From contig NZ_CP036276.1 of assembly GCF_007747995.1 (NCBI RefSeq), forward strand, positions 4,269,001 through 4,333,000: DNA of 64,000 nucleotides, written 5' to 3'. Positions 1 through 64,000 of this stretch are shown one piece after another. A model generated the notes under the pieces. It had not been told where the DNA came from, made no database searches, and worked only from the letters and a program-made list of their open reading frames with translations. A program made the position numbers and the translations under genes. This stretch comes from Symmachiella dynata (GTDB lineage: Bacteria > Planctomycetota > Planctomycetia > Planctomycetales > Planctomycetaceae). Position 1 is the stretch's first letter, and every line of letters begins with the position of its first letter.

Positions 1-933
1 ATCCTTTGTCGCCGGGTCGTCCATGCCGTACATCGTTTGCGTGGCTTTGGTTTCTTGTGAGAGATCGAGTGCTTCGGTAGCGGCAGTTTGCATGCGGGCC
101 GCAAGTTGGTAACTGGCAATCCGCGCCTGCAGATCTAATTCGCCCGGGCGGTCTTCAATATGTTTTTGATTGAGCGCATCGACGTAATCCAGATAACGTC
201 GTTGCGCGGTCCCGCGAAGATGCGTCGGCGCATTGAGGTTGAGGATCCGCGGTTCTTGCGGACGAACAACGGTTCCTTGATACAACGACGGCAGCCAACC
301 GTTCGACCAGTTTTGGACCCCTGCCACCGGCAAACCGGCCGGATCGGTCATCGCCACATAAGCGGGCAGTTCCTGCGACGGGTTACCCAATCCGTACGTC
401 AACCAACTTCCCAGCGCCGGGCGGCCTCTTTGAATGCGGCCGTTGTTTAATGCATAAATCGATTGGACATGATTGTTCACACCGGTACGTGTCGAACGAA
501 CGAGCGTGATGTCGTCAACAACATTCGACAGATGCGGCAACAACTCAGAGAGCTCCATGCCACATTCGCCGTGTGCCTGAAATTTCCAAGGGGAGTGCAA
601 CACCTTGGAACTGGCCTGGGCGGCATTGTCGTATTTCACGGTGCCAGGAAACTTCTTGCCGTCCCATTTGGCCATTTCAGGCTTGGGATCGAACATATCG
701 ATGTGGCTGGGGCCCCCCTGCATGAACAACGAGATCATCGCCGTGGCGCGGGGGGGATGATGCGGCTGCTTGGGGGTGAGATCAAAACTCCGTGGTCCCA
801 CGTCCGGTTTGATCGCCTCGGCGCGAACGTCTTCTTCGTGGAGCAGATGCGCCAGCGCCAAGGAGCCAATGCCCATGGCATTAGCAGCCAGGAAGTGGCG
901 ACGGGTGGATTGTGGTCTGGTTGGATCAATCAT
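1..933 (-). CDS. DUF1501 domain protein (3' end outside window)
   Basis: This is the first 311 codons of a DUF1501 (sulfatase-like/alkaline-phosphatase superfamily) protein; the stop lies beyond base 1. The ATG at 933 opens a frame with no stop to the window edge. The N-terminus has a twin-arginine-like signal (STRRHFLAANAMGIGSLAL), so Tat export is likely. Seen motifs are SLFMQGGPSHIDMFDPKPEM and later HPWKFQ-like and ELLPHLSNVVDDITLVRS segments, which match the second DUF1501 protein at 52455-53870 in order. The family is abundant in planctomycetes and normally follows a PSCyt/DUF1549/DUF1553 gene; here that partner is at 2155-4761 and two Uma2 genes sit between them. The exact biochemical role of the family is not established; it is usually assumed to work with the cytochrome-like partner outside the cytoplasm. 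Confidence 0.9.
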   Translation of the reverse strand, partial: MIDPTRPQSTRRHFLAANAMGIGSLALAHLLHEEDVRAEAIKPDVGPRSFDLTPKQPHHPPRATAMISLFMQGGPSHIDMFDPKPEMAKWDGKKFPGTVKYDNAAQASSKVLHSPWKFQAHGECGMELSELLPHLSNVVDDITLVRSTRTGVNNHVQSIYALNNGRIQRGRPALGSWLTYGLGNPSQELPAYVAMTDPAGLPVAGVQNWSNGWLPSLYQGTVVRPQEPRILNLNAPTHLRGTAQRRYLDYVDALNQKHIEDRPGELDLQARIASYQLAARMQTAATEALDLSQETKATQTMYGMDDPATKD

Positions 934-962
934 GATATGCGGCGATACTATCCGTAGGTAGA

Positions 963-1514
963 TTATTCAAAAAACTTGCCGACGAGGACTTGGAAATCGC
1001 CCAACACGTCAGGAATCGCCAGCTGATCATCGGCGTTTAACGTATCGAACGGTTTGTCGGCATAATAGAGGTCAGCGCGTTGCGGTTCGTCGTCTAAAAC
1101 ACAGACCACTTGAACGCCCGCTTCCAGATATTCGGCGACTTTGGCAAGCACCGCCGTCCGTCGTTCGCTGGGCGAAAGCACTTCGAAGACCAAATCAGGC
1201 GGAACCGGCAAATATCCCGGCGGTAACGGCCCACGAGGAACTTTTTCATAGCTATAAAATGCAACATCGGCACCGCGAACCGTATCGGGATTACGCTCGG
1301 TGATGACTCCGGAGTCGTTACTGAGCACGTGCCCCAAGTCATTGTGTTCTAAAAACTGTCGCAAAACATAAACAACTTGTGAGCAAATCTGTCCGTGTCT
1401 GGATGCGGGGGGATTCATTGTGAGCACGTCTCCTCGCACGAGTTCGGTCGGCTGTCCGCTATCGGGCAGGTGCAGATACTCGTCCGCGGTCATGAATGTC
1501 GTCGTGGTGGCCAT
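963..1514 (-). CDS. Uma2 family (DUF820) PD-(D/E)xK nuclease-fold protein, copy 1
   Basis: A 183-residue protein of the Uma2/DUF820 family, a group with the restriction-endonuclease-like PD-(D/E)xK fold whose cellular role is unknown. The usual landmarks are visible: TADEYL near residue 9, ELVRGDV (24-30), RGADVAFYS (80-88, Asp83), PPDLVFEVLSPS (105-116, Asp107 and Glu111) followed by AKVAEYLEAG, which supplies the lysine. Length is normal for the family. It is the downstream member of a tandem pair with 1562-2110 (47 bp gap) and ends 29 bp before the DUF1501 start. The two copies align over their whole length with the same motifs but many substitutions, so they are old paralogues rather than a recent duplication. 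Function in restriction, repair or mobility is only a guess. Confidence 0.88.
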   Translation of the reverse strand: MATTTTFMTADEYLHLPDSGQPTELVRGDVLTMNPPASRHGQICSQVVYVLRQFLEHNDLGHVLSNDSGVITERNPDTVRGADVAFYSYEKVPRGPLPPGYLPVPPDLVFEVLSPSERRTAVLAKVAEYLEAGVQVVCVLDDEPQRADLYYADKPFDTLNADDQLAIPDVLGDFQVLVGKFFE

Positions 1515-1561
1515 GGCCGTTGCCTTGTCGTCAACAATTTGAAAGAAGGTGCGCTCGTAAT

Positions 1562-2110
1562 TTAGGCGAATATTTTCGCGACCGGCACTACAAAACCGGG
1601 CATTTCATTGGGGAAGGTCAATTCATCCGTTTCGTCAAGAACATCCGTCTGATCCCTGGCACGATACGTCGTAATGCTTCGCTGACGATCATCCACAACA
1701 CAAACAACGGCGACGCCCACCCGCAGATACTCGCTGGTCTTTTGCTTGATGTTTGCGACTTGATCATTGGGTGAGAGCACTTCAAAAACAATATCGGGTG
1801 GCCCAGGCGGGTACCCTTCAGGGGCTTGTCCGCGCGGAACGGTCTGATAGCTGTAATAAGCCACGTCGGCTCCGCGCACTGTATCGGGGTTGCGCTGCGT
1901 GATGACACCGGAATCGTTGCATACAACTGTTCCGGTTGGATTCTCCTCCAAAAAGCCTTGCAACAAAAATGCAATTCGTGAACAAATCTGTCCGTGTCGA
2001 AATCCGGGTGGGTTCATTGTGTAAATGACTCCCTTGACAAGTTCCGTCGGGCGGTCGCTCTCTGCTTGCAGCAGATACTCCTCGGCTGTGATCAGAATTG
2101 TGGTAGCCAT
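1562..2110 (-). CDS. Uma2 family (DUF820) PD-(D/E)xK nuclease-fold protein, copy 2
   Basis: A 182-residue paralogue of the neighbouring Uma2 protein. It opens MATTILITAEEYLL, parallel to MATTTTFMTADEYL in copy 1, which is why the ATG at 2110 is preferred; ATGs at 2119 and 2158 are also in frame, but AGGAG just upstream sits 11 bases before 2110 and only 2 bases before 2119. Motifs ELVKGV, RGADVAYYS, PPDIVFEVLSPN and KQKTSEYLRVGV are all present, so the putative active-site Asp/Glu/Lys set is intact. The gene begins 44 bp after the stop of the DUF1549/DUF1553 gene and is probably cotranscribed with it. Confidence 0.87.
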   Translation of the reverse strand: MATTILITAEEYLLQAESDRPTELVKGVIYTMNPPGFRHGQICSRIAFLLQGFLEENPTGTVVCNDSGVITQRNPDTVRGADVAYYSYQTVPRGQAPEGYPPGPPDIVFEVLSPNDQVANIKQKTSEYLRVGVAVVCVVDDRQRSITTYRARDQTDVLDETDELTFPNEMPGFVVPVAKIFA

Positions 2111-2154
2111 GATGGTCATTGCTCCTCTACAAGAAACGGAGCCGCAAATGAATT

Positions 2155-4761
2155 TCAATCGACGTACAGAAAACGATTCGTACTAAACAGCGCTTGACAG
2201 AAAACGGCCAATGCATGGTCTTCCGGCGAAGTCTTATCGTCCTTAATCTTATGACTTTTGAAGTGTTCGGCTTGGTCATTCAAAAAGTCAACCGCCGCTT
2301 GTTGTTCCGACTCCGAAGGCTCAACGCCAAATGCAAGTCGCCAAGCGAGCGCCGCCCGTTTGGTTGGCTCGGCGCCGGCATCTGCTGCAATCCGCTGTGC
2401 AAAGTGCTCGGCAAGCGAAATCGTGAAATTGCTGTTCATCAGCATCAAAGCTTGCGGTGCAACCGTCGATGGTGTGCGGGCTTCGCAGTTGGGTTCCATG
2501 ATCGGCGCGTCAAACGCATCTAAGACAGCCAAGGGTTGGCTGCGGCGGACTTGAATATAAACGCTGCGGCGAAATTCCTTCCCTTTTAGATCGACAGCCT
2601 TCCCTGTGGGGCGTCCGGCCGAATCGGTCGTATCAATGCCGACCACAATTTGGCCGACTTCATCTTCACGAACCGGGACCGGCGGACCGAATTGCTCGGT
2701 ATTGAGTTTTCCGCTGACCGCCAACATCGAATCGCGCAAGACTTCTGCTTCAAGCCTGCGAATCGACATCCGTCCGTACAACAGATTATCGGGATCAGCC
2801 ATCTCGATTTCGCTACGGCGTTTTGAGGATTGGCGATAAGCGGTCGAGAGCATCATCATTTTGTGCATCCGTTTTAATTTCCAGCCCCCCTGCATGAAAT
2901 CGCTGGCCAACCAATCCAGTAGATCGGGATGCGTGGGGCGATCACCCAAAACTCCAAAATCCCCGAGGCTGCCGACGATGCCGCGACCAAAATGATGTGC
3001 CCACACGCGATTGATCAATACGCGGGCCGTGAGGGGATGATTTCCATCGGTCAATTGCTCGGCAAACGCCAGCCGCCGTCCGGTAGTTGGCCGAGTTGTG
3101 TCATTGACGGGAATCTTCGTGGGTGTCATCCAACTAATGACCGTCAGTCCCGCCGGAGCTAATGCTTCTTTCGGTTGCGCATATTCGCCGCGATAAAACA
3201 AATGCGTCGACGGAACCTGCCCCGGTCGTTCAGAGAGGATTCTTACAAATTCTTCCTTGGGCTTCGTGGCTCGGATCTTGGCCGCTTCGGCTGCCATTTT
3301 CTTCAACTCATCAGCAGCCTTGCGATCGTAGAGATACAGCGAACCGGCCGAGACGTTGACACTGGGATGCTCTTTGAGCAACTTTTGTTGTTCGGGAGTT
3401 CGTTTGGCTGCCGGTGTTTCGCGAGCTGCACGCACCGTTTCTCGCAACTCCTCGGGCAGCTTGGCCAACTCCGACTCTAATGTGGCTTGAATAAATTCAT
3501 TCTGTTTCTTGGTTCGCTGAGCGTCGATGACTTTGGCTTTCGCTTCAATGTCGGCAGCCTGTTTGCGATCGTCATCGGTATACAAGCTCAACAGGCGACC
3601 TCGGGGTGACCGCCATTTTTTCCAGTCATAAGCCGGTTCGAAGATCGATCGCATACGGTAGTAGTCAGTTTGCGGGATGGGATCGTACCGGTGGTCGTGG
3701 CATTCCGCACAACCGACCGACATGCCCATCAGCGATGTCGAGACGATCTTAATCGTATCGGCAATCACCTGATTGCGGGCAACCGGCTGATCGACGCCGC
3801 CTGAACCTGTGCCGTCGGGTGCCATCCGCAGAAAACCCGTAGCGGTCAAGATGTCGATCTGCTCCGGCGTCAAGTTCCTGTGCGGCATGGGGACCAGTTC
3901 ATCTCCGGCGAGTTGTTCCACAATCAACCTGTCAAACGGTTTGTCGGCGTTGAATGCGCGAATGACGTAATCGCGGTATTTGTAGGCATGATCACGCACT
4001 TGGTCGACTTCGGCAAAACCTTCGGAGTCGGCGTAACCAGCCACGTCCAGCCAATGTCGTCCCCAACGTTCGCCGTAGTGCGGGGAGGCCAATAGCTCGT
4101 CTAAAACTTTTTCGTACGCATCGGGAGAGGCATCATTGATGAAGTTTTGCACCTGCTGCGGAGCTGGGGGCAGACCAATCAGATCGAAATAAGCCCGCCG
4201 AATCAGCGTCTGTTTGTCTGCGGCAGGAGCAAATGCGAGGTTTTTCTCCTCCAAACGTCGCAACAAAAACGCGTCGATCGGGGTTTGCACGTCGTCGGCA
4301 TGTTGCACGACAGGCACTTGGGGATCACGTATCGGTTGGAAGGCCCAGAAATTGCGTTCCTCTTCGGTGATCAATGAGGCCGGGTCGAGGTTCTCAGGTT
4401 CCGGACGTGCCGTTTTCGCTCCCGCGGAAATCCAACGGCGGAGGACATCGATCTCTTTGTCCGACAACTTGGTGTCACCCGGCGGCATTTCCTGCTCGAT
4501 GACTTTGTCCAGCAGCACACTGTCTTCGAGATCACCCGGCGTAATTGCTGGACCGCTGTCCCCTCCCGCAACCATGAGCCTGCGCAGTCGAAGGTCGAGC
4601 CCGCCTTCCATTTCACCCGCTTCGCCATGACAGGCAAAGCAATGTGTCTTGAGAATCGGACGCACGTCCTTTTCGAAGGTTGGTTGTTCGGCAGCGAATG
4701 CGAACGTTGTGAGATTGGCTCCACAAACGGCCATCAGGAGAATCGGCAGATATCGTGGCAT
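2155..4761 (-). CDS. PSCyt1-DUF1549-DUF1553 planctomycete cytochrome-type protein
   Basis: An 868-residue exported protein with the planctomycete-specific layout: signal peptide (about 1-24), PSCyt1 domain with a c-type heme motif CFACH at 41-45, a DUF1549 (PSCyt2) domain around 150-350, a charged coiled-coil stretch around 390-500, and a DUF1553 (PSD1) domain in the C-terminal third (ARVLINRVWAHHFGRGI, then the LLDWLASDFMQGGW region). It is the same architecture as 53889-56450. A second conserved HDHRYDP motif (CAECHDHRYDPI) in the middle is a possible second heme or metal site. It heads the operon that runs through two Uma2 genes to the DUF1501 gene at the window edge. Location is inferred to be periplasmic; substrate and reaction are unknown. 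Confidence 0.92.
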   Translation of the reverse strand: MPRYLPILLMAVCGANLTTFAFAAEQPTFEKDVRPILKTHCFACHGEAGEMEGGLDLRLRRLMVAGGDSGPAITPGDLEDSVLLDKVIEQEMPPGDTKLSDKEIDVLRRWISAGAKTARPEPENLDPASLITEEERNFWAFQPIRDPQVPVVQHADDVQTPIDAFLLRRLEEKNLAFAPAADKQTLIRRAYFDLIGLPPAPQQVQNFINDASPDAYEKVLDELLASPHYGERWGRHWLDVAGYADSEGFAEVDQVRDHAYKYRDYVIRAFNADKPFDRLIVEQLAGDELVPMPHRNLTPEQIDILTATGFLRMAPDGTGSGGVDQPVARNQVIADTIKIVSTSLMGMSVGCAECHDHRYDPIPQTDYYRMRSIFEPAYDWKKWRSPRGRLLSLYTDDDRKQAADIEAKAKVIDAQRTKKQNEFIQATLESELAKLPEELRETVRAARETPAAKRTPEQQKLLKEHPSVNVSAGSLYLYDRKAADELKKMAAEAAKIRATKPKEEFVRILSERPGQVPSTHLFYRGEYAQPKEALAPAGLTVISWMTPTKIPVNDTTRPTTGRRLAFAEQLTDGNHPLTARVLINRVWAHHFGRGIVGSLGDFGVLGDRPTHPDLLDWLASDFMQGGWKLKRMHKMMMLSTAYRQSSKRRSEIEMADPDNLLYGRMSIRRLEAEVLRDSMLAVSGKLNTEQFGPPVPVREDEVGQIVVGIDTTDSAGRPTGKAVDLKGKEFRRSVYIQVRRSQPLAVLDAFDAPIMEPNCEARTPSTVAPQALMLMNSNFTISLAEHFAQRIAADAGAEPTKRAALAWRLAFGVEPSESEQQAAVDFLNDQAEHFKSHKIKDDKTSPEDHALAVFCQALFSTNRFLYVD

Positions 4762-4934
4762 AGTCGATGTTTGTAAATTGTAGGTGGGTGGCGGGATCGA
4801 TTAGGTGGGCTCGACGCATCAACGAATGTTTATTTTCGCTGACAGCGGGCCTTCTCGCAAGGGGGAACCGTGAATTCAGGCTCAATTCCGCAGTTGGAAA
4901 CGGAATTTGATTCGCTCGACCAGACCTCAAAAGC

Positions 4935-4980
4935 GCATAAAAAGAAGGCGGCCCCGATGGTTTGATCCATCGAGGCCGCC
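4935..4980 (-). terminator. Rho-independent terminator of the Cys-rich gene
   Basis: On the minus strand a GGCGGCC arm (4980-4974) pairs with GGCCGCC (4953-4947), extended by GATGG/CCATC, around a short loop, and is followed by TTCTTTTTATG. It lies 43 bp after the stop of the gene at 5023-6306, so it should end that transcript. Confidence 0.85.
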
Positions 4981-5022
4981 CGTATCACAACTCTTCAGAA
5001 CTTTAAGACAGACGTCTTTCGA

Positions 5023-6306
5023 CTAGCGAATCAGACCGAACAAGTTGCTCAAACCGCGGTGCGATTTTTGCGTTTGTTGGTTGCGAATCCGCGAGGGGAA
5101 GTACGCTTCCGGTTCGGCCGGAGGAGCCGGAGCCGGAGCTGCTTCGTCGCCACCTTCGGCCGGAGCCGGGGCGGGGGCGGCACCAGCGGCACCACAGGCA
5201 GCCGGGGCACAGGTGTTGCAGCAAGTTTGGCCACAGCTGTTGCAGTTGCAGCAATCGTCAACTTCGTAGCCACATTCTTTCAAGGCTTTCTCCGCAGCAC
5301 GGCGAACACCCCGATCGCAGTCGGCCAAGGCACAGGCCAAAGCACAAACCACGTTTTTGCAGCAGCAGCAAGGGAACTTCTTCACTTGGTGACGGATTCC
5401 ATCGGCAGAAGCCTTCCGGACCCGCTCGTCGCAGTCATTCAATCCCACAACCAAGGCACACATGATTTCCGGGTTGCAGACGCACTTGAACTTCTTCAGC
5501 TTCTTGATCGCACGGGCACGATCTTTGGCGTAGCAAGCTGTTTGCGATTTGTAGATGTAGTGTGCGATTTCGCACGGATCATCGTCGCAGCAGATTTGCT
5601 CGCAGTCGCAGCATCCACCACCGCAACCAGTGTCGCAGCAGGAGGACGGAGCACAGCAGTTGTTGCCGGCCGGAGCACAGCAAGCATCACCAGCCGGGGC
5701 ACAGCAGGCGTTGCCAGCGGGGGCACAGCAGGCGTTGCCAGCGGGGGCACATCCAGCGTTGTCACAGCATTTGTTGTCGCACAGTTGCTCGCAGCATTTG
5801 CAAGGATTCCAGCACGGCTTGGGGCAGCACTTGGGAACGCAAACAACGCGAGGTTGGCAACAAGGAGCCGGGGCACAGCAGGACGCCGGGCCACAGCAGC
5901 TGTTCGCAGCCGGAGCACAGCAGCTGTTGCCAGCCGGGGCACAGCAAGCGTCACCAGCGGGAGCGCAACATGCGTTTCCAGCGGGGGCACAGCTGTTTGC
6001 GGCGGGGGCACAGCACGGGTCGGCAGGAGCACAGCACGCCTTGGGGGCGCAACAATCAGTCGGAGCACAAGTGTCGCAGCAGGTCGGCTTGCAGCACGAC
6101 CGTTGGTAGTTAAAGACCTTGTGACAGGTCGGACGACAGATGACTGGTTTACAACAGATGCGCGGACAGGCCAACGCACAATCACAGCTTTTCGCGGCTC
6201 CACAACAGTCACTACTTCCGTGGTGTCCGCCGAACAAACCGGCTTGAGCCGTGTTCGCCAAACCCATCAGTGCAACCATCGCGGTGCATACCTTGATCCA
6301 TTTCAT
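5023..6306 (-). CDS. Secreted Cys/Ala/Pro-rich protein with CCAPA repeats and HEAT-like core
   Basis: A 427-residue secreted protein. The ATG at 6306 is chosen because AAGGAG lies 10 bases upstream and the protein then begins with a clean signal peptide (MKWIKVCTAMVALMGLANTA-QA). Immediately after the cleavage site is AGLFGGH, shared with the small protein at 57966-58448. Residues about 30-255 are extremely Cys-rich, with runs of the unit ACCAPAGN/ACCAPAGD and variants. Residues about 265-365 look different: two helical pairs (AIKKLKKFKCVCNPEIMCAL, DERVRKASADGIRHQV, then RGVRRAAEKALKEC) resemble HEAT repeats, still studded with Cys. The tail is Ala/Pro-rich (APAPAP) and ends in a basic segment. 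No enzyme motif is seen. A disulfide-crosslinked surface or wall protein, or a metal binder, is inferred. Its own terminator follows. Confidence 0.85.
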   Translation of the reverse strand: MKWIKVCTAMVALMGLANTAQAGLFGGHHGSSDCCGAAKSCDCALACPRICCKPVICRPTCHKVFNYQRSCCKPTCCDTCAPTDCCAPKACCAPADPCCAPAANSCAPAGNACCAPAGDACCAPAGNSCCAPAANSCCGPASCCAPAPCCQPRVVCVPKCCPKPCWNPCKCCEQLCDNKCCDNAGCAPAGNACCAPAGNACCAPAGDACCAPAGNNCCAPSSCCDTGCGGGCCDCEQICCDDDPCEIAHYIYKSQTACYAKDRARAIKKLKKFKCVCNPEIMCALVVGLNDCDERVRKASADGIRHQVKKFPCCCCKNVVCALACALADCDRGVRRAAEKALKECGYEVDDCCNCNSCGQTCCNTCAPAACGAAGAAPAPAPAEGGDEAAPAPAPPAEPEAYFPSRIRNQQTQKSHRGLSNLFGLIR

Positions 6307-6422
6307 GGAACAACATCTCCTTCCCTTGGGATTGAAGTTCTTTATCACTCGTGTGGGGATTGCGCCGTCCAGAGTTTCGTATCAGCAGCTTGATTCCGGG
6401 TGGTCATTGGAATTTCGCGGCC

Positions 6423-6438
6423 TGCGACGCGCGTCGCA
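6423..6438. promoter_or_regulatory. 16-bp perfect palindrome upstream of Cys-rich gene
   Basis: TGCGACGC followed directly by GCGTCGCA forms a perfect 16-bp dyad, 117 bp upstream of the start of the gene at 5023-6306. On the minus strand a TTGTCA and a TTTAAT separated by about 19 bases lie just upstream of it, so it would be near the start of the transcript and could be an operator or leader hairpin. The promoter reading is tentative. Confidence 0.4.
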
Positions 6439-6782
6439 CTCTTGTGGCTGATTAAAATCGCAATCTCGAACAGAGTGACAACATTTCGCACTCGGTTTTT
6501 CTCAATGAGATTTGTGACTTCCCCGGCCGGAGTTGGGTGATTCTGTAAATCGGAGCCAACAATCGGCCATCGGTTCTGACGTCCAAACCAATTGGCCGTC
6601 ACAACAAGACTGGTCCAAAATATCGGTCCATCGCTCACACATGCTTGAGACTCTCGAAGTTATAAACTGGTAAAAACTTAGGGCAATTTCATGCGTGAGT
6701 TGCGCAACGGTGACGCTTAGTCAAACTGGACCGGACTTTGCGGGCAGGCCTTTCGGTACAATGCCTATATCTTGCCAAATCT

Positions 6783-6969
6783 GTGGCTGTCAGGAGAGAT
6801 AGGTAAGCCATGGGCGACTTGTTCCCCTGCAACGGTTCTGCCTAGTAGCAGCCTGCTGCGCCTCCGCTGAGCCGGGCTGAAGGCCTGAGATTGCCGATTA
6901 GCGGAAGCGTAACACCGTTTCCCAATTCCCACTTTTCGACGATCGACGCGGTTTACCAGCGAGCGCCAC
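6783..6969 (+). ncRNA. Candidate structured RNA or leader (no family recognised)
   Basis: The spacer 6439-7089 has no convincing gene, but this stretch folds as a rod of nested short helices: GTGGC 6783-6787 with GCCAC 6965-6969; GGTAA 6802-6806 with TTACC 6953-6957; AACGG 6831-6835 with CCGTT 6915-6919; TCCGCT 6863-6868 with AGCGGA 6900-6905 (extended by further pairs across one mismatch); plus a side hairpin GCAGC 6848-6852 with GCTGC 6855-6859. A -10-like TACAAT is at 6757-6762, about 20 bases upstream, but no good -35 is visible. The rod shape recalls 6S RNA, and the position 120 bp before a gene start also fits a leader. The helices are short, so chance pairing is possible. Confidence 0.3.
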
Positions 6970-7089
6970 CGGATTACCATGGGCTCAAGCAACCGAAAAA
7001 TCGTTTTCAAGCCGATTCCATCGCAAACACTGCTAAGGCGACGGGGATCAGCCCCGATTATTGACCTCGACTCACCAGGAGCACTATCC

Positions 7090-8001
7090 GTGAAGCACTA
7101 TCTTTTGATCGCCGCGTTGGCCTTGTTGCCGACTTATGCCTCTGCTGCCGAGGGCGTGGTGAAACTGGACAAAAAATCCGACACCGTTGATGTTTCGATC
7201 AATGGAGCCCCTTTCGCCGTCTACAATTTCGGACACGACCTGCCCAAACCGTTTTTCTCTCCGATCCGTGCCGCTGATGGCGCAATCATTACCCGCGGAC
7301 TGAAAGATCCCGAAGATCATCCCCACCATAAAGGGGTCTGGGTCTCGGTCGATGAGGTGAACGGTCTGAGATTCTGGGCCGAACGCGCGAAAATCCAAAA
7401 CGCTTCCGTGAAAATCCTCAAAGCGAAAGGCGCGCCTGCAGTCATGGAAGCTGTGAACCATTGGCTCAATGCGGATTCGCAGCCCTTGCTGGAAGAGAAG
7501 ACCACAATTTCCATCTTTCCCAACGGGCTGATGGTCTATGACATCAATTTCACTGCCCTGTCAGAAAACGTGACGTTCGAAGACACCAAGGAAGGGCTGT
7601 TCGGTATCCGCCTGGCGAATACGATTCGTGAAAAAGAAGGGGGACACGTAGAAAATGCGGAAGGCCTTAAAGGAAGCGGCGAATGTTGGGGAAAGGTTTC
7701 CGATTGGGTCGACTACTACGGCCCGGTCAACGGCAAAACGTACGGCGCCGCCATCTTTGACCATCCCCTGAACTTTCGCCCCTCGCGATATCACGTCCGC
7801 AACTACGGCCTGTTTTCCATCAGTCCGTTCGGCCCCCACGCTTATACCAATAAGAAACGACCGGACGACCCGGTGACGATTCTCAAAGGCAAAACACTAC
7901 GGCTGCGTTACGGACTGTACGTCCATCCGGGCACAACCGCATCGGCAAATGTCGCCGCGACCTACCAACAGTTCCTCAAAGCCGCCGGCGATTCGAAGTA
8001 A
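7090..8001 (+). CDS. DUF6807 (PmoA-like) secreted protein
   Basis: A 303-residue secreted protein of the DUF6807 family, often labelled PmoA family in planctomycete genomes. The GTG at 7090 is the preferred start: CAGGAG lies 8 bases upstream and the product then starts with a signal peptide (MKHYLLIAALALLPTYASAA). An in-frame ATG at 6979 would add 37 residues with no secretion logic. Family landmarks are YNFGHDLPKPFFSPIRAADG near 40-60, DHPHHKGVWVSVDEVNG near 80-95, and GAAIFDHPLNFRPSRYHVRNYG with PFGPHAYTN near 220-255. The conserved His residues may form an active or sugar-binding site; the reaction is unknown. An inverted-repeat hairpin follows the stop. Confidence 0.85.
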   Translation: MKHYLLIAALALLPTYASAAEGVVKLDKKSDTVDVSINGAPFAVYNFGHDLPKPFFSPIRAADGAIITRGLKDPEDHPHHKGVWVSVDEVNGLRFWAERAKIQNASVKILKAKGAPAVMEAVNHWLNADSQPLLEEKTTISIFPNGLMVYDINFTALSENVTFEDTKEGLFGIRLANTIREKEGGHVENAEGLKGSGECWGKVSDWVDYYGPVNGKTYGAAIFDHPLNFRPSRYHVRNYGLFSISPFGPHAYTNKKRPDDPVTILKGKTLRLRYGLYVHPGTTASANVAATYQQFLKAAGDSK

Positions 8002-8031
8002 TAAACGTCTGAGAGATGTCTGCTTATCGGT

Positions 8032-8057
8032 GGGGCTTCCCCCTTTGTGGGAGCCCC
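8032..8057 (+). terminator. GC-rich hairpin after DUF6807 gene
   Basis: GGGGCTTCCC and GGGAGCCCC pair with a single bulged T around a short loop, 30 bp after the stop at 8001. There is no T-run after it, so it may be a weak terminator or an mRNA-end stabiliser. Confidence 0.45.
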
Positions 8058-8141
8058 CAATGCAGCCGCAGTCTTTCAGATGATATCACGATAAAAACGG
8101 AATGACGCTCAATTTGAGCCACTTAACGACTAAAGGATGAA

Positions 8142-8504
8142 ATGATGCCAAAGTTAACAGTAGAAGGTGTGGGAGAGTTTGAAGTTCCCGAAGGCAAGCG
8201 GCTCGTGTTGGCACTGACCGACGAGGCGGGTGTGGATCAACTGCATGCCTGCGGCGGAAATTCCCGCTGCACGACCTGCCGGGTCGAGTTTATTTCCGGC
8301 GAACCGGACCGCATGACGGCCGCTGAGAAACAAACGTTGCAAGCACGAGATTTGACCGACGCACGGCTCAGTTGCCAAATTTTGTGCGATCACGACATGA
8401 GCGTGCGGGCCATCAGCCGCCTGGAAGGCAGCGGCCGCGCCGATGCCGGGCATGTCCCAACCGAAGAAATGCAGCCACAACCAGTGGAGTGGGTCGAGAA
8501 ATAG
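8142..8504 (+). CDS. 2Fe-2S ferredoxin-type protein
   Basis: A 120-residue protein with the plant-type ferredoxin fold pattern: Cys37, Cys43, Cys46 (CGGNSRCTTC) and Cys78 in LSCQIL, the C-x5-C-x2-C...C set that binds one 2Fe-2S cluster. It should be a small electron carrier in the cytoplasm. AAGGA is 4 bases before the ATG at 8142 and 7 bases before an adjacent ATG at 8145, so the second may be the true start. The C-terminal 25 residues beyond the fold are polar and probably flexible. No oxidoreductase partner is adjacent. A second, different ferredoxin is at 46702-47067. Confidence 0.9.
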   Translation: MMPKLTVEGVGEFEVPEGKRLVLALTDEAGVDQLHACGGNSRCTTCRVEFISGEPDRMTAAEKQTLQARDLTDARLSCQILCDHDMSVRAISRLEGSGRADAGHVPTEEMQPQPVEWVEK

Positions 8505-8605
8505 TCGTTCGGGTGCCACTGCAGGACCAGTCAGCAGCGGCACCCGGCATTCTATTAGCTTTTCGCCGTGAACAGAGTTGCGCATCTTCTTACCGGCGGA
8601 CAATT

Positions 8606-9001
8606 ATGACGATCGACACAACGAATTTGACGTGTCCGAGTTGGGTACGTCGAATTGTGGTGGGCATCTTGATCGCAAGCTGCGGTGGCTGTTTGCGACA
8701 AATGGGTGCAACCATTATTCCACCGAATGAAATGACCGCGACGACTCTCACAGGCCTAGAGCAGAGGATCCGAAGTTATCACAGTAGCCATGGAACTCTG
8801 CCGCCGGACCTCAACAGCTTGCCACTTCGACCCGAAAAATCGAACGACCTGAGCGATGGGTGGGGACATCCGATCGAATACATACGCGAGAGCGATTCGT
8901 TATACCACATCCGCTCTCTGGGGGCCGACGGTGAAATTGACGGAACTGGAGACAATTCCGACGTCGTAAGAACCGTCAACGTGGAACCTCCCCAGGAATA
9001 G
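8606..9001 (+). CDS. Small lipoprotein with GspG-like C-terminal domain
   Basis: A 131-residue protein starting at ATG 8606. A short basic/hydrophobic N-terminus ends in a lipobox-like LIASC (Cys26; CGGC follows), so it is likely a lipoprotein. Residues about 45-125 match the soluble part of type II secretion major pseudopilins: LEQRIRSYHSSHGTLPPDLN, then LSDGWGHPIEYIRESDSLYHI and SLGADGEIDGTGDNSD, the WG-P-Y and D-G-xxG pattern that binds calcium in GspG. It lacks the pseudopilin methylation/cleavage motif, so it is not a true GspG. Planctomycetes carry many such stand-alone proteins; function is unknown. Its stop overlaps a possible GTG of the next frame, but that gene probably starts at 9133. 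Confidence 0.7.
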   Translation: MTIDTTNLTCPSWVRRIVVGILIASCGGCLRQMGATIIPPNEMTATTLTGLEQRIRSYHSSHGTLPPDLNSLPLRPEKSNDLSDGWGHPIEYIRESDSLYHIRSLGADGEIDGTGDNSDVVRTVNVEPPQE

Positions 9002-9132
9002 TGCATCCTAGTCGCCCGTCTGCCGAGCAACTGCCACTCGAACCGGTGGAGTCGGGCAAAGCATCGTGGTGGTCACTGAACGCGCGGACTGGTGATGAAC
9101 CATTTACGTATCTGCGAAAATTGGAGCGTCGA

Positions 9133-9594
9133 ATGTCAATATCCAACGCATACGAGAAGTTTTGTACAACCCGGTTTCCAAACATCACAGAGAAAGACGT
9201 GACATATCTTGAGGACGAGATCGGTGTTGCATTGCCAAAAGATTATCGCAAATACTTGTTAGAGTTTAATGGTGGGTACTTCGATGAACCACTCATTACT
9301 CCCCCGGAAAAGACATGGCCAAATAGTTGGCTGGAATCTATGTACGGTATCCGTGCGCCCCACAATTTCGCAGAAATAGGATTGCTAGGAGACATCCTGA
9401 CGTTTGACGACAATGTCCCAGGCTCTCCACCTGTTATTGTGCCAATTGGAAACACAACAAAGAACTATCTAATTTTGCTGGATACTAGTCCTGAGGACAA
9501 TGGGTCGATCTATCTGCGCACCTTCACGGAGACCTTCCAGCTTTCTTTTGGCATTGAGGAGTTTTTTGACTTACTCGTTGCCGCTGACTCTTAG
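9133..9594 (+). CDS. SMI1/KNR4 (SUKH-1) family protein
   Basis: A 153-residue protein of the SMI1/KNR4 or SUKH superfamily. The ATG at 9133 follows TTGGAG by 6 bases; a GTG at 9001 in frame would overlap the previous stop and add 44 residues unlike the family. The family core is clear: ITEKDVTYLEDEIGVALPKDYRKYLLEFNGG (residues about 18-48), a hydrophobic middle (NFAEIGLLGDILTFDDN) and VIVPIGNTTKNYLILLDTSP with a final IEEFFDLL helix. Bacterial SUKH proteins often act as immunity proteins against polymorphic nuclease toxins, but no toxin is recognisable next to it. It may be an orphan immunity protein. Confidence 0.8.
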   Translation: MSISNAYEKFCTTRFPNITEKDVTYLEDEIGVALPKDYRKYLLEFNGGYFDEPLITPPEKTWPNSWLESMYGIRAPHNFAEIGLLGDILTFDDNVPGSPPVIVPIGNTTKNYLILLDTSPEDNGSIYLRTFTETFQLSFGIEEFFDLLVAADS

Positions 9595-9647
9595 GTTTAG
9601 CGGGGCAGACAGCCGCTTGATGCCACCGGCGATCGCGTGCCCGATTC

Positions 9648-11378
9648 TCAGATAATCTCGGTGATGTGATAGTGACGGTCTTCTGAAATCTCAACTTCTG
9701 CCAGATTGCCTGCTTTTTCAATCATGCGTTTGCAATCAGCATTCAGATTCCGCAGCAGCAGACATTTGTTTTCCTGGCGATAGCGTTCAGCCAGCTTGTG
9801 GATGGCTTCCATCGCAGACTGATCGTAAACGCGTGAGAAGTAGAAATCGATGGCGACCACATCGGGGTCGCTCGCTGGATCGACGATTTCGCGGAGGCTG
9901 GTGACCGAGGCGAAGAAGAGCGGACCGTGCAGTTGGTAGACTTTTTTGTCATCTTCAAAGTGAATATCAGCCATCAAGTGCGTCGCATGATGCCAGGCAA
10001 AAATGAGTGCTTGCACGACAATCCCCAGTAACACGGCAATCGCCAAGTTGTGAAACAGGACCGTGTAGCCCGCCACGAGCACCATGACCAGCACATCGCT
10101 TTTGGGAATCCGATTCCAGGTGTGCAGCGTACTCCATTCAAACGTGCCAATCACGACCATAAACATCACGCCCACGAGGGCTGCCATGGGCACCAGGGAG
10201 ATCACCGGTTTCAAAACCACGACCATCGTCATCAAGCCGATTGCAGCCACAACACCGGACAACCGACCGCGGCCCCCGGAATTGACGTTGATCAAAGATT
10301 GACCAATCATCGCACAGCCTCCCATGCCGCCAAACAGTCCACAGACGATATTAGCGGCGCCCTGCCCGATGCATTCGCGATTTCCATAGCCGCGCGTGTC
10401 AGTGATTTCATCGATCAAGGTGAGCGTCATCAACGATTCGATCAACCCCACCCCGGCCAGAATCAGCGAAAATGGCAGGATGATAATGAGTGTTTCCCAT
10501 GTCATGGGAGCAAGCACATAGCGAGAATCGAGAAAAAACAACATCGGCAACGGCTCTGCTGTGGGCTTGACCGATGCAATCGTCGCCTCAACCTGCTCAG
10601 GGCTCAAAACCGACAGGGGAGCAACCGCGTGCGCGTCCACGTCAGCAACAGTCGCGTTTTGGCTGTGGACTTCCACCGCAGCCTCATGAACGGCTTTCGC
10701 CTTCAAATTGTTCATCATCAGGTCGTCAACCGTCTGAACCGCATGGGTCTGTCCGGTGGGCAACCAGTCTTGCGGCGCGTATTGATTGATGCCGACGGAA
10801 ATCATAGAGACGACCACAATGGCAGCCAATGAACTGGGGACTGCCTTGGTCAATTTGGGGAGCAAGACGATCATTGCCATCGTCAAGACCACGAGCCCGA
10901 TCATGATCATCAAGGGTGCGCCTTGCAGATACGTCATCGCCCCGTCGGTGCCCAGTGTCTTGAAACTACCGAGTTGAGCGAGACCAATCACAATCGCTAA
11001 ACCATTGACGAAGCCCAACATGACTGAATGCGGGACGAGCCGAATCAGTTTTCCTAGGCGGAGCACTCCAACAGTAACCTGCAACAATCCGCAGAGAATG
11101 ACAGCGGGAAACAGGTATTCGATGCCATGCAGGGCGACAAGCGAGACAACCACGACTGCCATCGCTCCCGTGGCTCCGGAAATCATTCCCGGCCGCCCGC
11201 CGGCCAATGAAGTAACCAAGCCGATGAAGAAAGCGGAATACAATCCCACGGTTGGGGGAATTCCAGCAACAAAGGCGAACGCGACAGCTTCGGGGACTAA
11301 TGCCAACGCAACCGTCAAACCCGATAAAATATCATCCTTGACCGAAGCAGTGTGCTTCGAAAAAAACTGTAACATCAA
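9648..11378 (-). CDS. SulP family anion transporter with STAS domain
   Basis: A 576-residue inner-membrane transporter of the SLC26/SulP family (sulfate, bicarbonate or other anions). GGAG is 5 bases before the ATG. The start of the transport domain has the SulP signature [20 protein letters not shown] and [20 protein letters not shown]; about ten hydrophobic spans follow. The C-terminal 100 residues form a STAS domain ([35 protein letters not shown]). Between hydrophobic spans at about residues 205-285 there is a hydrophilic, His/Ala/Val-rich insertion ([20 protein letters not shown]) longer than the usual loop. Bicarbonate or sulfate as substrate cannot be decided. It converges on the SUKH gene with a 53-bp gap. 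Confidence 0.9.
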
Positions 11379-11923
11379 TACTCCAAAATTGTTCTCTAAA
11401 TCATTCTGCCTGCAGCACGCGAGCGTTATTCAGACTTTCCTCGCCAATACTGCAAAATGGGCGCATTTGGAGCCATTTAGTCTGGCGCCAAAGCGGTTTG
11501 GTATTTCAGGTTCGCACTAGAGCAAACCTGCCCATACCGGGTCACACAACACTATGTTTTAGCCGTTCCATGCGAACGGAACCTTGCAACGTTAACGCTA
11601 CATTGGATGCCGACAAACGTCGAAAGGAAGTGTTGTTGGGGGACTAAGCGGGAGCGTTGATGGTGCATTCGCACCCCAAATTTTGGACTCAACGACTCCA
11701 CCGCCGCATCCTACAGCATCACGGAACTCTTCAGAAGAGAAACTGCGCAGGAACTTTGAAAATTGCTCCCTCTTCAAGTTCGCATCGCCCCTGATTATGC
11801 ACGAATGCAGCGATAAGAACGCTTCTTCTTTTTTCTGGGAAAGTTCGCTCTTATTGCTGAAGTCCCGCTCAACGGGGTGCGGATGCGGCAAGTTGATCCT
11901 CATACAGCGGCGACAACCGGCAT
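11379..11923. other. Intergenic region without a convincing gene
   Basis: About 545 bp between sulP and the CoA-transferase gene. An open frame on the minus strand (11598-11903) starts with MRINLPHPHPVERDF but has odd composition, no family match I recognise and no clear ribosome site. The sulP promoter should lie at the left end. Confidence 0.4.
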
Positions 11924-12703
11924 TCAGAGCGAGCGACCGATGATATATCCGTGCGGATCCACCTGTTTCCGCAAAGCGTCGAGTTGATCGCTCGTAGGCA
12001 GAGCAGTCGTTGCCAGTTGATCAGCAACATCGATATCAAACGACGTTCTGCTGCGGACCGCCTCTAAAGTCACCCCTGGGTGCAGCGATTCGACTTGCAT
12101 CCGCTTTGTGTCCGGGTGAAAACCGAGGATGGCCAAGTCGGTGATGACTTTGTGCGGCCCGGTCCCCGGTGGCAGTCCGGCCGCTTCGCGGGCTCCCGGG
12201 CCGTCGAGGTAACCGGCAGTCGTCACATAATCGACTCGCTCCACGAATCGTCGAGGATCGTGCGGCGTAATCACCAACGTTTTGCGGCACAGCGAACCAA
12301 GATCATTGGCGCCGCCGCTGCCCGGCAACCGTACCGCCGGCGTATCGTAATCGCCGATGACGGTGGAATTGAGATTGCCGTAACGGTCGATCTGCGCGCC
12401 GCCCAAAAACGTATAGTCGACCATCCCCCGTTGGCAGGTCTCCATAATGTCCGCCATGCTGGTTGCCATCAGACCTTGATAAAACGTGCGAGAATCCCCC
12501 ACGCTGATCGGCATCCGCGGCAATCGCGGCCCAACGCCCCCCGCTTCGAACATCAACGCCAATTTGGGAGCGGTCGTCAATTGCGCCAGCATCGCCGCCG
12601 CACACGGCGCTCCAGTCCCCACAACCACTAAGGCACCATCTTCGAGCAATCCAGCCGCTGTGCAGATCATTTGTTCGATGGGTGTGTAGGTTTTTGTGGT
12701 CAT
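11924..12703 (-). CDS. CoA-transferase beta subunit (glutaconate/3-oxoacid type)
   Basis: A 259-residue CoA-transferase family I beta subunit. ATG 12703 (MTTKTYTPIEQMIC) is preferred to 12742 because the extension is not family-like. Visible features are ALVVVGTGAPCAAAMLAQLT near 20-40, MFEAGGVGPRLPRMPISVGD, FLGGAQIDRYGNLNSTVIG near 110-130 and LPGSGGANDLG near 140, which is the conserved loop near the CoA site. Such enzymes swap CoA between organic acids and work as alpha/beta heteromers. No alpha-subunit gene is adjacent: upstream lie a GxxExxY gene and a cyclase-family hydrolase, downstream an empty spacer. The partner must be elsewhere or lost. Confidence 0.85.
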   Translation of the reverse strand: MTTKTYTPIEQMICTAAGLLEDGALVVVGTGAPCAAAMLAQLTTAPKLALMFEAGGVGPRLPRMPISVGDSRTFYQGLMATSMADIMETCQRGMVDYTFLGGAQIDRYGNLNSTVIGDYDTPAVRLPGSGGANDLGSLCRKTLVITPHDPRRFVERVDYVTTAGYLDGPGAREAAGLPPGTGPHKVITDLAILGFHPDTKRMQVESLHPGVTLEAVRSRTSFDIDVADQLATTALPTSDQLDALRKQVDPHGYIIGRSL

Positions 12704-12729
12704 GGTTGGTGCTTTGGAAAAATATCTCG

Positions 12730-12757
12730 CGCAGAGACGCAAAGGCGCAGAGAGAAG
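12730..12757 (+). repeat. CGCAGAGACGC-type repeat, left arm
   Basis: CGCAGAGACGC-AAAGGCGCAGAG occurs here and again in inverted orientation at 13268-13310, so the two copies frame the GxxExxY gene. Allowing a 2-base insertion and 2 substitutions, about 26 bases match. Confidence 0.75.
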
Positions 12758-12813
12758 TAAAAAGAGAAAATAGAAAAAAGGGAAATCACAAAATGTTTTG
12801 CACGCGTTTTGGG

Positions 12814-13206
12814 TTAATCCTTGAGATCGTTTGCGAGGCGGACAATGCCGTCTTTCATTAGTGGGGCACCGAAGTTTAAGAGGAGGCCAAGGCGTTTGTC
12901 CGTGAGTTTAAGGTAGGTCAGTAATTGTTTTTTGTGGACCGGACTGAGCGTTTCTATGGATTTCAATTCCACAATGACTTTGTCGTTGACAATGAGGTCG
13001 GCCACAAAGGCATTTTCCAGACGCATTGAATCATAAACAACGCTAATCGGCACCTGTCGCTGTACGGTTAACCCGCGTTTTTTCAGCTCATGCTCTAGAC
13101 ACGCTTCGTAAACGACCTCAAAAAGTCCCGGGCCCAGAGTCGAATGTACGCAAACCGCCGCATCAACAACCAACGCAGTAATCTTGTTCTCCATCATCTC
13201 AGGCAT
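12814..13206 (-). CDS. GxxExxY family protein
   Basis: A 130-residue protein of the GxxExxY family, named for the motif seen here as GLFEVVYE (residues about 27-34, after LGPGLF). Other landmarks are QVPISVVYDSM, ADLIVNDKVIVELKSIETLSPVHKKQLLTYLKL (about 68-100) and GLLLNFGAPLMKDGI, giving a D-x(n)-ExK core like that of PD-(D/E)xK nucleases. Function is unknown. The gene is framed by inverted CGCAGAGACGC-type repeats at 12730-12757 and 13268-13310 and interrupts the space between the CoA-transferase and cyclase genes, so it looks like an inserted cassette. Confidence 0.92.
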   Translation of the reverse strand: MPEMMENKITALVVDAAVCVHSTLGPGLFEVVYEACLEHELKKRGLTVQRQVPISVVYDSMRLENAFVADLIVNDKVIVELKSIETLSPVHKKQLLTYLKLTDKRLGLLLNFGAPLMKDGIVRLANDLKD

Positions 13207-13267
13207 AATAAAACCCCAGAAATTGATCCACTACGTTTCGCTCGAAATTTTACTCGTTTGCTCTTTG

Positions 13268-13310
13268 CTTCTCTGCGCCTCCGCGTCTCTGCGTCTCTGC
13301 GTCTCTGCGC
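13268..13310 (-). repeat. CGCAGAGACGC-type repeat, right arm
   Basis: The minus strand reads CGCAGAGACGCAGAGACG and continues through GCGGAGGCGCAGAGAAG: a short tandem of CGCAGAGA units. It is inverted relative to 12730-12757 and ends 12 bp before the stop of the cyclase gene. Confidence 0.75.
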
Positions 13311-13322
13311 GCCATTCTTTTA

Positions 13323-14102
13323 TTACGAAGGCACCAACGCCACGGCGCGGCACCAGCCGGCGCTGGCGGCTTTGATTTTTATGGGGAGGCAGGAGACGTA
13401 GAACCCGTGCGGCTGGGGGAGTTGATCGAGATTGGCCAGTTTTTCGATTTGGCAATATTCCGCGGTAATGCCGGCGAAATGCGCTGGCCAGATGTGTCGG
13501 CCGTCGCCCGTTTTTTTGTAGTCTGCGACCATGTCGGCAAAAGGACGGTCGAGTGTGTAGGCGTCGATACCGATCACCCGTACCCCCTGCTCCACCAACC
13601 AGAGCACTCCCTTGCGTCCCAAACCGGGTTGCTGGAAATAGGCAGCTGAGTCGATCCGTTTGTCCGCATCGGTGCGAAGCATCACGATATCCAGCGGCTT
13701 GATTGTGTAATCAATTCGCTCCAGCTCTGCTTTTAAATATTCGACGGTAATCTCTTCACCTGCGGGCACATTGCGCACGTCAAGAACGACTCCGGGGCCG
13801 AAACACCACTCAAGCGGGACATCGTCGATCGTCCGCGCCGGTTGGCCTGCCGATTTTGCGCCGTAGTGATAGGGGGCATCGACGTGCGTTCCGGTATGAG
13901 TGATGGCCTGCACCTGTTCCACGGCCCAGCCCTGCCCCTCGGAATAGACGAGGTCCTCTGGTTGGATGCCGAAGAACTGCTGCATCTGCGCCAAGCCCTC
14001 GCCCGCATGATCGACATAGTGAATCTGCGCCGGCAACGGTTCGCTCGAGGCGTTGTGTTCCAAAGGGACACTGAGGTCGATCATTTTGCAATTGTCAAAC
14101 AT
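13323..14102 (-). CDS. Cyclase family (kynurenine formamidase-like) metal hydrolase
   Basis: A 259-residue member of the cyclase family (PF04199), metal-dependent hydrolases that include kynurenine formamidase and isatin hydrolase. The metal-binding signature HTGTHVDAPYHY (around residues 69-80) is intact, as are IDLSVPLE at the start, VVLDVRN, DIVMLRTDADKR and GVRVIGIDAYTLDRPF. A conserved His near HIWPAHFAG (about 205) fits the catalytic part. ATG 14102 or an internal ATG (MIDLSVPL) 18 bases on could be used. The gene lies upstream of the GxxExxY cassette and of the CoA-transferase beta gene on the same strand, so before the insertion it may have formed one operon with it, perhaps for breakdown of an aromatic or cyclic compound. 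Confidence 0.88.
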   Translation of the reverse strand: MFDNCKMIDLSVPLEHNASSEPLPAQIHYVDHAGEGLAQMQQFFGIQPEDLVYSEGQGWAVEQVQAITHTGTHVDAPYHYGAKSAGQPARTIDDVPLEWCFGPGVVLDVRNVPAGEEITVEYLKAELERIDYTIKPLDIVMLRTDADKRIDSAAYFQQPGLGRKGVLWLVEQGVRVIGIDAYTLDRPFADMVADYKKTGDGRHIWPAHFAGITAEYCQIEKLANLDQLPQPHGFYVSCLPIKIKAASAGWCRAVALVPS

Positions 14103-14179
14103 AGTGATTCACATCGATTTCAGACTGGATACGGGAATGGTGACTCGTCGTGCTGTGATCCGAGTAGGATCGAAGCATA

Positions 14180-14392
<213 letters not shown>

Positions 14393-14667
14393 GTTCGGTG
14401 ATAAGAAAGGGTCTCTAAGTGGCTCGAAATCAACAAATTCCGGGCAAACGGCGAACTTGTTGACCGCTGTGCGTGTCTGACAAGTCGGCGTAAGTTACTT
14501 GGTTGGAAAACTTTGCGCATATTTCATCATTGGGTCGTATCGTGCCAATTGCTTGTATTCGGGGGCAGGACGTGGTTCCACACTTTCCCCCTGGGTATTC
14601 GCAAAGTAAAATGTTCATAGGTTCGCGCACCGTCGCGATGGATTAGAAAGCCTCTTGGTAGGGAAGC

Positions 14668-15624
14668 ATGACCGAAACGACCATATCGTTTCTCGATCCG
14701 AGCCAAATACTGGTTTTGTTCGGAGCGCGCGATCAACACCTCCGCCGTGTGCGGGAATCGACCGGCGTCGAGGTGACCGTTCAAGGGGATGAAATCCATC
14801 TCAAGGGAACCGAAGAGCAGATCCGTCGAGGTCTCGCGACTTTTGGGGAACTGCGGGAAATCATCGCGACTAAGGGCCACTTGGACGCCTCGGATGTTTC
14901 CGAAGTTCTTGGCGAAACCAACGGGGACTCGGAAAAACACGAAGAGATCGACCTGCTTGAGCAGGCACGCAGCGTCGTCCCCCGAACCAAAGGGCAGGCG
15001 GACTACATCACTGCGATTCGTGACCACGACGTCGTGTTTTGTACCGGCCCGGCTGGTTGCGGCAAGACCTATCTTGCAGTGGCCATGGCTGTGAACGCGC
15101 TTCGCCAGGAGTTGGTGCGAAAAATCGTCTTGGTCCGGCCGGCTGTCGAAGCGGGTGAACGGCTCGGTTTTCTGCCGGGCGATATGTTGGCCAAGGTCAA
15201 TCCTTATCTGCGTCCATTGCTGGATGCACTCAATGATATTTTGAGTTTTGATCAGGTCACGCGGTATTTGGAACGAGATGTGATTGAGATTGTGCCCTTA
15301 GCATTTATGCGAGGCCGGACGCTCAACGATACGTTTATTATCTTGGACGAAGGACAGAATACGACCGCGACGCAGATGAAAATGTTTTTGACGCGAATGG
15401 GAATGGAGTCAAAAATCGTGGTCACAGGGGACACGACCCAAACGGATCTCCCCGATCACGTGCAAAGTGGCATGGCGGATGCCACCAAACGGTTATCGAC
15501 GATTGAGGGTGTTAAGACGGTGCGTCTGACAGGACGCGATATTGTCCGGCATCCATTGGTACGAGAGATAGTGAAGGCCTACGATGCGGAAGCAAAAAAC
15601 AACCGATCTCGCCGCGGGCGATGA
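14668..15624 (+). CDS. phoH: PhoH family ATPase (PhoH-like, YbeZ type)
   Basis: A 318-residue cytoplasmic ATPase. An N-terminal KH-like segment (ILVLFGARDQHLRRVRESTG, about 10-75) precedes the P-loop domain with Walker A GPAGCGKT at 127-134, the VRPAVEAGERLGFLPGD motif just after it, and Walker B IILDEGQN near 226. Length and order match PhoH/YbeZ proteins, which are thought to be RNA-helicase-like partners of the YbeY endoribonuclease. That pairing is preserved here: phoH, an HD-domain membrane phosphodiesterase, ybeY and a CorC/HlyC gene follow each other on the same strand. The stop is about 65 bp before the next start. Confidence 0.95.
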   Translation: MTETTISFLDPSQILVLFGARDQHLRRVRESTGVEVTVQGDEIHLKGTEEQIRRGLATFGELREIIATKGHLDASDVSEVLGETNGDSEKHEEIDLLEQARSVVPRTKGQADYITAIRDHDVVFCTGPAGCGKTYLAVAMAVNALRQELVRKIVLVRPAVEAGERLGFLPGDMLAKVNPYLRPLLDALNDILSFDQVTRYLERDVIEIVPLAFMRGRTLNDTFIILDEGQNTTATQMKMFLTRMGMESKIVVTGDTTQTDLPDHVQSGMADATKRLSTIEGVKTVRLTGRDIVRHPLVREIVKAYDAEAKNNRSRRGR

Positions 15625-15690
15625 AACGGATGAACCTCCGAGTCCCGGGCGGCCGGAATTCTCACCCAAACGATCGCAAAGGCTGCGAGA

Positions 15691-17994
15691 TTGACGATGT
15701 TTTTATTCGGCAATAAGCGCGCGCGGACGCAAAAGTCAGCGGAATTGCGATCGGTGTCTTGGCTGCATAGCTTTTCCAACCGCTATGTCGTGGCCAAACT
15801 CGTCGCCTGTTTCGTGGCGCTGCTGGTATTGATGGTTGCTGTCAAAGCTTGGGAGACGCCGTTTCCCTATCGCTTGGGCCAGCGGCCTGCTGTCGGTGTG
15901 ATTGCGCAGACGGACTTTAGAAAGGTCAATCCCTCAGCAACGCGTCGCGCCAAAGAAGAGGCAGCCGACGCGGTTCCCTACGTGTTCGTCAGCGATTCCG
16001 CTCCCCTGCGCGAACTGCCTAGCCAACTGCGTGCCCAACTGCGGCAACTCGCCGAAGCCCCCTCGGTCGAGGCGACGACGCCGGAATTGCGTTCGGCATT
16101 TCAATTGGTCATCCCGGAAGGGACTGCCGAAGCCGATATTCCCGCACAGCAAGAGCTACTGGTCGAGCGTTTTGGGCGTTTGAAAAATGCAGTCGCCACG
16201 GCCGAAAGCCTCAACATTCTGATCAGTGAATTCGCGGAATTTCTGTTGCCGCTGGAAGACTCCGGCCTACTTGTCGGCAGCTTGCCCGACGATGTTCCCG
16301 CGCCTAGTGACCGGATTACGATTATCTTTCCCAACCACACCCGCCGCGACGTTGAAGTGGCGGCGATTGAGTTGCGCGCCGTATTGGCAACCGACGGTAG
16401 CCTGGGCAGTCGCTGGTCGCATTTTCCCGCGCTCGTTCCATTACGTGAAATGCTGTCCAATTGGATCCGCAGCCGTCCTCCTGCGGCCCTGCAATTCATC
16501 AGATACGACCCGGACTTGACGCGCGAAGCAAAAAGAAAACGACAAGAGGAAACGCTGGATGTTTTCGACCCCTATATCAAAGGTCGCGAATTGGTCTTGC
16601 CCGGTGACGTGATCGATGAAGAAAAACTAAGCCTATTGCAAACGGAAAACGCTGCACTAGAAGCACAGGCGACTGTGAGCGACCGTGGAATTCGTATTGC
16701 GACCGTGATTGCCTTGTTGTTGGTTGTGGGGGGGCTCAACGGCTACTACTTGGCCAAAAACGAACCGGTTTTGGTCGGGAGTCTGGGCCGGTTGAGCGTC
16801 TACTTGGCACTGATTGTCGGGACAATTGCCGCTTCGCGTTTGTTGTCGTTCGATCCGTGGCGCATGCAAGTCGTACCGTTGCTGGCTGCCGTGATGATCT
16901 TGGCAATCGCATATAACCAAGTGCTCGCGATTATTACAGCGTTTTCGCTGGGACTGATCCTCACACTGTCCACCGGAGCGGGTGTGGATCAATTTGTGAT
17001 CTTCACCAGCGTCTGTGCGGTGTCGGTCATCTTGTTGCCGAGCGTTAACTCACGCTCCACGTTGATTATCGTTGGCTTGTGGGCCGGGATCACCTATCTG
17101 TTGGTATCGACCGGCATGGGGGTTTTGAGCAACCATCTCGCGACCAATCCGTGGATGGAATCGGAATTCTGGTGGGATGGCCTGCGTGGGTTCGCTTGGT
17201 GCTTGGTCGCCGGTTTTCTCGTCGCAGGAAGCCTGCCGTTTATTGAATCGATGTTTGGCATTGTCACCAACATTAGTTTGCTGGAATTAAGCGACGTATC
17301 GCACCCACTGTTGCAAGAATTAGTCCGCCGTGCCCCGGGGACCTACAACCATTCGATTTCCGTGGCGACGATCGGTGAAACGGCCGCTGAAAGTATTGGA
17401 GCCAACGGACGCTTGGTGCGGGTGGGTGCCTATTTCCACGATGTGGGGAAAATGCTCAAACCGCAATATTTCATCGAGAACATGATGCTGGGTGCGGAAT
17501 CACGGCACGATCATCTGGCCCCGGCGATGAGCACGTTGATCATCATCGGCCATGTGAAGGACGGGGTTGATTTGGCTCGGCAACACAATTTGCCCAAATC
17601 GTTGATTGATTTCATCGAGCAACATCACGGCACGACGTTGGTGGAATATTTTTATCGCGCAGCGACCAAACAAGCGGGGGAACATCCCGAAAATAAAACA
17701 GAAGTGGAAGAGTCCTCGTTTCGTTATCCCGGCCCCAAACCTCAGTCGCGTGAATTGGGAGTGATGATGCTCTCCGATGCTGTGGAAAGCGCCAGCCGGA
17801 CACTCAGCGAACCGACACCGGCCCGCATCGAAAGCTTGGTTCACGACATCACGATGAAGCGTCTCTTGGACGGGCAATTCGAGGAATGTGGGCTGACGTT
17901 GAGCGAAATCAATCGTATTGAAGAATCATTGGTAAAATCACTCACGGCCATCTATCATGGCCGCATCAAATACCCCGAACAGAAGACTGCATAA
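15691..17994 (+). CDS. pgpH: 7TMR-HD family membrane phosphohydrolase (PgpH-like)
   Basis: A 767-residue membrane protein with one N-terminal membrane anchor (about 30-55), an extracytoplasmic 7TMR-HDED domain (about 60-320), seven hydrophobic spans (about 328-530) and a C-terminal cytoplasmic HD domain. The metal motif His583-Asp584 is in AYFHDVGKMLKPQYF, with HHGTTLVEYFY and the late motif following. PgpH proteins of this build hydrolyse cyclic di-AMP. A TTG at 15691 has AAAGG 8 bases upstream; an ATG at 15697 is an alternative. It ends at the base before the ybeY start codon, so the two are probably translationally coupled. Confidence 0.93.
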   Translation: MTMFLFGNKRARTQKSAELRSVSWLHSFSNRYVVAKLVACFVALLVLMVAVKAWETPFPYRLGQRPAVGVIAQTDFRKVNPSATRRAKEEAADAVPYVFVSDSAPLRELPSQLRAQLRQLAEAPSVEATTPELRSAFQLVIPEGTAEADIPAQQELLVERFGRLKNAVATAESLNILISEFAEFLLPLEDSGLLVGSLPDDVPAPSDRITIIFPNHTRRDVEVAAIELRAVLATDGSLGSRWSHFPALVPLREMLSNWIRSRPPAALQFIRYDPDLTREAKRKRQEETLDVFDPYIKGRELVLPGDVIDEEKLSLLQTENAALEAQATVSDRGIRIATVIALLLVVGGLNGYYLAKNEPVLVGSLGRLSVYLALIVGTIAASRLLSFDPWRMQVVPLLAAVMILAIAYNQVLAIITAFSLGLILTLSTGAGVDQFVIFTSVCAVSVILLPSVNSRSTLIIVGLWAGITYLLVSTGMGVLSNHLATNPWMESEFWWDGLRGFAWCLVAGFLVAGSLPFIESMFGIVTNISLLELSDVSHPLLQELVRRAPGTYNHSISVATIGETAAESIGANGRLVRVGAYFHDVGKMLKPQYFIENMMLGAESRHDHLAPAMSTLIIIGHVKDGVDLARQHNLPKSLIDFIEQHHGTTLVEYFYRAATKQAGEHPENKTEVEESSFRYPGPKPQSRELGVMMLSDAVESASRTLSEPTPARIESLVHDITMKRLLDGQFEECGLTLSEINRIEESLVKSLTAIYHGRIKYPEQKTA

Positions 17995-18522
17995 TTGTCT
18001 GCTTACGAAAATCCCGCCTACGAAATTGATGTCGCCAACTCCCAAAGTTGTTGGACGGTCGACGAGGAGTTCCTTCGAGAAGCCGTGCAAAGAACGTTGG
18101 CATTGGAAGAAGTCCGCGCCGCCGAGATTAGCGTTGCTGTCATCGACAATGACAAAATCCAAGAACTGAACCGGCAATTCCTAGAACACGACTATGCCAC
18201 CGACGTGTTGAGTTTTCTACTGGAGTGCGACGGTGAGTTGGCCGACGATGGCACGACTGCCCCTCCGCTGGGACGGGGTAAAACCCTCAGCGGCGAGGTG
18301 ATCATTAGTGCCGAGATGGCCGCCGACCGCGCTGCGGAGTTTGGCTGGGAAGCGGACAAAGAGTTGTTGCTGTATCTCGTCCATGGATTGCTACACCTTT
18401 GTGGCTATGATGATCACACCGACGAGCAACGGACGCTCATGCGGTCACGGGAGCGTGCGGTGCTTAGCCAATGGAACATCGTACCCCGCGACGAGGTCGA
18501 TTTATCGAGGAGCGATTCTTGA
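17995..18522 (+). CDS. ybeY: Endoribonuclease YbeY / rRNA maturation factor
   Basis: A 175-residue single-domain metalloprotein for 16S rRNA 3'-end maturation and ribosome quality control. The zinc-binding signature is HGLLHLCGYDDH at 130-141 (His130, His134, His141). Earlier conserved parts are ISVAVIDNDKIQELNRQFL and YATDVLSFLLE (TDVLSF). The start is a TTG touching the upstream TAA (TAATTG); there is no other good start before the conserved region. The short insert ELADDGTTAPPLGRGKTL before GEVIIS is a modest family variation. The gene sits between the PgpH-like gene and a CorC/HlyC gene, the classic ybeZ-ybeY-ybeX neighbourhood. Confidence 0.94.
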   Translation: MSAYENPAYEIDVANSQSCWTVDEEFLREAVQRTLALEEVRAAEISVAVIDNDKIQELNRQFLEHDYATDVLSFLLECDGELADDGTTAPPLGRGKTLSGEVIISAEMAADRAAEFGWEADKELLLYLVHGLLHLCGYDDHTDEQRTLMRSRERAVLSQWNIVPRDEVDLSRSDS

Positions 18523-18574
18523 TCCAGTTGTGTTTGCGAAATCACCTTCCGGAAACATGCGAGGCGCATAAAGT

Positions 18575-19864
18575 ATGATTCCGCTGCTGTTCACGGGAAT
18601 TTCGATCGCGCTCTTATTTTTCAGCGCATTGGCAGCTTATAGCTTTTCCGATTTTTCCCGCCGCCGGTTAGAAGAAATCTGCCGTCGCCGCGGTCTAAAC
18701 GACCGGTTCGGCATGATCCTCCGCCATTACGAGCAAGCCGTATTGGGCTGGCAGTTGGTCTCGCTGCTCAGTTTTGTCGCTGCGCTGATCAGCGGCGCCC
18801 GAAGTTGCGGGTTTTCGCTTTCCGACACAGGTGACTGGACTCTCGCCGATGTCGGGAGTGCTGTACTGCTGGGCGGTACGTTGTTCTTCTCAGCCGTAAT
18901 CTTCCCCTGGGCGATATCGCGCGTGGCGGGTGAGTCGTTCATCTGTTTCACGTGGTCTATGACGCGTGGACTGCTGTTGCTTTTCAAACCCGTTATTTGG
19001 CTGACCGGCTGGGTCGATACGATCGTGCACCGGTTGGCGGGGCGGCAGGAACCGGAAAACGGCGATGCGACGAACATCACCGAAGAGATTCTAACGGTCG
19101 TCGACGAAGGGCAGCGCGAAGGAGTCTTGGAGTTAGAAGCCGGGACGATGATCCATCGCGTGATGGAGTTGCAAGAAGCGGATGTCGCCGACATCATGGT
19201 TCCGCGCACCGACATGACCTGCATTCACGTGGAGTCTCCACTGCAAGCTGCGCGGGAAAAACTGCTCGAAGCGGGACATTCCCGCGTGCCGATTATCGGA
19301 GAAAGTCCCGACGATATTATTGGTGTGCTGTATGCCAAGGATCTACTCAACTTTCTGAATTCTGACGGCAACTCAACGGCCGAATTACGAGACATCGTGC
19401 GGCAGCCGTTTTATGTTCCCGAAAGCACCGGCATCGACACACTATTGCAAATGATGAAAACCCAACGGGTGCATTTGGCGATCGTGCTGGATGAATATGG
19501 CGGCGTCGCTGGTTTGGCCACCATGGAGGATATTCTGGAAGAGATCGTCGGCGAAATCGTCGATGAGTTCGACAGCGCGGAAACCGAGCCGTTTCGCCAG
19601 ATTTCTGAGGCGGTCACCGAAGTCGACGCTCGCGTACATGTTGATGATGTCAATGAGCGGTTGAAGCTCGCCCTGCCCGATGATCGCGATTACGACACGA
19701 TCGGCGGCTTCGCATTCTCCGTGCTGGGGCACATTCCCACCGCCGGCGAATCATTCGCGTGGGAACAGGCGCAGTTCACGATTCTGGAAGCGGACAAACG
19801 CAAAATTGTCCGACTACAGATTGAAATCGAACCATCCGTCGCCGCTGAGGCAGACGCCGGCTGA
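18575..19864 (+). CDS. CorC/HlyC family protein with CBS pair
   Basis: A 429-residue membrane protein of the HlyC/CorC (CNNM-like) family. Three to four hydrophobic spans occupy residues 1-150 (IPLLFTGISIALLFFSALAA, LVSLLSFVAALISGA, LLGGTLFFSAVIFPWAI, then LLLLFKPVIWL). A CBS pair follows from about 195 (VADIMVPRTDMTCIHVESPL, then HLAIVLDEYGGVAGLATMED at about 300), and a C-terminal CorC_HlyC domain ends the protein (DARVHVDDVNERLKLALPD, YDTIGGFAFSVLGHIPTAGE). Family members are linked to magnesium/cobalt or sodium export; the E. coli YbeX homologue sits next to ybeY as here. It converges on dusB with a 32-bp gap. Confidence 0.9.
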   Translation: MIPLLFTGISIALLFFSALAAYSFSDFSRRRLEEICRRRGLNDRFGMILRHYEQAVLGWQLVSLLSFVAALISGARSCGFSLSDTGDWTLADVGSAVLLGGTLFFSAVIFPWAISRVAGESFICFTWSMTRGLLLLFKPVIWLTGWVDTIVHRLAGRQEPENGDATNITEEILTVVDEGQREGVLELEAGTMIHRVMELQEADVADIMVPRTDMTCIHVESPLQAAREKLLEAGHSRVPIIGESPDDIIGVLYAKDLLNFLNSDGNSTAELRDIVRQPFYVPESTGIDTLLQMMKTQRVHLAIVLDEYGGVAGLATMEDILEEIVGEIVDEFDSAETEPFRQISEAVTEVDARVHVDDVNERLKLALPDDRDYDTIGGFAFSVLGHIPTAGESFAWEQAQFTILEADKRKIVRLQIEIEPSVAAEADAG

Positions 19865-19896
19865 TCGCTCCATCCCCTGCCCTTGCTGCCGTCCCG

Positions 19897-20985
19897 CTAC
19901 CAATTCGCAATGGGCCCGCTAGGGACGGGAATGTGGTACGCGGGAAGTTCGCCGGTTTTTGTCCCAACCGCCGGCCCCGCTTCAGAAATACGATCCAAAG
20001 CCGCCTGCAGTGCTTCCCCGGTACGGGCTTGTTGGAAATCGTTGCGCAGCACCGCTCGTACGTTCATTGATTTTAAATACCAATGCCCCATTTTCCGAAA
20101 CGATGAAATCGCTCGTTCCAAACCACGCTGCTCGACAAGATAACCGAACTGCCGTTTGAGCAATTGCATACGGTCTTCGAAGTTGCCGGCAGGCGCGTAT
20201 TGCCCGGTCTGTTCCCATTGGACCAATTGTCGAAAGATCCAAGGATTGGCCAACGCGCCGCGCCCGACCGAAATGGCATCGCAGCCGGTCTCGTCGAACA
20301 TTGTCGCCGCATCGGCCACATTTCGAATGTCTCCGTTCCCAACCACCGGAATCGATTGCACGGCTTCGACTACCTGCCGAATCCCCTCGCGGCTGACTTG
20401 GCCGCTGAAACCTTGTTCCCGCGTGCGTCCATGGATTGCAATGGCGACCACGCCCACCTGTTCGAAAGCGCGGGCAAACTCCGGAGCGGTGATGCTTTGG
20501 TCATCCCAGCCCAGCCGCATCTTGACCGATACGGGAATCGCGACCGATTTGACGACGGCTTCGACCAGTTGCACGGTTTCATCGGCCTGTCGCATCATGG
20601 CCGAACCGGCGCCCCCTTTGGTGATCCGATGCACCGGGCAGCCCATGTTGATGTCAATCGAATCGACACCGCGGGCTTCGAGAAACTGCGCTGCTTCTGT
20701 CATGGCAGGAATCTCGCTGCCGAAGATTTGCACGGCAAACGGCGAATCCTCTTCGCAGGTCGCGATCAGGTCGCGCGTTTTGGCATTCCCGGCCAACAAG
20801 CCCCGCGCATTGACCAAATCGGTCGTCCCCAAACCAAGGCCGCCGATTTCTCGCACAATGCGACGAAACGGCAGATTGGTATAACCGGCCAAGGGAGACA
20901 GCAAAAACCGCGACGGCAATTCCAAATCACCGTACTTCAGCGGGGGACGCGTCGGTGGCTGGGGATGAGTGAATGTCTGTGGCAT
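19897..20985 (-). CDS. dusB: tRNA-dihydrouridine synthase
   Basis: A 362-residue FMN-dependent TIM-barrel enzyme that reduces uridine to dihydrouridine in tRNA. Key parts are FLLSPLAGYTNLPFRRI near the start, the catalytic cysteine Cys116 in DINMGCPVHRITKGGAGSAM, VSVKMRLGWD, AIAIHGRTREQGFSG, and the FMN-phosphate loop VVGNGDIRN with DAISVGRGALANPWIF. The DusB class is the best fit. The ATG at 20985 (MPQTFTHPQPP) is preferred; an in-frame start at 21069 would overlap the stop of the helicase gene. It lies on the same strand directly downstream of that helicase. Confidence 0.93.
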   Translation of the reverse strand: MPQTFTHPQPPTRPPLKYGDLELPSRFLLSPLAGYTNLPFRRIVREIGGLGLGTTDLVNARGLLAGNAKTRDLIATCEEDSPFAVQIFGSEIPAMTEAAQFLEARGVDSIDINMGCPVHRITKGGAGSAMMRQADETVQLVEAVVKSVAIPVSVKMRLGWDDQSITAPEFARAFEQVGVVAIAIHGRTREQGFSGQVSREGIRQVVEAVQSIPVVGNGDIRNVADAATMFDETGCDAISVGRGALANPWIFRQLVQWEQTGQYAPAGNFEDRMQLLKRQFGYLVEQRGLERAISSFRKMGHWYLKSMNVRAVLRNDFQQARTGEALQAALDRISEAGPAVGTKTGELPAYHIPVPSGPIANW

Positions 20986-21068
20986 GATCCAGGAAAACAC
21001 CTCGAAACCGAGCAGTCCGACACGAACGCCCGCAAGGCAATCGACATCCTGAACGGATGCCGACCGCA

Positions 21069-24000
21069 CTACGACAACAGCATTGTCAGATCTTCGACTG
21101 TCAATGTCTTGATGATGTTATTATCCGCTTGCAAAATGGCGTCGGCCAAATCTCGTTTCTTGCTCTGCAGTTCGGCAATCTTTTCTTCGACCGTATCACG
21201 GCAAATCAACCGGTAAGCAAACACCTGTTTGGTTTGGCCGATTCGATGCGTCCGGTCAATGGCCTGTGACTCCACGGCGGGATTCCACCAGGGGTCCAAC
21301 AGAAAGACATAGTCAGCCGCTGTGAGGTTCAAACCAAAACCACCCGCTTTGAGGCTGATTAAAAACAGCGGGCAATCGGGGTCGTTCTGGAATCGATCGA
21401 CGCATTTCTGCCGATTGCGTGTTTGCCCATCCAGATATTCGTAGACGACACCACGGCGATCGAGATGGTCGCGCACAATCGAGAGCATGCTCGTGAATTG
21501 CGAAAACACCAGTGCCTTGTGCCCTTCATCCAGCAATTCGTCCAAGTGCAGGAACAACGCATCCAACTTGGCACTGGAATCCTCAACGCGGCCGCGATCA
21601 AGCAGCGCCGGATGGCAGGCGGCCTGCCGCAGTCGCAGCAATGCTTCCAACACGTGCATTTTCGATTTGCCCAGCCCATCCCGCGAGATTGCGCCGAGCA
21701 ACGAGGCACGATAATGCTCACGCAATTCGTCGTACAGTTTGCGTTGCTCGGTGCCCATGTCGCAGTGAATGGTCTGCTCGAATTTGTCCGGCAGTTCCTT
21801 GGCAACTTCTTTCTTCGTGCGCCGCAGGATAAACGGTTTGAGCGCCTGTGACAGTGTTTTGCGTGAGTGGGCGTCTTGGGAATCCGCAGCGTGTAATTTG
21901 AACACAGAGGCCCGGCCTAACATGCCGGGATTGAGGAATTCAAAAATCGACCACAAATCACCAACATGGTTTTCAATCGGAGTACCACTCAGAGCCAACC
22001 GTTGATGTGCCCGCAACAGTCGCGATGCTTTGGCAATTTGCGACCCGGCATTCTTAATGGCTTGGGCTTCATCCAGGACAACATAGTCGAACTGAACGTC
22101 TTTCAATTCCAAAATATCGCGACGGAGCGTGCCATAAGTCGTCAGGATCAAATCAGTTTCCGCGAATTTTTCTCGCTGTTCGGCCCGTTCCAGTCCAACA
22201 TATTCGATGATGGACAAATCGGGAGTAAACCGCTTGGCCTCTTCTTTCCAGTTGAAAATCAGCGATTTGGGGACGACCACCAACGAAGGCAGCGGCCCGT
22301 GTGGACTCAGCCGCTTGCGGTCCTGCAGTAGCGCGAGAAACTGAATCGTTTTTCCCAAACCCATGTCGTCCGCAAGACAGCCGCCGAATGAAAACTCTTG
22401 CAGAAAGCGGAGCCAACCCAATCCTTCGCGTTGATAGGACCGCAATTCGCCTTTAAAGCCATCCGGTTCATTGATGTCATCAATGCCGGAAAAATCTCGC
22501 AACTGCGTGCGCATGTCGTCGAATTTTTGGTCGAATTTGAAATCGTCCTGAGCTGACAACAACGCATCGAGCAAGCCGACTTGGTTTTGCGAAAAGCGAA
22601 CGTGATCCTCTTCCGCTGTTCCCAAACCGGCCAGCAAACCGTATTGAGCGATCCATTCCTCCGGCAAGATCCCTAGCGAACCGTCATCTAAACGCACGGT
22701 GCTGTCGCCGCGGGATAAGGCCGATAAGAGATCCGGAAAATCGATGCTGCGTCCATCAAAGTCGACATCCGCGTGCAATTCAAACCAGTCGATGCCCGAC
22801 TTGATCTGAAAGCCCATATGCAGTGGTTGGTGAATGCGACTGCCGTCCGCTTCGACAATCCAACCTTCACCGACCAACGAACGGACGCCAGGGCCAAGGT
22901 TGCGGGCGTTGATTTCCACATCGGCGTTGCGCCGCCGATGGTCCAGTAGCCGCTGAAAACCGTTTTCGCTCAGCAACTTCCAGTCGCGTTCCTCAACCGC
23001 TCGATCGCGGGGAATACACCGCCGCTCGCTGCGTTGCACAACCGCCCCTTGCGGACTGGTCGCGCGGATATTTGTTCCGTCGTAATTGAAAAACACTTCC
23101 CCTTGCAACTTACGCGATTGCCACTTCAAGCCCCGCGGGGAGCGGAGAATTAATCGCGGTTTGGGGGTACAGCGGACCTCTTCCAACTGCAATGCCTCGG
23201 GAAGAATCATCTTGGGTAGCAGCGGCATATCGAACAGTCGATCGACCAGTTCGTTCTCTTCACCGTTGGGAACTGAAATGGGATCGCCACCCCGCAGCTG
23301 TCGAGCCCATTCAAAAACGCCGTAGTCCCGGAATTGACTGATGTGCGTCTCCGTGAAGATATATCCCCCCGGCACGATCAATTGCGGTTCACGGACTTGC
23401 ATTTCGTCCCCTTCCCGCTGAAACGACCCGTCGACCCGCCATTGGTCGAACTCGTCGTAAAACTTTACGTTGAGGCACAGTTCCCAAGCCGGTTCCTCAT
23501 CCCACGCCAACGGTACAGGATGTTTTTCTGAACCGTGCAAATAGCGCCCATGCCCCGATGCGCAGATCATCGGCAGCACCAACCCGCACAATTCATAAGG
23601 GACCAAATAGCGAAATGATGTCGATTGTGTTTCCGCTTGCCGCGCATGCCAATTTCCGCGGTCCGCCGTGCTGCCTGCCAGATAGGCCAGAATCTTGCGA
23701 TCCTCCTCATCCTCGACGTCGTCGAGTTGGCCGGGACGCAACTTTAAGGGTTTTAGTTTGCCCCATTGGCCGTTGGCACGCCGCTCGCGCTGGGATGTTT
23801 GGATGACCAATTGGTTGGCTTCATCGCTCGCAGCGATGTCGATTTCGAAAAAGATTTCCCGGTCCTTGGCGGAAGTCCCCTGCACCGAGCCGCCCACCTG
23901 CATGGCGTCACTGACGGCTTGCAGTTTCTGCGCCCAGGCCGGCAATTCCTTTTCGACTTTGACCACCGTCTTGGTGCTACGACTCGAACCGGTCCCGTAG

Positions 24001-24380
24001 ACTTCACTATCGTCCCAGTCCTCGTCCCAATCCGCATCGAAACTCAACGAGGGAGAAGGATCGGCAGCAAACGGAGGAATGTGCCCCGGCTTGACCGTTC
24101 CGCCAATTAGCCCCTCGGACTCGACCGCTAGAATGGTCGCCCACAAATGCTTGCAGTGCATCAACGGTTTTTCACCGCTGAAACAAGTGCAATACATCTG
24201 CAGTTCTTCGCCGTTACTGCGATCGATATGCGTTTCAAATCCGACCCCGTCACTCACAACCGCCGAGATGCGGTCCACGGTGACGTGCGTAATTGTGACT
24301 CGTTCCGCCTTGATATAAGCAGCGCCGCGATAACGAATATCGCCACGAAACTTCGGTTCCATCAACGTCGTAATACCCAT
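21069..24380 (-). CDS. SWIM-domain SNF2 family helicase
   Basis: A 1103-residue Swi2/Snf2 DNA-translocase. An N-terminal SWIM zinc finger is seen as C64-x-C66 ... C76-x-H78 (YCTCFSGEKPLMHCKHL). A long middle region (100-620) of beta-rich, charged sequence is typical of bacterial SNF2_Rad54-like proteins. The motor spans about 640-1100: DDMGLGKTIQ with Lys677 of Walker A, VVLDEAQAIKNAGSQ (DEAQ box), LSGTPIENHVGDLWSIFEFL, and the helicase C domain with FSQFTSMLSIVRDHL, LISLKAGGFGLNLTAADYV and DRTHRIGQTKQVFAYRLI. It probably remodels protein-DNA complexes; a specific partner is not known. A smaller SNF2 protein without SWIM is at 44579-46543. Confidence 0.93.
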   Translation of the reverse strand: MGITTLMEPKFRGDIRYRGAAYIKAERVTITHVTVDRISAVVSDGVGFETHIDRSNGEELQMYCTCFSGEKPLMHCKHLWATILAVESEGLIGGTVKPGHIPPFAADPSPSLSFDADWDEDWDDSEVYGTGSSRSTKTVVKVEKELPAWAQKLQAVSDAMQVGGSVQGTSAKDREIFFEIDIAASDEANQLVIQTSQRERRANGQWGKLKPLKLRPGQLDDVEDEEDRKILAYLAGSTADRGNWHARQAETQSTSFRYLVPYELCGLVLPMICASGHGRYLHGSEKHPVPLAWDEEPAWELCLNVKFYDEFDQWRVDGSFQREGDEMQVREPQLIVPGGYIFTETHISQFRDYGVFEWARQLRGGDPISVPNGEENELVDRLFDMPLLPKMILPEALQLEEVRCTPKPRLILRSPRGLKWQSRKLQGEVFFNYDGTNIRATSPQGAVVQRSERRCIPRDRAVEERDWKLLSENGFQRLLDHRRRNADVEINARNLGPGVRSLVGEGWIVEADGSRIHQPLHMGFQIKSGIDWFELHADVDFDGRSIDFPDLLSALSRGDSTVRLDDGSLGILPEEWIAQYGLLAGLGTAEEDHVRFSQNQVGLLDALLSAQDDFKFDQKFDDMRTQLRDFSGIDDINEPDGFKGELRSYQREGLGWLRFLQEFSFGGCLADDMGLGKTIQFLALLQDRKRLSPHGPLPSLVVVPKSLIFNWKEEAKRFTPDLSIIEYVGLERAEQREKFAETDLILTTYGTLRRDILELKDVQFDYVVLDEAQAIKNAGSQIAKASRLLRAHQRLALSGTPIENHVGDLWSIFEFLNPGMLGRASVFKLHAADSQDAHSRKTLSQALKPFILRRTKKEVAKELPDKFEQTIHCDMGTEQRKLYDELREHYRASLLGAISRDGLGKSKMHVLEALLRLRQAACHPALLDRGRVEDSSAKLDALFLHLDELLDEGHKALVFSQFTSMLSIVRDHLDRRGVVYEYLDGQTRNRQKCVDRFQNDPDCPLFLISLKAGGFGLNLTAADYVFLLDPWWNPAVESQAIDRTHRIGQTKQVFAYRLICRDTVEEKIAELQSKKRDLADAILQADNNIIKTLTVEDLTMLLS

Positions 24381-24683
24381 TCCGGCGTGTCAGCCTCCCT
24401 GATAAAGCGCAGACAAATTCGCGAGATTACGGAAAAATCGCGCATCGAGCAATTTTAGGGAACTTGACGCGTTCTGTGAACCGCAGTGCGTGAAGTTTGT
24501 AAAAAGATGCGCGAACTTCCGTGGTTTCACGTCGCCGATTCGTCCACTATTTTTTGCGGTTTCCCTGCTTAGAAAGGGGATTGGCGATGCTCTGGCTTCA
24601 CTCCGCCCCCCCCTTGTCGCCCCCCAGGACAATGCTGAAAAGCGTGTTGCGATGCCCCGAGAGCGGTTGGATCACCGTTACTG
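24381..24683. other. Spacer between helicase and metG
   Basis: About 300 bp upstream of the SNF2 gene and downstream of metG. I see no gene, tRNA or clear terminator; it presumably carries the helicase promoter. Confidence 0.4.
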
Positions 24684-26720
24684 CTAATGCACCCGTTGCC
24701 CTGGCTTCGCACCTTCGTCGGGGCTGAGGACGAAGATGTCCTTGCCTCCGGGGCCGGCGGCGAGGACCATGCCTTCGCTGACGCCGAATCGCATTTTGCG
24801 GGGGGCCAGATTCGCGCAACAGATCACCAGTCGCCCGACCAGTTTCTCCGGCTCGTAGACTCCTTTGATCCCCGCGAACACATTCCGGGTCACGTCGCCG
24901 CCCAAACTAAGTGTGAGTTGCAGCAACTTATCCGCCTTTTCGACCTCTTGAGCGGCAATCACGCGGGCGACGCGCATGTCGACTTTGACAAACTCGTCGT
25001 AGGTGCATTCTTCGGCCAGCGGCTCATTGGCCAGAGCTTCGGGACCGTCGTTGTATTGGTTCTCTGCTTCTTCGGGAGCGGCTTCTTCTTGACTTTCTTC
25101 GATCATCGCGTGTACCTGACTTTCTTCGACTCGGGTTAGCATATGCTGAAATTTATTGACCGACGTGCCGACGAGCGGCCGTTGTGATTCATTCCACTGT
25201 TGGATCGGCGTGCTTAATAGTTCGCCGGTTTGTTCTGCCAAGCGCGGCAGCACCGGTGCCAAATAGATGGCCAATTGCCGAAACAGGTTCAAGGCGATTG
25301 TACAGACGTCCTGCAATTGCTGCTGCTTGTCCGGTTCTTTGCGGAGTTTCCACGGCTCGGCATCTTCGACAAACTTGTTCGCCTTGTCGGCCAGCGCCAT
25401 GATGTGCCGCATGGCGGCGTTGTAGTCGCAGTTCTCGTAATTCGCCGCGATCTGTTCTCCAGCTTCGGCAGCGGCAGCAAAGAGTCCACCATCTTCGGGG
25501 TATTCAGCCGAGAGGCCTAGTTCCTTGACGAACTTAGCAGACCGGCTGGCCAGATTGACGACTTTGCCGACTAAATCGGAGTTCACCTTGGCGACGAATT
25601 CTTCGAGGTTCAAATCCAAATCATCCAACCGCGGCCCCAACTTTGTCGCGAAATAATACCGCAGGTAAGCCGGGTCGAGGTGATTCAGATAGGTCGATGC
25701 TCGTATGAATGTCCCTTTGCTCTTGGACATTTTCTCCCCACCCACGGTCAAAAAACCGTGGATGTGCACTTTGGAGGGGAGGTTATAGCCGGCCGTTTTG
25801 AGCATTGCCGGCCAAAACAGCGTATGGAAATAGGTAATGTCCTTGCCGATGAAATGGTGAATTTCGGTCTTTTCGTTCCGCCACCAATCGTTGAAATCCT
25901 CGCCGTTCCGGTCGCACCATTGCTGCGTCGAGGCCATGTAGCCGATCGGCGCATCGAACCAGACGTACCAATAATTGCCGGGGCTGTCCGGGATTTCGAA
26001 ACCAAAATAGGGAGCGGGGCGGGAGATGTCCCAATCGCGGAGCGGCTCGTGCAGGAAATGCCCCTTGAGGTAATTGGCCACTTCATCCTGCAGATGCTCA
26101 CCCGACTGCGTCCACTCTTCCAGAAACTCGTGCAGTTCCTCGATATTCACAAATAGATGTAGCGAACTGCGAACTTCCGGCGTCGCTCCGCTCACGGTAC
26201 TAATCGGATCGATCAAATCCGCAGGGCTGTAGGTCACGCCACAACTATCGCAGTTGTCGCCGTATTGCCCATCGGATTTGCAGCGGGGACAGGTGCCGCG
26301 GACGAATCGGTCGGCCAGAAACGTGCCCGCCTCCGGATCGTACAATTGCGTCACATCCCGCTCGGAAACGAGACCGGCCTTGCGAAATGCCGCCCAGAAC
26401 TCATTGCAAAACTTTTGGTTTTCAGGACTGTTGGTGCTGCCGTAGTTATCAAACTCGATGCCGAAGCCCGCAAAATCGTCTTCGTGGGCCTGTTTCATTT
26501 CAGCGATCAACGCTTCTTCGCTCCGCCCTTCTTGCCGCGCACGCAGCATGATTGCCGTGCCGTGCGTGTCGTCGGAGCACATATACAAGCAGCGATTTCC
26601 GTACAGTTTTTGAAACCGCACCCAAATATCGGTCTGCAGATATTCCACCAAATGCCCAATGTGAATGTGCCCATTGGCATACGGCAGAGCAGCGGTGACA
26701 AGAATTTGTCGTGTGGTCAT
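24684..26720 (-). CDS. metG: Methionine--tRNA ligase
   Basis: A 678-residue class I aminoacyl-tRNA synthetase that charges tRNA-Met. The HIGH motif is HIHIGH at 18-23, the KMSKS motif at 330-334 ([11 protein letters not shown]). The zinc knuckle has two Cys pairs ([17 protein letters not shown], around 145-165), the MetG1 type. The C-terminal 110 residues ([20 protein letters not shown] to [11 protein letters not shown]) are a fused EMAP/Trbp111-type tRNA-binding domain, joined through an acidic Glu/Ala linker. ATG 26720 ([17 protein letters not shown]) is the natural start; an in-frame ATG at 26771 adds 17 residues not seen in the family. No clear Shine-Dalgarno is seen. Confidence 0.97.
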
Positions 26721-26784
26721 CGAGGGAGTTCGTTCGTTGTTTTGCGGTTTATGGGGCCACGGATTGAACACGAATCAATAAGGT

Positions 26785-26930
26785 CCTGGTTCCCAAGCTC
26801 TGCTTGGGAACCCACCTTCCCGAAGCTCTGCTTCGGTCGGAAATCAATGGCGGGCACTTAATTTATCATAACGTCTGCGAAGCGGAGCTTCGCTGGAACG
26901 CGTCCCCAGGCAGAGCTTGGGAACCAGAAA
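26785..26930. repeat. Cluster of REP-like palindromes
   Basis: The metG-fumC spacer has TGGTTCCCAAGC with GCTTGGGAACC (26788-26811 region), CCGAAGC-tct-GCTTCGG (26820-26836), GCGAAGC-gga-GCTTCGC (26877-26893) and a returning copy CAGAGCTTGGGAACCAG (26911-26927) in inverted orientation to the first. Together they can form several hairpins or one long cruciform. Confidence 0.75.
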
Positions 26931-26990
26931 ATAAACACTGCTGGACAAGCCAGCAGTGGCACCCGTCGGTCATTTTTTGATCTGTGTTTT

Positions 26991-27013
26991 ATCCGTGTTT
27001 CATCTGTGGCTAA
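26991..27013. repeat. ATCCGTGTTYCATCTGTGGC interspersed repeat
   Basis: ATCCGTGTTTCATCTGTGGC lies just before the fumC stop side; a related copy (ATCCGTGTTCATCTGTG with ATCTGTGGCTAA) is at 31097-31130. It looks like a dispersed repeat of this genome. Confidence 0.6.
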
Positions 27014-27022
27014 TTGGTTAAG

Positions 27023-28447
27023 TCACGCCTGTGGTTCGGTCATGCTCATCGGGTCGAGCGCTTTGTTCAATTCCTCTTCGGGAAGGACATTTTGTTCCGT
27101 GCAAAGTTCGCGGATTGTTTTACCGGTTTTGAAAGCTTCTTTGGCCAGCGCGGATGCTTTTTCGTAGCCGATATAGGGATTCAAGCTGGTGACCATCGAA
27201 AGGCTCTTCTCCACGGCGGCTTCGCAATGATCCGGATGCGCCTGCATGTCATCGGAACAAAACTCGACAAATGCATCGGTCACATTGGCCAACAGTGTGA
27301 TGCTTTCCAGCGTCGTTTGCCCCATCATGGGCATCATAATGTTTAATTGGAATTGCCCCCCTGTCGCTCCGCTGATAGCGATGGCTTGGTCGTTCCCCAT
27401 CACGCGGGCAGCGACTTGCATCATGCTTTCGCACATCACAGGATTGACTTTGCCCGGCATAATCGAGCTGCCCGGTTGTCGGTCAGGCAGTACGACTTCG
27501 CCGAAACCGCATCGCGGCCCGGAACTGAGCCAGCGAAGATTATTAGAGACATTGAACAATGTCGAGGCAATTGCCCGCAGCTGCCCGTGGCACTCCACCA
27601 GACCGTCGCGTTGGGCGTTGGCTTCGAAGTGATTGACCGCTTCGATAAAGCCGATGCCCGTTTCATCGGCCAAGACCTTAGCGACGCGGCTGCCGAATTC
27701 GGGATGCGTGTTGATCCCCGAACCGACGGCCGTCCCACCGACTGGCAATTCCAACACGGCATCCCGTGCCCGTTCGGCCCGGCCAATCGACAATTCAATC
27801 TGCCGCGCCAGTCCGCCGATTTCCTGTCCCAATCGTAACGGTGTCGCATCGGCAAGGTGTGTGCGGCCGATTTTGATGATCTTGTCCCACTCGGCCGCCT
27901 TTTTGGCGAGCGAACCGGCGAATTTTTCCAGTGCGGGGAATAGGTTTTCCTGAATACTGACCGCGACGGCGACGTGAATCGATGTCGGAAATGTGTCGTT
28001 GGTGCTTTGCCCCATATTCACATGGTCGTTGGGATGCACCGATTTTTCTGGGCTGAAGCGATCATCGCCCAGGATCTCGACTGCGCGGTTGCTGATCACC
28101 TCGTTGACGTTCATGTTGCTAGAGGTACCCGAACCGGTTTGGAAGACGTCGACTGGGAATTCGCTATCGAATTTTCCCTCAGACACTTCACGGCACGCAG
28201 CGAGTAGTGCCTCGACTTGTTTGTCATTCAGCGGCTTTTTGCCGGTCCCGGTCAGCTTGCCCACATCGCGATTGGCAATGGCAGCCGCGTATTTGACCAG
28301 CCCCATCGCATGAATCAGATCCGTAGGTAAGGCCCATCCGGAAATAGGAAAATTATCAACGGCCCGTTGGGTTTGTGCCCCGTAATATGCTTTTGCAGGG
28401 ACCTGGACATCGCCCATGGAATCGTGTTCGGTACGAAATTCGCTCAT
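27023..28447 (-). CDS. fumC: Class II fumarate hydratase
   Basis: A 474-residue cytoplasmic lyase of the TCA cycle (fumarate + water to malate). Family markers are TGSGTSSNMNVNEVISNRA near 100-120, HVNMGQSTNDTFPTSIHVA near 140, IGRTHLADATPLRLGQEIGG near 190, and the signature GSSIMPGKVNP near 320. Length is standard. The ATG at 28447 starts MSEFRTEHDSMGDVQVPA, as in many FumC proteins. It lies between metG and the divergent aminotransferase gene; the 268-bp spacer on the right should hold both promoters and shows no gene. Confidence 0.97.
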   Translation of the reverse strand: MSEFRTEHDSMGDVQVPAKAYYGAQTQRAVDNFPISGWALPTDLIHAMGLVKYAAAIANRDVGKLTGTGKKPLNDKQVEALLAACREVSEGKFDSEFPVDVFQTGSGTSSNMNVNEVISNRAVEILGDDRFSPEKSVHPNDHVNMGQSTNDTFPTSIHVAVAVSIQENLFPALEKFAGSLAKKAAEWDKIIKIGRTHLADATPLRLGQEIGGLARQIELSIGRAERARDAVLELPVGGTAVGSGINTHPEFGSRVAKVLADETGIGFIEAVNHFEANAQRDGLVECHGQLRAIASTLFNVSNNLRWLSSGPRCGFGEVVLPDRQPGSSIMPGKVNPVMCESMMQVAARVMGNDQAIAISGATGGQFQLNIMMPMMGQTTLESITLLANVTDAFVEFCSDDMQAHPDHCEAAVEKSLSMVTSLNPYIGYEKASALAKEAFKTGKTIRELCTEQNVLPEEELNKALDPMSMTEPQA

Positions 28448-28715
28448 CGCTCGTATTTCCTGCCTCGTGGGTGCCTAATTTAAAGACCGACAGCCAAAAA
28501 CAGTGTGCTGCTGCGAACATCGTAGCGAGTTGCCCGGCGGATCAAAAGTGAGACCTTATTCCCCCGGAAATCCACCGGAATCGGACAATCATGGCTCGAT
28601 TGGTGGGCCACATGAAATCGAGGTGTTATGATAAGCCCACCGCCGCAGGCCAAGACGCAGCCGACGGCCTCATGAGAATCATTCCCTAGAAACGGCATAG
28701 GATTCGAGACGAGAT

Positions 28716-29840
28716 ATGAGCGAAGAATGGATTGCCGACCGCATGCATCGCATCGACGCTTCGGGCATTCGTAAGGTCTTTGATCTGGCGGCCAAACTGG
28801 CCGATCCGGTGAACCTGAGCATCGGGCAACCCCATTTCGATACCCCGCAGCCGATCAAGGACGCATTAGCGCAAGCAACGGCCGACGGGCACAACGGCTA
28901 TAGTCAGACACAGGGCATCGCCCCCTTGCTGAAAACCATTCAGGACCATGTTGACAAGACATTGGGGCAGACCGATCGTCAGGTGTTCATCACCAGTGGA
29001 ACGAGCGGTGGGTTGATGTTGGCACTGTGCGGACTGGTCAATCCGGGCGACGAAGTCATCGTCTTCGCCCCTTGGTTTGTGATGTACAAACACCTGGTCA
29101 CCTTGGCCGGGGGCACAGTGGTGGAGATCGATACGTATCCCGATTTCCAAATCGACGTCAACAAGGTCCGCGATGCGATCACCGACCGAACCAAGGTGAT
29201 CCTCTGCAACAGCCCGGCCAATCCAACTGGTTGTGTCGCCAGCAGCGAGCAACTCAAAGATTTGGCCGAATTGGCGGCGGAAAAAGACATCGCCTTTTTG
29301 AGCGACGAAATCTACAAGTCGTATTGCTACGATCAGGAATTTCAATCGCCGGCGCAATGGAATGACCAAACGATCGTCATCGATGGTTTCAGCAAATCGC
29401 ACTCGATGACCGGTTGGCGGTTGGGTTATATGCACGGACCGTCGGCATTGATGCAGCAAATGTTGAAGCTGCAACAATTCACCTTCGTCTGCGCTCCGCA
29501 CCCGGTGCAATGGGCCGGTTTAGCCGCCTGGGACTACGATGTTTCCGAGTACGTCGAACAATACCGCCGCAAACGGGATTTCATGATTTCGGAATTGCGG
29601 AACGACTTTGAAATCCACGGCGCCGACGGAGCCTTCTACTTATTTCCCCAAGCCCCCTGGGGCACGGGAACGGAATTCGTGACCGAAGCGATCAAGAACA
29701 ACTTGTTGATCATCCCCGGCAACGTCTTTAGCCCCTCCGACACACACTTTCGGATATCCTACGCGGCCGAAGATGCCGTTTTAGAGCGCGGTGTTGAGTT
29801 ACTCAAAAAACTGGCCCGACAAGGCAAACCCAGCGTTTGA
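28716..29840 (+). CDS. Class I/II PLP-dependent aminotransferase
   Basis: A 374-residue fold-type I aminotransferase. The pyridoxal-phosphate lysine is Lys227 in DGFSKSHSMTGWRLGY; other signs are SIGQPHFDTPQPI near 36, GYSQTQGIAPLL near 62, ITSGTSGGLMLAL near 92, NSPANPTGC near 168 and DEIYKSY near 200, and a C-terminal FRISYAAEDAVLERG with the substrate-carboxylate arginine. The closest class is aspartate/aromatic aminotransferase; the amino acid used cannot be named. Its stop is 23 bp before the start of the unknown gene at 29864, so the two are probably cotranscribed. Confidence 0.92.
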   Translation: MSEEWIADRMHRIDASGIRKVFDLAAKLADPVNLSIGQPHFDTPQPIKDALAQATADGHNGYSQTQGIAPLLKTIQDHVDKTLGQTDRQVFITSGTSGGLMLALCGLVNPGDEVIVFAPWFVMYKHLVTLAGGTVVEIDTYPDFQIDVNKVRDAITDRTKVILCNSPANPTGCVASSEQLKDLAELAAEKDIAFLSDEIYKSYCYDQEFQSPAQWNDQTIVIDGFSKSHSMTGWRLGYMHGPSALMQQMLKLQQFTFVCAPHPVQWAGLAAWDYDVSEYVEQYRRKRDFMISELRNDFEIHGADGAFYLFPQAPWGTGTEFVTEAIKNNLLIIPGNVFSPSDTHFRISYAAEDAVLERGVELLKKLARQGKPSV

Positions 29841-29863
29841 GTGGTGGAAAAGGCCGTAACCTG

Positions 29864-30766
29864 ATGCCCAGTTGGTCGCATGCACTCAAACTGAACAACA
29901 ACCGCGAGGTGGTTGCCGGCAGCGCCGACGCGTTGTGCGACGCTATTCGTCGCGGCGCGGATCTACGCATCGGGACTGCTTTTCGTCACAACGAACACAT
30001 CGACGTCACGTCGGCCAACAACGAATTGATCCGTGAAGTCATGGACTTTCGCGTGACCTATTTGCTTGAGGATCGTTGGGCGGCGGGGATCCAAAACTTG
30101 CGGATGCCGATTGAATTGCCTGACGGATTTGGTCCGCGAGCCTCGATGTCGTTCTTTCTCTACAACCAAGACGGGCATCAAGGGATTGGCCGCCCGTTTC
30201 TCGATGGCAAACCCACGAACGGCACCCTCGGCCCCGCTCCGCTCAACGACCACGCGGACATGCCCAAGTATCACGAGCTGGCGAATTGGGACGCAGAGAC
30301 GAATGCTCCCAGCAGCAATTTCATCTACGATTTTGAATACTTCGAATACCACGTCCGCGATTGTTGGCGCGAGGTCTTCGCCCACGATGCCGACGGGCGG
30401 GTGATCTCCGGCGATTTGGATAGTCTCACCGAAGCGGTTCGCCAAGGCAGCGAGGTCAAAATCGCTGTGCGTGGATTGTGCGACGACCTAACGCCTGCCG
30501 GCGACACAGCGATGGAGCACGAAGTCTTCCTGCACTTGGGAGCCTGTTACTATTACACCGAAACGCGGCAAATGATGGCCTCCGCCAACCCGGTCGTCCG
30601 GACCCGCGCCGCTATTCCACTCGGCTATGCCAGTGGCGCATGGGACTTCGGTTGGCTGATGCCCCGCACAGACGGTCACGTGGCACGTTGGTTGTGCGAC
30701 CCGCAAACGCTCCAATTCCAAAAATCAACCACCCACCACGCCATCCGCTGGTTCATCAACAGCTGA
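29864..30766 (+). CDS. Unrecognised protein with internal duplication
   Basis: A 300-residue protein with no family I recognise and no signal peptide. It is built from two related halves. The first has GSADALCDAIRRGADLRI at 19-36 and later RMPIELPDGFGPRASMSFFL ending in NQDGH; the second has GDLDSLTEAVRQGSEVKI at 183-200 and RAAIPLGYASGAWDFGWLMP ending in RTDGH. Both halves also begin with a Trp followed by a short acidic/polar turn (W4, W168). The linking region (about 120-165) is rich in Asp, His and aromatic residues. ATG 29864 follows GGAAAAGG by 10 bases. It is just downstream of an aminotransferase, which suggests cotranscription but not a function. Confidence 0.75.
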   Translation: MPSWSHALKLNNNREVVAGSADALCDAIRRGADLRIGTAFRHNEHIDVTSANNELIREVMDFRVTYLLEDRWAAGIQNLRMPIELPDGFGPRASMSFFLYNQDGHQGIGRPFLDGKPTNGTLGPAPLNDHADMPKYHELANWDAETNAPSSNFIYDFEYFEYHVRDCWREVFAHDADGRVISGDLDSLTEAVRQGSEVKIAVRGLCDDLTPAGDTAMEHEVFLHLGACYYYTETRQMMASANPVVRTRAAIPLGYASGAWDFGWLMPRTDGHVARWLCDPQTLQFQKSTTHHAIRWFINS

Positions 30767-31173
30767 TCACAATGTAGGGTGCGTCACGACGCACCTTTCG
30801 CGCGTAGGATAGCGGATTCTCCCGACGAACCAATGAGCTGCGTACGCTTGGGCGTAAAGAATTTAGCCACAGAGTTCACCGAGGTCACAGAGAAAAGGAG
30901 GCGGTGTTTTCACCGTGCGTGGATTTTGTCCAGAAACTTCCATGGTCTTTGCGGATTCACTGGCGCGGGTAAATCGCCCTCCAGCTCAAACTTTAAATGT
31001 TGCTTAAATCACAAATTGCGCCGGCGCGTCTCGGTCACTGTTCGCACAATGCGACCGCAAGCGGTCGGTTTGGGATTTTGAGAGTCACGCTCGGGACATC
31101 CGTGTTCATCTGTGTTCAATCTGTGGCTAAGAAAGTAGCGGTCATAAATGTTTTCGGATCCGCCGCGCTCAGG
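30767..31173. repeat. Spacer with interspersed repeats
   Basis: No gene is seen. 30774-30800 has GTAGGGTGCGTCACGACGCACC, whose TGCGTC-ac-GACGCA palindrome recurs at 47157-47170. 30870-30898 reads CCACAGAGTTCACCGAGGTC followed by ACAGAGAAA, and 31097-31130 has ATCCGTGTTCATCTGTG plus ATCTGTGGCTAA, both of the kind found scattered in many genomes. Confidence 0.65.
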
Positions 31174-31626
31174 TTATTTCTTGCGTCGCAGTTTTTGAAT
31201 TGTCTGGTCCAAGGTCTGCAAGAATTGCGAGCGGTCTTGTTTGCTAAATGGGGGTGGGCCGCCGGTGATAGTGCCGAGGTCGCGGAGTTGCGTCATCAAC
31301 TCTCGGCTGGCGAGTGCGCTGCCGATCGACTCGGCGGAAAATTTGCCGCCACGGGAATCGAGCACGTGGGCCTGTTTTTCTAAACAGCGCGAGGCGAGCG
31401 GAATGTCAGCGGTGATGACGATATCGTCGCCGGCGACCTGCTCGGCAATCCAATCATCGGCCGCTTCGTAGTGTCCTTTGACAACAACCAACGTCAACCA
31501 GTCCGCCGTCGGCACCCGCATTGGCGCATTGGCAACCAAGGTCACCGACAGTTTGTACCGCTTCGCGACGCGATAGACCTCCTCTTTGACCGGACAGGCA
31601 TCGCCGTCAACAAAAATCTTCGTCAC
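31174..31626 (-). CDS. YaiI/YqxD family (DUF188) protein
   Basis: A 150-residue cytoplasmic protein of the DUF188 family. Characteristic parts are IFVDGDACPVKEEVYRVAKR at 4-23, ADDWIAEQVAGDDIVITADI near 56-75, PLASRCLEKQAHVLDSRG near 76-93 and ITGGPPPFSKQDRSQFLQTLD near 120-140. The family resembles PIN/NYN nucleases in its Asp pattern, but its role is not established. It lies alone, divergent from the VOC gene. Confidence 0.92.
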   Translation of the reverse strand: MTKIFVDGDACPVKEEVYRVAKRYKLSVTLVANAPMRVPTADWLTLVVVKGHYEAADDWIAEQVAGDDIVITADIPLASRCLEKQAHVLDSRGGKFSAESIGSALASRELMTQLRDLGTITGGPPPFSKQDRSQFLQTLDQTIQKLRRKK

Positions 31627-31720
31627 GCCGGGACCTTTCGGCTTTGGAGCAGTTTATAGTTAGATCTCCAAACATGGTAACCAGGACACGAAATTTGACA
31701 ACCACTTGCAGCTTGAGACA

Positions 31721-32170
31721 ATGTCGCATGTTGGACAACATCGCCAAGCCCAAGTTTTGGAGGGAAATCTCATAGCGAATCGCTTAGAGCACGCAAATCT
31801 CACAGTGCGAGACATCGACGCAACGGTCCGGTTTCTGAGAACCGCATTTCCGGAATTCATCGTACGGGGCGAGGGAATCCAAAACGGGGATCGTTGGTTG
31901 CATGTCGGCAGCGACGACTCTTACATTGCGCTCAATGAATCGTCCGACGGGTTTTCGGAAACTGGACCGCTGAATCATCTCGGTTTTGCGGTCGACGACG
32001 TGAATGCCGTTGTCAGCCGCTTGCTGGAAGCGGGTTATCGTGAAGGATTTATTGCACCTGAGCATCCGCATCGTCGCCGGAAATACTTTTTCGATGCTGA
32101 CGGAATCGAGTGGGAGTTCGTTGAGTATGCCTCAGGCGATCCGGCTCAGCGAAACGACTATTCGCTGTGA
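31721..32170 (+). CDS. VOC family (glyoxalase-like) protein
   Basis: A small protein of the vicinal oxygen chelate superfamily with the paired beta-alpha-beta pattern: NRLEHANLTVRDIDATVRFL (His at the first metal position), WLHVGSDDSYIALNE, LNHLGFAVDDVNAVVSRLLE and KYFFDADGIEWEFVEYA (Glu near the end). Ligands His/His/Glu could bind a divalent metal. The start is uncertain. ATG 31721 gives a 149-residue product with an untypical 20-residue lead, while the family usually begins right at the NRLEHANL stretch; there GGAGGG (31759-31764) precedes a non-standard ATA by 7 bases. A strong bidirectional hairpin follows the stop. Confidence 0.8.
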   Translation: MSHVGQHRQAQVLEGNLIANRLEHANLTVRDIDATVRFLRTAFPEFIVRGEGIQNGDRWLHVGSDDSYIALNESSDGFSETGPLNHLGFAVDDVNAVVSRLLEAGYREGFIAPEHPHRRRKYFFDADGIEWEFVEYASGDPAQRNDYSL

Positions 32171-32205
32171 TAACTTGTGGGTGACGGTCGCAAGTAGCGC
32201 ATGGA

Positions 32206-32240
32206 AACGGCCCCGCGATTCATTGGAATCGGGGGCCGTT
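32206..32240. terminator. Bidirectional terminator-like hairpin
   Basis: AACGGCCCC (32206-32214) pairs with GGGGCCGTT (32232-32240), with a further GATTC/GAATC pairing inside the loop. It stands between the convergent VOC gene (ends 32170) and the gene at 32288-32770. No T-run is present on either side. Confidence 0.7.
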
Positions 32241-32287
32241 CGTAAGCGCGATGGCCAAGGTGCCCGTCTGAACGGACAACGCAGCTC

Positions 32288-32770
32288 TTAAAATTGATTC
32301 TGCTCAGTCACAACACCGGCGGCTTGATACAGTTTTTGGATGCGGGTGACCGGATACATCTGGATCAGCCGTTTTTTGTAGGTCAACCGCCCTTCAGCAT
32401 CACGGCCGAGTTGTTCGGCCACTTCGTCGATGGCTAAACCGGCGTATAACGCGGCGAATGTGCCGGGATCGACACCGACACCCGCTTCCAAATCGGCTTG
32501 GGCGTTCACGCCACCGGCTAAAATATCAATGGGATTCAACCCCTTGGTCGCCGGTTTATAAAGTCCCTCTGAGACCAACGCATCGTGCGCGTCCTGCAAT
32601 GCATTTCGCGCCGCGGCGATTTTGTCTAATGTGTCTTGCGAAACGGCGTTGGTTGCATTGCCATCATCTTGAGCCCACAGCGATGCCGGGGAGAGTGAAT
32701 TTGTCGAACCGAGAAGATACCCCACCGCAAGCAGCGAGAATGCAAACAATAGAGAGGCACTTTTCCGCAT
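32288..32770 (-). CDS. Small secreted protein of unknown function
   Basis: A 160-residue protein. ATG 32770 is chosen because AGGAG is 6 bases upstream and the product opens with a hydrophobic signal/anchor (MRKSASLLFAFSLLAVGYLL). The mature part is helical and Ala-rich (DTLDKIAAARNALQDAHDAL, then NPIDILAGGVNAQADLEAG and TFAALYAGLAIDEVAEQLG) and ends with KKRLIQMYPVTRIQKLYQAA. No family is recognised; no enzymatic motif is seen. It may be periplasmic or anchored in the inner membrane. Confidence 0.75.
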   Translation of the reverse strand: MRKSASLLFAFSLLAVGYLLGSTNSLSPASLWAQDDGNATNAVSQDTLDKIAAARNALQDAHDALVSEGLYKPATKGLNPIDILAGGVNAQADLEAGVGVDPGTFAALYAGLAIDEVAEQLGRDAEGRLTYKKRLIQMYPVTRIQKLYQAAGVVTEQNQF

Positions 32771-33104
32771 TTTGAACTCCTGAATTTCCGGTTGCACGTA
32801 TTTCGCATTACGCCGGTAAGCCATCATCCGGCAGGGAGACATCACAATCAGCTAGTGGGCAATATGGTAACGGTGTGCGATGAGAATTCGCAAGGGGAGC
32901 GTTACCGGCTAAAAACAAAGCTGACCGACACGGCGAGCCCCACATCCATCCTGAACGGAATTGCAGGAGGTTTCAAGGCTAAAACCAGGGAATTGAAAGC
33001 AATCTGTGGGCGTTGGACGCGCGCAGTCGCGCCAATGCGACATTCCGCAGCGACCAAGCCTGCTGCTGGGCCTCCCCCGGCGATCCATCGGCGTTCGCCG
33101 ACGA

Positions 33105-33419
33105 TTATGCCTGAATCCGCCCCATATATTCCAGCACCGTATCGAGAGACTGGCCGACACGATCGATGTCGTTCTCCTTGCAGGCCTGTTCTAATTCGGC
33201 AGCTACGGAACTGAGCCCATCAAAACCGTACCCGCCGCCTGCCCCTTTCAGTTGGTGGGCAGTGACGCGCATATCATCGACATTGCCTGCGCGAAACTGT
33301 TGTTGCAACAGCACGCGCCGTTCGCCAACAGTCTCGGCAAACATCTCCAACAGATCCTCAAAATCGGGATCGTCGGCAAAATCGGAAAAGATCGGTCCGC
33401 TGGTTTGTGTGCTGTTCAT
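33105..33419 (-). CDS. HPt-domain phosphotransfer protein
   Basis: A 104-residue single-domain histidine phosphotransfer protein. The phosphorylatable His55 is in AHQLKGAGGGYGF, the HPt signature; flanking helices EDLLEMFAETVGERRVLLQQ and SVAAELEQACKENDIDRVGQ complete the four-helix bundle. AGAGGA is 5 bases upstream of the ATG at 33419. Such proteins relay phosphate between hybrid histidine kinases and response regulators. Neither a kinase nor a regulator is adjacent, so it is an orphan node. The spacers 32771-33104 and 33420-33637 hold nothing recognisable. Confidence 0.9.
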   Translation of the reverse strand: MNSTQTSGPIFSDFADDPDFEDLLEMFAETVGERRVLLQQQFRAGNVDDMRVTAHQLKGAGGGYGFDGLSSVAAELEQACKENDIDRVGQSLDTVLEYMGRIQA

Positions 33420-33637
33420 GAGAGTCCTCTTCTACCCCAGTCAATCATCACAGGAATATCAGGTTGTTCTCATCTATAGCATGTGAACGGGGCCGAAATC
33501 GCCCACACGCCCTGAACAGGAAGTTTTCCCGAAGCGTCGAGGCCCGCGCACCGCAGGGTTTTCCGTTCGCGCGGATTTTAGCAATGAATCCTGCTACGAC
33601 GAATGCCCTGTCTCGCGCAGCCACGACACGGGGAGGT

Positions 33638-33865
33638 TCATGCGGCCTTCTCACGAATGGGGGCTTCGTTCTCAGAAATCGTTTGCAGCTTCAAGCGTTG
33701 CGTCCGCTCGTCGCTACCGAGCCGTTTTCCACGCGTCATGTTTCCGACGTGCGCGCTGAGGTGCATCATCGAACCGGTTACCACCACGGCGGCAAAGCAA
33801 ATTGAAAGCACGATCTGATCATAAGTTGCGTTCTGCAGCAAATCAGTCACGGTCAGCATCTCCAT
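33638..33865 (-). CDS. Putative small membrane protein
   Basis: A 75-residue ORF from ATG 33865. One hydrophobic span (IVLSICFAAVVVTGSMMHLS, about 18-37) is followed by a basic, polar tail (TRGKRLGSDERTQRLKLQTI), fitting an N-out/C-in single-pass protein by the positive-inside rule. Codon use looks ordinary, but no family is recognised and the ribosome site is weak, so it could be a chance frame. The stretch 33866-34161 to its right has no gene and one hairpin. Confidence 0.4.
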   Translation of the reverse strand: MEMLTVTDLLQNATYDQIVLSICFAAVVVTGSMMHLSAHVGNMTRGKRLGSDERTQRLKLQTISENEAPIREKAA

Positions 33866-34093
33866 ATAGCCAAGCAAAAACTGAATCGTCCGAGAAAACA
33901 GGGGGGGAAGCCACGAACCTTGCCGCGTCTCAAAACCATCCTGTTCGCTCCAATGAAACCAAACCTAAGAACGGTTTCTAGGCCGGTTACATCTTAATTT
34001 CGGAACAATCAGCAGCCCGGCTTCAGCGGGACGCACCGGATGCCAGATACGAGATAGTCACCGGCGTTACAATCGGCGCGGTCGGTATAACGA

Positions 34094-34119
34094 CACTCGG
34101 CAACCCCGTCCGCCGAGTG
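34094..34119 (-). terminator. Hairpin downstream of acyl-CoA dehydrogenase
   Basis: CACTCGGC (34094-34101) and GCCGAGTG (34112-34119) form a perfect 8-bp stem 43 bp after the stop of the gene at 34162-35934. No T-run follows on the minus strand. Confidence 0.4.
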
Positions 34120-34161
34120 AAGAGTACCGGCTAAGCTAAAGTTTTCACTGACTTCAAACGT

Positions 34162-35934
34162 TTAGTGCTCGTCGTTTCCCATCCAGGCATCGGCAACCTT
34201 CGTATAGGCCGCGTCGTCATTGTCGTTAATGGCGGCGAGACGTGCTTGGTTGCGGCGGTCGGCAATTTTCAGATACAGCAACCCGGTCTGCAGATCGCGT
34301 TCGGTCGTCGGATCGTTCTGCGAAACCAATTGCACCAACCGCGAATAGACACAGCTCGCCATAAACAACTCCGTGCCGATATCGCCAATCCGACCGTGAT
34401 GGTACTGTCGATCGAGAATCGCTTCACGATGCGTCATCAATAAGCCTTGGCAGGCGCGACCGAATTGTACGATCTGGCGTCCGAGTGCCTTAGCCGCCGG
34501 TTGCAAACGGGCATGTGGAACCGGTAGTTGCGCCGTGGACCAGACGCGGCTGGTCGTCGATGCAGCGAAGCCCCACAATTTTCCCGCTCCGGTGAACGGG
34601 TTCTTGGCGGCTTGTTGCACTTCTTGCAGATTCATCCCCACGCCGCGCAGACCGACCATGGCGATGAACGACCGCAACACATCGTTGGCCCCTTCGCCAA
34701 TTTGATTGATCCGTGCGTCACGCATCATTCGCTCCAACGGCTCGGTGGTGAAATATCCCGCCCCACCGTAAAGCTGCAGCGTGTCGTTGACGATCGTCCA
34801 TAGTCGCTCACTGGCAAAAACCTTGAGCATGGCCGTTTCCAACATGTAATCTTCAGCATCGCTATCGATCAGCGCAGCGGTGTGATAAACAGCGCTCTCC
34901 ATAGCAAACGTATCTGCGGCAGCGATGGCGATTTTTTCCTTCACCAACTCAAATTGCCCGATGTTCTTTCCAAACTGTCGCCGCCGGTTGGCATAGTCGG
35001 TCGCCTTTTCCAAACAGACCTTGGCTCCACCCGTGCAACAGGCACCGAACGTCACGCGGCCGAAATCCAAAACGGTCAGCGCCAACCGCAAGCCCTTGCC
35101 TTCTTTGCCGAGCATGTTTTCGGCCGGGACAAACATATCCTTAAAGGCCAGCCGCGCCGTCGCCGTGCCGCGAATCCCGCACTTATCCATCCGCGCTTCG
35201 ACCACTTCAAATCCCGGCATGTCGGGCGTGACGAGAAAAGCGGTGACCTTGCCGTCCGGTTCGTCGGGATCGGGGGTACGAGCCATGACCGTTAAAACAC
35301 CGGCGATCGCGCCGTTGGTGATATAGCGTTTCTCGCCGTTGATGACATATCCGCCACGATCCGGATCGGGCGTCGCCCGTGTTTGCACGTTCGAAGCATC
35401 CGACCCAGCTTCGGGTTCAGTAAGCGCAAAGGCGGCTAAGACCTCCCCACTGGCCATCGGTTTCATCCACCGCGCCTTTTGTTCTTCGGTGCCAAACAAA
35501 TCCAAACCGCGTACACCGATCGAGTGGTGCGCATTGACGAACACCCCCGTCGCAGCGCAATGCCCGCCGATGACTTCCATCACACGACAATAGTTCTGCT
35601 GTGACAACCCGCGACCACCCAACTCCGGTGCGATGGTCATTCCCAAAACACCGACATCGGCCAGTCCGCGAATCACCTCCGGCGGGATGTCAGAATTGCG
35701 ATCGACTTCGGCCGCGTCGAGATGCTCTTCGAGATACTCCCGCACTTCGATGACAGCCTTGTCTCCGATGGCTTTTTGTTCGGCGGAGAGTTGGGGATAA
35801 GGCATGATGGCGTCGGTGAAGAAACGCCCGAAAAACAACTCTTTGCAAAAGCCGACCTTCTGCGGTCCGGAGAACAACAATTCCTCCGCTTGCCGAATTT
35901 GCTTTTGCTGCAGTTCATCCATTGCCTGTGCCAT
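34162..35934 (-). CDS. Acyl-CoA dehydrogenase (VLCAD-like, extended C-terminus)
   Basis: A 590-residue flavoprotein of the acyl-CoA dehydrogenase family, longer than the usual 380 because of an extra C-terminal helical region (about 435-590), as in very-long-chain or ACAD9-type enzymes. Seen are LGGRGLSQQNYCRVMEVIGG near 105-125, FALTEPEAGSDASNVQTRA near 170-190 (FAD/substrate loop), ADYANRRRQFGKNIGQFELV-like helix near 320, LQLYGGAGYFTTEPLERMMR near 385, and INQIGEGANDVLRSF with the probable catalytic base Glu414. It starts fatty-acid beta-oxidation by FAD-dependent alpha,beta-desaturation. No electron-transfer flavoprotein or thiolase gene is nearby. Confidence 0.93.
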   Translation of the reverse strand: MAQAMDELQQKQIRQAEELLFSGPQKVGFCKELFFGRFFTDAIMPYPQLSAEQKAIGDKAVIEVREYLEEHLDAAEVDRNSDIPPEVIRGLADVGVLGMTIAPELGGRGLSQQNYCRVMEVIGGHCAATGVFVNAHHSIGVRGLDLFGTEEQKARWMKPMASGEVLAAFALTEPEAGSDASNVQTRATPDPDRGGYVINGEKRYITNGAIAGVLTVMARTPDPDEPDGKVTAFLVTPDMPGFEVVEARMDKCGIRGTATARLAFKDMFVPAENMLGKEGKGLRLALTVLDFGRVTFGACCTGGAKVCLEKATDYANRRRQFGKNIGQFELVKEKIAIAAADTFAMESAVYHTAALIDSDAEDYMLETAMLKVFASERLWTIVNDTLQLYGGAGYFTTEPLERMMRDARINQIGEGANDVLRSFIAMVGLRGVGMNLQEVQQAAKNPFTGAGKLWGFAASTTSRVWSTAQLPVPHARLQPAAKALGRQIVQFGRACQGLLMTHREAILDRQYHHGRIGDIGTELFMASCVYSRLVQLVSQNDPTTERDLQTGLLYLKIADRRNQARLAAINDNDDAAYTKVADAWMGNDEH

Positions 35935-36100
35935 CGCGTCATCCTTACATTTTCTTTAAAAGTCAATGCTAGTGATTCGATCCCGTGGAGTGCCCTGGGA
36001 ATTTTACGCCGCACGTTGTGCGTCCTGCTAGTGAACTTTAGGATAACCAATCAGGTTTTTAATGGTCCGCGAGCGTCGAATTGTGAAAAGGAGCGTAGGA

Positions 36101-37687
36101 ATGCGGCTTCCGCTTGCCGTCAGTTGCGTGTTGATGATCGCAGTCTCCCTCATCGCCGCACGTCGAGCTGAACAAACATGCGCACTCGACATTTCGCTGA
36201 TCGACGCGCAAACCGGTGCTCCGCTTGCGGGACAAATCAAGGTCACGACCGCGACCGGAGAGGTGGTCAACGTCCACGAGTTGCTCTCCCGAGGACTCGG
36301 ATTAAAGGCAGGGGAACCGATCCAACATTGGGCTGTGCTCACCAAATCGACAACGCTCACACTTCCCGCACAACTCTTGACGATCGAAGCGTTTTCCGGA
36401 CTCGAAACCGAAACCACACGGATCGAGGTCGATCTGCGCGACAAGACCAAGCACACACTTTCTATTCCGTTGCATCGGTTTTACAACGCCGCTGACCGCG
36501 GGTTTCGCTCGGCCAATACGCATCTGCATCTCATGAAACTCAGCCGCGCCGAGGTGGACCGCTACCTCACTGAGATCCCCCGCGCGGACGGATTGGACAT
36601 CGTGTTCCTCTCCTATCTGGAACGCGCAGGCGCCGACCACGAGTACACCTCGAACAGCTATACTGCCGACGATTTGGCGAGTTTATCAAAAGCGTCGGGA
36701 ACGGGATTTGGCAACGGCGAAGAGCATCGTCACAATTACGGCGGCGGGGGCGAGGGATACGGCCATGTGATGTTCTTGAACATCAAAGAGTTGATCCAAC
36801 CGGTCAGCATCGGTCCGGGAATCATGAAACTCGGCACCGATGGACTGCCCATTCAGCGCGGCATCGACACCGCACGCGGCGATGGGGCAACGGTCGTTTG
36901 GTGCCACAACGATTGGGGGCTGGAGGACCTTGCGAATTGGGCCACCGACCGCATCGATGCGCAAAACATCTTCGATGGCGGCATCCATTCCAGTTACAAA
37001 CAGAGTTTCTACCGCTACTTGAATGCCGGTATCGACGTGCCATTTTCAACCGGCACCGATTGGTTTATTTACGACTTCTCCCGCGTCTACGTGGCTGCAG
37101 GAAAATATGTGACCCCCGCCGGGTGGCTGGCAGCACTCTCTTCGGGAAAGACGTATATCACCAACGGTCCGCTGTTGGAATTTACCGTCAACGGCCACGG
37201 CCCAGGAAGTACGATCGACATCGACAACGGAAAGCCACTCAAGATCGAAGCCCGTGGTTGGGGCCGACATGACTTCAAACGGCTGGAATTGATCAAAAAC
37301 GGCAACGTGGTTGATTCCGCACCCGCCGAGCGGCAGAATAACCATTTCGTCGCCCGACTCAACGTAACTCTCGAAACGGATCAACCCTGCTGGTTGGCCC
37401 TCAGAACACCGGCTCCACCTTTGGCAGGGGATACCGAATTAACAGAACCGGTGAACACAAATGAGTTTGGCAAAGACCTCTTCGCCCATACCAGCGCAAT
37501 CCACATTGTTCGCAACGGTCGGCGGTATGTGGATCGGAAAGTCGCTGAAGGGATGATCCAGGAGATGACCGAAATCCGCGCACAAATCGACAAGCAATCC
37601 AACTTTGCCGACCCCCAAGAACGGTCGCGCGTATTGGACGTCTATAGTGACGGCATCGATGCCATGCGTAAGCGACTGCAGGATTGA
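36101..37687 (+). CDS. CehA/McbA-like secreted metallohydrolase
   Basis: A 528-residue exported protein resembling the PHP-type CehA/McbA metallohydrolases. ATG 36101 follows AAGGAG by 7 bases and gives a signal peptide (MRLPLAVSCVLMIAVSLIAA). Residues about 25-125 form a beta-rich domain (LDISLIDAQTGAPLAGQIKV). The metal site begins with SANTHLHLMKLSRAEVDRYL (THLH), continues with VVWCHNDWG near 275 and SFYRYLNAGIDVPFSTGTDW near 310-330. A C-terminal beta domain (FTVNGHGPGSTIDI) and a helical tail end it. The family hydrolyses carbamates or phosphate-like esters in known members; the substrate here is unknown. It is followed 82 bp later by an SGNH hydrolase on the same strand. Confidence 0.75.
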   Translation: MRLPLAVSCVLMIAVSLIAARRAEQTCALDISLIDAQTGAPLAGQIKVTTATGEVVNVHELLSRGLGLKAGEPIQHWAVLTKSTTLTLPAQLLTIEAFSGLETETTRIEVDLRDKTKHTLSIPLHRFYNAADRGFRSANTHLHLMKLSRAEVDRYLTEIPRADGLDIVFLSYLERAGADHEYTSNSYTADDLASLSKASGTGFGNGEEHRHNYGGGGEGYGHVMFLNIKELIQPVSIGPGIMKLGTDGLPIQRGIDTARGDGATVVWCHNDWGLEDLANWATDRIDAQNIFDGGIHSSYKQSFYRYLNAGIDVPFSTGTDWFIYDFSRVYVAAGKYVTPAGWLAALSSGKTYITNGPLLEFTVNGHGPGSTIDIDNGKPLKIEARGWGRHDFKRLELIKNGNVVDSAPAERQNNHFVARLNVTLETDQPCWLALRTPAPPLAGDTELTEPVNTNEFGKDLFAHTSAIHIVRNGRRYVDRKVAEGMIQEMTEIRAQIDKQSNFADPQERSRVLDVYSDGIDAMRKRLQD

Positions 37688-37769
37688 GGGACCGCGTTCG
37701 ACAAAGGATCAGGCCCCCGCTGGTTAAGAAACAACTTTCACTTTTTCCACTTCAATGAGGACGACAGCT

Positions 37770-39134
37770 ATGAAACGATTCCCGCGACTGTTTTTGATGA
37801 TGCTGATGGCAGCACTGTTTGCGCCCTGCCTTCCGGCAATGGCCGATGAGTTACCGGCTCCGGTGACTAAGCTCGATCTACAGGATGGGGACACGCTGGT
37901 GTTTCTGGGTGACAGCATCACGCACCAATGTTTGTACACGCAGTACGTCGAAGATTATTTCTACACCCGTTACCCCAAGCTGCGAATCAAATTCCACAAT
38001 GCCGGCGTCGGGGGAGCCAAAGCCCTCGATGCATTGGCCCGTTTTGACCGGGACGTTGCCGCTTACAAACCCAAATATGTCACCGTATTGCTCGGTATGA
38101 ACGATGGCAGATACGTCCCCTACAACGAAGAAATTTTTCAGACCTATCGCAAAGACATGCAGGAGGTCGTCCAGCAGATTCGCGATACGGGTGCGACGCC
38201 GATCCTCATGACCCCCACCATGTTTGATTCCCGCGCCGTCCGACTCAATCCCAAACGGCTCGAAGCCACCCCGGCGGAACGATTGGAATTGTACAACTCA
38301 GTGCTCGCCTATTACGGCACATGGTTGCGCGAAATCGCCGTGAAAAATGGCGACGGATTTGTGGATATGTGGAGCCCGCTGAATAACCTCACGCTGCAGC
38401 AGCGCGACACGGATCCCAACTTCACAATGATCCCCGACGCCGTTCATCCCGGCCCAGCGGGACAGTTGGTGATGGCCTACGCGATTCTGAGTGACATGAA
38501 CGCGAAGAAGGGTGTCTCCAATATCAACATCAACATCAATCCCAAAGGCAAAGCCAAGGCCAGAGCGGTCGGCGGGGAAGTCGCCAACCTCGAGTTCGCC
38601 GATGACACGCTCTCCTTCGAGTGGACCGCCAATAGTCTACCCTGGGTCCTGCCCTCCGACGCAGAAGTTGCCGTCAAGCTGCTCAAATTGGGTCACCGTA
38701 TGAGCCGCGAAGCCTTGGCCGTGCACGGTCTGCCGTCGGGAAAATATGAATTGTCGATCGATGGAGAAGTCGTCGGCAGCTATCGCAGCCAAGGGCTAGC
38801 GCGGCACATTGAACTGCAAGCCAATGACAAAACGCCGCAGTATCAACAGGCACTGGAAGTCGCCATGTTGAACAAAAAGCGCAACGAAGGTCCCGTCCGC
38901 TCATTGCGCGGAGAATGGAGCAAGTTTCAACAACTCGATCGCCAGCAACGCGCGTTGAAGGCTGATCCGGACAATGAAAAACTGGCCAAACTGGTCGCCG
39001 GGATCGAAGCCAAGGTCGCCGGAATGGAAGAACGCGTCGTGGCTCACGAGAAGGCTGCACAGGAGATTGAGGAGCAAATCTTTGCTGCCAATGTTCCGCC
39101 GACTCGCAAGTACGTGTTGAAACGGGTCAAATAG
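37770..39134 (+). CDS. Secreted SGNH/GDSL hydrolase
   Basis: A 454-residue exported esterase-like protein. ATG 37770 gives a signal peptide (MKRFPRLFLMMLMAALFAPC); an ATG at 37755 is in frame but adds only five residues. Catalytic blocks are Ser49 in VFLGDSITHQ, the glycine of GVGGAKALD, Asn in LLGMNDGRYV, and Asp223/His226 in DAVHPGPAG. Residues 25-245 hold the SGNH fold. The remaining 200 residues have a beta-type segment (LSFEWTANSLPWVLPSDAEV) and a Gln/Lys/Glu-rich coiled coil at the end (AKLVAGIEAKVAGMEERVVA). Probably a carbohydrate esterase or lipase acting outside the cytoplasm. It converges with the TPR lipoprotein gene (20 bp gap). Confidence 0.9.
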   Translation: MKRFPRLFLMMLMAALFAPCLPAMADELPAPVTKLDLQDGDTLVFLGDSITHQCLYTQYVEDYFYTRYPKLRIKFHNAGVGGAKALDALARFDRDVAAYKPKYVTVLLGMNDGRYVPYNEEIFQTYRKDMQEVVQQIRDTGATPILMTPTMFDSRAVRLNPKRLEATPAERLELYNSVLAYYGTWLREIAVKNGDGFVDMWSPLNNLTLQQRDTDPNFTMIPDAVHPGPAGQLVMAYAILSDMNAKKGVSNINININPKGKAKARAVGGEVANLEFADDTLSFEWTANSLPWVLPSDAEVAVKLLKLGHRMSREALAVHGLPSGKYELSIDGEVVGSYRSQGLARHIELQANDKTPQYQQALEVAMLNKKRNEGPVRSLRGEWSKFQQLDRQQRALKADPDNEKLAKLVAGIEAKVAGMEERVVAHEKAAQEIEEQIFAANVPPTRKYVLKRVK

Positions 39135-39154
39135 CGATGCACCCCGTGTTTGAT

Positions 39155-40012
39155 TCAAGGCAACACGGGAGGCGCGGATATCGCGGGCGATTCTTCCGGC
39201 ACCTCGAAATTGGTGGCCGGAAGGATTTCCCCGCGATTCGCTTCGGTATAGTTCAAATCGGCCAGCAGCGATGCAAATCCGTTGTGACCGGGATGTAATG
39301 CCAATTGCCTTTCAATGTCTCGGCGGGCTCCGTTGAAATCTCCCGCGCGAAACCGCGCCATCGCGACGAGATACCAATCATCGGAAGACATGTCCCGCGT
39401 CCGCGCTCCAGCATCCAGCGCGGGGATCGCCTGCTTCCAGCGGGCCGTCCGTACATAGGCCACACCCAACAGCCATTGTGCGCGCGACTTTTGTTCCTCA
39501 GTCGACAAGGGGCAAAGGATAACCTCTCGCAGGACCGGCGCCGAACGGGCTGCGCGGCCATGGTCGATCTGAATCGCGGCCAATCGCAACGCGGCCTCTG
39601 AATTCTGCACGTCGCACGACACCGCACGATGATACGCGCTGATGGCTTCCGCATCCTGCCCCGAGTGTTCTTCGAGTTGCCCTTTGAGCGCCCAGGCCGC
39701 GCTGCTGTTCGGATTTAACTCCAAAGCCCGGGCGACGTGCTGCGCAGCCTCGTCAAATTGCTGCCGCTGCATCGCCTGTTCTGCCGAACGCACATAGGTG
39801 TCAGGATTGTCCGAATGCATTGACGCGAAATTTGCCGTTCCGTCGCCACGTTTCGAACGCGACAAATCATCCGCAGCGATTTGTGATTCGCGCGCTCTGT
39901 TGCCCGGCACGAGATTGCGCATCCAACGACAACCGCCCAGCCCAATGATCATCAACGCTATCAGCGCGCAATTCCACCAATCGGACTGTCGTGCGAACAG
40001 CCTGGGAGACAT
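39155..40012 (-). CDS. TPR-repeat lipoprotein
   Basis: A 285-residue protein from ATG 40012. A hydrophobic N-terminus ends in the lipobox LGGC (ALIALMIIGLGGC), so it is a lipoprotein. Residues about 65-250 hold tetratricopeptide repeats: DTYVRSAEQAMQRQQFDEAA, VARALELNPNSSAAWALKGQ, AYHRAVSCDVQNSEAALRLA, QWLLGVAYVRTARWKQAIPA, and YLVAMARFRAGDFNGARRDI. It likely scaffolds a periplasmic complex; the partner is unknown. The divergent gene at 40418 also carries TPRs. The spacer 40013-40417 has no gene. Confidence 0.85.
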   Translation of the reverse strand: MSPRLFARQSDWWNCALIALMIIGLGGCRWMRNLVPGNRARESQIAADDLSRSKRGDGTANFASMHSDNPDTYVRSAEQAMQRQQFDEAAQHVARALELNPNSSAAWALKGQLEEHSGQDAEAISAYHRAVSCDVQNSEAALRLAAIQIDHGRAARSAPVLREVILCPLSTEEQKSRAQWLLGVAYVRTARWKQAIPALDAGARTRDMSSDDWYLVAMARFRAGDFNGARRDIERQLALHPGHNGFASLLADLNYTEANRGEILPATNFEVPEESPAISAPPVLP

Positions 40013-40417
40013 TCCGTCAGTCTGGAATCGAACCGCCACGGGAGAGGCAATTCCTGTGGAAAGGGATAGGGACTAAGACGAATTTCAAAACCCAGTTGCG
40101 GTGATTTCAGAAACTTGCAGATCTGTTTCAGCGGAACGCATCAGAGGGTTTTGAAACGTCGTGTCAGAAAAATTCTGGAAAGAGAACGGATGTTAACAAA
40201 CAACGTAAAAACCGAATAGACGAAGCCACTCGCCGCCACATCTCAAAACGGAGGCATAAAAAGCAATACGCCTGATTGAAAATGCAAAACAAGGTTGCCG
40301 GCTCACGTGTATTGAGGTGCCTAAAAAAGCCGATTCTTGCTAAAGAGTGCTTTCACCAATCTCCCCCGACGTTCGACACGGGTGAAACCGGGCCTATTTG
40401 TACTTTTGGGATGGATC

Positions 40418-42547
40418 ATGGAAAGCCAAACCCCAGCATTTTCGCAGGCAACGCAGCTGAATCGCGACGAACAACACGCGGTCGCCGAAAATACTCATCT
40501 TGATACATCGGCCCTTATTCAACGCAATGCCGATGCGAGATTTCAGTTGGCACAAACCTGTGAAACTCAAGGCCGGACTGTCGAAGCCTTGGCGCATTAC
40601 GGCGAAGTGATTCGCATCGATGCTCAACATCTCAATGGACATTTGGGGCGAGCTAAGCTGTTGCATATCAACGGCCGCGTGCATGATGCCGCCGCCGATT
40701 ACCGCCGCATCCTAAAATTCGCGCCGGTCCATCCAACCGCCCTGGTCGGTTTGGCGCACATTGCCATTCAGGACGGGCGACTCGACGACGCGGCACAGTT
40801 ACTGCAGACCGCCTTAGAGCATCATCCCGGTTTCGCCTTCGCACACCACAGCTTGGGACGCGTCCGCAAAGCGCTGGGAGATTTTTCAAATGCCGCCATA
40901 TCGTTCCAACGGGCCACTGAATTAGCGCCTCAGAGCGTCGAGAGTTATACCGAATTGGCGGCCGTTCATGAAAAACTGGGGCAAACCGCGGACGCCGAAG
41001 CGACCTACCGGGCAGCACTCGCCCATGCGGCTCCGAATACCACAATCTGGAACGGTTTGGGATTACTGTTACTGGCCGATGAACGAAACAGCGAAGCAGC
41101 GGAATGTTTTCGCGCGGCCTTGAAAGTCAATCCCGAATTTCCGCAAGCGGCTAACAATCTCGGCTTGGCGCTCAATAAACTGAGCGAACCCGAAGCGGCC
41201 ATTGAAGCATTCCGCATCGCGCGACGCGGACTTCCCAGATCGGCGGATGTGCTGAGCAATTTGGCGCACGCCTATCTGGCCGCGGAAAAACTTGAGGAAG
41301 CCGAACAATCCTGCCGCGCTGCGCTGATCATCGATCCGTGCCATGTCCCCACTCTCTCCAACGGAGGGCAGATCGCGCTGCGCCGTGGCGCGGCCGAACG
41401 AGCCCGTGCGTTTTTCCAACAAGCCGTCAATCTGTCGCCCAATTTTGCTGAGGGACACAATAATCTGGGCACCGCCCTGTACGCACTGAATCGCGACGAT
41501 GAAGCAGCCGCGCGTTTTGGCCAATGCATCGCACTGAACCCGCAACATGTCGAGACACATTACAACCGCGCACTGGCGAATTTTCGCCGCGGACAATTCG
41601 AGGCCGCCTGGCCTGACTACCAATGGCGCTGGCAGCGCAGCGGCGCGAGAAAACCCCAATTATCCATCCCCGAATGGCAAGGTGAAGCGTTAGGCGGTAA
41701 GACATTGCTGGTCTATGGCGAACAAGGTGTCGGTGACGAATTGATGTTGGCCTCGCGCTTCGCAGAGGTCATTGGGCAAGCGAAGGCCTGCGTGCTGGTT
41801 TGTGAAACTCGGTTAGTAGAATTGTTCGCGCGTTCGTTCCCCGGCACCACGGTCATTGCCACACGCGATGCAGAGTCGTTTCTCGCCAGCGGCCGTATCG
41901 GCCCGGTTGATTTCCAAACGGCCGCCGGTGAATTGCCTCGGTATTCAGCCACGAGCCTGGGAGACGGCCTTGCATCGACCGCCTATCTGCGGCCCGACGC
42001 TGCTCAGGTCCGCAACTGGAGTGATCGGTTTGAGCAATTGAATGCCCAACTCCGTGTGGGCATCTCCTGGCGAGGCGGGGCTGCGGCCAATGATCGTCAG
42101 CGGCGCTCCACGACGTTGGCGCTCTGGCAACCGTTATTGGTGCAACGCGACATTGCCTTCATCAATCTGCAATACGGCGATTGCCGTGACGAACTAGAAA
42201 CATTACGGCAACAATACGGCTTCGTGGTGCACGACTGGGACGACGCGAATCCGCTTGTGGATCTCGATCATTTCGCCGCCCAGATCGCCGCACTCGATCT
42301 GGTGATTTCCGTCGACAATTCGACCGTGCACATGGCGGGTGGATTGGGAGTCCCCACTTGGGTGGCACTTCCCGACTCCGCCGATTGGCGTTGGGGGACA
42401 TCCGGCACGAACAGTTATTGGTATGAGTCTTTGCGACTGTTTCGACGCGAAACCGATGCTCCCTGGAGCGAGACCTTCCGGAACATGGCCCAGGAGTTGG
42501 TCAAACTCGACAAGCGGGCTTGTCGCCAAGCGGGGAACAAAGTTTAA
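40418..42547 (+). CDS. TPR protein with glycosyltransferase-like C-terminus
   Basis: A 709-residue protein from ATG 40418 (MESQTPAFSQATQ); an upstream TTG at 40337 is possible. Residues about 40-410 are ten or so tetratricopeptide repeats (ALAHYGEVIRIDAQHLNGHL, LLQTALEHHPGFAFAHHSLG, AECFRAALKVNPEFPQAANN, LGLALNKLSEPEAAIEAFRI). After RGQFEAAWPDYQWRW comes a GT-B-like domain (about 435-700): LLVYGEQGVGDELMLASRFA, LRVGISWRGG, and LDLVISVDNSTVHMAGGLGV with PTWVALPDSADWRW. This build resembles TPR proteins with a glycosyltransferase family 9/41-like domain. Protein or surface glycosylation is inferred. It is followed 54 bp later by a membrane-protein gene. Confidence 0.82.
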   Translation: MESQTPAFSQATQLNRDEQHAVAENTHLDTSALIQRNADARFQLAQTCETQGRTVEALAHYGEVIRIDAQHLNGHLGRAKLLHINGRVHDAAADYRRILKFAPVHPTALVGLAHIAIQDGRLDDAAQLLQTALEHHPGFAFAHHSLGRVRKALGDFSNAAISFQRATELAPQSVESYTELAAVHEKLGQTADAEATYRAALAHAAPNTTIWNGLGLLLLADERNSEAAECFRAALKVNPEFPQAANNLGLALNKLSEPEAAIEAFRIARRGLPRSADVLSNLAHAYLAAEKLEEAEQSCRAALIIDPCHVPTLSNGGQIALRRGAAERARAFFQQAVNLSPNFAEGHNNLGTALYALNRDDEAAARFGQCIALNPQHVETHYNRALANFRRGQFEAAWPDYQWRWQRSGARKPQLSIPEWQGEALGGKTLLVYGEQGVGDELMLASRFAEVIGQAKACVLVCETRLVELFARSFPGTTVIATRDAESFLASGRIGPVDFQTAAGELPRYSATSLGDGLASTAYLRPDAAQVRNWSDRFEQLNAQLRVGISWRGGAAANDRQRRSTTLALWQPLLVQRDIAFINLQYGDCRDELETLRQQYGFVVHDWDDANPLVDLDHFAAQIAALDLVISVDNSTVHMAGGLGVPTWVALPDSADWRWGTSGTNSYWYESLRLFRRETDAPWSETFRNMAQELVKLDKRACRQAGNKV

Positions 42548-42601
42548 TCTCAACCTGATGCTTCTCAACGAATCGCTCCACTCATTCCCGAAAGTTTAGT
42601 T

Positions 42602-43855
42602 GTGCCCGCCCCCACGTCTTCGGATCCTCCGACGATTCCGCAGTCTACCAGCATGGCCGTCGACACGGTCCATTTTCGACAGCTCTGCCCTTGGCTGCGG
42701 ATGTTTGAAATCTTTCGGATTGCCGTGGATTTGCAAAAGCTACTGCTGGCCGTCGCTGCCCTGCTACTGCTATGGGGCGGAAATTGGTGCATCCTCAAAT
42801 TGCCCTTCGCCACCCCCGAAGCCATTCATCCCCAGTCGAAAATTTTCACGTTCGGATCAGCCGATCCCACCGAGCTGCCCCCAGCGCAACAAGCTGCTGC
42901 ATTCGGTAAGCCGTTCGGCGCGGATTGGAAATCTTGGACCCGCGTATTGAGTCCGCTGGATACTGTCGTGCGCCCAGTGCAAATTCTCTTTCGCTCCGAT
43001 GCGTCATGGTCGCAACTGGCATTGTCGTGGACTCAATTGTTATGGACGTTAGCTGTCTGGGCCGTCTTTGCCGGTGCGATCACTCGCATTGCTGCAGTGC
43101 AAATCGGCACGGATCGCAATACGGGGCTCATGGACGCACTCAAGTTTTCAGTCCGCCGGTTTTTATCGTATTTCTCGACTCCCTTAATTCCCTTGAGCGG
43201 CATCGGCCTGTTGTGGGGACTCTGCCTGCTCGCCGGACTTGTGGGGCGAATTCCCACCGCCGGTCCGTGGATTGTGGGCGCCTGTTGGGGCATCGTATTG
43301 CTACTGGGGTTTTTGATGGCGTTGACGTTGGTCGGGCTGGCTGTCGGTTGGCCGTTGATGTTTGCCACCATTAGCGTCGAGGGGAGTGATGCTCCTGATG
43401 GATTGACGCGTGCTTACGGTTATGTGTTCGCCAAGCCGGTCTATTACGTTCTGCTGGTGGCGATCGCGGTCCTGAGCGGGGTTGTGGCAACATTTCTTGT
43501 CTTCCATCTCGCCGGTTTCGCTGCGTATATGGCCGACTGGGGAGTTACCTGGGGCATGGGGTCTAACAAAATCCTGCAAAACAAACTCGCGGCGGGTTGG
43601 ATGAGCGTGTTGGAAACCTTTGTCGTCGCATTTGCGCACAGTTATTTCTGGAGCGCTGCAACCATGATTTATTTCCTACTTCGCCGCAGCGTCGACGCCA
43701 ACCCGTTCCATGAAGTCTATCTTGAAGAAGATCCCAGTGACGAATTGTTGCCCTGGGTGGACGAGGATCAACAGTCCTCGACCGAAAACTCAACGTTGAC
43801 GTCGTTAACACTTCCCGACAAAGACGCCACTGGTGACGCAAATCCCCCCTCTTAA
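42602..43855 (+). CDS. Multi-pass membrane protein of unknown function
   Basis: A 417-residue integral membrane protein. GTG 42602 or ATG 42653 could start it; the ribosome site is weak for both. About six hydrophobic spans are seen: LQKLLLAVAALLLLWGGNW near 45, LLWTLAVWAVFAGAITRIA near 150, LIPLSGIGLLWGLCLLAGLV near 197, ACWGIVLLLGFLMALTLVGL near 228, YYVLLVAIAVLSGVVATFLV near 280 and FVVAFAHSYFWSAATMIYFL near 340. Between the first two is an extracytoplasmic loop of about 85 residues, and the C-terminal tail is acidic and cytoplasmic. No family is recognised. It may be cotranscribed with the TPR-glycosyltransferase gene. Confidence 0.8.
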   Translation: MPAPTSSDPPTIPQSTSMAVDTVHFRQLCPWLRMFEIFRIAVDLQKLLLAVAALLLLWGGNWCILKLPFATPEAIHPQSKIFTFGSADPTELPPAQQAAAFGKPFGADWKSWTRVLSPLDTVVRPVQILFRSDASWSQLALSWTQLLWTLAVWAVFAGAITRIAAVQIGTDRNTGLMDALKFSVRRFLSYFSTPLIPLSGIGLLWGLCLLAGLVGRIPTAGPWIVGACWGIVLLLGFLMALTLVGLAVGWPLMFATISVEGSDAPDGLTRAYGYVFAKPVYYVLLVAIAVLSGVVATFLVFHLAGFAAYMADWGVTWGMGSNKILQNKLAAGWMSVLETFVVAFAHSYFWSAATMIYFLLRRSVDANPFHEVYLEEDPSDELLPWVDEDQQSSTENSTLTSLTLPDKDATGDANPPS

Positions 43856-44063
43856 ACCACGCATCACGCGCGTTGACCGACCGTCCCATCTCACAACCCC
43901 GACAACTCCTCAAGTCGGCATCCAAGAGACGACGATGACTTCCATACCGGAATGATTGACAACCGGTTTTGGGATAACGGTGCGTCCCGGCAGCAGTTGG
44001 CAAAGTGACGGAGCTGCAGACCAAGAATTTCTGACACTGCATGACAACCAAGGATAACCATTC

Positions 44064-44582
44064 ATGACGGCAGCCGATCGGCAGGACAAACTGCGGCTGG
44101 GTTTTTTGACAGCCATCCAAGTGCCGCAACAAGGCTTCATGGGAGGCCTACTGGTGACGAACCATCTGGGACGACCGCTGGAATTCCAATGCACCAACCC
44201 CGTTAAACCCAATCGCACACAGGAAGTACTCTACGGGCCGACATTGCAGCCGTTTGTTTTGGCGGAGCTCATCGGGAAAACGTTGCTGGAAAAAGCAGGC
44301 GTGAAACCGCATATCGTGTTCATCACCGAAGCAGCACTACTTGAACTTCGCGAACACATCACCGCGAGTTTGGCCATGGTTGTAGTCCACGACCACGAGT
44401 CCGCTAAAAACGGTTTTGCCTTCGGGCGACAAACCTTAATCACGCATGCAGATTATGGCAGCGACCGCAGTCAACTCGAAAACAAACTGACCGCATTGCC
44501 TGATGATGTCGATCTGTTGGAACCATTTGAGCGCGTCGAAGAAGCGCTCCGTCAAGCGACCGGAGGCACAGCCGCAGCGTGA
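44064..44582 (+). CDS. Unrecognised small protein coupled to SNF2 helicase
   Basis: A 172-residue cytoplasmic protein, no signal peptide. A conserved-looking core reads [60 protein letters not shown] and [19 protein letters not shown]. The end is acidic. I do not recognise a domain; the early [12 protein letters not shown] block and the regular helix/strand alternation suggest a compact alpha/beta fold. Its TGA stop overlaps the GTG start of the SNF2 gene (GTGA at 44579-44582), a sign of translational coupling and of a functional link with the helicase. 43856-44063 upstream has no gene. Confidence 0.8.
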
Positions 44583-46543
44583 ATCCTTCAACGCCCAATC
44601 GCCCAATGCCTGAAACGGATGTCAAGACATGGGAAGCGTTGCCGAATACATCGCCGCCCTCTGAATCGTCCACTCCATCCACTTCGATCATTCGTCCTGC
44701 GTCTGCAGGCACAAACGGGATCGTGCGCATCGACGGAAAACACGATGCGCAATCGGCCATTGCTGCGCCGCAGATCACCACCATGCCGCTGGACATCGCG
44801 GCCAATGTCTTCGCCTCCGGACTCAACGGCGCGCTGCGGCGGACGCCAAAGTTGGAATGTGAAAATGTTCCGCTCTTAGGGCGTGTCACCTTCAGCCCCC
44901 GATGGCGACCCACTTCAAGCGGCGTGCGAACGACCAAGTTGACGTTCCCCGACGGTATGGAGTTTCTCCCTCCGCCGAAATCCCCCGAGGAATCCGAGAA
45001 CCTCAAACGTATTAAACCCCCGAAGGCGCGGGGCGGTTCGGAACGCGAAAAACCAAAACCGACACGCATCAAACCTCCCAGCGACGCACTCTCGCTCGAA
45101 GACCGATTGTTCTACGTCCTGCAACCGCCACTGGAAACCTGGTTGGCCGGGCAGGAATTGATCATGCCGTTTGAGCCGTTCCCCTACCAATACGAGGGAA
45201 TCGGCTGGATGTTCTCGCAGAAGGCGGCCCTGTTGGCCGACGAGATGGGGCTGGGTAAAACCATGCAAACCATCACTGCGATTCGGCTGTTGCTCCGCAG
45301 CGGACAAGTCCGCCGCGTGCTGTTGGTCTGCCCCAAGCCGCTGATTCCCAACTGGCAGCGTGAATTCAAATTGTGGGCCGAGGAACTGCCGATCACCACG
45401 TTGGAAGGGGACTCCGCCCGCCGCAACATGCTCTGGAATATGCCCGGCGTTCCGATTCTGTTGGCCAACTACGAAGTCGTCGTCCGCGACTTCGAAGCGT
45501 TTGGCGACGATCCTCCCAAGTATGATCTCGTTATTTTGGATGAAGCGCAGCGGATCAAAAACCGTGACTCACGCACAGCAGCGATGATTCGCAGCATTCC
45601 CCGCCGCCGCAGTTGGACGCTGACTGGTACGCCGATTGAAAACCGGCCTGAGGAATTGGCATCGCTGTTTGAATTCATGGAGGTCATCCCGCCCCGCAGC
45701 AACCCTGACATGAAGGGGCTCACGCAACTGGCGGATCACTACATCCTGCGGCGGACCAAAGACCTCGTCATGTCCGATCTGCCTCCCCGCCTGGATCGTG
45801 ATGCCCACCTGGATCTCAACCCCGCACAACAACACGCCTACGACACGGCCGAACGTGACGGTGTGATCCAACTCAACGAAATGGGCGAATCAATTTCCGT
45901 CCAACACGTCTTCGAGTTGGTGCTGCGGCTAAAACAAATCACCAATTTCGATCCACTCACCGGCGATAGCGCGAAACTGGATCGCTTGGAAGCCGACATG
46001 GAAGAAATTTCCAACTCCGGCGGCAAAGCCATTTTGTTCAGCCAATGGACCAAGTGCATTGACTGGCTCGATGAAAAGCTAAAACGCTTCAATCCGCTGG
46101 TCTATCACGGCAAAGTCCCCACTAAAAAACGGGAACCGATCCTCAGCCAATTCAAAGAGGATCCCAATTGCCCGTTGTTGCTCATGAGCTACGGGACCGG
46201 CGCCGTCGGCCTGAATCTACAATTCGCAGGCTACGTGTTTCTCTACGATCGCTGGTGGAATCCTGCGGTGGAGGACCAGGCGATCAACCGGGCGCACCGC
46301 GTTGGTCAAAAAAGCCAGGTGATCGTCACTAAATTCATCTGCAACAACACGATCGAAGAGCGAATCGACCGCGTGCTCAACGAAAAACGCCAAATTTTCG
46401 CCCGTGTCCTGGGCGACGGGGATAGCACGATTGCCTCGCTGAGTCTGAATGCGTCCGAAATTTTTGGACTTTTCGACCTCAAAGCCCGCCAAGGTGAGGG
46501 GACCCGCAAGATTGCTCCCAAAGCGGAAGTCGAAAGTAAGTAA
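44579..46543 (+). CDS. SNF2 family DNA helicase (short form)
   Basis: A 654-residue Swi2/Snf2 protein. GTG 44579 overlaps the previous stop and has GGAGG 12 bases upstream; ATG 44606 ([13 protein letters not shown]) is the alternative. Residues about 1-195 are a low-complexity, Pro/Ser/Glu-rich region without SWIM zinc ligands. The motor starts at [14 protein letters not shown]-like sequence near 205, with Walker A Lys227 in [14 protein letters not shown] box at 321-324 ([11 protein letters not shown]), [20 protein letters not shown], the C-terminal lobe [19 protein letters not shown], and [20 protein letters not shown] with [14 protein letters not shown]. It is an ATP-driven DNA translocase. 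Only a small unknown protein is coupled to it; no methyltransferase or nuclease is nearby. Confidence 0.92.
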
Positions 46544-46701
46544 CTGCCCCGAAAGAATGTGTGCTCCTCGCTGTGGCTTCACTGGAATTTGTGGCGGGGA
46601 CTATTTATCATCGGGGAGCACGAAGCTGTGGAGAATGGTTTCGGCACCATTTCGACACGTAAGTTCCAACCGACACCGCCGTCAGCGGAAGAAATCTCCC
46701 G

Positions 46702-47067
46702 ATGCCCACGATCAAATTCATCAAAGAAAAACGGACTCTCGAAGTCCCCGCTGGTTCTAACTTACGCAAAGAAGCCTTGAAGGCTGGCGTTGAACTCTAT
46801 CCTGGAGTTCATAAACACGCGCTGCTCAATTGCCACGGATTCTCCTTCTGTGGTTCCTGCCGCGTGTTGATCAAAAAGGGGATGGAGAACACAAGCAAAG
46901 AGGGCATCCTGGAGCGGATGACGCCGCTGCACAACCCGTTGATGGCCATGGCCAAAATCGGCCACGAAGACGAAATGCGACTCGCCTGCCAAACCACCGT
47001 TAACGGCGACATCGAAGTCGAAACCTGCCCCCCCATGAACTGGCACGGCGACAAATTCTGGGCCTAA
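46702..47067 (+). CDS. 2Fe-2S ferredoxin-type protein
   Basis: A 121-residue plant-type ferredoxin. Cluster ligands are Cys44, Cys50, Cys53 (NCHGFSFCGSC) and Cys96 (LACQTT). A C-terminal tail of about 20 residues has an extra Cys (VETCPP). The spacing matches the ferredoxin at 8142-8504, but the sequences are otherwise different. The role is electron transfer in the cytoplasm; partners are unknown. It lies 158 bp after the SNF2 gene, with no clear link to it. Confidence 0.92.
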   Translation: MPTIKFIKEKRTLEVPAGSNLRKEALKAGVELYPGVHKHALLNCHGFSFCGSCRVLIKKGMENTSKEGILERMTPLHNPLMAMAKIGHEDEMRLACQTTVNGDIEVETCPPMNWHGDKFWA

Positions 47068-47150
47068 GCATGCGGCACAGCCGCTGGGTGCGAGCTTCCG
47101 CTCGAAATGGCATAGGCCGCTCCCGTTGGTCGCTGGGCGTGATGCAACGT

Positions 47151-47230
47151 GTAGCGTGCGTCGTGACGCACCTTTCGCTGGCGTCTAAACAACCTCCCTC
47201 TCCCTCTGGGAGAGGGCCGGGGTGAGGGTT
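47151..47230. repeat. Two palindromic interspersed repeats
   Basis: 47151-47177 has TGCGTC-gt-GACGCA followed by CCTTTCG, nearly the same unit as 30774-30800. 47196-47216 is a perfect 9-bp stem, CCCTCTCCC-tct-GGGAGAGGG, followed by CCGGGGTGAGGG. 47068-47311 has no gene. Confidence 0.75.
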
Positions 47231-47311
47231 TTCGCTCGACATTGGTGACAGCACCCTACTCACCGGATGCGAATGAACGGGAGAGTTTCACTCAACTTGG
47301 CGCTGATCGCT

Positions 47312-48412
47312 TTAACGGCGTTTGCTGTCGCCAGTTGGCACCATCGCAACGGGCGGCGTCGCGCGAACTTTGCCAACTAGACGCTCTAGATTCCACAACC
47401 GAATCGCGCATTCTCGTTCGCGGCCGGCGGTTGCTAGAAGTTTTGCGTCGTTTGATATCGCGATCGATTCGATCGGCCCGGCATGTGGAATCGTTTTTAA
47501 CTCGGTTCCCGCACGATAATCCCACAGTCGGACAACACCGTCGCGACTGCCCGAGATCAATGTGCGTCGATCGGGTGAAAAGACCAGCGATGTGATGTAT
47601 TCGTTGTGCGGCAGCGTGACGGTTTGGGTGCCGGAGGCGATTTCCCAACAGGTCACTGCTCCGCACTGCTGGGCATTGCGTTGATTGATGGTCCCACAGC
47701 CAGCAGCAATGGTTTCGCCATCGGGCGAAAACGCGACCGTGGAGACCGAACGCGCAGTCCCATCCATTTGGAGCGTGGAGGTGCAACGCGCTGTTTCGAC
47801 GTCCCACAGTTTCACCGTGCCATCCCAACTCCCCGTCGCCACTGACCAACCGTCGGGAGAAAACGCGACCGATTTGACGTCGTCTGTATGCCCTTCAAGC
47901 ACCACCGGATTTTCCAGGCCGGGTAAATCCCACAGTATCGCTTGCGAGCCGTAACTGACCGTTACCAGTCGCTTGCCGTCCGGCGAGATCGCCAGTGACT
48001 GCACCAACCAATCTTGTGTGACGGCGGCCAGTTGTTTTTTGTTTTGCCAATCCCACACCTGAATCACCCCCGCCCGTTGGCCTTGCACCCCGCCGCCGGT
48101 GACGGCCCATTGGCCATCGGGAGAAAACGCGACCGCCCAAAACCGAGCCGTGGACTCGATGGCTGCCATTTCGGTCCGTAAGTCCATGTTCCAGAACTTC
48201 AACTCGCCATATTCGAGCAACTGTTCGGTTTCAGGATCTAGATGAAAATCGCCGCTGCCCGAGGCGAGGGTTTTGCCGTCGGGAGCGAATGCCAAGGTGA
48301 ACACCTCGTGCGTATGCCCGCGCAGCACTCCGCAGCCTGTGTCACTCGATTTCACGAACAACGCCGCCGCGATGGCTGCCGTCACGCCACAGATTGTCAG
48401 TTGTTTCCACAT
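47312..48412 (-). CDS. WD40-repeat protein with N-terminal anchor
   Basis: A 366-residue beta-propeller protein from ATG 48412 (MWKQLTICGVTAAIAAALFV), whose first 23 residues form a membrane anchor or signal. At least six WD-type blades follow: HTHEVFTLAFAPDGKTLASGS, WAVAFSPDGQWAVTGGG, HTDDVKSVAFSPDGWSVATGS with DGTVKLWDVET, VSTVAFSPDGETIAAGCG, YITSLVFSPDRRTLISGSRD and SIAISNDAKLLATAG ending RLWNLE. Many planctomycete WD40 proteins are scaffolds or act with Ser/Thr kinases. The in-frame start at 48472 would put 20 residues in front of the anchor. Divergent to the BlaI gene with 130 bp between. Confidence 0.88.
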   Translation of the reverse strand: MWKQLTICGVTAAIAAALFVKSSDTGCGVLRGHTHEVFTLAFAPDGKTLASGSGDFHLDPETEQLLEYGELKFWNMDLRTEMAAIESTARFWAVAFSPDGQWAVTGGGVQGQRAGVIQVWDWQNKKQLAAVTQDWLVQSLAISPDGKRLVTVSYGSQAILWDLPGLENPVVLEGHTDDVKSVAFSPDGWSVATGSWDGTVKLWDVETARCTSTLQMDGTARSVSTVAFSPDGETIAAGCGTINQRNAQQCGAVTCWEIASGTQTVTLPHNEYITSLVFSPDRRTLISGSRDGVVRLWDYRAGTELKTIPHAGPIESIAISNDAKLLATAGRERECAIRLWNLERLVGKVRATPPVAMVPTGDSKRR

Positions 48413-48487
48413 GGCGGGGATCTTATCCCGAATCGGATTTTTTCGCGAGATGTCTTGATATTGGTCTTGCAAACTACGACAGCCCGG

Positions 48488-48511
48488 TTAAGCTTAGCCG
48501 AATAAGCTTAA
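48488..48511. promoter_or_regulatory. Perfect inverted repeat, candidate BlaI-type operator
   Basis: TTAAGCTTA (48488-48496), spacer GCCGAA, TAAGCTTAA (48503-48511): a perfect 9+9 dyad whose right end is 31 bp before the BlaI-family start at 48543. It lies between the divergent WD40 and BlaI genes. BlaI/MecI regulators bind dyads and often control their own operon, so it is the best operator candidate; binding is not shown by sequence alone. Confidence 0.6.
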
Positions 48512-48542
48512 TGAGACTACTGTCCAGGAGAGGACCATCGGC

Positions 48543-48953
48543 ATGGTCGACCATCGAACACCTACGGAGCGGGAACTGGAAATCCTCAAAATCCTATGGG
48601 CTCGCGGCGAAGCAACCGTCCGCGAGGTTTACGAGGAGATGAGTCGCTCGGCTCCGATCGTGCAAAACACCGTCCAGGCGTTTTTGCGAACGATGGAAGA
48701 GAAACAGCTCGTCACCCATCGCGTCGCTGGCCGCTCGTTCATCTATCGCCCGCTGGTCAAACGGGACCAGACGAATCGCAACTTGGCCACGAATCTGCTG
48801 GACCGTGTCTTCGACGGCGCCATCGACCAGATGGTGCAGTCGGTCATTTCCGCCCAACAGCCGACCACAGCGGAAATCGCTCGCTTGGAAGAGTTGCTGC
48901 AGACGGCCAAACAAAACGCCAACCAGAATTCGCAGAAAGGGGAACGATCGTGA
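48543..48953 (+). CDS. BlaI/MecI/CopY family repressor
   Basis: A 136-residue winged-helix repressor. The DNA-binding domain occupies about 8-75: PTERELEILKILWARGEATV, VREVYEEMSRSAPIVQNTVQ, FLRTMEEKQLVTHRVAGRSF with IYRPLV. The second half is the helical dimer domain (LLDRVFDGAIDQMVQSVISA), with the site after which related regulators are cleaved. The TGA stop overlaps the GTG of the M56 gene (GTGA), the classic blaI-blaR1 type of coupling. The dyad at 48488-48511 is the likely target. Release would come from cleavage by, or signalling through, the M56 partner. Confidence 0.93.
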   Translation: MVDHRTPTERELEILKILWARGEATVREVYEEMSRSAPIVQNTVQAFLRTMEEKQLVTHRVAGRSFIYRPLVKRDQTNRNLATNLLDRVFDGAIDQMVQSVISAQQPTTAEIARLEELLQTAKQNANQNSQKGERS

Positions 48954-51904
48954 ACGAGACCTTGCATTTTCTGGAGATCCACGGCGGCATGTTGATCACT
49001 GGTGCATCGGCGTTATTGGCCGTCGGCGGCGTAGCCCTCTTGCTGCATCGCGCACCGATCAATCGGCAACGCGCCGGCGAGTTGACAATTGTGGCGGTCA
49101 TGGCCTGGATGATCATCGCCTGCATCCCCTTGCCACGCTTCTCGACGAGCGAATTGCTCCCGCAAACACCGCTCCCAACAATTGCGACACAAATTCCAGA
49201 GGAAGCGACGATTGCCGATCCCCCGATCCCAGCAGCCATCGCGCAAGAACGATTGGCCGACGAGGCCGCGCGGATTCATGAAACAGCGGAGATTCTTGAG
49301 CAGTTGGCGCAGCTCGATGCCGAACATCCGGTGCTTCCCTTGGTCGACAGCGATCTCCCGCTGAAAGATTCACCACCAACATTCGAGGCAAACGTTGCCG
49401 TCGTGGCGGCACCGATGATTGCACCATCATCCCCCGGCGCGGCGCTCGCTGTCGAAGGGTTTTCGTGGCGGCAAATCGTAGCAGCTCTCTATCTGGGCGG
49501 CGCGGCACTTTGTGTGGCGTGGGTCGTGCTGGGATGGTTGTTGTTGTTTCGTCTGACCCGGCTGGCGATTTCGCCGCACGGCTGGTTGCAGGATCTGTAT
49601 ACCTCGCTATCGAGCGACCCGCTGCCGCGTTTGTTGGTCTCCTCAAAATGCCGCCGCGCTTTTTCGTGTGGATGGTGGCGGCCGACGATAGTGTTGCCGT
49701 TGGAATGTTGTGAAGAAAGCCGCGCGGACCAGTTGCGGCAGATTCTGCTACACGAATTGGCCCACCTCCAGCAGGGAGACCAACGGGGCCGCGTGCTGTT
49801 TAACCTCGCCCTGCCCTTGCTGTACGTCCATCCGCTGTACTGGTGGATCCGCAGCCGCACGTATCTGGCAGCCGAACTGGTCGCCGACGACTGGGCGGCA
49901 GGGCATTCGTCGACAACCGCCTATGCGGGAGAACTGATCGCCTTAGTCAAAGAACAAGGCCGCCGTGGCATGGCCCACGTCGGCACGGTTGGAATATTTA
50001 GCTCGCCCACCCAATTTTACAGGAGAATGGAAATGCTCGTCCGTCGCCAAACCCCGTTGATGACAACTTGCACCCGCCGCTGGCGATTGCTCACCACGCT
50101 GACAGCCGCCGTCGCGGTGCTCCTACTCAGCAGCACGCTGGGGGTGCGTCTGGTTCAAGCGGAACCGGATGATGGTGATAAGCCAGTCGAGACGGTCGAA
50201 GCGGCCCCGGATGCCCAAGCCAATCCACCAAACACCGAAACACCGGTCTCTGTGGATGTCCCGGACGTCGGCGAGAAGCAATCCGACACCATCGAAGAGA
50301 CTCCGGATGCCAGAGCCACACCAGCCAAACCCGTAGACGACCGCGTACGTGAAATTTTCGGTTTAGGTGGACGCAGGGCGGACGATGACGGTGAATTCGG
50401 TGGCGAGGGGAATGGTTTACTGCGTATTGGAGACGGAAAAGTCGCTAAGCCGGGAACAGCGCTGCCGAAGAAAAGGTCGCATAACCCCTTCCGAAATGGG
50501 CGACGTTGGGGTGAAGATGTGGTTAAGCCCGATGAGATGCTTGCAGTGCTCAAATCGATGCACCGTGACATCCTGATCATGCGGCTGCAATTGATCAACC
50601 GGCAAGTGACCGACAAGGAACGAGAAATTAGCAAGTTGTTAACGGATGTAGACTCATCAGATCGGGAAATAATCGAGCGTCTTTATAAAAACATACTTCG
50701 GCGCCCCATCAATGAAGCCGAATTGCCGCTCGTTCAGGAAATCATGAAGCTCTCCGACAATCGTAAGGATTCGATTCTCAGGGTGATGGAATCAATGGGT
50801 ATGCTCGACAACGCAGCGTCCGCCGCGTTGTTGACATTGAATCTGGAGTCACTTCTGCCAGACTTCGAGGGCCAGGTTCAAAAACTGACCCAAGCAATCA
50901 CAAACCTACCTGCCAATATAAATCCAGACGACAAAGCGTCTGAAACAGTGCGAAAAGCATTGGACTTTCCCGGCGCAGCAACTTGGAATCAAGTCATAGA
51001 GGTATTGCTTAATAACTATAAAACGGCAACCATCAATACCGAAGGGTTAAAAATAACCATGGCCGAGCTTGCCAAGAACGACAAGGAACTCCAAAAGCAA
51101 CAAGGCGGCTCTGACGTATCAAGATATTGGGACGGGACACCCAAAACCCCATCCACAACAGCAAAACCGACCGCAGATCATAGTTGGCACGACCAAACGC
51201 CGAAGCCAGGCCCCGTCGCTACGCCGCCCAAACGTGGGACCCGCACCGTGATCAAACGCGTCCCGGTCAAAGTCGCACGCGAAACACCGGACGGAGAGAC
51301 GGTCTACGAGACCGGCTTTGTGGCAGAGACGGTCATCGTGCCGGCAAACAACACATACCCACAAGGCACGCCGGTCCCCGGTGAAATATCAGAATCCGCC
51401 GAAGCGTATAAACCGCCGCAGCCAGATACACCGACAGACAACGCCTCGCGCCCGTCAGCGAAGCAGACACTGATACCGATTCCTCGCCGCAAACCCTCAG
51501 TCCCTACAAAGCCAGGTCAAATCGAACCTGTCCCCGACAGCCCCCCTTTGCCCTCCACGCATCACGACGTGATCAAATTGGCGACCGATTATTCCCAAAC
51601 GCACAGCGAACTTGACTCGGCGAAACGCGCCTATGAACGCGTTCAAAAGCTCAATGAAAGGGGAGTCGTCCCACAAGCGGAGTATGAGAAGGCCGCCGAA
51701 AAACTGGCCTCGATGCGGGAACGCTTAAAAACAATGCAAACCATCGCCGAAATCCTCCAGGAGTCGCTGGAGGCGGAGTTGAACGCTTTGAAACTTGAAA
51801 TGAATCAGGCAGACAAGACCAAGGATGAAGTCCGCAAGGCTCAACTCCACACGCGTTACACGCGCGTCGCCGGTGATCTCAGGATTCTGAAAACCATGAA
51901 GTAA
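48950..51904 (+). CDS. M56 (BlaR1-type) peptidase with long C-terminal extension
   Basis: A 984-residue membrane metalloprotease. The GTG at 48950 overlaps the BlaI stop, with AAGGGGAA just upstream; a longer frame to 48596 overlaps the repressor and is rejected. Membrane spans are at about 10-30, 38-60, 165-195 and 350-375. The zinc-protease motif is HELAH at 268-272 with LPLLYVHPLYWWIRSR after it; the peptidase covers about 160-345. After the last span (about 375) come some 600 residues outside the usual M56 plan: a Pro/Glu-rich linker, a helical block (SMHRDILIMRLQLINRQVTD, EIIERLYKNILRRPINEAEL), a Pro/Thr-rich stretch, and a final coiled coil (LDSAKRAYERVQKLNERGVV to LQESLEAELNALKLEMNQAD). 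A sensor role for that region is inferred. Confidence 0.88.
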   Translation: MNETLHFLEIHGGMLITGASALLAVGGVALLLHRAPINRQRAGELTIVAVMAWMIIACIPLPRFSTSELLPQTPLPTIATQIPEEATIADPPIPAAIAQERLADEAARIHETAEILEQLAQLDAEHPVLPLVDSDLPLKDSPPTFEANVAVVAAPMIAPSSPGAALAVEGFSWRQIVAALYLGGAALCVAWVVLGWLLLFRLTRLAISPHGWLQDLYTSLSSDPLPRLLVSSKCRRAFSCGWWRPTIVLPLECCEESRADQLRQILLHELAHLQQGDQRGRVLFNLALPLLYVHPLYWWIRSRTYLAAELVADDWAAGHSSTTAYAGELIALVKEQGRRGMAHVGTVGIFSSPTQFYRRMEMLVRRQTPLMTTCTRRWRLLTTLTAAVAVLLLSSTLGVRLVQAEPDDGDKPVETVEAAPDAQANPPNTETPVSVDVPDVGEKQSDTIEETPDARATPAKPVDDRVREIFGLGGRRADDDGEFGGEGNGLLRIGDGKVAKPGTALPKKRSHNPFRNGRRWGEDVVKPDEMLAVLKSMHRDILIMRLQLINRQVTDKEREISKLLTDVDSSDREIIERLYKNILRRPINEAELPLVQEIMKLSDNRKDSILRVMESMGMLDNAASAALLTLNLESLLPDFEGQVQKLTQAITNLPANINPDDKASETVRKALDFPGAATWNQVIEVLLNNYKTATINTEGLKITMAELAKNDKELQKQQGGSDVSRYWDGTPKTPSTTAKPTADHSWHDQTPKPGPVATPPKRGTRTVIKRVPVKVARETPDGETVYETGFVAETVIVPANNTYPQGTPVPGEISESAEAYKPPQPDTPTDNASRPSAKQTLIPIPRRKPSVPTKPGQIEPVPDSPPLPSTHHDVIKLATDYSQTHSELDSAKRAYERVQKLNERGVVPQAEYEKAAEKLASMRERLKTMQTIAEILQESLEAELNALKLEMNQADKTKDEVRKAQLHTRYTRVAGDLRILKTMK

Positions 51905-51910
51905 CGCTTG

Positions 51911-52425
51911 CGTGCGGGGTCAGGAGACCCGCGCTTAACAGAGGCGGGGAGTGACCGGTGGCGAGTGGCCGGTGGCCTGAAAATAGGGGGGGGGGAGCCT
52001 AGGCTTGGGGGCTCGTTTGATTTTGTCTGCGAGCCTCACGCCTGTTCCCTCAAGCCTCATGCCTACGTTGGGAGACCTACGGTCGGCTGGGTGCGGGGTC
52101 AGGAGACCCGCGCACAACATTGGGTTGGTTCATAGGGTAGCACGGATTGCCAGCGGCAATCCGTGTGCCGTTAGGCACAAGAAGCCGCAATTTGAACGTG
52201 CCATACCGGGGAATTTTGGCGGGACAAGGACCGCACACATTGCGGCTTCTCGCGGGATTTGCTCGCTGCGCACACCAAAGTTTGATTCTCCTTGCCAACC
52301 TCACGCCTGTTCCCTCAAGCCTCATGCCTCCGTTGGGAGACCTACGGTCGGTTGGGTGCGGGGTCAGGAGACCCGCGCACAACAGAGGTGGGGGAGTGCG
52401 GGGTCGGGAGACCCGCGCACAGCGT
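51911..52425. repeat. 86-bp direct repeat and 23-bp GCGGGTCTCC units
   Basis: No gene is seen from 51905 to 52454. Copies of GTGCGGGGTCAGGAGACCC (plus GCGC) start near 51911, 52091, 52357 and 52397 (the last with GGG for AGG). Two of them are part of an 86-bp direct repeat, 52034-52119 and 52299-52384, that differs at only two positions. The 179 bp between the copies includes CACGGATTGCCAGCGGCAAT, a further inverted motif. It looks like a recently duplicated intergenic repeat. Confidence 0.9.
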
Positions 52426-52454
52426 TGGAGAGCGGCGCACAACTTTTCGGTGGT

Positions 52455-53870
52455 TTAGCTCAACAGCGGCTTGACGACTCGGCCGGCGACGTCGGTTAAA
52501 CGATAGCGGCGGCCTTGGAATTTGAACGTTAGTCGCTCGTGGTCGACGCCCATCAAATGCAAAATCGTGGCGTGCAGGTCGTGGATGTCGCGGGGGTCTT
52601 CGACGGCGTGGTAACCCAAATCGTCGGTCTTGCCGACCGTTACGCCCCCTTTCACGCCGCCGCCGGCCAGCCACATGGTGAAGGCGTCCTTGTGGTGGTC
52701 GCGGCCCGGTTTTTTGTTCACGTCTCCTTGCAACATCGGCGTACGGCCGAATTCGCCGCCCCACACGATTAACGTTTCATCCAACAAGCCCCGCTGTCGC
52801 AAATCGCGAATCATGGCGGCGATGGGTTGGTCGACCTGTTTGCATTTGTTCCGCAGAGCTGCGGCGACGTTGCCGTGGTGGTCCCAGCCTTGATCGTACA
52901 ATTCCACCACCCGCACGCCTCGCTCGACCAATCGCCGCGCCAATAAACAGTTGTTCGCAAAACTCGGCGCGCCCGGTTTGATGCCGTAACTTTCCTGGAT
53001 GTGTTTGGGCTCGCCCGTGATATCCATCAGTTCTGGAACGCTGGCCTGCATGCGAAATGCCATTTCGTAGGACGCGATCCGGGTGGCAATTTCGGGATCG
53101 CCCGTTTCGGCCAATTGCAATTCGTTGAGGCGACGAATGTCGTCCACAATCCGCCGCCGCGCCGCTGTGTCAATTCCCTCCGGATTGGAAACAAACAGCA
53201 CCGGGTCGCCCTTGGTGCGAAACTGCACGCCTTGATGCACCGACGGCAAAAACCCGCTCCCCCACAGCGACGTCCCTCCGCCGGGCGTCAGCCCTGTAAC
53301 CAACACCACAAACGCCGGCAATTCGCTGCTCTCACTCCCCAACCCGTACGTCAACCACGACCCCAGACTCGGCCGCCCCTGTTGGCCAAATCCGGTGTGC
53401 AAATAAACCTGCGCCGGCCCGTGATTGAATTCTTCCGTCTTCAAGGTTTTGATCACCGAGACTTCATCGGCCACACTTCCCAAGTGCGGCAAGAGTTCGG
53501 AAATCTCCAATCCCGACTCTCCCCATTTTTTGAATTTGAAATTACTGCCGAGCAGTTTGGGGTCCTTTTGCAAAAATGCGAACCGTTGCCCCTCCAGCAA
53601 TTCCGGCGGACATTGTTGGCCGTGATGTTTGCGCAACACCGGTTTGTCGTCGAACAACTCAAGCTGCGACGGCGCGCCGACCATGTGCAGATAGATCAGG
53701 CTTTTGGCGGTTGCCGGAAAATGCGGTTGCGGAATGGCCGGCGCTTTTGCCTGCGCCTGTTCTTGTTCGAGCAAGCCGGAAAGCGCGATCGATCCAATCC
53801 CGATCCCCGACCGCCGTAGAAACTCACGGCGACGCAGGGCGGTGGCGTATTGTTGGAACAGATCGTGCAT
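52455..53870 (-). CDS. DUF1501 domain protein
   Basis: A 471-residue exported protein of the DUF1501 family, complete here. A Tat-like signal [20 protein letters not shown] (13-32) is followed by [59 protein letters not shown] and [20 protein letters not shown]. In the second half are [15 protein letters not shown] near 375-390 and [20 protein letters not shown] near 395-415, a His/Asp-rich metal-type site of the alkaline-phosphatase superfamily. It starts 18 bp after the DUF1549/DUF1553 gene, the normal arrangement, so the two form an operon. The reaction is not known. Confidence 0.94.
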
Positions 53871-53888
53871 AATAAAAATGTTTCGCCG

Positions 53889-56450
53889 TTAACCCTTGGT
53901 GATGACTTCGTCCAGATTCAACAGAATGTTGGCAACATGCAACCACGCAGCGAATTCGGCGGGGTCGATGTTTTCGTCGGCGTTCCAGGTGTCCGCTATT
54001 TTTTCCGCTGCGGCTGTGTCCTGTTGATAGCGTGCCAATTCCCGTTCATACCGCTCCGTGAGGATTGCCGTTTCCGCAGCATGGGGACGGCGACCGGTCG
54101 CGAGGCGAAACGCGTAATTGACACGTTGGGTGGGTGAGGCCTCCGGATGTTCGGTCAGCAACCGTCGCGACAGCGCCGCTGCCGCTTCGACAAATACCGG
54201 ATCATTCATCAGCGTCAGCGCTTGTAGCGGCGTGTTGGAACGACTCCGCTGGACCACGCACGCTTCACGACTGGGAGCGTCGAAATTAACGAAACTGGGA
54301 TAGGGGACGGTGCGCCGCCAATAGACATACACGCCGCGGCGATACAGATCTTCGCCCGTGCTGGTTTTCCACAAGTTGCTTGTGCGGCCGATGTGATTCC
54401 AAATCCCCTCTGGTTGTTGCGGAAACACCGGCGGACCGTGCATTTTGTCGCTAAGCAATCCGGAGACCGCCAGCGCGTTGTCACGAATCAATTCCGCCCG
54501 CATGCGAAAACGCGGCCCCCGCGCATACAGTCGATTGTACGGATCTTGCTCTAACAGTGAAGGAGTGATTTTTGAGGCTTGACGGTACGTAGCGGACGTG
54601 GCGATGAGCCGGTGCATCGCCTTCACGTTCCAGCCACTGTCCATGAATTCCGTGGCCAGCCAGTCGAGCAGTTGCGGATGCGTGGGGCGGCTGCCCTGCG
54701 TACCGAAATCCTCGGGCGTATTGACCAGCCCCTGCCCAAAAAACTCCGCCCAAAACCGATTCACCGTCACGCGGGCGACAAGCGGATTGTCTTGATCGAC
54801 CAGCCAGCGGGCCAAGTCCAAACGGTTTGGTTCGGCGGAGGCCGTGAAGGGATGCAGCACCGACGGCGTGCCTGGCTGGACCGCTTCACCGGGATTGAGA
54901 AAATTCCCACGATTGAACACGTGTGTCATCCGCGGTTGATCCTGCTCGGACATTACCAAGGTCGTCTCCACCGCCAGTTCTTCGGATCGTGATTTCAGTT
55001 CCTGCTGACGATCCGCCAGTTTTTGATAAGAGGCGAATTGCCGCAGGTAAAACTCAGTCAGTTGCTTTTGCTGTTTAGAATCTCGTTTCTCCGCAGCTAG
55101 GTTCAAAATCGCGCGAATGTTCTGTGGAATTTTATCGCCGCCCTCCTCCAGGTACGGCAGGTCGGTTTCCCAAGCCGCAAGGTTCTTGACGAGTTGCGAT
55201 TTGAGGACCTTGAGCGATTCGTTGGCCGCTTTCCATTCGGCATCGACCAAACGTCGCTGCGCCGTTTTCTGTTGCGGTTCGGGCAGTTCCATTTTCGGGC
55301 CCACGAAATCGCGATTGCGGTTATCGACTTCGATCTCTGGTTCGGTATTGTTGAAAAACGCGAACAGCCGGTAATAGTCCGCTTGCGAGATCGGGTCATA
55401 TTTATGGTCGTGGCATTGAGCACATTGGACCGTGAGCCCCAACCAGACCGTGCCGGTGGTGTTCACGCGATCAAAGACCGATAACACACGTTGTTCCTCG
55501 ACATCGGTGCCCGCCTCGACGTTGGCCATCGTGTTGCGATGAAATCCGCTGGCGATCCGTTGCGGCAGCGTCGCCTCCGGGAGTAAGTCGCCGGCGATTT
55601 GTTCGATCGTGAATTGATCAAACGGCATATTGTCGTTCAGCGCGCGAATCACCCAATCGCGATACGACCAAGCCTCGCGCCGCCCGTCGCGCTGATACCC
55701 ATTGCTATCGGCGAACCTTGCCGCATCTAACCAAGGCAGCGCCCAACGCTCGCCGTATTGTGGCGACGCCAATAACCGGTCGACGACCTTCTCATAGGCA
55801 TCGGGACTGTCGTCGGCCAAAAACGCATCGATCTCGGCAATCGTCGGCGGCAGCCCAATCAGATCCAGCGAAACGCGTCGCAGCAATTGCTCCTTGCTCG
55901 CCTCTGGCGAGGGCTGCAGATTGTCCGCTTCTAATTTCGCCAATATAAAAGCATCAATCGGATTGAGCGGCCAATCTTGATGATGCACTGATGGAAGTTC
56001 CGGACGAATCGGTTTTTCAAATGCCCAATGCCGGATCGTGCCGGCTTCTGCATCGTCGGGCCAATCGGCGCCCTGGTCGATCCAGGCACGAATCGTCGCG
56101 ATCTGCGCTGCGGTCAGTGGATCGGCGTCCAGCGGCATGCGATCCCCTTGGTCGTCACTGAGGATCCGTGCCAGCAGTAAACTTTCACCGCTCTGGCCGG
56201 GAACGACCACATTGCCAGAATCGCCGCCGCGCAGGAAAAGCTGTTTGTCGTCGACGCGAAATTCCGCCTCCTGCACCTTCTCACCGTGACAGGCCAGGCA
56301 ATGCTCGGCGAAGATCGGTTGAACGTCGCGCGCAAAGTCGATGCGTGGCGGTTGCGCTGTTGCCGCATCGTCCCCCCAAGCCTGCCCCCCGATCGAGAGA
56401 GCGACCGTCAACAGCACGGCGAAACGTCGAAGACCGTTTGACGTAAACAT
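53889..56450 (-). CDS. PSCyt1-DUF1549-DUF1553 planctomycete cytochrome-type protein
   Basis: An 853-residue exported protein with the same order as 2155-4761. ATG 56450 follows AGGA by 8 bases and gives a signal peptide ([19 protein letters not shown]). The c-type heme motif CLACH is at 51-55 within the PSCyt1 domain ([20 protein letters not shown]), then DUF1549 (about 145-360; [20 protein letters not shown]), a second QCHDHKYDP motif near 345, a Lys/Gln-rich coiled coil (about 390-500) and DUF1553 ([20 protein letters not shown] to the end). It is the upstream member of an operon with the DUF1501 gene, 18 bp apart. The pair is assumed to act in the periplasm on an unknown substrate. Confidence 0.93.
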
Positions 56451-56549
56451 GCGGTTTTCCTGCAGCGAGAAGAACGTAGCATTCTCTTCCATTGGACCAG
56501 ATTAGACGACGACTTTCCAGGGCGGATGGGTGTCGGCGTTGAGACGCCC

Positions 56550-57428
56550 TCAGCCTTCAACTCGCTCCATCACCGCCTGCCAAGCCGTCAAGCAATCCCC
56601 CACGGCCGCCACGTCGTGGACGCGAATGATATCGACCCCTTGTTGGGCCAAGGCAATCGCAACGCCGGCGGTGCCATGCACTCGTTCGTCGAGTGGTTTT
56701 CCCAGGACCTTGCCTAAAAACCGTTTGCGGGAATGACCAATCAAGACCGGGCAACCCAATTCTCGAAACCGGCCGATGTGTGACAGGATCTGCAGGTTGT
56801 GCTCCGCCGTTTTGCCAAATCCGATTCCCGGATCCAACACGATTCGCTCGTTAGCAATCCCCGCTGCGGCCAATTCCTCAAGCCGAGCGGTGAAGTGGTC
56901 GCAGATTTCAGTGATCACATTTTCATAATGCGGATCGTTCTGCATGGTCTGGGGTGTTCCCTGAATGTGCATCACGATCACGCCACAGTTTGACGCAGCA
57001 CAGACCGCCGGCATTTGCGGGTCGAAAGTTAGTCCCGAGATGTCGTTGACGATTGTTGCGCCGGCGGCGAGTGCTTGCCGAGCGACTTCGGCTTTGGTGG
57101 TATCGATTGAAATCGGGACCGACACTTCGCCGGCCAGACGTGAGACAACGGGAATCACGCGTCGCAATTCGTCAGTTGCGGAAACCGGTTCCGCACCGGG
57201 TCGTGTCGATTCGCCGCCAATATCCAAAAAGTCCGCGCCCGCCGCTTCGAGTTCCAAGGCATGCGCGACCGCCGCATCGACTTCGCAAAACTGCCCGCCA
57301 TCGGAAAAGCTATCGGGGGTGGTGTTCACAATCCCCATCAGCTTGGGGAAGCGCCCCAACGGGATCGGTATCTCCCCCACTTGCCAAGCGATCTGTGACT
57401 GAGATGGGGTACGGGAATTAGACATCAC
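56550..57428 (-). CDS. folP: Dihydropteroate synthase
   Basis: A 292-residue TIM-barrel enzyme of folate synthesis that joins hydroxymethyl-dihydropterin pyrophosphate and p-aminobenzoate. Both signatures are present: LMGIVNTTPDSFSDGG near 29-44 and FLDIGGESTRPGAEPVS near 61-78. Later conserved segments are IVNDISGLTFDPQMPAV, IVLDPGIGFGKTAEHNLQIL near 195-215 and CPVLIGHSRKRFLGKVLGKP near 225-245 (SRKxF). The short N-terminal lead is polar. It sits just upstream on the same strand of the DUF1549 gene with about 100 bp between, and no other folate gene is close. Confidence 0.97.
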   Translation of the reverse strand: MMSNSRTPSQSQIAWQVGEIPIPLGRFPKLMGIVNTTPDSFSDGGQFCEVDAAVAHALELEAAGADFLDIGGESTRPGAEPVSATDELRRVIPVVSRLAGEVSVPISIDTTKAEVARQALAAGATIVNDISGLTFDPQMPAVCAASNCGVIVMHIQGTPQTMQNDPHYENVITEICDHFTARLEELAAAGIANERIVLDPGIGFGKTAEHNLQILSHIGRFRELGCPVLIGHSRKRFLGKVLGKPLDERVHGTAGVAIALAQQGVDIIRVHDVAAVGDCLTAWQAVMERVEG

Positions 57429-57695
57429 GTTTCGGGCGGCCTTTGAGAATCAACAGCATGTCGGGAACACAGTTGTGGACAACGGGAATCAATTCCCAAA
57501 GCCCATCATAGGCCTGCCTTTGGGCTGACGCGACTCTCCAGGTTCAAAGTGGGTGGAGTTGTAACGACTGTGCTGTGACGCCTTTTTGAATCATCCCGCG
57601 CTTTCCGGCACAATTAGTGCACGTGCGACCACCAGCACCGGTTGGGTGCCCAACAAGTAAATTTGCTATATTTTTCCCAAAATGGCTGTTTGTCT

Positions 57696-57724
57696 TTGAC
57701 ATCCTAAGCCTTCTTCCCTATCTA
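57696..57724 (+). promoter_or_regulatory. Candidate sigma-70-type promoter for small CCAPA gene
   Basis: A perfect -35 TTGACA (57696-57701) is followed after 17 bases by TATCTA (57719-57724) and an AT-rich stretch. Transcription would begin near 57731, giving a leader of about 235 bases before the ATG at 57966. The -10 is imperfect. 57429-57695 shows no gene. Confidence 0.45.
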
Positions 57725-57781
57725 TATACGTAACACGAATCAACACATTGGAGCCTTCAGATGGTCTGGGGGTTTTCAAGA

Positions 57782-57849
57782 GATATGGCGAGGCAGCCAT
57801 ATCCTATATGTACATCCTGGTTGCCCGGAACCTTGCATCCCAGGCAACC
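57782..57849 (+). promoter_or_regulatory. Two hairpins in the leader of the small CCAPA gene
   Basis: GATATGGC (57782-57789) and GCCATATC (57796-57803) form a perfect 8-bp stem with a 6-base loop; GGTTGCC (57819-57825) and GGCAACC (57843-57849) form a second perfect 7-bp stem. Both lie in the long leader predicted from the promoter at 57696. They may stabilise or regulate the mRNA. Confidence 0.5.
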
Positions 57850-57965
57850 TACGCAAACATCCCTGTCTGTCCTGTTGGCGGGCTGGTGCGAACCCGAGTT
57901 GGGTTGGATTTTCGTTTGAGTGGTTTAGCAACTTTCCAATTTGAGTGAACTGCAGGAGGACTACG

Positions 57966-58448
57966 ATGAGTCGCAAAGTTTTGGGATTGTCGGCCGTTTT
58001 CGCCATGCTGGCGGGACTGGCTCTGACGGGTGGAAATCAAGTCGAAGCCGGTCTGTTCGGTGGCCACAAAAAGAGCTGTGGATGCTACCAAGAGCAAGGC
58101 TGCTTCAAGAAAGTCAAGCACAGCTGGTTCAAGAAGAAGCACCGTAAGAACCGCTGCTGTGGTCCAGTAGACACCTGCTGTGCTCCGGTTGACACCTGCT
58201 GCGCCCCGGCCAGCTGCTGTGCTCCGGCTCAATGTGCCCCGGCCCCGACTTGCTGTGCTCCGGCACCGACCTGCGAGCCCGCCTGTGCTCCGGCCACTTG
58301 CTGTGCCCCGGCTGCCACTTGCTGTGCCCCAGCGCCCAGCTGTGCAGGATCCTCGGCTGCTCCGCACGTCGAAGATGCTCCTCCGGCCCCGGCTCCGCCG
58401 GCCGAAGAAGCCCCGGCCCCGGCTCCCGCTCCGAAACCGGAAGCCTAA
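57966..58448 (+). CDS. Small secreted CCAPA-repeat protein
   Basis: A 160-residue secreted Cys/Ala/Pro-rich protein. AGGAGG is 6 bases before ATG 57966, and a signal peptide follows ([20 protein letters not shown], cleavage before AGLFGGH). The mature start AGLFGGH is the same as in the 427-residue protein at 5023-6306. Residues about 40-65 are basic with scattered Cys ([20 protein letters not shown]), then CCAPA-type units ([20 protein letters not shown], then [15 protein letters not shown]) to about 130, and an [14 protein letters not shown] tail. No enzyme motif is seen. It has its own promoter, structured leader and terminator, so it is a single-gene unit and perhaps highly expressed. A wall or surface role is inferred. 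Confidence 0.88.
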
Positions 58449-58500
58449 TCGATTGATCAGAATTGCCGTTCTCTAACGAGCGGCGAAACTGCGACATGGA

Positions 58501-58552
58501 ACCGGACTCAGATCTTTCCGCCTCACCGCGGATGATCGAGTCCGGTTTTTTT
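58501..58552 (+). terminator. Rho-independent terminator of small CCAPA gene
   Basis: ACCGGACTC (58501-58509) pairs perfectly with GAGTCCGGT and is followed at once by a run of seven T. It lies 52 bp after the stop at 58448. Confidence 0.93.
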
Positions 58553-58689
58553 GCGCGCTGTAATCACTGTCTCCCATTCCCGCGACAACACCAAACGGCC
58601 CCTAGTAGCGGTTGAGGACAGCCTGTTGTATCTTGAAGGTCGATCCAGAAAGTCCAATCCTATGATCTTCTATGGGAATCAAAATCGAC

Positions 58690-60084
58690 ATGACCATTCG
58701 ACACATGATCCTGACCTTGTCTCTGCTGGGTGCTGTTTGGCTGGGGGCCGATCGTATCCAAGCCGCCGAGCCGCCGCGGCCTAACTTTGTCATTTTTATG
58801 ACTGACGACCAACGCTTTGACGCGCTGAGTTGCGCCGGCAATACGATTCTGCAAACCCCTAACATCGACCGCTTGGCCGCCGAAGGTTTGCGATTCACGA
58901 ATATGTTCGTCACCAATTCACTCTGCGCTCCAAGCCGCGCGACATTGTTGACCGGACAATACTCTCACACACACGGCGTGCGCGACAACAAGAAAAAACG
59001 GATCCCCGCCACGACGCCGATCCTGCCGGAGATCCTCCGCGAGCAGGGTTACGAGGTCGCATTCTGCGGAAAATCCCACGTACGCGGCGCACTGCGTGAT
59101 CGCAAATGGGATTACTACTTCGGCTTCCAAGGACAGGGAAATTACCTCAAACCGGTGATCGCCGAGGGGGTCGACGGCGAGGATTTGCCCCGCGAAGGGT
59201 ACATGGACGATGTGGTCACCGGCAAAGCGGTGCAGTGGCTGAAGCGGCGCGATTCGGACAAGCCGTTTTGCCTGTTTGTGTGGTTCAAAGCCCCGCATCG
59301 CAGTTGGTTGCGGGCGCGGCGGCATCACGATTTATTCAAAGATGTCGCCATCCCCAAACCAAGCACCTATGACGCCGACCTCAAAGGCATGCCGGGAAAA
59401 CCGGACGCGTTTCGCAATGCCGATAACCGTATCGGGGATTTTAACGACGTTCGTTCATTAGACGGCTTCGTTAAGGACTACTACGCAACGTTGGTCGCCG
59501 TCGATGAGAACGTCGGCCGCGTCTATGACGCGCTCAAAGAGCTCAAAGAACTCGATGACACGGCCATTCTCTATACCTCGGACAATGGGTTTTTCCACGG
59601 AGAATGGCGGGCGTTTGACAAACGGTTGATGCACGAACCGTCCATCCGCGTGCCGCTATTGATCCGTTATCCCAAGCAGATAGCAGCGGGCCGCGTCGAT
59701 GACCGTATGGTGACCAACGTCGACATTGCCCCCACAGTGCTCGATTTGGCCAGCGTGAAAACTCCTGAATCGATGCACGGCCGCAGCACAGTGCCATTGT
59801 TCGCCGGAGACAAGGAGACCCCCTGGCGTGATGCTTGGCTGTACGAATACTACGAATTCCCCGGCGCGCACAGTGTCCGCAAACATCGCGGGGTCCGGAC
59901 CGATCGTTGGAAGTACATTCACTATTTCGCGGAACCGCAGGAATACGAGTTGTATGACCTGCAAGCCGATCCGGATGAAGTGCACAATCTCTACGGGCAA
60001 CCAGAGCACGAACAAACGGTGCAAATGCTGCGAAAGCGGTTGCTGGAATTACGCCGTGAAACGGGCGATCCCGATTTGCAGTGA
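58690..60084 (+). CDS. Secreted sulfatase (formylglycine type)
   Basis: A 464-residue exported arylsulfatase-family enzyme. ATG 58690 gives a signal peptide (MTIRHMILTLSLLGAVWLGA); ATG 58672 is in frame. The metal/substrate motif NFVIFMTDDQRFD is near 31-43 and the sulfatase signature CAPSRATLLTG starts at Cys79, the residue expected to be converted to formylglycine. GKSHVRGALRDRKWDYYFG near 125 and ILYTSDNGFFHGEWRAFDKR near 300 supply more active-site residues. The end has GVRTDRWKYIHYF and LYDLQADPDEVHNLY, typical of the family. It likely removes sulfate from polysaccharides. It is on its own between the CCAPA gene and a convergent lipoprotein gene. Confidence 0.95.
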   Translation: MTIRHMILTLSLLGAVWLGADRIQAAEPPRPNFVIFMTDDQRFDALSCAGNTILQTPNIDRLAAEGLRFTNMFVTNSLCAPSRATLLTGQYSHTHGVRDNKKKRIPATTPILPEILREQGYEVAFCGKSHVRGALRDRKWDYYFGFQGQGNYLKPVIAEGVDGEDLPREGYMDDVVTGKAVQWLKRRDSDKPFCLFVWFKAPHRSWLRARRHHDLFKDVAIPKPSTYDADLKGMPGKPDAFRNADNRIGDFNDVRSLDGFVKDYYATLVAVDENVGRVYDALKELKELDDTAILYTSDNGFFHGEWRAFDKRLMHEPSIRVPLLIRYPKQIAAGRVDDRMVTNVDIAPTVLDLASVKTPESMHGRSTVPLFAGDKETPWRDAWLYEYYEFPGAHSVRKHRGVRTDRWKYIHYFAEPQEYELYDLQADPDEVHNLYGQPEHEQTVQMLRKRLLELRRETGDPDLQ

Positions 60085-60085
60085 A

Positions 60086-60128
60086 TAAAAAAACGGCGGT
60101 CGCGATTTCCGAGAATCGCGACCGCCGT
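60086..60128 (-). terminator. Strong terminator between convergent genes
   Basis: A 15-bp perfect stem, ACGGCGGTCGCGATT (60093-60107) with AATCGCGACCGCCGT (60114-60128), loop TCCGAG. On the minus strand it is followed by seven T, so it ends the lipoprotein transcript; on the plus strand it may also stop the sulfatase transcript. Confidence 0.93.
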
Positions 60129-60160
60129 GGTCGTTTCGTGGTTGATGCCACAGCTTTGAT

Positions 60161-61549
60161 TTAGGCTTCTTCTTCCTCTTCGCCATCCGCCGGGGCCTCA
60201 TCGGCGGGATCCGGTAAAATGATGTCGTCTGCCGGAGGTTCAAAGTCGCCAGGTCCGGGTCCCGGGCCACCGGGTCCGCCCATTCCTTGCATCATGGCGA
60301 TCATCATGGCGGCTTGCATCAACGTTTGATAGTTGATGTCGTTCAAGCCTGCCATGTCGATCACGACGTCAGCACCGGCTTGTTCGGTGCTGATACCGGC
60401 CAACATCTTTTGCACTTCTTTCAGAACCGGCAACATCATTGAGGCGGGTCCCCCGGGAGGTGCAGCTTCCATTTGTTTCAACTGAGCATCCAACCCGGTG
60501 CTCGCCTCCTGTACGGATTGCGTGATCGCTTTCGCAAACTCACCAGCCGCCTGTTCGTCGACCAACGAAATGGTGGATTGCACGCGGATGTCCGGCGAGA
60601 TTGTCGCCCGAACGACAGCCATATCCAATTGCTCGGGAAGTTTCTCATAGGGTGTCCCGGCAGCACGATCCGTCTGGGAGGCTGCCATTTCGCGCAATTG
60701 GTCATTCACTTTCACCAACAACACAAGATCAGACGAAGCGTCGACTTTGGCTAAGGCTTCGGTCAACGGTGTTTTCACAGAACCTTTGCCATCAATCAAC
60801 TTTTTGATGACCGCTTCATCCTGCGCCACGATGGCGGTCGTCTCATCGGCTAACAGCACGTACGAGTCGGTAGCCTGCGGTTTCGGCGGCTCGAACGGAG
60901 AGGGTTCGGCTGCGTCATCCCCTTCAGCCGGCTTCGCTGGGACCGCATGATAAAAGGTGGTCCCGGCATACTCGACATCGACCAATTCAGCGATCTCATC
61001 GTTGTCGGCCGCCATTTTATCGAGCATCGCCTTGCCACCGTGTGGCTTGGAGAATGTGGCGACAATGGAAACGGGTTCCTGGATTCCTTCAGGCCCTGTG
61101 GGGGGGCCACCGCTGATGACGATTTCGTCGATGTCAGACGGGTCGACACCAAACTTTTGGGACGTTGCGGCCAATTGTCCGGCCACAGTGGGGTTTTCCG
61201 ACAACAACGGCGATTTGAGCAATTGCTGCGGATGAACCACCAAGACGGCAACCGCTTCGGGGAGCACGTAGGTGGTATCCACGCCAACTCTGTCGCCCGT
61301 GGCCATCGAAGTCGGTTTGCCAGTCGCCGCGGTTTTGGGCTGCTTCTCGGACTTCGGTTCGGTCTTTGCAGGTGTATCGGTTTTGGTTTCAGGGGTGGCG
61401 GCCACCTCAGGTTCACCCACTTTGGTGGTTCCTGCCGCAGCATCAGTCTCGGCCGGTTTTTCGGGCGTTTGGGCATCCTCGCCGCCGCCGCATCCTATAA
61501 AAGCGACCGACAATGCCAGCACGCCCGGCAACAGCAATAATCTACGCAT
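60161..61549 (-). CDS. Lipoprotein of unknown function with acidic tail
   Basis: A 462-residue lipoprotein. ATG 61549 is used: GAGGAG is 7 bases upstream and the start MRRLLLLPGVLALSVAFIGC gives a lipobox ending at Cys20; an in-frame ATG at 61636 would put 29 residues before it. A Thr/Pro/Lys/Glu linker (about 23-75) leads to a folded domain (about 85-400): ADTTYVLPEAVAVLVVHPQQ-like strand, IDEIVISGGPPTGPEGIQEP, DNEIAELVDVEYAGTTFYHA, YVLLADETTAIVAQDEAVIK and VLLVKVNDQLREMAASQTDR, a DUF3352-like repeat of strands and helices by eye. The end is Met/Gly/Pro-rich then Glu-rich (EEEEEA). No catalytic motif is seen. Confidence 0.82.
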   Translation of the reverse strand: MRRLLLLPGVLALSVAFIGCGGGEDAQTPEKPAETDAAAGTTKVGEPEVAATPETKTDTPAKTEPKSEKQPKTAATGKPTSMATGDRVGVDTTYVLPEAVAVLVVHPQQLLKSPLLSENPTVAGQLAATSQKFGVDPSDIDEIVISGGPPTGPEGIQEPVSIVATFSKPHGGKAMLDKMAADNDEIAELVDVEYAGTTFYHAVPAKPAEGDDAAEPSPFEPPKPQATDSYVLLADETTAIVAQDEAVIKKLIDGKGSVKTPLTEALAKVDASSDLVLLVKVNDQLREMAASQTDRAAGTPYEKLPEQLDMAVVRATISPDIRVQSTISLVDEQAAGEFAKAITQSVQEASTGLDAQLKQMEAAPPGGPASMMLPVLKEVQKMLAGISTEQAGADVVIDMAGLNDINYQTLMQAAMMIAMMQGMGGPGGPGPGPGDFEPPADDIILPDPADEAPADGEEEEEA

Positions 61550-62084
61550 CACAGCTCTCCTCAATCGGATGGAAAAAACAGCGCTGATGCCTGGACGCCA
61601 GTGACTGACGCCATTCAGCGCTTTTGACGATTTCAACCAGAATCACAACTGCACTTAGCAGTGCAACGTACGGAAACCCGCCCCGGATCAAAATCGCCCG
61701 TACTGATTTACAAACAATGCCCGTTTACAAAAAATGCCCGCTCGCAATAAACCACGGCACGAATTCCAGTGAGACGCACGCTGAGATTGGGCCGATGAAT
61801 GCTTCGTTGAAGTTTGCATTCATCATCCAACGACGACGGTTTACTAGCGCTGCACCGGTGACAATATGCGATCACTGATTGAAATACAAGATTTTCGACC
61901 GTCCGTTTCGCAATTTCGATTGATTGTCATCCCACCGGGCATCGAGTAACGTGGCGGTAGAGTTCAGCTGATGCTGGCCTTTGCCAGCCGCCGTATCGCA
62001 ATTGCGCAGGACGGCCCGATCCCTCTTCCCGATAAGAATAACCAACCGCGATTTGATTCATCGCTTCGCATGGAATTGAGCAAC
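61550..62084. other. Intergenic region without a convincing gene
   Basis: About 530 bp between divergent genes. It should hold both promoters. A frame open from 61971 leads into the SDR gene but has no family-like start. No RNA gene or strong repeat is seen. Confidence 0.4.
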
Positions 62085-62873
62085 ATGAGTATCTTAGACC
62101 GTTTTTCGCTGGCCGGAAAAGTTGCCCTCGTGACCGCCGGAGCGGGACCGCAATTCGGCAGCAGCCTCTCCGAAGGACTCGCCGAAGCCGGCGCCACGGT
62201 GATTACGGCTTCGCGATCACTGGAGCGGAATCAGGAGTTCGCGGCAAAGCTGCGAGAAAAAGGGTATGACGCACACGGAATGGAATTCGAATTGGGGGAT
62301 CCCGAATCGACGCAGCAACTTCACGATCAAATCATTAGCCAATTCGGAAAACTCGACGTGTTGGTGAATAGCGCACTGCAACGCGCCGGGCACGTCGGTG
62401 ACTTAAAGGCGCAGAACATGGACGTGTGGCGCAAGGCGGGCGAAGGGGATTTGGGCGGGTTGTTTCATATCTGCCAACTCTTTGTGGAAGACATGGTGCG
62501 TCAAGGTGGCGGATCGATTGTCAATATTTCCAGCATCTACGGCGTGGTCTCCAATGACCCCACATTGTACGAAGGGACCGACATGGTCCAACCGCCGACC
62601 TATACGTTCGTCAAAGCGGGAATGATCAATTTCACGCGGTATCTGGCGAGTTATTACGGCAAGCAGGGCGTGCGGGCCAATTGCATCAGCCCTGGCGGGT
62701 ACTTCAACAATCAACCACAATCGTTTGTGGACAACTACACCAAGCGCGTTCCGGTCGGCCGCATGCTGGACAACGAAGACATCAAAGGCGCGGTCGTCTT
62801 TTTAGCTTCCGAGGCGAGCAGCTACATCACCGGCGACAACCTGATGGTCGACGGCGGCTGGACCTGCATTTGA
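62085..62873 (+). CDS. SDR family oxidoreductase
   Basis: A 262-residue short-chain dehydrogenase/reductase. ATG 62085 (MSILDRFSLAGKVALVTAGA) is the family-like start; 62070 and 61971 are also in frame. The nucleotide-binding loop reads VTAGAGPQFGSSLSEGLAEAG, a TGxxxGxG motif altered at the first Gly-run. LDVLVNSALQRAG (usual NNAG is NSA), GSIVNISSIYGV with the catalytic Ser, and Tyr-x3-Lys in PTYTFVKAGMINFTRYLASY are present. ANCISPGGYFNNQP and ITGDNLMVDGGWTCI close the fold. It uses NAD(P)H; the substrate is unknown. It is followed 406 bp later by a Gfo/Idh/MocA gene. Confidence 0.92.
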   Translation: MSILDRFSLAGKVALVTAGAGPQFGSSLSEGLAEAGATVITASRSLERNQEFAAKLREKGYDAHGMEFELGDPESTQQLHDQIISQFGKLDVLVNSALQRAGHVGDLKAQNMDVWRKAGEGDLGGLFHICQLFVEDMVRQGGGSIVNISSIYGVVSNDPTLYEGTDMVQPPTYTFVKAGMINFTRYLASYYGKQGVRANCISPGGYFNNQPQSFVDNYTKRVPVGRMLDNEDIKGAVVFLASEASSYITGDNLMVDGGWTCI

Positions 62874-62890
62874 TATTTATGACGTGTCAT

Positions 62891-63132
62891 TTACCCCGAA
62901 GGGGTAACACATGCCAGCCCAGGGCAAGCGGCAAAGCCGCGCCGCCCTGGGGAATGGTTTGATTCGTTCGCACAAACCGAGAAGGGGTTTTTCAACCCAA
63001 TCAATCATAATTTCGCGATGAACCAGTGATTGAACAACCCCTTCAGGGTTGCGTTCCAATGTCTGTTCTCTAACCTAGGGTGCGCTCATTACATTCGCGA
63101 CCCTAGGCTAAGATGTCTCACGCCTTCGGCGT
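62891..63132. repeat. Mosaic of palindromic intergenic repeats
   Basis: In order: TTACCCC-gaa-GGGGTAA (62891-62907); a CCCAGGGC ... GCCCTGGG arm pair (62919-62951) around an inner GCGGC-aaa-GCCGC; an ACCC-ccttca-GGGT hairpin near 63035-63050; CCTAGGGT ... ACCCTAGG (63073-63107); and CGCC-ttcg-GCG (63121-63131). The stretch 62874-63279 has no gene. It resembles REP-type elements. Confidence 0.75.
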
Positions 63133-63279
63133 TCAAATGCCAACTGAGTTTCTTGGTCATGATGTTGGTCAAGAGACGAAGAACAGAATTCCTGACTGCC
63201 CAATCCTAGACGGTCTATCGCCCACGCATTCTGCGATACACCTTTAAATGGCTATCACATAATCAAAACGGACGCTTCC

Positions 63280-64000
63280 ATGCCTCAGTCCACTCCTAGA
63301 AAAATCCTCATCGTCGGCGGCGGTTCGATTGGCGAACGACATCTGCGTTGTTTTCGCGATATTGACAATGACGCGGAAGTCGGACTGTGCGATGTCCGCG
63401 AAGAAATCCGCAGCCAATTGGCCCAGCGGTACGGTTTGGCGAAAACGTTCGCCGATCTGTCCGAGGCGACTCAACAACACTGGGACGCCGCCGTGATATG
63501 TACGCCGGCACATTTACATGTCGCACATGCAGTCGCGTTGGCCGAACATGCAGACGCACTCATGATCGAAAAACCGTTGTCCACGTCGCTGGAGGACATT
63601 CCCCGACTGCGTGCTGCCTGGGCGGGACGCGTGGTGAATATCGCCTACGTGCTGCGGGTCAATCCCTTGGTGCAAGCAGCAAAGCAGATTTTGGAATCGG
63701 GTGAATTGGGAGACCTGCTGGAAGTCGTTGCCGCTTCCGGGCAACATTTCCCCACGTTTCGACCGGCGTATCGCGAGATTTATTACACGCGACACGAAAC
63801 AGGCGGCGGCGCGATTCAAGACGCAGCCACTCACCAATTCAACATGGTGCAGTATCTCGCCGGTGATTTTGATTGGGTATTCTGCGACTCCGGGCATCAG
63901 GCGCTCGAAGGGGTTGAGGTCGAAGACACGGTGCACCTTACCGGACGAACGGGCGGCGGTCGCACGATGGTCAATGCGTCGCTGAATCAGTTTATGGCCC
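63280..64000 (+). CDS. Gfo/Idh/MocA family oxidoreductase (3' end outside window)
   Basis: The first 240 codons of an NAD(P)-dependent oxidoreductase; the frame is open to the window end. The Rossmann motif is VGGGSIGERHLRCF near 12-25, with D-V-R at the end of beta-2 for the ribose. VICTPAHLHVAHAVALAEHA (about 72-91) and MIEKPLST (EKP, near 95-102) are the family hallmarks. The C-terminal domain begins at about 125 (VVNIAYVLRVNPLVQAAKQI) and contains GGGAIQDAATHQFNMVQYLA with the His of the GGG-x-D-x(3)-H motif. Such enzymes oxidise or reduce sugars and inositols; the substrate is unknown. It may be functionally linked with the SDR gene upstream. Confidence 0.93.
   Translation, partial: MPQSTPRKILIVGGGSIGERHLRCFRDIDNDAEVGLCDVREEIRSQLAQRYGLAKTFADLSEATQQHWDAAVICTPAHLHVAHAVALAEHADALMIEKPLSTSLEDIPRLRAAWAGRVVNIAYVLRVNPLVQAAKQILESGELGDLLEVVAASGQHFPTFRPAYREIYYTRHETGGGAIQDAATHQFNMVQYLAGDFDWVFCDSGHQALEGVEVEDTVHLTGRTGGGRTMVNASLNQFMA

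Follow-up and report, generated by a model that had tools for sequence, protein, structure and literature searches.

A GxxExxY gene between inverted tandem arms in Symmachiella dynata: a candidate minimal mobile element

The cassette in Symmachiella dynata

The window, the whole 64,000-nucleotide stretch of the S. dynata genome that was analysed, carries a GxxExxY gene of 393 bp between two arms built of short tandem units. The features of the locus, with its two neighbouring genes, are as follows.

11924..12709, minus strand: flanking CoA-transferase family protein (PF01144, profile match), outside the element; 98.8% amino acid identity in the congener G001
12718..13321, no strand: entire cassette, arm-gene-arm; outer ends approximate
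12718..12753, plus strand: left arm, 3' of the GxxExxY gene; three inward units, CGCAGAG-a-CGCAAAG-g-CGCAGAG
12814..13206, minus strand: GxxExxY gene, 130 aa, predicted PD-(D/E)XK nuclease fold (profile match and structure model)
13262..13321, minus strand: right arm, 5' of the GxxExxY gene; five inward CGC units and a degenerate sixth
13323..14102, minus strand: flanking putative cyclase (PF04199, profile match), outside the element; 93% amino acid identity in G001

A sequence-only reading of this DNA had described the gene as framed by inverted repeats, with extra tandem units on the right. Both observations hold. The right arm is inverted with respect to the left and bears additional tandem CGCAGAGA units at 13271-13309, and the arms pair in two registers: 12730-12753 with 13270-13293 (24 nt, 92% complementary) and 12718-12753 with 13286-13321 (36 nt, 83% complementary). 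With up to 3 mismatches allowed, the 23-nt left arm occurs 4 times in the 64 kb, every time inside the two arms, against 0.00 occurrences expected from 100 shuffles, so the repeats are not a product of chance. Against the arm model of the genome, whose own set includes that arm, 12718..12753 scored 38.5 bits. The only open reading frame of at least 80 aa lying wholly between the arms is GxxExxY, and among such frames no recognised transposase was found, in agreement with the sequence-only reading. An RNA interpretation of the cassette was set aside, since Rfam gave no match up to E 1 over positions 12500-14500. Beyond the cyclase, at 14276-14359, lies an 84-bp array of TACTGCC/TACCGCC heptamers; the congener has 7 bp at the same place.

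The window protein matches PF13366 (PDDEXK_3, E=2.9e-42) and TIGR04256 (GxxExxY, E=2.1e-42), scoring 144.2 bits where the Pfam cut-off is 22 and the NCBIfam cut-off 35. PF13366 was the sole match in a search that gave none to PF05635 (IVP/S23). The GxxE..Y motif and the D..ExK nuclease residues are kept; across 52 aligned family sequences G27, E30, Y33, D70, E80, K82 and N111 are invariant, E80 being merely near-invariant in a 21-row alignment. The closest fold to the structure model (pLDDT 93.6) is that of Cas4 SSO0001 (Z 9.4 over 100 residues), with weaker matches to numerous others, archaeal Hjc (Z 7.2) among them. Foldseek with the same model gave a best E of 1.0e-3 and a weak row for I-Bth0305I (E 0.32), and a sequence search of the PDB gave one match at E 0.02. 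As modelled, GxxExxY is a small protein with a predicted PD-(D/E)XK (restriction-endonuclease-like) fold. PADLOC reported similarity to Cas4 and to reverse-transcriptase (RT)-associated PD-(D/E)XK models, and a defence reading was rejected because that similarity was weak only. The family is common in the phylum, with matches in 139 of 294 Planctomycetota genomes drawn and up to 14 in one genome. The open-access literature, a scope that excludes subscription journals and preprints, held no account of the cassette as an element: the excerpts of PMC8934634 and PMC12085832 mention GxxExxY incidentally, and searches with the family accessions and six arm sequences returned papers on Arctic algae and fish eDNA only.

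We then compared the locus among 59 genomes including S. dynata, 12 of which (S. dynata counted) have a match to the cyclase. The CoA transferase adjoins the cyclase in S. dynata and G001 only, with the cassette between them in both, and none of the other 10 genomes has a CoA-transferase match within the approximately 1.5 kb read on each side. The neighbours had been proposed to be a former operon, and this distribution does not uphold the idea. No empty allele of the locus was found among the 59 genomes, the sole relative with the same gene order being filled, and for that reason the outer ends of the cassette are approximate. Between G001 and the window the GxxExxY proteins are 80% identical beside neighbours at 99% and 93%, a pattern that fits replacement or fast evolution of the gene. 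Target-site duplications, also envisaged earlier, could not be read because the alleles compared are too diverged at their edges.

Inverted arms across the GxxExxY family

Eighty GxxExxY loci were taken from genome records of many phyla; 79 were scored, one being dropped for a flank that was too short. Two of them (L129, L154) are archaeal by record title, and L154 is without a clear repeat. In an alignment test, in which the upstream flank is compared with the reverse-complemented downstream flank and a score of at least 32 counts as strong, 59 of the 79 loci had strong inverted repeats, as opposed to 3 of 530 control windows from the same loci; flanks paired across different loci reached this score in 37 of 512 cases. 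A unit test, which scores unit pattern and orientation only, found inward arrays on both sides at 48/79 loci versus 1/487 control windows, and outward arrays on both sides at 8/79 versus 0/487. Within the Planctomycetota, ParE toxin genes were used for comparison: the alignment test was positive at 26/30 GxxExxY loci and 0/30 ParE genes, the unit test at 19/30 and 0/30. The sequence-only reading had named repeat-free flanks in most homologues as the outcome that would count against it, and the opposite was observed.

The typical arm comprises about three tandem CRCNRAG-type units of 7 nt, whose starts are mostly 8 nt (100 cases) or 9 nt (69 cases) apart. The letters vary between elements and tend to agree between the two arms of one element. 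Measuring this agreement on arms chosen by alignment in the 80-locus set is circular, and we replaced it with units found independently on each side. Position 2 then agreed in 46 of 48 loci (permuted mean 26.5, maximum 36) and positions 4-5 in 33 of 48 (permuted mean 13.4, maximum 25). Across phyla, arm letters track the protein tree weakly: position 2 requires 11 changes (shuffled mean 14.8, minimum 9) and positions 4-5 require 20 (shuffled mean 24.7, minimum 19).

Inverted repeats flank all three GxxExxY genes of S. dynata and differ in sequence from gene to gene; those of L002 (C1:2133711) and L003 (C1:908634) are CACGAAA-type and CACAGAT-type, respectively. Plasmid records rarely hold a relative (7 of 72,556), a number insufficient for building allele series. 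In IMG/VR, the patterns used retrieved 7 GxxExxY loci with inverted flank repeats scoring 33-114, one of the 7 having the unit pattern on both sides. The flank repeats of four genes on viral contigs (L173-L176) are quite different and partly A/T-rich.

Exchange at the fabD-fabG locus of Sphingomonas

Through a search of a plasmid collection we came upon a cassette in Sphingomonas parapaucimobilis that lies between fabD and fabG. The same arrangement occurs in S. endophytica, whose genome has one PF13366 match. Among 101 Sphingomonas genomes, 46 gave one continuous match over fabD-cassette-fabG, and the cassette ends were read in 30 of these 46; a match in two pieces (G429) was left out. Twenty other Sphingomonas genomes were read at the same place, where 17 have a fabD-fabG gap of 21-147 bp between aligned ends and 3 have another gene. 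The empty-site alleles anticipated by the sequence-only reading thus exist here, and not at the window's own locus, where the congener is filled. In L346, L347 and L348 the gap is occupied by an acyltransferase-like gene, named from its translation, instead of the cassette.

On a host tree of fabD plus fabG (50 rows), presence of the cassette changes 11 times. The cassettes fall into three main arm types, AAG, GGAG and AGAG, and the left and right arms of one locus are often alike down to odd spacers. Their mean similarity within a locus was 20.3; 2000 permutations that ignore the kinship of the 30 loci averaged 14.2 and reached 16.6 at most. For the 30 filled loci, the host tree requires 12 changes of arm type and the GxxExxY tree 4, a count based on hand-set types; automatic labels gave 13 and 4. 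These labels were the same on left and right in 28 of 30 loci, with L322 and L340 mixed, and L359 was called 'other' though its gap is 38 bp. Arm type therefore follows the gene tree and not the host tree, which indicates that gene and arms travel together.

Approximately unbiased (AU) tests gave the same picture. The gene data reject five of six host clades (p 0.0087, 0.0123, 0.00011, 0.0013 and 0.040) and retain the sixth (p 0.184), the clades having been picked after the trees were seen and some being nested or overlapping; the host data reject every arm type as a clade. We also compared pairs of related hosts. Nine pairs have unlike arm types, with a gene identity of 68-75%, and seven of these nine have 90-96% identity in both flanks. 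Of 5 pairs sharing one type, 4 show 85-96% identity in the gene and L315/L330 shows 71%; this last pair, diverged despite its common arm type, shows that fast evolution contributes. In 13 of the 14 pairs flank identity remains at 83-98% as far as the last 90 bp; one fabG edge is at 73%. The dN/dS ratio of GxxExxY was 0.04-0.13 in 7 of 8 pairs tried (a set that drops L316/L317; the L322 reading frame is short), so the gene is kept by purifying selection. At least at the fab site, gene and arms are exchanged jointly, on top of fast divergence. Since most copies carry arms and this exchange is joint, the minimal cassette proposed from the window sequence is supported for the GxxExxY family.

Arm patterns are also abundant elsewhere in genomes that carry the cassette. 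All ten genomes examined with a fab cassette had 43-153 hits each (reversed-pattern control 13-35), versus 0-3 hits (control 1-8) in all eight with an empty fab site, emptiness being judged at fab only. These 18 chosen genomes reduce to 4 independent contrasts, all in one direction (sign test, p 0.125), and the link between arm abundance and the gene is accordingly suggestive only. In two carriers, G347 and G439, the matches listed (the first 100 and the first 50, respectively) include all three arm types, beyond the type of their own cassette. Among these 150 matches every clear composite arm, 13 of 13, places its AAG units on the outside and its GGAG or AGAG units on the inside, a count that omits one more composite whose arm is mixed. 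Similarly, the cassette of L330 is of AGAG type, with a left arm of AAG type lying outside it. From their sequences, we read the composites as younger elements set between the arms of older ones, the alternative being a built-in double arm. The inner spacing in G347 is fairly constant, with 9 of 15 inward neighbours at 92-94 bp among the matches listed, hinting at a fixed hairpin size.

Gene-less arm pairs and the nature of the element

To follow the arms through planctomycete genomes we used R1, a model built from S. dynata arms (E up to 0.01; 150 candidates scored per genome), which identified at least 112 arms in S. dynata and at least 57 in the congener. The 99 S. dynata arms listed form 31 pairs of neighbours no more than 700 bp apart, all facing inward, with no pair facing outward or pointing the same way; about 0.9 neighbours are expected by chance for those 99 arms. 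One of the 31 pairs encloses GxxExxY, 30 are gene-less, and 37 arms are unpaired. The 24 gene-less pairs that were extracted span 55-217 bp, 15 of them 142-165 bp. When aligned, their interior is partly conserved, and their predicted minimum free energies, computed without a shuffle control, are -24 to -116 kcal/mol. The pair at 7462473-7462949 (spacing 438) was considered as a GxxExxY remnant and found unconvincing (best tblastn E 0.10). Elsewhere R1 matched G005 (34 arms; 7 GxxExxY matches), G316 (7 arms; 8 GxxExxY matches) and G003 (4 arms). These three are the only genomes with R1 arms among 17 of the S. dynata family; the 14 others, 8 with GxxExxY and 6 listed without a PF13366 match, gave no R1 match.

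Comparison of S. dynata with G001 over 424 and 400 kb showed one arm pair common to both (4395281) and one in S. dynata only (4466343), the edges of which are blurred because G001 has other sequence there; no clean insertion boundary for this type of element was found in the regions compared. A different element of 85-93 bp, with ends like TTTCAAAA...TTTTGAAA, is present in one of the two species and missing in the other with fairly clean edges (S. dynata C1:4400542 and 4584998, L295 and L304; G001 C3:296314, L283).

The cassette is, in our view, probably a member of a widespread class of minimal mobile elements, in which the nuclease acts on its own arms and moves gene-less pairs in trans. 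The sequence of its own arms, probably folded into a hairpin or cruciform, would be what the GxxExxY nuclease recognises; it would cut there or at a recipient site, and host repair would fill the break with a copy of the element. Short arm pairs that lack the gene would be mobilised in trans as non-autonomous copies. Because composite arms suggest that old arms come to lie outside, an incoming element may invade a resident from inside, leaving the old arms behind and swapping cassettes at one site. The sequence-only reading had left movement to the repeats or to the protein itself; that GxxExxY is what drives movement is a step we infer. We read the element as working like a RAYT-REPIN system or a homing gene, without equating it with either, the cutting and copying being likewise inferred.

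Homing endonuclease genes include PD-(D/E)XK and Vsr-like kinds, and the likeness is considerable: a small nuclease gene occupies one site in some relatives and is repeatedly gained, lost and replaced. Filled and empty alleles with horizontal exchange were seen at the Sphingomonas fabD-fabG locus, not at the window locus. A homing-type gene could account for the data if the nuclease cut a particular recipient site, be it the fab gap or an element already in place, and was copied in by recombination, with arms that were hairpins or terminators and gene-less pairs that were unrelated. The predicted fold, the full-length matches at one site in 46 of 101 genomes with recurrent gain or loss and swapping, and the predicted folding of the 24 S. 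dynata pairs are all compatible with this account. We nevertheless consider it unlikely, as arm type tracks the gene and not the host, arm patterns were abundant only with the cassette among the 18 Sphingomonas genomes searched, and the gene has arms beside it at dispersed locations across many phyla. Moreover, unlike a homing endonuclease gene, GxxExxY is intergenic and lies between inverted tandem arms, with dispersed gene-less pairs.

REPIN-RAYT (TnpA-REP) systems, the topic of PMC8049555, PMC3733652 and PMC8266576, resemble the element in having one chromosomal gene and many short gene-less inverted pairs that carry its flanking repeats and are capable of forming hairpins. The GxxExxY element agrees with them in its gene-less pairs (30 among the 99 arms listed) and differs in its enzyme, which has a predicted PD-(D/E)XK fold and not that of a Y1/HUH transposase, and in that gene and arms are exchanged together. 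A REP is one imperfect palindrome, whereas GxxExxY arms are tandem units. MITEs are short non-autonomous copies that share terminal inverted repeats with a longer, gene-bearing insertion sequence; gene-less short copies share inverted repeats with the GxxExxY element in the same manner, but no known transposase lies between its arms and no target duplication was read. It is quite unlikely, in our view, that the arms are REPIN- or MITE-like repeats whose movement depends on a different enzyme, for example a RAYT (Y1 transposase), with GxxExxY as cargo or a tolerated insert. The gene-less inward hairpin pairs do resemble REPINs, and Y1_Tnp has 8 matches in S. dynata and 2 in G001. However, within about 1.5 kb of 3 of those 8 S. 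dynata loci and of both G001 loci there are no CGCNRAG arrays, and arms occur at 59 of 79 GxxExxY loci despite their varying letters. The Y1_Tnp profile, the sole transposase family covered, matched none of the 18 Sphingomonas genomes, including the 10 cassette carriers with 43-153 arm hits, and this removes the RAYT, the usual partner of such repeats, from consideration there.

Ordinary homologous recombination would make the fabD-fabG gap a hot spot for allele exchange among Sphingomonas species and the element itself inactive. The flanking genes are conserved enough to recombine, and three genomes have the acyltransferase-like gene in the same gap. Since flank identity stays at 83-98% as far as the last 90 bp in all but one of 14 pairs, however, an imported tract would need to end near the cassette, and recombination leaves the dispersed arm pairs and the same architecture in other phyla unexplained; we regard it as very unlikely. 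That GxxExxY is a small gene selected by the host, for instance for defence or repair, with flanking hairpins that are transcription terminators only, would suit the purifying selection and the weak PADLOC similarities, yet it is highly improbable given the swapping and repeated absence at the fab locus, the agreement of arm letters on both sides, and the lack of flank repeats at all 30 genes for ParE, a protein encoded by a gene of similar size.

A broader form of the mobile-element reading is put forward tentatively, as possible but in its full extent somewhat more apt to fail than to hold. GxxExxY proteins would drive a class of mobile DNA in many bacterial phyla and probably some archaea, in which a small Cas4/Hjc-like nuclease reads tandem octamer-spaced arms, spreads itself, mobilises gene-less hairpins in trans, displaces older elements by insertion between their arms and owns many otherwise unexplained short tandem arrays of bacterial genomes, with the IVP four-helix-bundle family acting in parallel on 7-nt arrays. 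If this is true, a family named from a motif gains a function as a mobile-element enzyme, and a large set of scattered short tandem-array repeats gains an owner. Nature supplies a ready series at the Sphingomonas fab locus, where alleles are empty, filled or swapped and arm types are matched.

The genes for 23S rRNA intervening-sequence proteins (IVP/S23, PF05635) offer a further likeness, a single small gene between inverted arrays of short units. We found inverted flank arrays at 26 of 30 such loci in Planctomycetota (L209-L238). The protein belongs to another family, a four-helix bundle, and the 7-nt units are of another class; the GxxExxY unit pattern was present on both sides of 1 of the 30 genes. 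IVP/S23 may represent a parallel class of element, the owner of bacterial heptamer arrays. Its arrays, as at L225 and L218, consist of 7-nt units such as AGGGGTT, CAGTGGC and TAGTTGT.
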